Of a stretch of 31,013 bases of DNA, positions 1-31,013 are shown one piece after another. This DNA is from a virus. The position numbers were made by a program, and so were the translations under genes. Under the pieces are notes generated by a model, which did no database searches, was not told where the DNA came from, and was given only the letters and a program-made list of their open reading frames with translations. The stretch is from the IMG/VR virus record IMGVR_UViG_3300029319_000083, positions 19,804-50,816 of that record. One strand, given 5' to 3'. The number at the start of each line of letters is the position of its first letter. The stretch's first letter is position 1.

Positions 1-3000
1 GATCTCTTTACCACGAATCTCAGAGAGCCTCTGTAAACGATCCGGGTCAGAAAAATACGTCAACAAGCCTTTTCGTGATGCCCGTTCTATGCCGTCTAAA
101 AACTCCGTACCAATCTTTCCGAACTTGGCATTGAAGCGTGCCGGAGTTAACTCCTTGATGAAACTGTTAGGCGTACCTCCTGCCACTCGGAGTTCGAGTT
201 CAAGAAATTTTACCATGTTGTCCGTGAGAGACGTGAGAGGAATCGTACGCACGTTCGACACCTTTTCGTAAGCGAGTGTCACTTCAGCAAAACGCCCGGA
301 GTCAGCAACAGTAACTAGACCTTTTAGGAGATTGTCCACCTGCACGAGTTTCGACGCTTCTGTGCTGCTTAGGTTGGTGTGGCTAGCTACACGAGACATG
401 CCAACCATCAAGCTATCTACTTTGTTGCGGATTGTGTTTTCTGCCTGCGGCGGACCTACTTGAGCGAGTGCGCCTGCTTCTTTTCGTAAGCCCGTGTATA
501 TTTGCGCTTGTGTTTCGGCTGCGGGGGCTATGGGCATTGCACCTTCTTGTATGTTAGCTCGTGCAGCAGGGGTGAGGTTTTGAGGTGTATCTACTCCGCT
601 CTTGAGAGTTTCGAGACGGGCGGATGCAACAAGTAAGTCATCGAGTACGCCCTCGATAGATACGAGTTCTTGAAGTGACGGAAGCTCGGATTGAGCCACG
701 TACTTCAAGTGCGCGTCGATCTCTTGCATCGCATTTTCGATAGAGTTTACATAGCCTAACCTGTGATACTCTGAAGAAGTGGTGAGGGATAGAGAGTACG
801 CCTTGAGGATGTCGATTGCCTGTCTCGCAGCAGTCGTATCCTCTACGTTAGCTCCGATGAGATTCTCCAAGTTTATCACCTTTTCGTCGAGACGAGCGGC
901 TACATTCGAAAGAACTCCCTGTCGCTTCTTGTAGTGCTCTGTGTCTGACAGCATACTCAAGACACGAGACTTCATCTTTAGAAGCTGTCCCGGCTTCATC
1001 GAAGACGCGTTTGCGGTGTACATATCGCTATACGCCTTTAGCACAGCGAGAGAAGATGTCTCGCCAAAGCCGGTTGAAAGGAGCTTCCGATACTCGGAGT
1101 ACTCCTTCATGCTCATAACACCTGCATCTACGAGAGGCTCCAAGACACTCATCACAGTCTGCGTATCTTGGAAGAATATGTCGAGACTCCGGAATATAGG
1201 CTCCTGATATTCAACCGGCATACTCAAGATAGTTTTAGCGAAGTTTTGAATCTGCTTCTGTTCACCCACAGATAATCGAGCACGCGTGGCCGCATCTGCA
1301 AACACGATATTTTTTACGCTCGGATTTACGAGCCAGCCTTCACCGATACCTCGCCGATATATACCGAACAAACCTGTCGCCCCGTTACCTACGGGACTCA
1401 TAATATTCTCTTCGAAAAACGTACGTGTCCGAAACGCGATATTAGGGGCGCGTTGACCTGCTACGCCCATAGCTTTATCAGATATTCCCGTCAGCTTGAA
1501 AAATTGATTTGCTCCCAAGAGGCCCACAGCACCGATGGCTGCAATACCCTCCCCGACTAAGCCTTGTTGTGGTTCGAGGGGGAAGCCGGTCACAGGGTCA
1601 CGCTCCCCCGTTGACGCACTGCGCCCAATGTGCATAGCAAGAGCGAACATCCCATCGAACTCAGGGTGAAAACCTGATTCACGAACTTTTATTCCCCAAC
1701 TACGTATGATTGCGTTGTTTCGTTTCGCACGAACGAAGCGGAGATTGTCATCGGCCACTTGCAAGTTATCTTTTGCAATACGTAAGCTCTCTCGGAGATC
1801 GTCGAGATTTCCATCAGAATCTCCGGCCTTTTCAGCTTGGGCTATCTTCACACGGATATCCGCGACTCTGTCTCCTGCGTCGTTAAATTCGTTCTCGCGC
1901 GTGACAATCTGTTTGCTGTAGTTAGCACGATCTGCCTGTACGTTTACTTTCGTCTGTGCTCGACCTACGGCACGTGCTAGACTGTTCGTACGGAATGTAG
2001 AGAAGAAACGATATGATTCCGCGTTCCTGAGTAGCTCTCGTGTTTTTGTTGTGACATCGAGGGCCAAGTCCGTTCCGGCTTTAGCAGCACCCATAGCACG
2101 GAGAGTGTTCGTCGGGAGGAGATGGTACGGAATCTCCATGTTTCTCATATGACGGTAGAGACGATTTCCCGTACGCATAATTCTTCCCGAGAGCACGAAC
2201 GGAGCTTGTATAGTCTTGAGGGCAATCGCACCCTCCAAGACGTACCCACCTAGCTTTTGCGACCAGTGCAAGTCGTCCCACATTGCTTCGAAGAGGTCTT
2301 CTGCGAATTTCTCACCGACGAACTGACGTACGAACTGTCCGTCTTCATTCTTCTCGCCGAGTCCGAGACGTTCGAACTTTTCTTGACCGTAAAGCACAAA
2401 AAGTTGCTCACGAATCATATCGTTCACAAACGTCGTACGATTTGAAAAAAGTTGACTTTTCTTGAGGTCAGCAAGTTCTTTTGTTATTTCAGCATCTGTA
2501 GGCTCGTATATTTCACCGAACATCCCTTCTAGTGGCGTGTTTCTATACGCGTACGTAAACGCCGTCTTACCGAGACTCGGAAGATAGTGACGTGCTCCTA
2601 GCTCAGACACGGAAACGAGATTGTATATTCGCTCGGCAAAGATGTCGGCAAAATCCGTGCCGAGAGTCTGGAGGAGAGCATCGCGAACATCGGCATCAGC
2701 CGGTCCATCCGGACGACTCAGGATAAACTCACGAATACGAGCCTGTCCTTGAGCTTGATCCTCGATAGTCGCACGCTGACCTAAACCCAAGTAGTAGAGG
2801 GCGTTGTTTATCGGACCCATGAGTGGCTGTTCTAGCTCACCCGTGATTTCGTTGATAGGGCCGGTGATGTACTTCATCTCCGTTTCGGGCGGGAGGATTA
2901 CTTCACCTGAATCCGGCTGGAGAGGAAAGCCCCCAGTCTCTACAAAACCTTGAAAACGGGGGTCACCGGACTGCTGCGCGAACGTATCGTAACGCATATA

Positions 3001-3468
3001 TAATTCGCTGTTAGGATCACGGGCACTGTTGAGTAGTGCGACCTGATCAGGAGATGCGCTACCTGCCGTCTCGGCGGCTTTCGCCTCCTTGAGCAACGCG
3101 TATTGTTCAGCAGGAATGAGTTCGAGCGTGCCGGAAGTGGTCAAATCCCCGAACATCGTGTTTAAATCTACTTCTCCCGAGAGTCCTTTTTCGAACATCT
3201 CGTTACGAGCTTGGGCGGGCAGCACCGTCTTGAGACGCTTGATGTTGTCTCGCTCTTGCGCTACGAGCCTTTCGTACGATCCGATCGTGCCCGGCGGAGT
3301 TCGTTTGGATGGATCATCACCTAATAGTCCCGGAAAGACGACCGTATCAAGAGGCGACGGAAAGGCATCAACATTCGTTTCCGGCGAGTCTAAGGGGTGT
3401 GCAAGACCCCGGGGAGTGATCGACGTGAGGTAATTACCATCTGACACATTGTTTTTAAATTGAGTCAT
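1..3468 (-). CDS. Very large virion protein, probably internal/ejected (partial, C-terminus beyond left edge)
   Basis: Reading from an ATG at 3468 the frame stays open for 1156 codons to the left edge with no stop, so the protein is longer than 1156 residues and its C-terminus is missing here. I recognise no catalytic domain. It is mainly polar and helical in appearance, with a charged coiled-coil-like stretch at about residues 516-575 and one hydrophobic Gly/Ala-rich segment at about 637-656 (GIAAIGAVGLLGA) that could cross or enter a membrane. It begins two bases after the stop of the 1020-residue gene and is last in a series of virion genes. In T7-like phages the same place, after the tail genes, holds internal core proteins ejected into the cell; I infer that role from position and size only. 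No strong ribosome site precedes the ATG, so translation is probably coupled to the upstream gene. Confidence 0.8.
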   Translation of the reverse strand, partial: MTQFKNNVSDGNYLTSITPRGLAHPLDSPETNVDAFPSPLDTVVFPGLLGDDPSKRTPPGTIGSYERLVAQERDNIKRLKTVLPAQARNEMFEKGLSGEVDLNTMFGDLTTSGTLELIPAEQYALLKEAKAAETAGSASPDQVALLNSARDPNSELYMRYDTFAQQSGDPRFQGFVETGGFPLQPDSGEVILPPETEMKYITGPINEITGELEQPLMGPINNALYYLGLGQRATIEDQAQGQARIREFILSRPDGPADADVRDALLQTLGTDFADIFAERIYNLVSVSELGARHYLPSLGKTAFTYAYRNTPLEGMFGEIYEPTDAEITKELADLKKSQLFSNRTTFVNDMIREQLFVLYGQEKFERLGLGEKNEDGQFVRQFVGEKFAEDLFEAMWDDLHWSQKLGGYVLEGAIALKTIQAPFVLSGRIMRTGNRLYRHMRNMEIPYHLLPTNTLRAMGAAKAGTDLALDVTTKTRELLRNAESYRFFSTFRTNSLARAVGRAQTKVNVQADRANYSKQIVTRENEFNDAGDRVADIRVKIAQAEKAGDSDGNLDDLRESLRIAKDNLQVADDNLRFVRAKRNNAIIRSWGIKVRESGFHPEFDGMFALAMHIGRSASTGERDPVTGFPLEPQQGLVGEGIAAIGAVGLLGANQFFKLTGISDKAMGVAGQRAPNIAFRTRTFFEENIMSPVGNGATGLFGIYRRGIGEGWLVNPSVKNIVFADAATRARLSVGEQKQIQNFAKTILSMPVEYQEPIFRSLDIFFQDTQTVMSVLEPLVDAGVMSMKEYSEYRKLLSTGFGETSSLAVLKAYSDMYTANASSMKPGQLLKMKSRVLSMLSDTEHYKKRQGVLSNVAARLDEKVINLENLIGANVEDTTAARQAIDILKAYSLSLTTSSEYHRLGYVNSIENAMQEIDAHLKYVAQSELPSLQELVSIEGVLDDLLVASARLETLKSGVDTPQNLTPAARANIQEGAMPIAPAAETQAQIYTGLRKEAGALAQVGPPQAENTIRNKVDSLMVGMSRVASHTNLSSTEASKLVQVDNLLKGLVTVADSGRFAEVTLAYEKVSNVRTIPLTSLTDNMVKFLELELRVAGGTPNSFIKELTPARFNAKFGKIGTEFLDGIERASRKGLLTYFSDPDRLQRLSEIRGKEI

Positions 3469-3470
3469 TA

Positions 3471-6400
3471 CTATCGGCCCGTCCGTGCTCTAATTTCTTC
3501 TTGACTGAGGAATTCGCCTTGCGCGTTGATATACAGAGGTACGCCCCGAATAAAATCGACAGGGTCAGAGTCTCCAAAGATTTTTTTCCGGACTCTATAG
3601 ACGTACGTCCCGGGCTGTGTTGCGCTCGGACCAAATACGTCATCTGCGTATTTGAGATCGTACTTTTCTCGGAAGTTACTAAATGCGGGGTTCACACCTA
3701 TCACTGCTATGCTCGACGCTCCCGTGTTAGCAAAATCTTTTTTGAAGTCCTCTACGTCATCGAGACCACTCGTCACCTGTACGAGATTACCAAAGTAGCG
3801 TAACGCTCTCATCTGTTGTATCTGTGAGCGTGTAGGTGCGAAGTATCTCTGCCCCTGTTGCATACTCGTTTTGATATCGAAGATTTGATTGTGACGTACG
3901 ATAGCATCTTTAGTCTCTTGCATTAAGCCTTCGACCACGGAGATTCGTACCTCCTTCGAGGAAAGGAAGTCCGCGTTTACGGCTTTAAGAGCGGCGATGT
4001 AGTCTCGCTCAGAGATACGACCGGCTTCGTCCATCGTCTTTGCAAAGTTGTAGGCGAACTTGACGAGAGCGGATGCTAGCTGGGCATCGTTCTTTAGGAA
4101 ATCTTGTTGTAAGAATGATGCGGTGGCAGCTTCGATACGATCTCTCTGCGCTTGACTTTCGTAGTCATCAGGGTTGTAGAGTCCGAGAGCTTCGAGAGCC
4201 TTGCCCCCTGCCTGAAACGCTTGCTTCGCGACACTATCATCAATCAGGAACAAGTTGGCAAACTTGACACGTATGTCCGTAGTAAACTGAGAACCTCGTG
4301 GCTGTTGTTCGAGGAGATTGAGAACTAGGTTACCCTGTTTCAAAAAGTCGGCATCTGCTCGGCGACGTTCATCAAGTTTCTTGTCTGTGATGCCACTGCC
4401 CGTGAGACGTGCGAACATACGGTCTGTTTCAGCGAGAGTCATAGTCGTACGTCCCGCTTGGGTTCCGAATCCGGGAGGTAGGTCTGCGCTCATAGCTACA
4501 GAGAGAACATCTAGCTGATCGTTACGATCTGTGATACCGAAACGTGCAAGAACTTGTCCGATAGACGCAGCATCCCTCTCTCGTAGCGGAGCGTCTTTAC
4601 GCGTAGAGAAGAAGCCCATATCCGAAATGACGTTTGCCGCTTCGAAGAGATAGAACGGATTGTCGTAGTTCGATGCCTCGATCATGCGATAGTTTAGGTC
4701 ACTATTGTTGAAGAAGGCATGTGTGCTCACACCTCGTTTTGCAGCGAGACTCTTTACTGCCGGAGTAACTTGGAGCACCGTCGTAGGTGTGAGAGCGTAC
4801 TGATCTTCCGAGAGTTCCATACCTGATGTATCGACTTGCGGAGTAGAATTTGTACGCAAACCACTTCGCGTTTCATCCGGCTTAGGCTGCTTAAATACAT
4901 CGTGTACGAGAGTTTGTACGAAGGGAAGGGAGTATAGCTCACCGAACGCGTACGCGTAGTCGCGAGGACCGGGAGCTTCCCGCTTCTCTTCACCCCGATA
5001 CGAGGCTTGCATCTGCGAGGCGTAGTCGAGCTTGAGAGCACTCGTCACTTGCGCTTCAAATTCCTGCTTTTCCTCCGGTGTCATTGCCGCATAGAAGTCG
5101 AGACCGTTATCTCCCGGCGTTCTCAGCTGTCCTTGCGCGTTGGTAACGCCGTAGCTAATACTTGCAATACGTGTGTTTAACTGCTGGAGAAACCCTGTCG
5201 GGTCTTGTTCGAGGGTCTTTCCGGTTTCGATGTTGATGGTCTTATCAGAGCTAGTAAACGAGTACACATCCTTCGCCACTTTTTCGACGAGATCACGTGC
5301 GTTGATGAGAGTTAAGAAATCAGCCTGTGCTTTAGCAGGAATTGACGGTGCTACTTGGAATCCGGGAGTACCGGCATCCGCATCTTCTAACACTCCCGGA
5401 TCACCTACGAAGGCGGCAATATTTTCGAGAATATTGGTGGCCGTTTGTCTCTTTGCTCCGACATCGTTTTGATCAAATTTCGAAAGGTTCTGTACCCCGT
5501 CGTCGAGTATTTTGATGATCTCGTCAGCAGTTTCTTCTCCGGCGAGTAGGCTATCTTCAGTGCCGTACTTTGACGCGATACCATCGAGAAACATAACGTC
5601 GAGAATTGCGCCCCGGGGACCGGAGTACGATACACGACCATTATCATCCGTAGTCTTTGTGAGATGTTTTTCGACGATTTTGTTGCGGAGTGCGTTCACA
5701 GTTTCGAGGGCGGGTGCGATTATTTCAGACTTTAATTCTCCGTCTTTGCCCGTGAACAAAGCTGCGAGGTCGTCCCGTTCGTCGTTAGATATACGCTCGT
5801 ACGGCTTCTCAGGAATAGGCATACGAATTGTGCTAACGAGGAGCGCTTCAAATTTAGAACCCGGCCGAGCTACCGGTAAGAGGTTTCGGGCTTCGGCTAT
5901 TTTCTTTTGAGGGTCTTCCGGGAGCGCATTGAACATACTCAATTCGTTCGCAGTCATCTTGTCTTGCGTGGCGAACGCTTGCATCATCGTGATGTACGAC
6001 GGGGGAAGGGAGTTCACCGTGCTTGCAAGTTGAAACTCTTCAGGATCAATCTTCATTCCCACTTGAAAGCCGATATCTAAGAAGTCGTCAGGCGTGAGTT
6101 GTCTATTCAGCGAGGCGGTGTAGTCTTGTATTGCCGGAAAGACGCCCTTGCTAGTGTACTTATTCCAGACACCCATCACCTCACCCGCAAGATTTTGATC
6201 ACCCATAACCGTATCGAAAACAGTCTTCTGGTTTGCCGGGAGGGGTTGATCTGTACGGTGTGCGTTTAAGAAGATTGCGTTTTGTTGCTCGGGCTGAAAC
6301 CCCAAGAACATCGGTAAGTTTGATGCGTCTTGCATAAAGGCGTTCGCGAGACCGTAATTATCTTTGTTCGTCAAGAACGAGAAGAGGTCACCCTGCGCCG

Positions 6401-6533
6401 ACTTCTTAGCTTCTGCTGCCGCTTCTGCTTCGAGCTTCTTCTGCTTACGGATAGCTAGACGACTCTGAACAGCCGTGTCGAGGATACCCTGTATTGCACC
6501 GAGAGTGATAGGACTTTCGAGAATATTAGCCAT
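3471..6533 (-). CDS. Large virion protein of 1020 residues, presumed internal/ejection protein
   Basis: A 1020-residue, mostly polar protein without a signal peptide, clear membrane segment or catalytic motif that I can recognise. The N-terminus has a short hydrophobic start followed by a Lys/Glu/Ala-rich helical stretch (residues about 28-48). Its ATG overlaps the stop of the preceding 180-residue gene as TAATG, and GGAGAAAG lies upstream as a ribosome site, so the start is well supported. It sits between smaller virion genes and the even larger gene at the left edge. Two consecutive giant genes after the tail genes resemble the gp15/gp16 position of T7-like podoviruses, which form the ejected core. 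The role is inference from position and size; I did not recognise sequence similarity, and no lytic transglycosylase signature is visible. Confidence 0.82.
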   Translation of the reverse strand: MANILESPITLGAIQGILDTAVQSRLAIRKQKKLEAEAAAEAKKSAQGDLFSFLTNKDNYGLANAFMQDASNLPMFLGFQPEQQNAIFLNAHRTDQPLPANQKTVFDTVMGDQNLAGEVMGVWNKYTSKGVFPAIQDYTASLNRQLTPDDFLDIGFQVGMKIDPEEFQLASTVNSLPPSYITMMQAFATQDKMTANELSMFNALPEDPQKKIAEARNLLPVARPGSKFEALLVSTIRMPIPEKPYERISNDERDDLAALFTGKDGELKSEIIAPALETVNALRNKIVEKHLTKTTDDNGRVSYSGPRGAILDVMFLDGIASKYGTEDSLLAGEETADEIIKILDDGVQNLSKFDQNDVGAKRQTATNILENIAAFVGDPGVLEDADAGTPGFQVAPSIPAKAQADFLTLINARDLVEKVAKDVYSFTSSDKTINIETGKTLEQDPTGFLQQLNTRIASISYGVTNAQGQLRTPGDNGLDFYAAMTPEEKQEFEAQVTSALKLDYASQMQASYRGEEKREAPGPRDYAYAFGELYSLPFVQTLVHDVFKQPKPDETRSGLRTNSTPQVDTSGMELSEDQYALTPTTVLQVTPAVKSLAAKRGVSTHAFFNNSDLNYRMIEASNYDNPFYLFEAANVISDMGFFSTRKDAPLRERDAASIGQVLARFGITDRNDQLDVLSVAMSADLPPGFGTQAGRTTMTLAETDRMFARLTGSGITDKKLDERRRADADFLKQGNLVLNLLEQQPRGSQFTTDIRVKFANLFLIDDSVAKQAFQAGGKALEALGLYNPDDYESQAQRDRIEAATASFLQQDFLKNDAQLASALVKFAYNFAKTMDEAGRISERDYIAALKAVNADFLSSKEVRISVVEGLMQETKDAIVRHNQIFDIKTSMQQGQRYFAPTRSQIQQMRALRYFGNLVQVTSGLDDVEDFKKDFANTGASSIAVIGVNPAFSNFREKYDLKYADDVFGPSATQPGTYVYRVRKKIFGDSDPVDFIRGVPLYINAQGEFLSQEEIRARTGR

Positions 6534-7075
6534 TACGATTCTTTCTCCGATTCACCTGTGAGCATATCCTCTGCCATGCGTGTGGTCTTGTTGATACTTT
6601 CCCGAAGCTCTGCGAACATGCTCGGATTGTTCGTTTTGAGCACTCGCAAGAAATCTTCGTTGTCCATGCGACCGTCGTTAGCCGGGTTCTCTTTCTCAAA
6701 CATACGATACGGAATTTCATTTATCTCGGCTTGGTACGCTATGTAGAGAGCTAACGGACCCTTCGCAAGGAGACCGGCGTCGAGAGAGAACTTGCCATTT
6801 TCAAATCCGTTGATAACCCACGCTTCGACGAGATGTTCGACAGAAACACCTGCAAAGAGGAGCTTGAACAATTCGTCACGAAATACTTCGTCTTCTTCGA
6901 TACGACCCGTAGCTTCGTCGAGGATAACATCTACGTCTACTTCTTGGGGAGCGTTGCCCCACGGCCAACGAGTGTTATCCGTAGTAAGAGAGATGCCCGG
7001 CGGTGCCGCAGCGAAACGATCCCGAGATTCGAGATCACCACGTCGCACTTCTGTTTTATCGTTACCTTTAAACAT
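6533..7075 (-). CDS. Conserved virion-associated protein, unknown function
   Basis: An acidic protein of 180 residues with no membrane segment or signal. I place the start at the ATG at 7075 (MFKGNDKTEV), which directly follows the TGA of the upstream gene; the reading frame could be opened two codons earlier by a TTG at 7081, but that would overlap the stop and lacks a better ribosome site. The C-terminal half contains RMFEKENPANDGRMDNEDF and a 'NNPSMF' motif, which I associate with a small conserved protein of marine phages, though its function is unknown to me. It lies inside the presumed internal virion protein operon, and its TAA overlaps the ATG of the 1020-residue gene. A structural or assembly role is inferred from context. 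Confidence 0.78.
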   Translation of the reverse strand: MFKGNDKTEVRRGDLESRDRFAAAPPGISLTTDNTRWPWGNAPQEVDVDVILDEATGRIEEDEVFRDELFKLLFAGVSVEHLVEAWVINGFENGKFSLDAGLLAKGPLALYIAYQAEINEIPYRMFEKENPANDGRMDNEDFLRVLKTNNPSMFAELRESINKTTRMAEDMLTGESEKES

Positions 7076-7077
7076 TA

Positions 7078-7476
7078 TCAACCCAATCGTCTCTGTCTAA
7101 ATATCGTGCGATCAACCTGACTTTTGCGGGTGCTAGCCATGTTACCCAACTGAACAGGCTTACCTCTCGGTCGAGAGGCTGGTACCTTAGTCTGTTGAAT
7201 TTGGCGGATGTTCTTTTCTTTTGCCAAGTTGTTCTTAAAGTAGGTATACGTAGCATCCATACGAGGAAGAGCCATTCCCCGGGGCGCGTCCATAGTTTGC
7301 ATATTGAGTCGTGCCGATTGTAGCCGGGAGTCGAAGTTAAAGTCCGGACCCATAAACCCCTTAGACTGTCCCTTCTCATCCTCAGAATCTAACATGCCAA
7401 ACTCTTTTGCGAGTCTCGCACCCTTCCTAACTGTGGAAATAATCGTACCTATATCTTTGAAGAGTTCGAATGCCAT
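7078..7476 (-). CDS. Small basic virion-associated protein, unknown function
   Basis: A 132-residue protein, basic towards the C-terminus (ending RTIFRQRRLG). No domain is recognised and there is no signal peptide or membrane segment. It starts one base after the stop of the 448-residue gene and its own TGA is next to the start of the 180-residue gene, so it belongs to the same tightly packed operon as the presumed ejection proteins. No strong ribosome site is visible, consistent with coupling to the upstream gene. A virion role is inferred from context only. Confidence 0.72.
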   Translation of the reverse strand: MAFELFKDIGTIISTVRKGARLAKEFGMLDSEDEKGQSKGFMGPDFNFDSRLQSARLNMQTMDAPRGMALPRMDATYTYFKNNLAKEKNIRQIQQTKVPASRPRGKPVQLGNMASTRKSQVDRTIFRQRRLG

Positions 7477-7477
7477 T

Positions 7478-8824
7478 TTACCACACCGCTATAAGGTTGA
7501 TCAGACTCCTTGCGATATCTGATTTTTGTTGATCACTATAGATTTCTTCGGTCGCCGAGACTTCGAGTGCCTTCAGGGCTGACTCGTGTCGACGTTGCAT
7601 CTCGCTTTCAGATGCCGTGAAGTTGAATGTTGCGTTGTCGCGATATTGCTGCCAGAGTTGATTGAGGGCTGTTTGCGTTTCATTGAAAAGGGTTTGCACA
7701 TTAATACGATTAGCCTCGTTGAGAGTAGCAGTGTTTGCCGTATTGATCTGACGACGCCATTGAGTATTCGACTGATCGATTGCAAACTTCATATTCGCGT
7801 TGAATTTCTCGCGTGCATTTCGTAACTGAGCGTTGAACTCCTTGTACGCATTCTCTTGATTGACGTTAAACGTGCGTATAGCCACGTCGCGGCTAATGTT
7901 TTGCTGATCGATTTGCACTCCGAGTTCTGCAAAAAACTCCTCAACTTGAAGTTCGTTCTTTGCATTTAATTGAAGTCGTGCGTTTTCCGCCGCCGCATCT
8001 GCAAGAGCGGCCTGTGTGATCGCACTATACTTGAGGGAGTTGCTCTGTTGCTGTGCGTCGAGTTCTTTGAGATCGATAGAAAGGAGAGCCTGTGCATTAG
8101 AAATTGCTGCTTTTGTACGAGCATCAGCGTTTTGTCTGTCCATTGTAGCGACTTGTAAGGCATTTTGCAGAGCGGCTTGTTGCTGATTGTCCAAATTCTT
8201 CATCTGGATTGCGCCGTACATCTGAGCGTCTTGAGAAGCGACAGATATACCCGACTCCATCACTTGTTGTGTGACGGCTGCTGCAGCCATAGATGACGAT
8301 CCAAGACCACGCTGTTGCATAAGTGAGACAGCTTTACGAGCAGGTCCGGATGCCCATGCCGGGAGGGGCTTTCCGTCTTCGATACCCTGAAATAGTTCAC
8401 TCAACTGATACTGAACAGTAGCTCGTTGATCTAGCTCTTGCGTGGCTGCTTTAGCCATCGCCCCTTGAGACAGACGTTGATTAGATATATCATCTAAGTC
8501 GATAAGATCATTAACTGAAAAGTCTGACTTTGCACCAACAAATTCTTGTTCTTGAATTTCCGGAAGACTCTGTGCTGCAGCATCAATCTGACCCGCACCC
8601 TCAAATTTTGCAGGCATTTGCAAGGATGCGACACTATCAGGGTCTATAGTCGTAGGAGTGACAGCTTCAGGACGATCTTCAACTAAGACGCCCTCTGTTG
8701 TAAGTTGCTCCTCTTCTGCCGGTCCTTGAAGAATAGGCGTGACTTTAGTAGCATCTGTGCCCACTTTACTCGCAAGTTCTGTGGACTTATCTTGAGCTAA
8801 TTGTGACTGAGGTGGTATTGCCAT
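7478..8824 (-). CDS. Gln/Ala-rich helical virion protein, presumed internal virion/ejection protein
   Basis: A 448-residue protein. The first 90 or so residues are acidic and Pro/Thr-rich and look disordered. Residues about 150-430 are rich in Gln, Ala, Asn and Glu and look like long amphipathic helices. A short motif, RGLGSSSMAA, sits between the two parts; I associate it with a family of structural proteins in marine phages. There is no signal peptide. It is the first large gene after the fibre and tail tube genes and is followed by four genes of the same operon. By analogy with gp14/gp15 of T7-like phages it may be an internal core or ejected protein; this is inference. A weak ribosome site (AGG five bases before ATG) precedes the start. 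Confidence 0.8.
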   Translation of the reverse strand: MAIPPQSQLAQDKSTELASKVGTDATKVTPILQGPAEEEQLTTEGVLVEDRPEAVTPTTIDPDSVASLQMPAKFEGAGQIDAAAQSLPEIQEQEFVGAKSDFSVNDLIDLDDISNQRLSQGAMAKAATQELDQRATVQYQLSELFQGIEDGKPLPAWASGPARKAVSLMQQRGLGSSSMAAAAVTQQVMESGISVASQDAQMYGAIQMKNLDNQQQAALQNALQVATMDRQNADARTKAAISNAQALLSIDLKELDAQQQSNSLKYSAITQAALADAAAENARLQLNAKNELQVEEFFAELGVQIDQQNISRDVAIRTFNVNQENAYKEFNAQLRNAREKFNANMKFAIDQSNTQWRRQINTANTATLNEANRINVQTLFNETQTALNQLWQQYRDNATFNFTASESEMQRRHESALKALEVSATEEIYSDQQKSDIARSLINLIAVW

Positions 8825-8826
8825 TG

Positions 8827-9045
8827 TTACCTAATTCCCATAAATACGGAGACGACCATCGCTACGACTAAAATCGTACTCCCCATGATCATTGCTTCTA
8901 AGCGCCACATACGTTTGTCAAGGCTGTCTAACTTCCCGTGAACCAGTTCTCGAAACATGGCGCATTCTTTCTCGTGCGCTTCGAGTTGCATCTGGGTCTT
9001 CAGTGCGGGTTCCATTGCCTGTTCCATTTTCATACTAGCTTGCAT
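8827..9045 (-). CDS. Short coiled-coil protein with C-terminal membrane anchor
   Basis: A 72-residue protein with a charged helical part (residues about 8-50, including HGKLDSLDKRMWRLEAMI) followed by one hydrophobic segment (about 53-69, STILVVAMVVSVFMG) and a short basic end. This layout resembles XhlA-type and similar small phage membrane proteins found near holins, but no holin neighbours it here. The start is uncertain: the first ATG overlaps the end of the 666-residue fibre gene by 11 bases and has no good ribosome site, and internal ATGs at residues 5, 7 or 11 are alternatives. It lies between the tail fibre and presumed ejection proteins, so a role at the membrane during injection or lysis is possible; nothing in the sequence decides between them. 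Confidence 0.68.
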   Translation of the reverse strand: MQASMKMEQAMEPALKTQMQLEAHEKECAMFRELVHGKLDSLDKRMWRLEAMIMGSTILVVAMVVSVFMGIR

Positions 9046-11035
9046 TTAGGCTACGACCTATTTCGTACAGATTTGTTCCGTCCGAGAGGAATGTGAAAAT
9101 GTCTTTGGCACTCGCTGCCGTTGTCAAGGTGGGAGTTCTACCTGCTGCCCACTTAAAGACTGCATTCCAAGTGCCTGTGCGTGAACCCGTGCTGTCTTGC
9201 TTCACCATTAGAACGTACACACCACCGTCAACTTGATTGGTAGGTGCGCCAAAGGTACGGTTGCCACCGAGTTCGACGCTAGTCACCTGATTGCTAGATA
9301 CGTCCCACGCGATTGTAGATGCGTCAGTCAGCGTAGTGGCGTTGAAGTTTTGTGTTTTGGTGAACTCCTGCGCTTTGCTGTCGATGATCACGTTGCCTGT
9401 TGCGTCTGGTAGAGTGATTGTACGATCTGCTGTCGGGTCCGTTACGGCAAGGGTGGTTTCGAAGTCATCGGCTGTGGAACCTTCAAACACAATATTAGCG
9501 CCGAACGAGCTATCTACCGCAGCTACCTCCGTGTCAACATACGCTTTGATAGCCTTAGCAGAAGCGAGTGTAGTGTCTGTGCCAGCTACGGATGATAGGT
9601 CTGTATCGAGGACTCCTGACTTGAAGTTGTCTACTTCGATGTTGGACACAGTATTGTTATCAACGTCGATTGTTTTGTTAGTCAGGGTCTGCGTAGCACT
9701 TGCGCCTACAATCTCTTGATCACTGCCAGCAGGTAGAGTCAGAGTGTTTGTAACACCTGCAGAGTGAGGCTGTGGCTGTAGAGTTTGAGCGTGTGCGTTG
9801 CTAGATTCGCAGTAAAACTTGACCTGCGAACGCGAACCCGTCCCGGTGCGAATGTCAACCAAGCCATCCGACACACTGACGCCACCGGACGACCCGTCTC
9901 CGTCTATATTTACTTTGCCGTCACCATTTGGCACGATACCAATATTGCCGTTGGTATCTGTAGAAGTAATCGAGTTGCCGTTGATGTTAATATTGTCAAC
10001 ATCGAGATCGCCTGTAATATCGGTCGCACCTGTAATTGTGGTTGCACCTGTAATATCGGTCGCACCCGCGATTGTGGTTGCACCTGTAATTGCAAGGGTG
10101 CTGGTGTCGATAGTGACAGTTGTCGATGCGTCGATATCTACAGTAGGGGCGACGATTTCAAGCTCTGTGTCCGCATCTATGTCGAGCTTGCCATCCGCTG
10201 TCGATCCGATAGTCAGGGCCGAGTCACGGAACTGCAACTCCATAGCTGCGTTGAGAAGCAGGCCTGTGTCAGCAACGTGTGTAAGGTTTACGTCGTCATC
10301 CGCGCCAAAGTTCAAGACGGCAGCATCAGAGCGAAGGAACACATCGTCCGGAGCTATCACATCATCGTCTTGCAGGGTGAGTGCGGTAGTCAGGGCTTCT
10401 GCGTTGCCTGTCTGGAAGACGAGTTTTACATCGTCTCCACCAGTGTCATCGAGGCTGTCCACTACGATAGCGTCAATCTTTGCAACGTCTACACCCGACT
10501 GCTGCGTATCTAAGGTCTCAAAAACAATAGAACCAACACTATCCGCCGCAAGCATGTCGGTAGACGTGTTGGTTAGAGTGATGACAGGCGCGTCGTTTTT
10601 ACGAACATTTAGGTTGACGAGATACGCGTTGTTCCACAGATAGGTAGTAGAACCCAGATCAAAGGATGCGTTTGTCAGCGGCTGCAGATGCGAACCCACA
10701 CCGTCTGCAGAGCCGTCAGAAGCAGCTACGATAAGACGATCAATATATGCAATACCGTCGAGATACAGGTCTTTGAACTCGGCAGAAGACGTACCAAGAT
10801 CGATACTGTTGTCACCGCTAGGTGTCAGGGCTGTCGTTGTTTGCTCTAGCTGTTGGGACGGTCCTAGCTTGCTAACAGGTCCACCATCCCCACTGGTAGA
10901 GCCGTCGTGTGTGTGACCGGACGATACGTTAAATGCCGCTTGGATGGCGTTAAATTCACCATCGAGAGGCGCAGCGTTGATTACGTTGCCGTCTGCAATC
11001 TGGTTCGTCGTATCGTTACGAGTATAACCTGCCAT
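9035..11035 (-). CDS. Tail fibre protein (666 residues)
   Basis: The N-terminus (MAGYTRNDTTNQIADGNVIN) matches the usual tail-attachment start of fibres in marine T7-like phages, and lies next to the tail tube gene. The middle consists of beta-rich repeats, including GATTIAGATDITGATTITG-type units encoded by 18-base repeats at about 10011-10100, as expected for a trimeric beta-helical shaft. After this comes a segment with NININGN and FYCESSNAH that is also found in the 754-residue fibre, and a C-terminal module of about 112 residues that is also found in the 164-residue protein encoded at 18896-19390. A ribosome site (AGAAGG) precedes the ATG. Role: host recognition at the tail tip. The receptor cannot be read from the sequence. 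Confidence 0.9.
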   Translation of the reverse strand: MAGYTRNDTTNQIADGNVINAAPLDGEFNAIQAAFNVSSGHTHDGSTSGDGGPVSKLGPSQQLEQTTTALTPSGDNSIDLGTSSAEFKDLYLDGIAYIDRLIVAASDGSADGVGSHLQPLTNASFDLGSTTYLWNNAYLVNLNVRKNDAPVITLTNTSTDMLAADSVGSIVFETLDTQQSGVDVAKIDAIVVDSLDDTGGDDVKLVFQTGNAEALTTALTLQDDDVIAPDDVFLRSDAAVLNFGADDDVNLTHVADTGLLLNAAMELQFRDSALTIGSTADGKLDIDADTELEIVAPTVDIDASTTVTIDTSTLAITGATTIAGATDITGATTITGATDITGDLDVDNININGNSITSTDTNGNIGIVPNGDGKVNIDGDGSSGGVSVSDGLVDIRTGTGSRSQVKFYCESSNAHAQTLQPQPHSAGVTNTLTLPAGSDQEIVGASATQTLTNKTIDVDNNTVSNIEVDNFKSGVLDTDLSSVAGTDTTLASAKAIKAYVDTEVAAVDSSFGANIVFEGSTADDFETTLAVTDPTADRTITLPDATGNVIIDSKAQEFTKTQNFNATTLTDASTIAWDVSSNQVTSVELGGNRTFGAPTNQVDGGVYVLMVKQDSTGSRTGTWNAVFKWAAGRTPTLTTAASAKDIFTFLSDGTNLYEIGRSLNAS
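10011..10100 (-). repeat. 18-base coding repeats in the 666-residue fibre
   Basis: Five consecutive 18-base units (from 10011, 10029, 10047, 10065, 10083) alternate between two types, giving a 36-base period. They encode GATTITG/GATDITG-type units. Confidence 0.8.
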
Positions 11036-11041
11036 CGTTAA

Positions 11042-12595
11042 TTACCTTCTTCCGTATTGCCCAAACTCTATCACTGCAGCATCGAGAGAGAACGGAGGGC
11101 TTGTGCCGCTCGACTCGAACTGTAGCGACACAGTAAATCCGGAGCCTTGTGTTTGTGTGTCAAAGATAGATTGGAGAGATTCTCCGCTATAAGTTGCTGT
11201 TCCAAATTTTGCCCCCGGATCACCGAAGATAAAGATTCCCCCTGAACTAGAGGTATTGCTTAGAGTAATCGTATCAGGTTCGATGACCCCGCTTTCACTA
11301 AGATCGTACTTGACGTTGAAGTCGAGATCGACTGTGCCCTGCGGGTCAGTGTAGATTGTAGCACGATATATAGTCTTTCGTGTTCGGGGGTCTGTAATCG
11401 GAAAGAAGGGCGTCGAGAAACTAGCTGTGATATCGGACCCATCGAAACTATTACCGGACTCCATCTGATAGACGTATCCGTCGTCGTTTGCAAAGAGTGC
11501 AACCTCCGTCTTTCCGGTGTATGTAGAGTCTGCAACGAAGGCTTTTATTCCTGTAGTTTCAGACCAGTTTATATCTGTCCCTTGTGCGCCTTGCAGTTGA
11601 GTCCCGATGATACCCTTCGAAGCTGCTGCTGTCGTTGTCGATGCGAATCCAAAGATGCGATACTGAGACTTCTCTCGAATCGTCAGGGACGAAAAGGATG
11701 TGTTACCGGTTGTGAGAGCAACGATCTCTTTTTGTACCGGCTTTGTGATTGACGCCAGATTAAAGTCTTCGTTTCGTTCTGTCCCAGCGACTGTGCGTAA
11801 GCCATCCGGACCCAAGAAGATAACGTCGCCTGATATTTCTTGTGCCGTGTCGTTTACAACGCAACCTATATTGTCTGTAATCGGCTGCATCTGAAAATCT
11901 GCAACGCTGTTACCAACGATGCGTGATATACGATCTTCAGAGAAAATAATGAGCTGTTCACGGAAAACAATTAAGTCGGTTATAGTGCTGCCTACGTTGA
12001 TTATACCACCGCCTGATGCTGCTGTAAAGTCATCATCTTCGAACGGCGCAGAAAACACAAGGTTTTCGCCTTTTGCAGCAAAGATGTGTTCTTTAAATTC
12101 TACTGCGTGGGTGGCACCCTGTAGGTCTGACGGTCCAGAAAGTTGTGACAGATCAGAAGCAGCAACCCCTGCAAGTATCAGCGGGTAGCCTATACCGTCA
12201 ACAATGAAGAGTTTGTCGTTACCGTCGAAATTATACTTGCAAAAGCGTACACGTGATGTATTCGTACCGAGAGTCAGTGATGTCGAAAGGTCTGTCCACG
12301 CTCCTGATCCACTTGCACCTGCAAAAAGTTTCGGATCGCCGGATGTCTGGTCACGTGCTGTAATCGCCCTGTCTCGAAAGAACGTAACTCCTAAGATATT
12401 GTTTTGTCCGGTGACTATGTTTGAGTTAAACTTTGAGAACCCTTCGATACGACGATAACCACCCTCTGTGGACGCCTCGAAGTTGATAAGGTTACGTGCA
12501 GAACCCGGCGCGGCACTGCCGTGCTGCAGCGGACTAAGGTTGCTGATAAGACCCCCACGAAATTCAATGGGGTACGTCTGCCAACGATCCGGCAT
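11042..12595 (-). CDS. Tail tubular protein B-like tail nozzle protein
   Basis: A 517-residue, beta-rich protein starting MPDRWQTYPIEFRGGLISN, with the conserved early motif 'RNLINFE...GGYRRIEGF' typical of podoviral nozzle proteins (T7 gp12 / P22 gp10-like group). Mid-protein motifs such as FREQLIIFSEDRI and GPDGLRTVAGTER fit the beta-propeller part of the same group. It lies directly after the adaptor gene 12597-13277 and before the tail fibre, the same order as in T7-like phages (tail tube A, tail tube B, fibre/internal proteins). Its product would form the distal end of the short tail to which the fibre binds. Family assignment rests on recognised pattern and position, not on a search. 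Confidence 0.82.
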   Translation of the reverse strand: MPDRWQTYPIEFRGGLISNLSPLQHGSAAPGSARNLINFEASTEGGYRRIEGFSKFNSNIVTGQNNILGVTFFRDRAITARDQTSGDPKLFAGASGSGAWTDLSTSLTLGTNTSRVRFCKYNFDGNDKLFIVDGIGYPLILAGVAASDLSQLSGPSDLQGATHAVEFKEHIFAAKGENLVFSAPFEDDDFTAASGGGIINVGSTITDLIVFREQLIIFSEDRISRIVGNSVADFQMQPITDNIGCVVNDTAQEISGDVIFLGPDGLRTVAGTERNEDFNLASITKPVQKEIVALTTGNTSFSSLTIREKSQYRIFGFASTTTAAASKGIIGTQLQGAQGTDINWSETTGIKAFVADSTYTGKTEVALFANDDGYVYQMESGNSFDGSDITASFSTPFFPITDPRTRKTIYRATIYTDPQGTVDLDFNVKYDLSESGVIEPDTITLSNTSSSGGIFIFGDPGAKFGTATYSGESLQSIFDTQTQGSGFTVSLQFESSGTSPPFSLDAAVIEFGQYGRR

Positions 12596-12596
12596 G

Positions 12597-13277
12597 TCAG
12601 GTTGCCCTTACATAGTAATTTTCATTTACAAGTATCTTACGCATGTTTTTCATGCCTTCATCAAACTTGCTTTTTGATATTGATGCCATCTCCATGTTGT
12701 CACGGAACATGTAGCAGTAATACATAGCACCATCTACAATGACATATTTATATGGTTCTGGTATCATAGGCACATCATCGTGCAGAGACAAATTAACGGG
12801 GTGTAGGAAATACTCATACTCGATCCTGTACGCTTTGTCAGGCATGGGTATGATGCCGAAGTAGCCGTCTTGTGATCTAAATACAAACTCGGGTACGCCA
12901 CCCTTTGTAGTATCTGTTTCATCCTCTTGATCTATGTAGCGATCTACGTATTCCACGTAGGTAATCTTACGTAACTTACGTGCCCTGCCTACGTCGAGGC
13001 TTGTGTCTCGCTTCACTCGAAACGTATCAAAGTCTACATACTTAGCCTCGTCCGCAAACGAGTAACGAGTCTCTCCGGCAACCAGTGTGATTTCATCTGA
13101 GTTGTGATTGTAGGGCCAGTACAGATAGTACTGATTGATGTCACGGATAGAAGAGTTCACTGCATCTTTGATAGTCCCGTAAAAACCTTTTGCAGTAGAG
13201 AAATTAGTAGATGTGAGTTCTGTCTCGTTGAGACGACGAGCAACGCTGTTGACGAGTTCGAGGTAATTGTATGTCAT
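12597..13277 (-). CDS. Tail tubular protein A-like head-to-tail adaptor
   Basis: A 226-residue protein of the phage adaptor type: an N-terminal helical part (YLELVNSVARRLNETEL ... TIKDAVNSSIRDINQ), a middle beta part (ITLVAGETRYSF), and a helical C-terminal half with a Tyr-rich segment (YKYVIVDGAMYYCYMF). This layout and length fit T7 gp11 / P22 gp4-like adaptors that sit under the portal ring. Its ATG overlaps the stop of the preceding 113-residue gene as TAATG, and GGGAG lies upstream as a ribosome site. The B-like nozzle gene starts one base after its stop. The pair strongly suggests a short non-contractile tail. Confidence 0.8.
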   Translation of the reverse strand: MTYNYLELVNSVARRLNETELTSTNFSTAKGFYGTIKDAVNSSIRDINQYYLYWPYNHNSDEITLVAGETRYSFADEAKYVDFDTFRVKRDTSLDVGRARKLRKITYVEYVDRYIDQEDETDTTKGGVPEFVFRSQDGYFGIIPMPDKAYRIEYEYFLHPVNLSLHDDVPMIPEPYKYVIVDGAMYYCYMFRDNMEMASISKSKFDEGMKNMRKILVNENYYVRAT

Positions 13278-13618
13278 TAGTTACGCTCCCTTACTCGCAG
13301 ATTGATTACTCGTTTCGTAACGATAGCAGCAGTGGTCTTAGCTGACGTGCTTGTTGTAATCTCGCAAATTAGTTTGTTGTCCACATTTGCTGTGCCGCCT
13401 GACAGCACAATGGTAGCCGTCGTACTGGTGTTCGCAATACGATTTACAGTCATGCCGTTGATCGTATCCGAAGCAGATAGGTTGCTTGATTCTGTGCCGT
13501 CAGTTTGTATAAAGCGCCACGCAACAGACGCAATAGTCAGCGTATCTAAGTACCGGGACCAGTCTACAGTGTAGTCTAGCTGTTCATCCGGGTCTTTGTC
13601 GGGCCATCGTAATGACAT
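13277..13618 (-). CDS. Phage fibre-tail adaptor-like protein
   Basis: A 113-residue protein beginning MSLRWPDKDPDEQLDYTVDW. The KDPDE-LDY-VDWS motif, the middle 'VLSGGTA' and the C-terminal 'INLRVRER' match the small family commonly annotated as fibre-tail adaptor in phages, in which the D-Y-x-x-D-W box is near the N-terminus. It is encoded between the 409-residue repeat protein and the tail tube proteins, the expected place for a part that joins fibres to the tail. AAAGGT precedes the ATG, and the stop overlaps the next ATG as TAATG. Identity is by remembered motif; the exact binding partner is not known. Confidence 0.75.
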   Translation of the reverse strand: MSLRWPDKDPDEQLDYTVDWSRYLDTLTIASVAWRFIQTDGTESSNLSASDTINGMTVNRIANTSTTATIVLSGGTANVDNKLICEITTSTSAKTTAAIVTKRVINLRVRERN

Positions 13619-13619
13619 T

Positions 13620-14849
13620 TTATGCTACCTTTGCTAATCTTTGTGCGTCTTGAGGCACAGATACGATTCGGGGTTTTTCTGCAGATACGAGGGCAGTTCG
13701 CTGTTTATCTTGGGCAATATAAATAACATGCTTACGTTCGTAGAGCGTTGCATCAAAGAAGAAGGATCGGAATCCGTCTGCAGTGACGGCTGCTTGGCCC
13801 GATACGGATGCGGTCCCTAATAAGCGACGGGTTGCTAGTCCTGTAATCGATGCAGTGCCAACTACAGAGACCGTTACAACCACTGTCCGAACACCAGTGG
13901 CTGTGGCTGTCGTTGCGCTCGATACGGATGCGTCTACATTGTGAATTCGTACTGCCGCGCTGGATTGAGAGGCAGTGCCGCTGACGCTGCTTGCGCCGTT
14001 CCGAACGCGGATTGCACTTCCAGATACGGTCGCCTGACCGGAAACAGAAGAACTGGCACTAAAGACAACTGTCGAGGATGCGGAAACAGCCGCCGTACCC
14101 GAGATAGATGCCGAGACATCCTTGACCCTGACTGCCGCCCCGGTAACCGTGCCCGTGCCTGATACGGAGCTTGCGCCCTCCTGTACCCTGATTGCCGTTG
14201 CGGAAACTGTACCCGCACCTGACACAGAGGATTCTGCGACGGCTCGTAGGGCTGCAGAAGACGACGCGGTTGCCTGACCAGATACAGAGCCAGTAACAGG
14301 AGCGAGGAGTGTAGCCGTCGCCGATACAGTCGCTGTCCCGGATACAGACGCTGCGGCAGTTTGGATGCGAATACCGCTGGCCGATACTGTAGCGTCACCG
14401 GATACGGACGATACACCCGCCGCTCTAAGCAGCGCACTTCCTGATGCCGTTGCTGCACCAGAGATGGCGGAGTCGCCCGGACGAAGGGCTGTTCCTGTCG
14501 AACTTGACGAACCACCTGCAGAGATAGAGCTACTTGCAACAAGACGAGCGGTGGCTACTGACGTTTGCGTACCCGCAGCAGATACAGATGCAGCGCCTGT
14601 GGCTGTCAGTGTGGCACTTGCACTAGCCGTGCTTGAGCCGCTTGAATCTACTCCTGCTAACTGGAACGATGTTGTATCTACGTCTGCTATAGTAGCAGCA
14701 CCAGATACAGAAGCTGTTACATCCTCTAGTAAGCCTATCGATGCAGATACTGCTACACTAGCGGCACCAGAAACGGAGGCAGTCACCTCAAAGAGCGAAG
14801 TACCCGGAGACGAAAAAGGTGCTTGCGAAAATGAGGAGGATGCAAACAT
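13620..14849 (-). CDS. 20-residue-repeat virion protein (Ser/Ala/Val-rich), probable fibre or tail-decoration protein
   Basis: A 409-residue low-complexity protein made of SVSGxAxV units. By hand I count 13 consecutive units of exactly 20 residues (residues 88-347), preceded by three less regular units (from residue 25) and ended by one partial unit. A typical unit is SVSGTATVSATATLLAPVTG: alternating small and hydrophobic residues, as in a beta-solenoid or elongated beta fibre. The last about 45 residues are different, with the short spaced motifs HVIYIAQDK, RTALVSAEK and RIVSVPQDAQ, a shorter beta repeat I associate with small attachment domains in phage structural proteins. The gene lies between a probable fibre accessory gene and the fibre-tail adaptor gene. 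A shaft or capsid/tail-surface role is inferred. The upstream ribosome site is weak (GGAC). Confidence 0.82.
   Translation of the reverse strand: MFASSSFSQAPFSSPGTSLFEVTASVSGAASVAVSASIGLLEDVTASVSGAATIADVDTTSFQLAGVDSSGSSTASASATLTATGAASVSAAGTQTSVATARLVASSSISAGGSSSSTGTALRPGDSAISGAATASGSALLRAAGVSSVSGDATVSASGIRIQTAAASVSGTATVSATATLLAPVTGSVSGQATASSSAALRAVAESSVSGAGTVSATAIRVQEGASSVSGTGTVTGAAVRVKDVSASISGTAAVSASSTVVFSASSSVSGQATVSGSAIRVRNGASSVSGTASQSSAAVRIHNVDASVSSATTATATGVRTVVVTVSVVGTASITGLATRRLLGTASVSGQAAVTADGFRSFFFDATLYERKHVIYIAQDKQRTALVSAEKPRIVSVPQDAQRLAKVA
13809..14588 (-). repeat. Thirteen tandem 60-base coding repeats
   Basis: These encode the 13 exact 20-residue units of the 409-residue protein. 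Bases are diverged between units while the SVSG start and the unit length are kept, so the array is old or under selection for protein shape. Less regular units lie on the 5' side. Confidence 0.85.
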
Positions 14850-14853
14850 TTAC

Positions 14854-15405
14854 TTAGTCCAGCGGATCAGGCCAGTCGTGGATAGGTGCGTTCCCTGTTA
14901 CTTTTCCGTTTGAATCTGTAGGTACATCGAACAACGCAACGAAGGCTGCGTGATCTGCAGCGTTGTCAATGGCAGTTTCGATCTTGCCACTCGCTGTGCG
15001 GACTGCAGCGCGATACGTAGTCACAGAAGAAGGAATGGCTGCGTCTGTCTCTGACTTGCGTACGACGTACCAATCGGTGTCTTGCAACAAACTACCTGCA
15101 GTACGCTTTGTCTTATCTTTCCACACTGTTTTTAGGCCACGTGCAACAAGCTGATTGCCGTCAATGTCGAGGATCGGATCACCCTTTTCATCAACCTGCT
15201 TTACATCATCAATAGCTCTAGGTGTTTTTGCATCCCAGTAAAACCGATTGTCGTAGGGTGCCGGATCATCTTCCCAGACTAGACCGACAGCTTTCTTTTC
15301 TGCATCCGTAGTCAAGGATAGCCAGTTGCCCGGATATTGATTGCCGTCGTTATCGGACCAAGCCCTTCCTGCTCGAATGATTTTACTACTGTATTTCCAT
15401 GCCAT
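14854..15405 (-). CDS. Probable tail-fibre accessory/assembly protein
   Basis: A 183-residue protein starting MAWKYSSKIIRAGRAWSDND, with WLSLTTDAEKKAVGLVWEDD, FYWDAKTPRAIDDV and a C-terminal region 'TYRAAVRTASGKIETAIDNA'. The order, in which an N-terminal beta part is followed by a helical 'YRAxVR' part, resembles phage fibre assembly proteins that are encoded directly after the fibre they serve. Here it follows the 1159-residue fibre by 14 bases. A strong ribosome site (AGGAG, ten bases before ATG) is present. It could instead be a structural fibre component; the chaperone role is inference from position and pattern. Confidence 0.7.
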   Translation of the reverse strand: MAWKYSSKIIRAGRAWSDNDGNQYPGNWLSLTTDAEKKAVGLVWEDDPAPYDNRFYWDAKTPRAIDDVKQVDEKGDPILDIDGNQLVARGLKTVWKDKTKRTAGSLLQDTDWYVVRKSETDAAIPSSVTTYRAAVRTASGKIETAIDNAADHAAFVALFDVPTDSNGKVTGNAPIHDWPDPLD

Positions 15406-15419
15406 CAGTACGTCTCCTG

Positions 15420-18400
15420 TTATCTTGCGTTGGCATATTTAAAGGGTTGTTCGGCAATGGCGAGGTAGAAAAATGACGCTGAGTTATTGACGCCCGAACC
15501 TGTGTCACGGAGTTTGAAACCGTTCGATACAAAATCCATACGGTCATACGGAGAAAGTTCATCGTCGTAGACGTTAGCAAACAAAATGTGTTCTACCTCG
15601 TTGTCTACATCACGTTTGTTGTCGAACATCGGCCAAGCACCTGTGGTGGTTATTTTTTTGATCAGTACAAACGCCGGTTTAAACCCAGTATAAACATACG
15701 TGCCATCCGCTGAACCGTTGCCGGTGTATTTGCCTATCTTGCTATAGCCCTCTATCGAAGCGAAGCAGTAAGCTACCACTGTGTCACCAGACCCGTAGTT
15801 CATGTTGTCTGTGCTGCCACGGCCTGCCGTAAACACGCTGCTAGTTGGTGCTGTTTTTCCGTAAGCAACATTACCGGAACCAGATGCTGGGGCGTTTGTC
15901 CCGAAGCCTACTACGGCATCTGAACCTGCAGGAAGCGCGAAGTTAGTCCACCCATATGCTTGATTTCTTACCTTGCCAAAAATAAGCTCTGGTGCAACTC
16001 CAAGTCCGTGTCCTACAGTGATATCCCCGCTACCTGTTGCGGTGTATGTAACAATGCTAAACCCAGCTGCAGCATTTGCCGATACGCTACTAGTTACATC
16101 GCCGTCATCGTTGCTAACAGCCGTGCCGCCAGCTTTCCAGTTCCACGCAACGTAGGTTGCGCCACTGTTTCCGCCCCAAACACCAGAGCCAGAACCTGAC
16201 CCTACCGTGAACCCGTCAGCATCAAAACTTTGAAGACCGTTAGCATCAGTTGTTTCGGCAGCGGATTGACTTGTACTAAGGGTTTTTGTGACGCCTCGTA
16301 TAACATCGGACAAAGCATGATGATCATTGGCAGAACGCTTTTTTGCCCACACCCAGTCTGGTTGGAATCCTACTCCTGTGATTGACAGGGTTGATGCGCC
16401 GGTTCCCGTGTAAAGCACCGTATTGAAGTGATCTTGCGGTGTCTCGCCCTTATTCGGATCGACAGCGGGATCGGGCAGGTTGTCTGTGCAAAGAGCAAGG
16501 AAATTAGTAGGTGGCGAGTAGTAAAAGTTACCAATTCCGTTGGCATCCGAATTACCTTGTTCAACCTTAGTACCGTTAAAACTGCCGTTCTGCCCAAAAT
16601 TCCAGTGTTCAGCACTTGAGTCAGTGGTCACTTGAGCCATCAATGTAATGTCGTTACCGGCAAAATCAAAGGTCGATAGGTGATTTGTACCTGCTGACGG
16701 ATTTCCGTCGCCGCCACCATCTGCGGCGTAATAGGTATTATTGATTCCGTAGTAGAGCTTACCACCATCCACATCTATCGCGACTTGGTGAATGTCCCCA
16801 GCCGTGAAAGTGCTACCAAAGTTAGTTGTGACGCTTGCGCCATTCCTCCAGCCCTGCTGTTGAATACCGCCGCCTTGACTTGTGCCTAAGTTGCCCAAAC
16901 CGTTGCCAGCCGTGATATCTCCTTCTTCACCAACTTTACAAAATCCCCATCCATCATATTGACCACCTATGGTGTATTCAAAGTACCACTTACCTGATTT
17001 TGGCAGTTGAAATGAAAGACCTGTTACGTCAAAGAGAGAACTAGTGCCAGCAAGTTTTAAACCGCCTTCACTAAGAGTTACAGAAGTTATACCTGACCCA
17101 TCAGCATACTCGGTATTCCACGTCGCAAAGTTATTCGTCGGCCTGTCCGGCACCACATCAAGATGATTTAGGTTGTTGTGCTGGAAATCGTTGTTGTTAC
17201 CCGACTGATCAGTCCAGAAAGCGTACTCGCGGGTGTCAGCAAAGGCCATGTAAACGTATTCGCCGCTGGATGCGTTAACAATATCCTGTCCTGATTGAAT
17301 TGTGAAACCCGTAGAATCTATTTGTGTTTGAACTTGTGTGCTGTCGCTTTCATTATCAGCAGTGTCAGCAGCCAGATACTTTGTTACGTCTCCGACTGCG
17401 TCTCTGGTTGTATCTAGTATTACCCAGTTATTACTGCTATCCCTGCGCTTGATCATAATCCACGCAGGCTTGAAGCCCGTTGTGATGGCTTTACCAGCGG
17501 AGCCTGTGCCGGTGTAGCTTCCGAACTTGCTGTAGCCAGAAATATCTGTCCAGCAGTAAGCTACGTAAGTGTCACCACTTTCGTTTGTTCCGCTTCCTGT
17601 GCCGATTGAGAACACTGTGGATGTCGGCGCAGTATCGTTCCAAGTCGTGTTGTCATCAACTGTCGCTGCGCTAGTGTTTAAAGTTAATTTATCAGTTTCT
17701 GGATTAGCAGTATTACCGGAATGATAGACTTGCCATGCTTGCGTGTCATTAGTTCTCTTTTTAACGAGAATCCAATCGGGCGCAGCACCCAGACCGTGAC
17801 CGACAGTCGCATTCGATCCAGTTCCCGTGTAAGTGACTATGCTAAATCCACGGACTGTGTTCGCCTTCACAGACGACGTGATTGAACCGTCAGTGTTGCT
17901 TGCAGCGGAACCCGTGCCAGCATCCCAGCACCACGCGACGTATGTTTTGCCACTCTGATTAAAATAGTAGTTAGGCGACCCTGTGCCGTCTACACCAGTA
18001 AAACCGTCACTATCAAAGCTGTTTAAATAGCCGTATTGATCAGCGTTTCCGCCACCTTCAGTATTAGTGCCGTTTGAAGCTAACTCTTTGCCGCTTCCTG
18101 CGCCACGAACCGAGTCATAAAGTTGATGCGAAATGCTTTGATCTGATCGCATTTTAACCCAGACAAGGTCTGGAGAAAAACCTACGCCGTGAACGCTTCT
18201 GCTAGATTCTCCGTTACCCGTCCAGAGAACCGTATTGTGCCCTTCGACAGTCGTGTCGTCGTCAAAAGTGAGACGGAAGCCGTTGGTGCCGTAACTGCCG
18301 GTGTACTGTTTCGGTATCCAGATGCCATTTTTTGTTTCGCCGAATTGATCAACATCTGCACCAATACCGTCGAGAAAATTCACTTCGGCCATATAACCAT

Positions 18401-18899
18401 CAAAATAATTGCTGCCACCGTACGTCCGACCGATAGTCATATTCAAGCTGCTTGTATAAATATTCGCATCAGCATCTTGCGACGGATAACTTTCCGTCTG
18501 AAGGTCAGTCTCCTTCGTCCCGTTCACATAAAAATTTATTCTGTTGCTTTCCGTTGCTTGTGTGCTGTCCACCTCTAGAACGATATGATACCACGCGGAT
18601 GTGTCTCGAAACTTTCGCTTCGTCTGAACGCGCGTCGACCCAAACAAAAAACAATTAATTTCGTCGTCACTATCGATGAAGATTGGCACGTCTTGTGCGA
18701 AGCTAACCAAATCCTGTCTAGCGCCTATATTAGAACGCTTGAACCACATAGAAATAGTAAAGGTCTTTTTGTTACCCGCACTGCCCCATAACTTAGACAG
18801 GTGCGCACTATCATCGTCGTTAAAGCGCAACGCCTGATCTAAAGGAAAGTCATAAAACCCAGTGTCGCCACCGGCACCGATGCTAAGAATACCACTCAT
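15420..18899 (-). CDS. Giant LamG/SPRY-type tail fibre or receptor-binding protein (1159 residues)
   Basis: By eye the protein has four parts. Residues about 20-205 look like a LamG/concanavalin-type lectin domain (WFKRSN, WYHIVLEVD, NFYVNGTKET, GYMAEVNFLDG). Residues about 220-555 form a repeat-type domain (VLWTGNG, GFSPDLVWVK, FSIVTYTGTGSNATVGHGLG, YVAYCWTDISGYSKFGSYTG). Residues about 600-800 resemble a SPRY domain (GKWYFEYTIGG, GGKLYYGINN). Residues about 822-1155 are a second copy of the repeat-type domain (VLYTGTGASTLSITGVGFQP ... FSIVTYTATGSGDITVGHGL). Such architecture is known in marine phage fibres; the repeat domain resembles DUF7483. The ATG overlaps the stop of the preceding 164-residue gene (ATGA). 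Function: surface glycan binding, inferred from domain types. Confidence 0.85.
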   Translation of the reverse strand: MSGILSIGAGGDTGFYDFPLDQALRFNDDDSAHLSKLWGSAGNKKTFTISMWFKRSNIGARQDLVSFAQDVPIFIDSDDEINCFLFGSTRVQTKRKFRDTSAWYHIVLEVDSTQATESNRINFYVNGTKETDLQTESYPSQDADANIYTSSLNMTIGRTYGGSNYFDGYMAEVNFLDGIGADVDQFGETKNGIWIPKQYTGSYGTNGFRLTFDDDTTVEGHNTVLWTGNGESSRSVHGVGFSPDLVWVKMRSDQSISHQLYDSVRGAGSGKELASNGTNTEGGGNADQYGYLNSFDSDGFTGVDGTGSPNYYFNQSGKTYVAWCWDAGTGSAASNTDGSITSSVKANTVRGFSIVTYTGTGSNATVGHGLGAAPDWILVKKRTNDTQAWQVYHSGNTANPETDKLTLNTSAATVDDNTTWNDTAPTSTVFSIGTGSGTNESGDTYVAYCWTDISGYSKFGSYTGTGSAGKAITTGFKPAWIMIKRRDSSNNWVILDTTRDAVGDVTKYLAADTADNESDSTQVQTQIDSTGFTIQSGQDIVNASSGEYVYMAFADTREYAFWTDQSGNNNDFQHNNLNHLDVVPDRPTNNFATWNTEYADGSGITSVTLSEGGLKLAGTSSLFDVTGLSFQLPKSGKWYFEYTIGGQYDGWGFCKVGEEGDITAGNGLGNLGTSQGGGIQQQGWRNGASVTTNFGSTFTAGDIHQVAIDVDGGKLYYGINNTYYAADGGGDGNPSAGTNHLSTFDFAGNDITLMAQVTTDSSAEHWNFGQNGSFNGTKVEQGNSDANGIGNFYYSPPTNFLALCTDNLPDPAVDPNKGETPQDHFNTVLYTGTGASTLSITGVGFQPDWVWAKKRSANDHHALSDVIRGVTKTLSTSQSAAETTDANGLQSFDADGFTVGSGSGSGVWGGNSGATYVAWNWKAGGTAVSNDDGDVTSSVSANAAAGFSIVTYTATGSGDITVGHGLGVAPELIFGKVRNQAYGWTNFALPAGSDAVVGFGTNAPASGSGNVAYGKTAPTSSVFTAGRGSTDNMNYGSGDTVVAYCFASIEGYSKIGKYTGNGSADGTYVYTGFKPAFVLIKKITTTGAWPMFDNKRDVDNEVEHILFANVYDDELSPYDRMDFVSNGFKLRDTGSGVNNSASFFYLAIAEQPFKYANAR

Positions 18900-19390
18900 T
18901 TTGTGTCCAAAGCCCTTCCGATTTCGTGCAGGTTTGTACCGTCAGATACAAAGACAAGTTGATCACGCGCACTGGCAGTCGTCGTAAGCGTCGGAGCCGT
19001 GCCACCAACAAACTTAAACACAGAATTGAATGTGGCTGTGCGCGAACCCGTGCCGTCCTGTTTAATTATCAAAACGTATGCTGCGCCGTCAACCTGATTC
19101 GTTGGCGCACCGAAAGTACGATTGCCGCCTAGCGTAACACTTGTCACCTGATTAGCAGAGGTATCCCACGCGATTGTGGAAGCATCTGTAAGTGTCGTCG
19201 CATTGAAGTTCTGGGTAGCCGTAAACTCCTGCGCCGTCTTCAGGTTCGCAACAGCGAAACCGCCTGCTTGCGAGTTATCGTGGACGATGAGGGTATCCTT
19301 GTCGGTATCGACTGTGACCTCGCCTACCGCGCCGGTAAAGGAGCCGTGTTCAGAAGTCGTGCCCCGTCTAAGCTGTACTTGCTGTGCCAT
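18896..19390 (-). CDS. Short fibre protein: Mtd_N-like start plus shared fibre C-terminal module
   Basis: A 164-residue protein. Residues 1-50 (QVQLRRGTTSEHGSFTGAVG, EVTVDTDKDTLIVHD) match the N-terminal domain type known from the major tropism determinant and many other fibre proteins. Residues about 53-164 (from AQEFTATQNFNATTLTDAST) are homologous to the C-terminus of the 666-residue fibre, with about 75% identity over about 112 aligned residues by my count. The ATG overlaps the stop of the 754-residue gene (TAATG), and the TGA overlaps the ATG of the 1159-residue gene. Role inferred: a fibre tip or connector in the adhesion complex. There is no C-type lectin domain or reverse transcriptase nearby, so a diversity-generating element is not indicated. 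Confidence 0.82.
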   Translation of the reverse strand: MAQQVQLRRGTTSEHGSFTGAVGEVTVDTDKDTLIVHDNSQAGGFAVANLKTAQEFTATQNFNATTLTDASTIAWDTSANQVTSVTLGGNRTFGAPTNQVDGAAYVLIIKQDGTGSRTATFNSVFKFVGGTAPTLTTTASARDQLVFVSDGTNLHEIGRALDTK

Positions 19391-21654
19391 TAGGTTATTG
19401 CTCCAAAGTCATCTGTACTAGCGGCTGATCCTGTGATTAAACCGAAGTCTAAATCTGACGGGATGCCCAAGTTAGCAGGTGTAATTTTTTTAAGGACGCC
19501 ACCGTCATTAACCAGAACGTGATCTGCATCGCCTGAACTTGTAGTCGTTGAGGCGGCGTCTGCGTTAGCGGTGCCCACTAGAGTGCCGGTGACGTGTGGC
19601 AGGGTAGAGGTTACGTTGCCAGCGAAAGCGGAGTGGGCGGGAGCCTGAAGCCTTGCGTAGTGTGCGTTGCTAGACTCGCAGTAGAAATCTACATAAGATT
19701 GTGTGCCGCCGTTTTTGATGGCTATGGCACCTTCGGATATACTTACACCGTTGCTGCCGTCAATCTGTACTACACCTGCACCATTCGGGGTGAGTGCTAT
19801 ATTGCCGTTAGTGTTTGTGCTAGTAACCGTGTTACCGTTAATATTAATATTATCAATCTGTGCTTCAGTGACTGCACTGTTCGTGCCAAGTGTTATGGCG
19901 TCAACAGCGCCACCATCGATGTTAACACTGTCTGCTGCTTGCGTGGCTATGGTGCCGAGTCCGATATCTGACCGCACTTCTGATGCACTTCGGCTCTCAA
20001 GACCGTTGGCAGTGAACCGTGCAAACTCGTCGTCTGCTACAGAGGAACTGTCGATCTTAACTGCGTTGGTGTTCGAGATGCCAAAAGTAAGGCTGGCTTG
20101 ACCGCCAATGTCAGACAGCACCTCGCTAGTTGATCGGCTCTCTAGGCCATTAGCTGTGAACCGGGCATATTCATCATCTGCAACAGATGAGCTATCAATT
20201 TTGACTGCGTTGGTGTTACTGATGCCAAATGTCAAAGCAGCTTGACCACCAATGTCTGACAAGACTTCTGATGTCGACCGGCTTTCTAAGCCGCTGGCTG
20301 TGAAGCGTGCGTACTCGTCATCAGCAACTGAACTGCTGTCTATCTTTACAGCATTTGTGTTTGAGATGCCAAACGTCAAGCTGGCCTGACCGCCGATATC
20401 GGACAAGACTTGCGAGGCAGAGCGGCCCTCGATAGCAGTGCCATCAACTCGTAAGAAGTCGTTGTCAGCAACGCCAGACGTAAACTTCGGTACATTCGTA
20501 TTCGATATGCCCGTATCTAGCACGGCTGCTGTACCGAGTCCCAGACTTGCTCTCGCAGTAGAGCCAGACTCCGCAACAAAGTTTGATCCGTCGCCTACGA
20601 TAAAGTTACCGTTAGTTACTGCAAGGCCAGCCACGTCCTGTAGCTGCGCGTCCAGTCTGGCGTTAGCGACAGTGCCTGTAAGATTAGCTGCAGGTATGCC
20701 GCCTGTGCCTGTAATATTGTTGCTGTTGAGATCGAGATTGCCCCCGAGTTGTGGGCTAGTATCATCAACCAAATCCTGCATAGCAGAGTCTGCAGTAGAC
20801 CCCTGTGCCGCAGTAGCAAAGTCAGACGAGTCGAAGGCTTTAACCTGTGAAAGGTTAGTAACTTCACTGTCCATCAACGCGCCAGCGGCGGTAACATTTG
20901 CTGTATCAGTTACGTCTGCAGAGGCTTCAATACCGTTTAGTTTAGTATGGTCAGCATCAGTAAAGACATTACTGTCGGTAGCACTCTCTACAAGTGTGCG
21001 GATTTCAGCAGCAGTTTGATCTGCGGTAGCGTTACTTTCGATGCCGTTTAACTTGGTGTGGTCTGCGTCTGTAAAGACGTTACTGTCACTGGCACTTTCT
21101 ACTAACGTCCTTATTTCAGACGCCGTCTGATCAGCCGTTGCGCCGGTCTCGATGCCGTTCAGTTTGGTGTGGTCTGCGTCCGTAAAGACGTTACTATCAC
21201 TTGCGCTTTCAACAAGTGTGCGTATCTCACTTGCTGTCTGATCAGCGGTAGCACTCGCTTCTATGCCGTCGAGTTTTGTACCGTCAGTAGCAAGATCGCG
21301 GCCATCAATCGTGCCGGGAATGGAGATGTTGTTACTGCCGTCAAGGAACACCGCTTTCTCTGCTGGCTGCGTTATAAAAACGTCTCTTGTGCCTACGCCC
21401 CAGTTTACTTTGTTGCCGCTGTTGCTGGACTCCAGAACAGTGTCACGAGATAGGGTGGTGCCAGATGCGGTAAATGTCCCTAGACCAACCTCAAAGTCAT
21501 CTCCGTCTGTGCAACAGTAGTAAGTAGTATCCCCGTTGCTTAACACAGCATTGAAAGTCTGAAACCCGGTGGCAGCACCTGCTAGATTGTAAGCATCCGT
21601 GCTTCCCGTGGTTGCAGTCGTTTCTTTGACGCGATCTTTTACAACAAGAGCCAC
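19390..21654 (-). CDS. Tail fibre with two internal repeat arrays (754 residues)
   Basis: The N-terminus (MALVVKDRVKETTATTGSTD ... FNAVLSNGDTTYYCCTDGDD) matches a fibre start common in marine phages. Next come four 37-residue units (TKLNGIE, ADQTASEIRTLVESASDSN), then a linker (DDTSPQLGGNLDLNSNNITG), three 48-residue units (SDIGGQASLTFGISNTNAV), and a C-terminal region with NININGN and FYCESSNAH shared with the 666-residue fibre. The start is GTG at 21654, supported by GAGG eight bases upstream and its position directly after the stop of the 129-residue gene. The 'DxxSPQLGGNLDLNxxxI' motif is common in phage fibres. Function: host-surface contact; receptor unknown. Confidence 0.88.
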   Translation of the reverse strand: MALVVKDRVKETTATTGSTDAYNLAGAATGFQTFNAVLSNGDTTYYCCTDGDDFEVGLGTFTASGTTLSRDTVLESSNSGNKVNWGVGTRDVFITQPAEKAVFLDGSNNISIPGTIDGRDLATDGTKLDGIEASATADQTASEIRTLVESASDSNVFTDADHTKLNGIETGATADQTASEIRTLVESASDSNVFTDADHTKLNGIESNATADQTAAEIRTLVESATDSNVFTDADHTKLNGIEASADVTDTANVTAAGALMDSEVTNLSQVKAFDSSDFATAAQGSTADSAMQDLVDDTSPQLGGNLDLNSNNITGTGGIPAANLTGTVANARLDAQLQDVAGLAVTNGNFIVGDGSNFVAESGSTARASLGLGTAAVLDTGISNTNVPKFTSGVADNDFLRVDGTAIEGRSASQVLSDIGGQASLTFGISNTNAVKIDSSSVADDEYARFTASGLESRSTSEVLSDIGGQAALTFGISNTNAVKIDSSSVADDEYARFTANGLESRSTSEVLSDIGGQASLTFGISNTNAVKIDSSSVADDEFARFTANGLESRSASEVRSDIGLGTIATQAADSVNIDGGAVDAITLGTNSAVTEAQIDNININGNTVTSTNTNGNIALTPNGAGVVQIDGSNGVSISEGAIAIKNGGTQSYVDFYCESSNAHYARLQAPAHSAFAGNVTSTLPHVTGTLVGTANADAASTTTSSGDADHVLVNDGGVLKKITPANLGIPSDLDFGLITGSAASTDDFGAIT
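19960..20430 (-). repeat. Three 144-base coding repeats in the 754-residue fibre
   Basis: Matching points at 20001, 20145 and 20289 are exactly 144 bases apart. The 48-residue unit (SDIGGQASLTFGISNTNAVK...) is nearly constant at the protein level, with synonymous differences. Confidence 0.85.
20917..21290 (-). repeat. Four 111-base coding repeats in the 754-residue fibre
   Basis: Matching points at 20929, 21040, 21151 and 21262 are exactly 111 bases apart. The encoded 37-residue unit is nearly constant while many third codon positions differ. Confidence 0.85.
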
Positions 21655-21657
21655 AGT

Positions 21658-22047
21658 TTACGCCTCTGAAATTGTAATTGCACCCGATGCAAAGCGGAGT
21701 GTGTCCCCGTCTGCAATAGTTTTAGAAGCTGAAAGAGCGCCGTAGTAGAGAAGATTTCCCGACGATGAAGCGTCCCATATCCCGAAGTGTGTCACCGTAC
21801 CAAAAGCACCACCACTAGCTGTAAACTCTTCTACAGAGTTGCTTGCGGCTGAACCACTACTAGCAGAAGCGAAGGTGATGACTTGACGAGAGTACCCGTT
21901 TCCGGAGACCTCCGCGCCAGAACCTGCATCTGTGGGGTTTGCTGTGTGCAAAGCGAGGTACACATTACTGGGTGCAGAAGTAGAGGCCGTACCTAGAAAG
22001 TGGTCAAGAACCTTCAACTCCAAGTAATTAGATTTTGCATCTGACAT
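21658..22047 (-). CDS. Phage tail protein of the small 'YLALHTANPTDAGSGAEVSG' family
   Basis: A 129-residue beta-rich protein with NYLELKVLDHFLG, VYLALHTANPTDAGSGAEVS, GYSRQVITF, THFGIWDASSSGNLLYYGAL and a C-terminal 'GDTLRFASGAITI'. This motif set is typical of a widespread small phage tail/fibre-associated protein. It is encoded immediately before the 754-residue fibre, and its ribosome site (AAGGGAG) is strong. Likely role: a distal tail or fibre-base component. Identity by remembered pattern, no search done. Confidence 0.8.
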   Translation of the reverse strand: MSDAKSNYLELKVLDHFLGTASTSAPSNVYLALHTANPTDAGSGAEVSGNGYSRQVITFASASSGSAASNSVEEFTASGGAFGTVTHFGIWDASSSGNLLYYGALSASKTIADGDTLRFASGAITISEA

Positions 22048-22058
22048 AATTTACTCCC

Positions 22059-22400
22059 TTATGTCTTGTTTGGATCGTACCTCTCCTCAACAGAGACGGT
22101 TACGAGTAGAGTGTTAGCGGTTGTTGCCGTAGCATAGATAATATCCCCCGCGTCCAGAAATAGTGGAGAGTTCATGTCCACCAGTGCTACAGAAGAATTA
22201 GACGATATGGCGCGTGCCTCGAATATATTAAAGGTACTAGCCCCGTCATTCCTCTGAATCAGTATGTTTCGATCAGTCGAATCTGTGTTAGATAAAATAA
22301 TAGCCTGCACCACAGACGAATGATTGGCAGGCACCGTGTACACTGTTGTCTGATTCGTCGTAGTCAAGTCCGCTGACTTGGTGATTAGTTTGGTAGCCAC
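22059..22400 (-). CDS. Small beta-rich virion protein, unknown role
   Basis: A 113-residue protein without signal or membrane segment, beta-rich in appearance (TVYTVPANHSSVVQAIILSN, LFLDAGDIIYATATTANTLL). The start is GTG at 22400, overlapping the TAG of the preceding gene (TAGTG); AAGGG seven bases upstream makes this start convincing. The pattern of 'vytvPanhssvv...lsN...d' is familiar from phage structural proteins associated with tails or capsid surfaces. It precedes the tail protein and fibre genes. Function unknown; structural role inferred. Confidence 0.75.
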   Translation of the reverse strand: MATKLITKSADLTTTNQTTVYTVPANHSSVVQAIILSNTDSTDRNILIQRNDGASTFNIFEARAISSNSSVALVDMNSPLFLDAGDIIYATATTANTLLVTVSVEERYDPNKT

Positions 22401-22660
22401 TAGCGAACCCTTCTATATGCGCGCGTCTTCTTCGCTATCTTCTTAGGCTGCTTCGCCACCTGTTTACCCGCCTTCGTCGCCTTACGCTTTGCGCGAGTCG
22501 TAGCAGCGTACTCTTTCGCGGAGAGCGCCTTAATAGCTTTTTCCGGTAGATATCTCTCCCCGGTAGCTTTCGGACCTTGTGTGGACGGCTTGCCACTGCG
22601 GGTGCGCCACTTCTGCTTAGTCCAAGCGGTCAAAGAGCGTTGGCTCTTCTTCTTCGGCAT
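22400..22660 (-). CDS. Small very basic conserved phage protein
   Basis: An 86-residue protein with many Lys/Arg, including SLTAWTKQKWRTRSGKPST, GERYLPEKAIKALSAKEYAA and VAKQPKKIAKKTRAYRRVR. I recognise the 'WTKQKWRTKSGKPS...GERYLPEKAIKALSxxEYAAT' pattern as a small conserved protein of marine phages, function unknown. It starts inside the upstream 83-residue gene (44-base overlap), with GGAG seven bases before ATG, so both genes look real. Its charge suggests nucleic-acid contact, which is inference. Confidence 0.8.
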   Translation of the reverse strand: MPKKKSQRSLTAWTKQKWRTRSGKPSTQGPKATGERYLPEKAIKALSAKEYAATTRAKRKATKAGKQVAKQPKKIAKKTRAYRRVR

Positions 22661-22868
22661 CCTCTATCTCCATCGTAAGCGTAGCCAGCGCGGCCAGTTT
22701 ATCTTGGGCTTCCCCCCATTTTTCAAGCGCCGTGTCCATCTCCTCCAACAGACCCGGATGCTCACCAATACCCGTCGGCTTATCCAGATAAACCCGGAAT
22801 ACAAACTCTGCATCTGCCATCTCCGCTTGATATTTATGCCGCAGGGCTTCTATCGCTAATTTGTGCAT
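22617..22868 (-). CDS. Small acidic conserved phage protein, unknown function
   Basis: An 83-residue helical protein (LAIEALRHKYQAEMADAEF, DKPTGIGEHPGLLEEMDTAL) with an acidic C-terminus (EIEDAEEEEPTLFDRLD). The 'GIGEHPxxLEExD' motif is one I associate with a small conserved protein of cyanophages and other marine phages. A strong ribosome site (AGGAG) precedes the ATG, and a promoter-like sequence lies about 20-50 bases upstream. It is therefore the first gene after a likely transcription start and overlaps the next gene. Function unknown. Confidence 0.8.
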   Translation of the reverse strand: MHKLAIEALRHKYQAEMADAEFVFRVYLDKPTGIGEHPGLLEEMDTALEKWGEAQDKLAALATLTMEIEDAEEEEPTLFDRLD

Positions 22869-22880
22869 GGTATCTCCTGA

Positions 22881-22917
22881 CTACATATATTGTAGCATAA
22901 ATACATAAAATTTACAA
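22881..22917 (-). promoter_or_regulatory. Sigma70-like promoter with palindrome over the -10
   Basis: On the minus strand TTGTAA (22912-22917) is followed by a 17-base spacer and TACAAT (22889-22894), with TGC before the -10 as an extended -10. A palindrome CTACA-5-TGTAG (22881-22895) covers the -10 and the start-site region, which could be an operator. The site is in the only sizeable gap between the 143-residue gene and the 83-residue gene, and it is AT-rich. It would drive the small proteins and then the fibre genes. No other member is verified. Confidence 0.65.
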
Positions 22918-22922
22918 GAAAA

Positions 22923-23354
22923 TTATAGTCTGCCCTGTGCGTGTAAGACTAGCAAGATAACCGCAGCAAAAATGCTGGCAATCACGATCAGAAGAAATGA
23001 TATTATGGCTACTTCAATGTGATGCTTGTGCTTTCGTACCCGCTCTTCTTCTGCCTCTCTCCGAGCAACCCGTGCCTTTGCTTGAAAGCGTTGCCAGTCA
23101 CTCCACAGTCCGGGGCGACCAGCATAGATCATTATCTGTTTTAGTTGTTCTTCTTGTTCGCGTATCTGTTCGAGAGCCATAAACTCTTCGAGATCAGAGC
23201 CGCCACCTTTTTTCTGTGCCTTTCTTTGTAGCTGTTCTTTTGCTCCTACAAAGTTAGCAATAGCCTTACCAGCACTGGCAATCTCCTTGCCGTTCTGGAC
23301 AGCACTTTTGATCACAGCAAAGGCGGCGTTTGCGGCAGCAAGTTCGGCAAGCAT
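22923..23354 (-). CDS. Conserved phage protein with C-terminal membrane segment
   Basis: A 143-residue protein: an Ala-rich N-terminal part (AELAAANAAFAVIKSAVQNG), a long charged helical middle with DLEEFMALEQIREQEEQLK and QIMIYAGRPGLWSDWQRF, then basic residues and one C-terminal membrane segment (about 114-136). I associate this motif set with a small conserved protein of marine phages; its function is unknown to me. The ATG overlaps the stop of the 62-residue gene (TAATG). It lies downstream of the lysis genes, so a role at the inner membrane is possible, but it lacks the N-terminal anchor and charge pattern of an i-spanin. Unknown, membrane-anchored by its C-terminus. Confidence 0.8.
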   Translation of the reverse strand: MLAELAAANAAFAVIKSAVQNGKEIASAGKAIANFVGAKEQLQRKAQKKGGGSDLEEFMALEQIREQEEQLKQIMIYAGRPGLWSDWQRFQAKARVARREAEEERVRKHKHHIEVAIISFLLIVIASIFAAVILLVLHAQGRL

Positions 23355-23542
23355 TAATAGACTCGTACTTTATCATTTACTAGTTTCGGTAGGCAGTACG
23401 CCGTGACCGTGCGACCTTGTTCGTGTAGCTTTTGTGCGTACCACTTGCACTCTCGTAGGTCGCGAAAATACAAATCGTTACTGACCAGACGCTTATCATC
23501 CCCCAGCCCAAGAAAGACAAACAGGAGAAAGGCGTGCTGCAT
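23354..23542 (-). CDS. Small conserved phage protein with hydrophobic N-terminus
   Basis: A 62-residue protein. The first 14 residues are hydrophobic (MQHAFLLFVFLGLG), followed by LYFRDLRECKWYAQKLHEQG and VTAYCLPKLV. The 'VYFRDLxxCxxxAxxL...VxAxCxPxxV' pattern resembles a small protein known from marine phages; two Cys could form a disulphide if exported. The hydrophobic start is short and may be a signal or a weak anchor. It is coupled to both neighbours by stop/start overlaps. Function unknown. Confidence 0.75.
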   Translation of the reverse strand: MQHAFLLFVFLGLGDDKRLVSNDLYFRDLRECKWYAQKLHEQGRTVTAYCLPKLVNDKVRVY

Positions 23543-23751
23543 TAGTCTCTGTAGCCGCCCCCTGCTTTTTTGTAAGCTGCCGCAAGCATTTGGGCTTTAC
23601 GCGCCGACCACTGACCCGGGCGTCCGCCCTTGCCACCGGCCTTGATGCGATTGAAGAGACGCTTTCTCATTGCAGGCTTGGTGTAGTTGCCAGCCTCGTT
23701 GACGCGGCTCTTGGTCTTTTTCTTAGGCTTGGATGGTTTACGAGGGGCCAT
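23542..23751 (-). CDS. Small basic conserved phage protein
   Basis: A 69-residue, strongly basic protein. SRVNEAGNYTKPAMRKRLFN, RIKAGGKGGRPGQWSARKAQ and LAAAYKKAGGGYRD form a pattern I recognise as a widely distributed small phage protein of unknown function. Its start overlaps the TGA of the lysozyme gene and is preceded by AAGGGAG. Basic charge suggests DNA or RNA contact, an inference. It lies between lysozyme and the small hydrophobic protein gene. Confidence 0.82.
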   Translation of the reverse strand: MAPRKPSKPKKKTKSRVNEAGNYTKPAMRKRLFNRIKAGGKGGRPGQWSARKAQMLAAAYKKAGGGYRD

Positions 23752-24236
23752 CAGAACTCTCCCTTAACCATAGCGTCCGAGAGCTTTATAGCCCGCGAAC
23801 CCACTTGCTTCGCCCATCTGGAATCGAGCATCTCTCGCCCAGCGGCGTCGAACTTACGCTCGTGGATTGCAGCCCACATGCGCTTAAATTTACAGAGGCG
23901 TGGCACGCCCATATTGAAGGCCATGTCCATCAGGATCAACTGACGTACGGCATCCAAGTCGTTAACAACGGGCTGCACACGGCACAACTCGTCTTCTACG
24001 ATCTTGATGTCGTTCATGGCAAGATATCGTGCATCCGCTTCTGTGATACCGTGTTCGTACACGATAGCCATCGACGGAATGTCCATGTAATCGAGTTCTT
24101 CTTTACTGATCCCCCGGTCTTTTAAATTGCGCCCGATACCAATAGTGTCGATGCCGAGAGTGTCCTGATATACAGTGAGCACTAAGCCCTCATGTGCAAT
24201 CAGCTTATCTAAAAAGTGAGATGTGTTATACTTCAT
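23751..24236 (-). CDS. T4-type lysozyme (endolysin, GH24)
   Basis: A 161-residue enzyme close in length to T4 lysozyme (164). The catalytic triad spacing is kept: Glu16 in HEGL, Asp25 in YQDT and Thr31 in IDTIGIG, matching E11-D20-T26 of T4 lysozyme. The C-terminal part (MAFNMGVPRLCKFKRMW and REMLDSRWAKQVGSRA) also fits the family. It would cut peptidoglycan to release progeny. No signal peptide or N-terminal membrane arrest segment is seen, so release to the periplasm would need a holin pore; the holin gene is directly upstream. ATGA overlap with the preceding gene and GAGG as ribosome site support the start. Confidence 0.93.
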   Translation of the reverse strand: MKYNTSHFLDKLIAHEGLVLTVYQDTLGIDTIGIGRNLKDRGISKEELDYMDIPSMAIVYEHGITEADARYLAMNDIKIVEDELCRVQPVVNDLDAVRQLILMDMAFNMGVPRLCKFKRMWAAIHERKFDAAGREMLDSRWAKQVGSRAIKLSDAMVKGEF

Positions 24237-24442
24237 TCTTTTGCCTCATGTCCCATCCATACCGCAAACGCACCTGTCATGGCTCCCGTCACCACACTTA
24301 CAAGTGCTGCCTGTTGACTTGTCGGCTCTGGTATTGCCATGAACCACTCCACTACGCGCCACGCTGAGATCGACATCCCCAACATCATCAAACGGGGGAG
24401 TATCCTCCACCTCAGTATGCGCTCCATAGTAACTTCGGCCAT
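24233..24442 (-). CDS. Small two-span membrane protein, probable second holin or holin partner
   Basis: A 69-residue protein with hydrophobic segments at about residues 14-35 (LPRLMMLGMSISAWRVVEWF) and 45-63 (AALVSVVTGAMTGAFAVWMG). It is encoded between the 3TM holin and the lysozyme, with stop/start overlap to the latter. The 'RWRILPRLMMxxMS...RVVEWFM' pattern is a small membrane protein found in marine phages, known to me as a conserved holin-region protein of unknown role. It could be a pinholin, antiholin or auxiliary; the sequence does not decide. Confidence 0.82.
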   Translation of the reverse strand: MAEVTMERILRWRILPRLMMLGMSISAWRVVEWFMAIPEPTSQQAALVSVVTGAMTGAFAVWMGHEAKE

Positions 24443-24444
24443 GC

Positions 24445-24828
24445 TTACTTCTTCCCAAAGAATTTAGTAGCGCTACGAACGCCAAATGAGGCAGCAACGA
24501 TAATCCCCAGAGAATATTGATACCATTGCGGCATAGCTTCGAGTTGTGCGAATCCATTAGCTACCACGCCCTCCATGCCCGGGATAAATGCAAGGATCAA
24601 CGGCACTGAAAACAAAATAACCAGCCACTCGTCTTTCCACGATGACTGACTTCCACGCGCCATTTCTAAGTCCCATTCGAGTTCCCCCGTAGCTTTCTTT
24701 TCCATAATGGTCGCTTCGGCTTTTGCTCGTGCGACTTTGGCTCCCGTCTCGGCCTTTGTTTTTTCGACCTTACCCTCTAGCCATGTACCAGCTAAGTTGG
24801 CTATCGGGCCGATCAGCGCAGTTAACAT
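24445..24828 (-). CDS. Holin, GTA-type 3TM family
   Basis: A 127-residue protein with an N-terminal amphipathic/hydrophobic helix (residues about 2-16), a charged helix (18-60), a conserved WKDEW box, and two strong membrane segments (about 68-84 and 104-119) ending ASFGVRSATKFF. This is the layout of the 3TM holin family first described in gene transfer agents (PF11351). It would form the pore that lets the lysozyme reach the cell wall. I use the ATG at 24828, with AGAGG upstream; a GTG at 24834 would be too close to the ribosome site. The first bases overlap the end of the upstream basic gene. Confidence 0.88.
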   Translation of the reverse strand: MLTALIGPIANLAGTWLEGKVEKTKAETGAKVARAKAEATIMEKKATGELEWDLEMARGSQSSWKDEWLVILFSVPLILAFIPGMEGVVANGFAQLEAMPQWYQYSLGIIVAASFGVRSATKFFGKK

Positions 24829-25106
24829 TTCCACCTCTTCCGCGCCTGTCTAAGGCGGCTATTAGGATTCTTTGCAGCCTTCGGAAACTTCTTCATCTGT
24901 CCAGCAGAACGCGCACAAAACGACTTGCGCCGCTTGGCATCTTTGCTTCCGGGCTTGACTTTGCCGGTGACTGCAGTCTTTAGTTTAGAACCGGGGTTTT
25001 TGCGACGATACGCAGCCACCCCGGCTTTAGTCATACCCGCCCCTGCTTTCGTAGGCCGAAAGTTCTTCTTGTTACGGGCTGGCATTTTGTCGGCTTTGCG
25101 TGCCAT
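24822..25106 (-). CDS. Small very basic conserved phage protein (94 residues)
   Basis: A 94-residue Lys/Arg-rich protein with NKKNFRPTKAGAGMTKAGVA, AYRRKNPGSKLKTAVTGK and VKPGSKDAKRRKSFCARSAG and a C-terminal 'PNSRLRQARKRWKC'. I recognise this as a conserved small phage protein of unknown function; the pattern is very regular and I have seen close versions in marine phages. The ATG at 25106 overlaps the TGA of the upstream gene (TGATG), with AGGA seven bases upstream; a GTG one codon earlier is less likely. Basic charge suggests nucleic-acid contact. Two Cys near the end may be functional. Confidence 0.85.
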   Translation of the reverse strand: MARKADKMPARNKKNFRPTKAGAGMTKAGVAAYRRKNPGSKLKTAVTGKVKPGSKDAKRRKSFCARSAGQMKKFPKAAKNPNSRLRQARKRWKC

Positions 25107-25255
25107 CACTTCTTCCTTGCAGTTTGCGCCGCACGCCTAAAGTTGCCAGAGGTTGGTGCGCCTTTGCTCCCCGGCTTACGCATCTTTTCACCGCTACCGG
25201 CTTTGATGCGACGTTTCTTGGCTGCAATGTTGGCGTATAATCCGCGACGTGCCAT
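25106..25255 (-). CDS. Small basic conserved phage protein (49 residues)
   Basis: Start at the ATG at 25255, giving MARRGLYANIAAKKRRIKAG, then SGEKMRKPGSKGAPTSGNF. This matches a short conserved phage protein with 'RRGLYANI..K..RI..GSGEKMRKPGxKGAPT' that I have met in many phages; function unknown. A longer reading from 25294 would run back into the Lys-rich repeat gene and is not needed. Its stop overlaps the next start. A weak purine-rich sequence precedes the ATG. Confidence 0.82.
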   Translation of the reverse strand: MARRGLYANIAAKKRRIKAGSGEKMRKPGSKGAPTSGNFRRAAQTARKK

Positions 25256-25256
25256 T

Positions 25257-25457
25257 TTATTTCTTCTTCTTTTTGGCCGTGTTCTTGCCGCCATACATCA
25301 TCTTCTTCTTCTTCGCACTTCCACCACGGGCCATGCCTTTGGCTTTCATCTTACCGCCATACATCATCTTCTTCTTTGCACTGCCGCCACGAGCCATTCC
25401 TTTGGCTTTCATTTTGCCGCCGCGCTTCATGCCTTTACTCTTCATCATCTTCTTCAT
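25257..25457 (-). CDS. Lys/Met/Gly-rich repeat protein (66 residues)
   Basis: Start at the ATG at 25457 (MKKMMKSKGMKRGGKMKAKG), seven bases after GGAG; a longer reading from 25502 lacks support. The protein is two copies of a 21-22 residue unit, KMKAKGMARGGSAKKKMMYG, followed by a Lys-rich tail. It is one of the most basic proteins possible without Arg-rich stretches, and overlaps the end of the 228-residue gene by 23 bases. Similar Lys/Gly-rich small proteins are common in marine phages. DNA binding or condensation is possible but only inferred from charge. Confidence 0.78.
   Translation of the reverse strand: MKKMMKSKGMKRGGKMKAKGMARGGSAKKKMMYGGKMKAKGMARGGSAKKKKMMYGGKNTAKKKKK
25288..25416 (-). 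repeat. Two-copy tandem repeat (66 and 63 bases) inside the Lys-rich gene
   Basis: The units begin with ccgccatacatcatcttctt on the plus strand at 25288 and 25354 and are near identical apart from one extra codon and some synonymous changes. They encode KMKAKGMARGGSAKKK-MMYGG twice. In-frame duplication by recombination or slippage is the likely origin. Confidence 0.85.
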
Positions 25458-26121
25458 AATCGCTCTCCGCGTAGAGGTTATCGAATACCCGCGCCGTATC
25501 ATTGACGTAGTTCGGGTCTTGCTTTGAATGATGGACCCACTGACTAGGAGCGAAGTCCGGTGGGCCGTCGCCCGTTACGAACCATGCAGGGTTGGTTACC
25601 CTGACCCGGTTGTTCGGAAGAGCAACGATGTTGCCCGTCCACTGTCCAGCATCTAACAGTTCGAGTACGTGACTCTGTTTGTGTTGTGCCGGATCGTCTG
25701 CTACTTCTGTGTCCGTGTAGTCTACAGTGAAGTAATACTTAGCTGGGTAAAACTCACCGTCGATCTTTGCAAGCCACGGACAGGGTGTGCCTCTGTTGAG
25801 TACGAAGACCGAGTGATGATGTGACTGACAGTCCCACGGCTGGGCTAGATACGTCGGCATCGGCTCGGGCCACTCATCGAAGGGAGTGTCGCCTACGAGG
25901 GCTGTGAGCGGCATTCGCGCCCACATAGCGCCCCCGTGGACATTTTCTTCTTCGTCGCATCCCGTAAATAAGACTTGAAAGGATAGGGTACGCATCGGCA
26001 GGGTTGTGACCCCGATCACCATTGCATGTAAGAATTCACCCTGATATCTATCGTGATTAGTGGTGTATTCTCTCCGTACCCACGCTTTAAAATACGGAAT
26101 GTTACTGGTTATGTAGTTCAT
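25435..26121 (-). CDS. Conserved phage protein of unknown function (228 residues)
   Basis: The start is the ATG at 26121 (MNYITSNIPYFKAWVRREYT), seven bases after AGGAG. A longer reading from a TTG at 26211 would run through the promoter and is rejected. The protein has 'RYQGEFLHAMVIGVTTLPMR', 'FTGCDEEENVHGGAMWARMP' and a Trp-rich part with WDCQSHHHSVFVL, then an acidic end (ESDYEEDDEE). I associate this motif set with a conserved marine phage protein, but its function is not known to me; the His/Cys residues could bind metal. It is the first gene after a strong promoter and overlaps the Lys-rich gene. Confidence 0.8.
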   Translation of the reverse strand: MNYITSNIPYFKAWVRREYTTNHDRYQGEFLHAMVIGVTTLPMRTLSFQVLFTGCDEEENVHGGAMWARMPLTALVGDTPFDEWPEPMPTYLAQPWDCQSHHHSVFVLNRGTPCPWLAKIDGEFYPAKYYFTVDYTDTEVADDPAQHKQSHVLELLDAGQWTGNIVALPNNRVRVTNPAWFVTGDGPPDFAPSQWVHHSKQDPNYVNDTARVFDNLYAESDYEEDDEE

Positions 26122-26158
26122 CGCAGGACTCCTGTTACTTTCCCGGCAGGGGTTCCTG

Positions 26159-26187
26159 CTTATATCATATATAAGTAGAAGGGTCAA
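26159..26187 (-). promoter_or_regulatory. Strong sigma70-like promoter with extended -10 and palindrome
   Basis: On the minus strand TTGACC (26182-26187), 17 bases and TATAAG (26159-26164) with TGA just before it (extended -10). The -10 is one arm of a perfect 7-base inverted repeat around 'ATG' (CTTATATATGATATAAG, 26159-26175), a possible operator. It lies between the decoration-protein gene and the 228-residue gene and would drive the basic proteins and the lysis genes. Confidence 0.72.
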
Positions 26188-26209
26188 GGGGACAAGACGC
26201 CCCCCTGAC
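26183..26209 (-). terminator. Hairpin after the capsid operon, possible weak terminator
   Basis: GTCAGGGG pairs with CCCC-T-TGAC (8 base pairs with one bulge, 10-base loop), eight bases after the decoration-protein stop. Its 3' arm contains the -35 of the next promoter. The following sequence (CCTTCTACTT) is pyrimidine-rich but is not a run of T, so read-through is probable. Confidence 0.35.
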
Positions 26210-26216
26210 AAGTTGG

Positions 26217-26630
26217 TTAGGCGAACGATGCCGCCGTTTCAGCAGTACCCATCTCTGCAATTACTGCAAAGCAACGGACTTTACCGTCGAAGGTTGCCGA
26301 GTTGACAATCAGGTCAATCGTATCTGCAGCACTATAGAACTTCGAAGCAGCATTAATTTCCTGATTCGTTCCTGTAGCATCTAGTGCAGAAACATACAGA
26401 TCGTCGTCAGCGTCGTCACCCATGTCGAGGACACAGCCAGAGTTAGACGTTGCAGTCAAAACTTCTGCACCTGCCATCAGAACAAGGGTATTAGCTTTCA
26501 TTTCGAAAACCTCAACAGAGTCTGATGTGGTCAGGTTGGTAGACGAGAAGTCGAGAACGACCTCAATGATCTGCGGCTTGATGCCAAGAGGGACGCCTGC
26601 GACAGCGCCAGTTACGGTGTAATCGGTCAT
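26217..26630 (-). CDS. Probable capsid decoration/head-stabilising protein
   Basis: A 137-residue beta-rich protein starting MTDYTVTGAVAGVPLGIKPQ, with 'IEVVLDFSSTNLTTSDSVEV', 'NTLVLMAGAEVLTATS' and 'SAADTIDLIVNSATFDGKVR'. The pattern resembles the small protein that often follows the major capsid gene in marine phages, in the position of a decoration protein. It starts 11 bases after the capsid gene stop with AGGGAGG five bases before ATG. The identity is inferred from position and fold impression; a virion surface role is likely but not proven. Confidence 0.72.
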   Translation of the reverse strand: MTDYTVTGAVAGVPLGIKPQIIEVVLDFSSTNLTTSDSVEVFEMKANTLVLMAGAEVLTATSNSGCVLDMGDDADDDLYVSALDATGTNQEINAASKFYSAADTIDLIVNSATFDGKVRCFAVIAEMGTAETAASFA

Positions 26631-26641
26631 CTAAGCCTCCC

Positions 26642-27592
26642 TTACAAGCTAATAACGGAACGAACGAGGGCTTCCGGGCGAAGGACTTTACGTCCAAACA
26701 CGTGGAGACCACGAACGATGTCGCTAAAGGTTTCGGTCGAACGTACAACCTCAGTCTTCGCGATGTGCGAAGCGGTTGCAGTTGAGGACATGTGACCAGC
26801 AAGGATCGGGAATTCACCCGCACCTAGACCAGTTACATCAACGGTATCAGTACCAGCAGCGTTCATCGCAGTGGACTTGTAGCAGGTGAAGCCTGCAATG
26901 TTGCCCTGCATGACAAGGCCGTTACGCAGCGGCGAAGTGCCGTCGCCAGTGACCTGTACTTCTGCGAACTTAGCGCCTGCGCCAAACAGAGTCTCGTAGA
27001 AAGCCGGTGCAGCTACGAACCAGCGGTTCTCTTCCGGAACCGACTGATCGTCGAGGGCACGTGCCATCTTGAGCATGATGTTGACGAGGTTGTCGCCAGT
27101 TTGCGAAGTCAGAGGCGAACCCAGCGTACCAAGTCCGGTGACTTGAGCAGTGGTTGGGCTAGACTCAGACGAGATACCTGCGCCATCGAACATGGCGGTC
27201 AGGATGTTTCCGTCGTACTTACGCTTCAAGGAGTATGCACCCGAAGAGGTGGCAAGAGCCTCGAAGTTGACGTGAGAGTGACGCTCTTCGATGTCGTCAA
27301 TCTTAAATGCAAAGGCGTTTGCCTGATCGACAACCATAGTTGTCTGATCGTCAGCAAGGTCTTGCGGGTTTACAACCGCGCCACGAGCATACGAAGAAAC
27401 CGTGATTGTCGGTTCCTTGATGATGCGGACGGTGTCGCCAAAGTTCTCAATTTCGCCAGCGTAGTCGGTATTCGTAATATCTTCTGCAACCGAAGCGCGA
27501 CGGAAGAATTTGAGAACTTTCTGGCTAAAAATTTCCGGTGTAAAGTTACCGGATGGCAGGTTATTATGACCTGACGCGCTATTAAAAGCCAT
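26642..27592 (-). CDS. Major capsid protein
   Basis: A 316-residue protein flanked by the scaffold and decoration genes. FTPEIFSQKVLKFFRRASVA, 'NFGDTVRIIKEPTITVSSYA', 'VVDQANAFAFKIDDIEERHS' and 'RWFVAAPAFYETLFGAGAKF' form the pattern seen in P22-coat-like/HK97-fold capsid proteins: an N-terminal helix, a 'GDTVRI' beta part, a helix with 'FAFKIDDIE', and a late 'PEExRWFVAAPAFYE' box. The start is preceded by AGGAAGG eight bases upstream. This would be the most abundant virion protein. No protease is seen in the window, so no proteolytic maturation is indicated. Confidence 0.9.
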   Translation of the reverse strand: MAFNSASGHNNLPSGNFTPEIFSQKVLKFFRRASVAEDITNTDYAGEIENFGDTVRIIKEPTITVSSYARGAVVNPQDLADDQTTMVVDQANAFAFKIDDIEERHSHVNFEALATSSGAYSLKRKYDGNILTAMFDGAGISSESSPTTAQVTGLGTLGSPLTSQTGDNLVNIMLKMARALDDQSVPEENRWFVAAPAFYETLFGAGAKFAEVQVTGDGTSPLRNGLVMQGNIAGFTCYKSTAMNAAGTDTVDVTGLGAGEFPILAGHMSSTATASHIAKTEVVRSTETFSDIVRGLHVFGRKVLRPEALVRSVISL

Positions 27593-27616
27593 TAGTCCAT
27601 CCTTCCTATTTGGAGG

Positions 27617-28528
27617 TTAAGAGTTGTAGTCGATTCGGCCTTCTGCTCGTGCGGCATCGAGTTCGGTTTCTACCTTTTCGAATTCCCACGGCTTCATCTT
27701 GCCGATTTCAGAAGCCTTCCAAATCCGCTTTTCACCCGGAACCGTTGCAACTTCTTTTGCAGCGGGAGTAGACACGGACATAGCTGCGTCTTTATTCTTC
27801 CGAGATCGAGTGGATTTTTTGTTTAGGCCAGTGTCAGCCTTGTAAAGATCGATAACCCTAGCTGCCCACTTTGCATCCGTTGCATTGTTGTAGACGCCAT
27901 CAGAGATGGAGCTAGGTTGATCTTTGAGCCAGTTACGAAATTCGTCACTCGCTTTTAAGTCGTCGAAGTCCGGCTGCAATCTAAGAAGCTCTTGATACGC
28001 TCGATCTTTTTCGAGCTTTTGTTCGCGTTCCTTGATCACATTTAATTCTTGCTCCAGACTTCTTACTCGTGCTTCAGATTGCGAGGAAGAAATCTGTTCG
28101 ATAGCATCGTACATATCCGGGTACTGAACTCGGAAACTTGCTAAGTCTGCCGTTGATTCCCCCGGATTTCCTGTAGGAGTTGGGGCGCTCAATCGGCTGA
28201 GTAACTCTTCTCGTTCCGTACGCCACTCTGACAGTTTACCGTCGTAGTGTCGCTTGAGATCATCGTACCGTTTCTTGTACTCTGTATCGGCTTCTTCGTG
28301 AGGAGTTTCTTCGTCACGAGGAGCAAAACTAGAGGAAGATTCTGTTGCCTCTTGAGGAGTGGCCGACTCTTCGTCAGTGTCCTCTTGAGCTTCTAGCTCT
28401 TCCGCCTCTTCGTCATCATCCTTAGCGACCTCTTCACGATACTTACCGCGATAGAGTTTATCATTGTTGATAGTGCCGAAGGAATCATTAGACTTATTGG
28501 CCCTGTGGCCTTTCACTTTTTTTGCCAT
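27617..28528 (-). CDS. Scaffolding protein
   Basis: A 303-residue, very charged protein. The N-terminal 70 residues are acidic and Ser/Glu-rich; residues about 84-110 and 150-180 look like coiled coils (YKKRYDDLKRHYDGKLSEWR; VRSLEQELNVIKEREQKLEK). The C-terminal region holds 'LQPDFDDLKASDEFRNWLKD' and ends with a helix of 'EFEKVETELDAARAEGRID', a typical capsid-binding end. It lies directly before the major capsid gene, as scaffolds do. GAGG eight bases before ATG supports the start. Role: shapes the procapsid and leaves or remains; no protease domain is seen. Confidence 0.85.
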   Translation of the reverse strand: MAKKVKGHRANKSNDSFGTINNDKLYRGKYREEVAKDDDEEAEELEAQEDTDEESATPQEATESSSSFAPRDEETPHEEADTEYKKRYDDLKRHYDGKLSEWRTEREELLSRLSAPTPTGNPGESTADLASFRVQYPDMYDAIEQISSSQSEARVRSLEQELNVIKEREQKLEKDRAYQELLRLQPDFDDLKASDEFRNWLKDQPSSISDGVYNNATDAKWAARVIDLYKADTGLNKKSTRSRKNKDAAMSVSTPAAKEVATVPGEKRIWKASEIGKMKPWEFEKVETELDAARAEGRIDYNS

Positions 28529-28548
28529 TTATTTTACCTCATTTGCGG

Positions 28549-28605
28549 GGCCACTTGGCGTGTGGGTGGCCGCTTCGGTTATGTCAGGGCCGCGTGAATA
28601 CGCGG
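28549..28605 (-). promoter_or_regulatory. Two hairpins in the 92-base gap before the scaffold gene
   Basis: The gap 28529-28620 is larger than other gaps here and is GC-rich. It holds ccgcgt-gaat-acgcgg (28590-28605, six perfect pairs, four-base loop) and ggccac/gtggcc (28549-28554 with 28566-28571). Neither is followed by a T run on the minus strand, so they are not clear intrinsic terminators. A role in mRNA processing, stability or scaffold/capsid expression level is possible. Confidence 0.4.
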
Positions 28606-28620
28606 GTGGCCGACGAATAA

Positions 28621-30432
28621 CTAAGCGCGTTGAGTTCGCTTGATTTTCTTTTTAGTCTTAGGAACGCCGCGCTTGTTAATCTTTTCTAGTTCGTCGAGTC
28701 CGATAGCTCCTACGACTTCGGGACGAACGTAAATTTCTCCGCTCGAAGCGAGAATGGGCTGCTTCGGCTTGTTTAATTCGATGCCTTTCGACTTGACGTA
28801 TCTTTCGGCATCTTCAATCTTTTTAATGAGGTCCATCTCCCCAGCGAGTTTCACAGCCTCTTGATTGATTACGAAGCCGTCTTCCTCTGCTTCAGGCATA
28901 GGGATGTCATCAGCTACAGACTCTGCGTCGGTTACTTGAGACGGAGGTCGGTCGATAAAACCAGACTCTTCTACGTCTCCCTGTAGCTCATTGACTGTCA
29001 AAACAGATTGATCAGACACAATACGATCTTCATCCTCTACGAAACCGGGACGGGATGCGTTCAAACCACCCTGAGCGAGACCTCCACCGGGATCGGAATA
29101 GAACCCACCCTCGTCGTAATAAGTTGTCCTTCCACCTTCGAAGGATGGCCCTTGCACCGACGCCGCTCCACTACTCTCATCAGCCGGAGTAAATCCGGGA
29201 GGTGGTTCGTTATCAGAAGATGATCCACTACCTCCGCCGCCACCCGCTGTTGTAGTGGTAGTCGTAGTGGTAGTCGTAGTGGTGGGGGTGACCGCAGGCG
29301 CTTTCTTCGTGCTCTTGGCCGGTGTCATCGCATCCGAAGCCTTCGTAGCCATCTGGATGTGCGCTTGAAGGTGTGCAACTTTCACAGCCGCTGGGGTATC
29401 TGAGGTGAAGTCTCGGGCACCATTGAGCCATGACTTTGCAATACGTTGTGATTCGATAGCGTTATATCCACCGTCCGTGGTAACCCTAAATGTCGTACCC
29501 GCGAGTCCGTTATTTTCGTCGATTAAGTCAGAAAGTTCACCCATGCGACCTACACCCGTAACAAAGTTAAACTTACCGTCGAGTGTGTATCCGCCCCTGC
29601 CTGCCTTTATCACGGCATTACTGAGGTCTATATCGTCGGATATCTTATCAACAATATTAGTGTCCCCAGATGAAATGGCGCTGAGAAGTTGTTGACCTTT
29701 ATCTACACCCAGCGTGTAATTTTCGATGTTACGTGCTACGTCTTGCGGGATGTCTATACCTCGAAGAGAGAGGTCACCCTTATATCGATTTTCTCCCGGA
29801 AGTCGATAAAGAATGCTGCCGCGCTCATCTCCGAGCCTAAGCATAAAGCCCCTCTGATTTCCTGTCGCACCTTTGTTCGCAGGATCAGAATTAAACTTGG
29901 CAATAGCATTTATGTCTGTGAACTCACGTGACATATTCGCCGTGGCAATCGGTGAAAAGATACCGCTGCCTGTTGAACGGGTTCCTACTCCTGTCGGATC
30001 AGTTAAACTCGGACCACCTACAACATTTGACATCCCCATTATCATTCCGGCGGCTGTTTCTACAGTGCCTACGAAGTCTGCAGCAGCGGCAGAAGTGTCT
30101 TTTGTGCCCGAAGTTTCTTTCATCACGGCACCGCTAAACTTACCGCTACGATCCATACCTACGCTTTCAAGGTACGTGTTAAAATCGCCGTGAATGACAT
30201 CTTCAGGATTTATAACTTGAATTGCAGAAACATCGAGTGCCGGGTTCGTTCCACCGATCAATTTGAATCGATAGTCAGGCTCGGTCGGGTCTTCCTCCCT
30301 ATACTGACCCCTCAACATATAACGAGGATCGAGAGGTCCTTGCCCGGGTGTGACAGACGGAGGGGCCGGGGACGGAACTATCGGAGAGGGTACGGACGGC
30401 CTACCTCCGTAATAATCGAAAAAACTAGCCAT
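28621..30432 (-). CDS. Virion-associated protein with Thr/Gly linker, unknown function (603 residues)
   Basis: It starts with a short Pro/Ser-rich region (PSVPSPIVPSPAPPS), then a folded-looking region (residues about 60-365), then a linker at about 380-420 with twelve consecutive Thr after TP, Gly-rich and Ser-rich parts, and a C-terminal region with 'GFIDRPPSQVTDAESVADDI', 'EEDGFVINQEAVKLAGEMDL' and a basic tail (KTKKKIKRTQRA). The last motif set resembles a C-terminal region I have seen in marine phage virion proteins. It lies between portal and scaffold, an uncommon place for a gene this size. Its ATG overlaps the TAG of the 78-residue gene. Function unknown. Confidence 0.78.
   Translation of the reverse strand: MASFFDYYGGRPSVPSPIVPSPAPPSVTPGQGPLDPRYMLRGQYREEDPTEPDYRFKLIGGTNPALDVSAIQVINPEDVIHGDFNTYLESVGMDRSGKFSGAVMKETSGTKDTSAAAADFVGTVETAAGMIMGMSNVVGGPSLTDPTGVGTRSTGSGIFSPIATANMSREFTDINAIAKFNSDPANKGATGNQRGFMLRLGDERGSILYRLPGENRYKGDLSLRGIDIPQDVARNIENYTLGVDKGQQLLSAISSGDTNIVDKISDDIDLSNAVIKAGRGGYTLDGKFNFVTGVGRMGELSDLIDENNGLAGTTFRVTTDGGYNAIESQRIAKSWLNGARDFTSDTPAAVKVAHLQAHIQMATKASDAMTPAKSTKKAPAVTPTTTTTTTTTTTTAGGGGGSGSSSDNEPPPGFTPADESSGAASVQGPSFEGGRTTYYDEGGFYSDPGGGLAQGGLNASRPGFVEDEDRIVSDQSVLTVNELQGDVEESGFIDRPPSQVTDAESVADDIPMPEAEEDGFVINQEAVKLAGEMDLIKKIEDAERYVKSKGIELNKPKQPILASSGEIYVRPEVVGAIGLDELEKINKRGVPKTKKKIKRTQRA
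29252..29283 (-). repeat. 12-base tandem repeat encoding the poly-Thr tract
   Basis: gtagtggtagtc (plus strand) occurs twice in tandem at 29252-29275, followed by a partial copy. It encodes consecutive Thr. Gain or loss of units would keep the reading frame. Confidence 0.8.
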
Positions 30433-30661
30433 TCTTTGCGTTCTCTTTCACAACTGCTTGATGATTACTCTTCAAACTGAGGAGTGTTTCCAGTAAAACC
30501 AGCTTCCCCTGCAACTGGCGCATTTCCGATTCCGACGGCGCGACCGTCAGGGCTTGTACCACCAGCGTCTTGAGGCTGTTGAGGTACTCCTCTAGCCCCT
30601 CCCATGCCGGGTTGTTGTTGACCAGCGGGGCCACCATCCGGGCCTGATCCTTGTTGAGCAT
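30425..30661 (-). CDS. Small helical phage protein overlapping the portal tail in another frame (78 residues)
   Basis: The frame MLNKDQARMVAPLVNNNPAW... is open for 78 codons. It lies inside the last 197 bases of the portal gene in another frame and ends by overlapping the 603-residue gene start (ATGGCTAG). AGGGG precedes the ATG by about ten bases. The protein has NPAWEGLEEYLNSLKTLVV and SEMRQLQGKLVLLETLLSLK, and I associate the 'NPxWxxLxxYLxxxLxxL...RxLQGxLxxLxxLLxL' pattern with a small phage protein often found after the portal gene. Translation coupling and motif make it likely real. Function unknown. Confidence 0.72.
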   Translation of the reverse strand: MLNKDQARMVAPLVNNNPAWEGLEEYLNSLKTLVVQALTVAPSESEMRQLQGKLVLLETLLSLKSNHQAVVKENAKNG

Positions 30662-31013
30662 TTGCCATCATCCCCTGCAACATCTGAGAGTATATCTGTG
30701 CTTCGTTAACATCGTTGACGAGACTGTCAGGATCGATGTCTTGTGCGATTGCTAGTTCGCGTACGAGATTCGGAATCTTGATAAACGGTGCGAGCATAGG
30801 GTTCGCTACGGTTTGAAGGAGGGCAGTGAGTCGTTGACTCCGTACCTCTTTTTGCATAACAGCCGCTACGCCCCGGGGTTTGATTTCCAAATCACCCCCG
30901 ATAGCGTCCATGTTATCGTTGAACTGCATGTTCCATTGATAGTATGCTTCACCGAGAGGTTTGAGTAGGTGATCATCCACGTTCTTGATCACGGTTTTCA
31001 TCGAAAGACTCGC
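30465..31013 (-). CDS. Portal protein, C-terminal end (partial, cut by the right edge)
   Basis: The reading frame is open to the right edge (ASLS before the first ATG at 31001), so the gene starts outside the window. The 182 visible codons contain 'YYQWNMQFNDNMDAIGGDLE', 'IKPRGVAAVMQKEVRSQRLT', 'VANPMLAPFIKIPNLVRELA' and 'QDIDPDSLVNDVNEAQIYSQ', typical of the C-terminal helical region of P22-type podoviral portals. The last about 65 residues are Gly/Pro/Gln-rich and probably disordered; this is where the 78-residue gene overlaps. It would be part of the ring at the head vertex where DNA enters. The terminase genes would be expected farther right. Confidence 0.8.
   Translation of the reverse strand, partial: ASLSMKTVIKNVDDHLLKPLGEAYYQWNMQFNDNMDAIGGDLEIKPRGVAAVMQKEVRSQRLTALLQTVANPMLAPFIKIPNLVRELAIAQDIDPDSLVNDVNEAQIYSQMLQGMMANAQQGSGPDGGPAGQQQPGMGGARGVPQQPQDAGGTSPDGRAVGIGNAPVAGEAGFTGNTPQFEE

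Follow-up and report, generated by a model that had tools for sequence, protein, structure and literature searches.

A protein of 20-residue repeats as the likely rope of a GP4-type bead fibre in an HMO-2011-like phage

What is the role of a phage protein that consists mostly of 20-residue repeats and is encoded directly next to a fibre-tail adaptor? This question is raised by a gene in a stretch of 31,013 nucleotides (the window) of a 50.8 kb IMG/VR virus record. The phage is marine and HMO-2011-like, and its gp77-like adaptor is closest to those of HMO-2011-type phages that infect Roseobacter and SAR116 bacteria. An initial annotation had correctly placed the repeat gene beside the adaptor gene and had assigned its product to a fibre, proposing that the repeats themselves form a beta-solenoid or a trimeric fibre. 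The relevant features are as follows.

12597..13277, minus strand: SU10-type tail adaptor (PF24175, E 7.5e-23)
13277..13618, minus strand: gp77-like fibre-tail adaptor, 113 aa (PF23148, GP4 fibre-tail adaptor gp77, E 5.8e-15)
13620..14849, minus strand: repeat protein ORF, 409 aa (ATG start, open frame, reads 14849..13620)
14778..14849, minus strand: N-terminal segment of the repeat protein, residues 1-24, motif F....F (here FSQAPF); proposed distal end
14589..14777, minus strand: degenerate repeat units, residues 25-87
13749..14588, minus strand: 14 in-register 20-residue units, residues 88-367; proposed bead-binding body
13623..13748, minus strand: C-terminal R.V.V repeats of about 10 residues, residues 368-409; proposed adaptor-binding module
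21658..22047, minus strand: gp80-like protein, 129 aa, putative bead (PF23140, fiber I protein gp80, E 1.2e-43)

The repeat is strict. At lags of 20, 40 and 60 residues the self-identity of the protein is 0.33, 0.32 and 0.39, whereas composition-matched shuffles give 0.14 (z 10.2, 9.4 and 12.5), and no other lag exceeds a z of 4.2. The period, the register and the SVSG-like unit starts described in the initial annotation thus stand, whereas its count of thirteen units becomes 14 (starts SVSA, SISA, AISG, SVSG, SISG, SVSS and SVVG in residues 88-367). Upstream of residue 88 degenerate SVSG-like starts are present at 25, 47 and 70, with spacings of 22, 23 and 18. In 22 relatives of the protein, F7 and F12 of the N-terminal segment are nearly invariant. 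The C-terminus, already recognized as a different short repeat, reads KHVIYIAQD-KQRTALVSAE-KPRIVSVPQD-AQRLAKVA, an RxVxV repeat of about 10 residues that is unlike the 20-residue unit and in which R372, R394, R404, K407 and A409 are invariant.

Sequence databases offer no name for this protein. Profile searches of Pfam, PHROGs and NCBIfam gave no family match (E up to 0.1), in agreement with the earlier remark that the repeat belongs to no described family, and tblastn against isolated phages found nothing. A PDB sequence search with the window protein, BcepMigl gp57 and JC1 gp54, in a library without chains of unknown residues, yielded no convincing chain. The single-chain AlphaFold2 model, built with 22 relatives, has two strands per 20 residues but a pLDDT of 43.5 and a pTM of 0.32. 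Such low confidence is as expected for a chain that would need partners, but it would fit any hard target equally well. The idea that the repeats fold on their own into a solenoid or trimeric fibre is thus left unsupported.

The neighbouring genes suggest what the partners may be. Both partner proteins of fibre I of the Ralstonia podophage GP4 have a counterpart in the window: gp77 next to the repeat gene, with the SU10-type adaptor gene further downstream, and gp80, 7 kb upstream (phmmer match to 8jou_a, E 3.4e-11). According to the abstract of the GP4 study, fibre I reportedly consists of an elongated rope protein that connects five gp80 dimers, and five fibres are said to be placed on a 15-fold adaptor. 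PDB entry 8jou (Fiber I and fiber-tail-adaptor of phage GP4) holds 10 gp80 and 3 gp77 chains; the GP4 capsid paper contains nothing on fibres. Judged from sequence comparisons, we consider it likely that the repeat protein is the rope of such a bead fibre, threading gp80-type beads and clipped to the gp77 ring. Elsewhere in the window, at 22400-25502 on the minus strand, genes for a number of small and very basic proteins alternate with a lysozyme-like gene; one of these basic proteins (25502..25257, minus strand) has internal MKAKGMARGGSAKKK repeats.

The surroundings of 78 gp80-like genes in IMG/VR were scanned. Each of the 22 loci whose downstream sequence extends for 8.5 kb or more contains an ORF with a lag-20 signal (in L214, for example, at 5536-6426); a further locus, L193, has no repeat protein within its 7.4 kb downstream. 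Many of the loci come from another group of phages, where gp80 is immediately followed by the gene for a 293-aa protein whose ends are unrelated. As a background, periodicity was determined for 839 distinct ORFs with a minimum length of 150 aa. A z above 6 was reached by 80 of them, of which 58 had their peak at lag 20; 57 of these 58 belonged to the rope-like repeat family. Among isolates, lag 20 ranks first in the gp80 neighbour of MEP401, ct2t2046, BcepIL02, BcepMigl, Itty13, Faith1, PBC5, phiM5 and PVJ1, phages labelled Methylophilales, Manatee Spring, Burkholderia, Mycobacterium, Sinorhizobium and Psychrobacillus. The signal is weak in Itty13, phiM5 and PVJ1, as it is in the repeat body of CRP-603; in JC1 lag 22 comes before lag 20, and the CRP-4 neighbour has no periodicity by the lag measure. 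Several of these period-20 neighbours also show hydrophobic periodicity.

In BcepIL02, JC1, Itty13 and PBC5, too, the gene for the repeat protein comes after gp80 and before gp77. The rope-like proteins of the GP4-related phages BcepIL02, JC1 and Itty13 share period 20 (22 and 20 in JC1) and a C-terminal R.V.V motif with the window protein, which differs from the Burkholderia phage ropes in having approximately 17 units, the sequences of which are very unlike theirs. A 40-column profile built from window-type units reached 40-107 bits in MEP401, ct2t2046, CRP-4 and locus L202, with a maximum of 10-23 bits in 60 shuffles. The Burkholderia, Mycobacterium and Itty13 proteins did not rise above shuffles, so that it is period and position that argue for their kinship. 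In Psychrobacillus phage PVJ1, which has a Gram-positive host and tape-measure and baseplate genes, the gene following the gp80-like one is annotated as a putative portal (L170:5396-6421), and the N-terminus of its product is weakly 20-residue periodic.

Regarding HMO-type phages, 80 IMG/VR loci contain a gp77 relative, and the 78 with upstream sequence were scored. In all of them a repeat-type ORF lies directly upstream, its end being -1 to +26 nt away from the gp77-like start. These relatives are modular: an FS..PF motif at the N-terminus is followed by a repeat body and, at the C-terminus, by R.V.V repeats of about 10 residues. The body can be missing altogether, as in natural forms of 107 aa (L026-28), 163 aa (L054-56), 147 aa (L057-61) and 145 aa (L072-73), and the largest bodies occur in proteins of 609-1155 aa. 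Lengths to a conserved SF.F marker are mostly within 3 residues of a multiple of 20 (e.g. 39, 199, 281, 319; further values are 361, 378, 398 and 541), so that units are gained and lost whole. Other clades use other unit sequences, mostly with lag 20 and some with 21 or 22. A free-standing 37-aa protein, CRP-345 gp54 (L005:8521-8634), consists only of R.V.V-type repeats and is encoded between the rope-like gene and gp77; it resembles a C-terminal module that has become a separate gene. In an 842-aa relative (L021:2471-4999) an additional domain, a few hundred residues long and possibly a distal payload, is inserted near the N-terminus.

A dependence of the repeat on PF23140 proteins alone was considered and rejected, since HMO-type phages negative for PF23140 also have it. 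The near-complete genomes among these carry a 145-aa phrog_644 protein; in the genome of L021 both bead families are present. When a bead was defined as a PF23140 or phrog_644 protein, nine of 16 near-complete HMO-type genomes had bead, gp77 and repeat body (the window, G003, G019, G026, G035, G037, CRP-345, CRP-603 and CRP-207) and seven had neither bead nor repeat body (HMO-2011, CRP-1, CRP-738, CRP-9, HTVC033P, HTVC115P and G020), repeat absence being scored in structural regions only and the count not being a clean statistic because the genomes are related. G020 has gp77 together with the repeatless 163-aa protein. An exception is formed by L027 and L028, which possess a phrog_644-like protein but the repeatless 107-aa form. 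The AlphaFold model of the phrog_644 protein (pLDDT 82.5) retrieved 8jou_a first among 350,542 PDB chains, yet at E 0.24 and TM 0.42-0.44, and hhalign of the two bead family profiles was not significant (probability 2.6%). The role of phrog_644 as a second bead family is for these reasons only a suggestion.

The C-terminus appears to follow the other partner. A motif of R-x-hydrophobic-x-V occurring twice, 3-7 residues apart, written as a regular expression after the sequences had been seen, is present in all six ropes outside the HMO group that have a gp77 (JC1, BcepIL02, BcepMigl, Itty13, Faith1 and PBC5) and in none of five for which no gp77 was found (MEP401, CRP-4, phiM5, ct2t2046 and PVJ1), against a background rate of 36 in 946. 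Absence of gp77 was tested by profile in the first four of these five and deduced from the listed genes in PVJ1; the JC1 gp77 gene was assigned by its 90% identity to BcepIL02 gp57. Among the 78 HMO-type loci, 56 match the pattern and the remainder are variants with longer spacing. Thus the repeat goes with the bead and the C-terminal module with the adaptor, which lends substance to the earlier view of an attachment part at this end.

BcepIL02 gp55 (gp80), gp56 (rope) and gp57 (gp77) are each annotated by the depositors as virion-associated phage protein. In JC1 virions, mass spectrometry detected the gp80 and gp77 homologues but not the rope homologue gp54 (PMC9144972), perhaps because rope-like proteins yield few tryptic peptides.

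A forward test was offered by phage LSH1, whose virion module gp34-36 comprises a gp80-like fibril protein, an Ig-like protein and a large protein, part of which was modelled poorly; gp35 resembles 8JOU_g (PMC13243795). The large protein, gp34, has N-terminal lyase-like domains, and the relevant part was modelled as a poor beta helix for reasons that were left unexplained (PMC13243795). The rope model predicts a 20-residue period in this part, and the prediction was tested in the LSH1 relative Slicko01, a myophage unrelated to the window phage. Its 1843-aa protein (L258, OQ508956 109100-103569) has lag 20 as top period over residues 1000-1700 approximately, the expected half, with z 8.3-9.1 in the strongest 200-aa windows, and no lag-20 peak in the N-terminal half. 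Two genes further on lies a gp80-like gene with a weak match to PF23140 (E 8.5e-4, below cut-off), and a search of Slicko01 with PF23148 gave no gp77. The part of LSH1 gp34 that could not be interpreted is probably accounted for by such a 20-residue repeat near the C-terminus. The large protein of LSH1 and Slicko01 differs from the window rope in its N-terminal lyase-like domains and the lack of an R.V.V C-terminus. Bead-chain fibres also occur in the Anabaena myophage A-1(L), which has five of them on a 15-fold neck ring (PMC10966104), but its gp81 trimer beads join head to tail and no thread protein has been described (PMC10966104).

These observations bear on other ways to read the protein. 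It might be a self-folding homotrimeric beta fibre of the triple beta-spiral or beta-prism type, with a host-binding N-terminal end. The strict short repeat with predicted alternating strands, the fibre locus with its C-terminal attachment module and the three gp77 chains per fibre in 8jou would all suit such a structure, which we nevertheless find unlikely, since it explains neither why period 20 accompanies gp80 genes in unrelated phages nor why repeatless forms exist in nature. A monomeric beta-solenoid, acting as an adhesin or spacer that projects from the neck, is quite improbable: two predicted strands per regular unit and the poor beta helix of LSH1 gp34 are in its favour, but a solenoid does not predict the coupling to gp80, and the model scores remained low in spite of 22 relatives. 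Comparative evidence ties the repeat to a separate gp80-type bead protein, by which its place in a fibre is supported while its being the fibre itself is not; the solenoid or trimer reading is probably wrong. That the protein is a disordered low-complexity linker with repeats that are replication products of little function, as its S/A/V/T/G-rich composition and the wide length variation of relatives could suggest, is very hard to reconcile with an exact 20-residue register kept across unrelated sequences and phage types, with the hydrophobic periodicity of several relatives and with the co-occurrence of repeat and bead genes.

If the protein is indeed a rope threading gp80-type beads, it would be extended and would donate short strands to the beads, or receive them, along its length. 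Each 20-residue unit would offer two short strands to a bead, a row of gp80-like dimers (gene 22047..21658) would be strung along one rope, and the C-terminal R.V.V repeats would fasten it to the neck by way of the gp77-like adaptor ring, with the N-terminus distal. We infer the physical binding, the strand donation, the stoichiometry and the N-to-C polarity. By eye, the JC1 and BcepIL02 homologues have some 10-11 units, which, set against the 10 gp80 chains of 8jou, suggests one unit per gp80 protomer; as a guess by the same analogy, the window rope with its approximately 17 units would hold about eight dimers. A more tentative extension, which we hold to be possible but rather less than an even bet as a whole, is that the rope acts as a ruler within a mobile module. 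Each unit would hold one gp80-type protomer and fold only when bound, and the number of units (about 1 to 26 among relatives, changing by whole units) would determine how many beads there are and how long the fibre is. The module of rope, bead and adaptor would move among podo-, sipho- and myophages, its bead families and its N-terminal payloads being exchangeable.

As far as sequences can tell, the repeat family is spread across tailed phages, and we found it described nowhere; family databases miss rope-like proteins because the sequences are diverged and low in complexity. The 20-residue unit provides a simple rule for annotation, which is to look beside gp80, and it may account for a part of a virion protein that the LSH1 authors could not interpret. 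The natural ladder of rope lengths offers a test of whether the repeat protein sets the length of the fibre.
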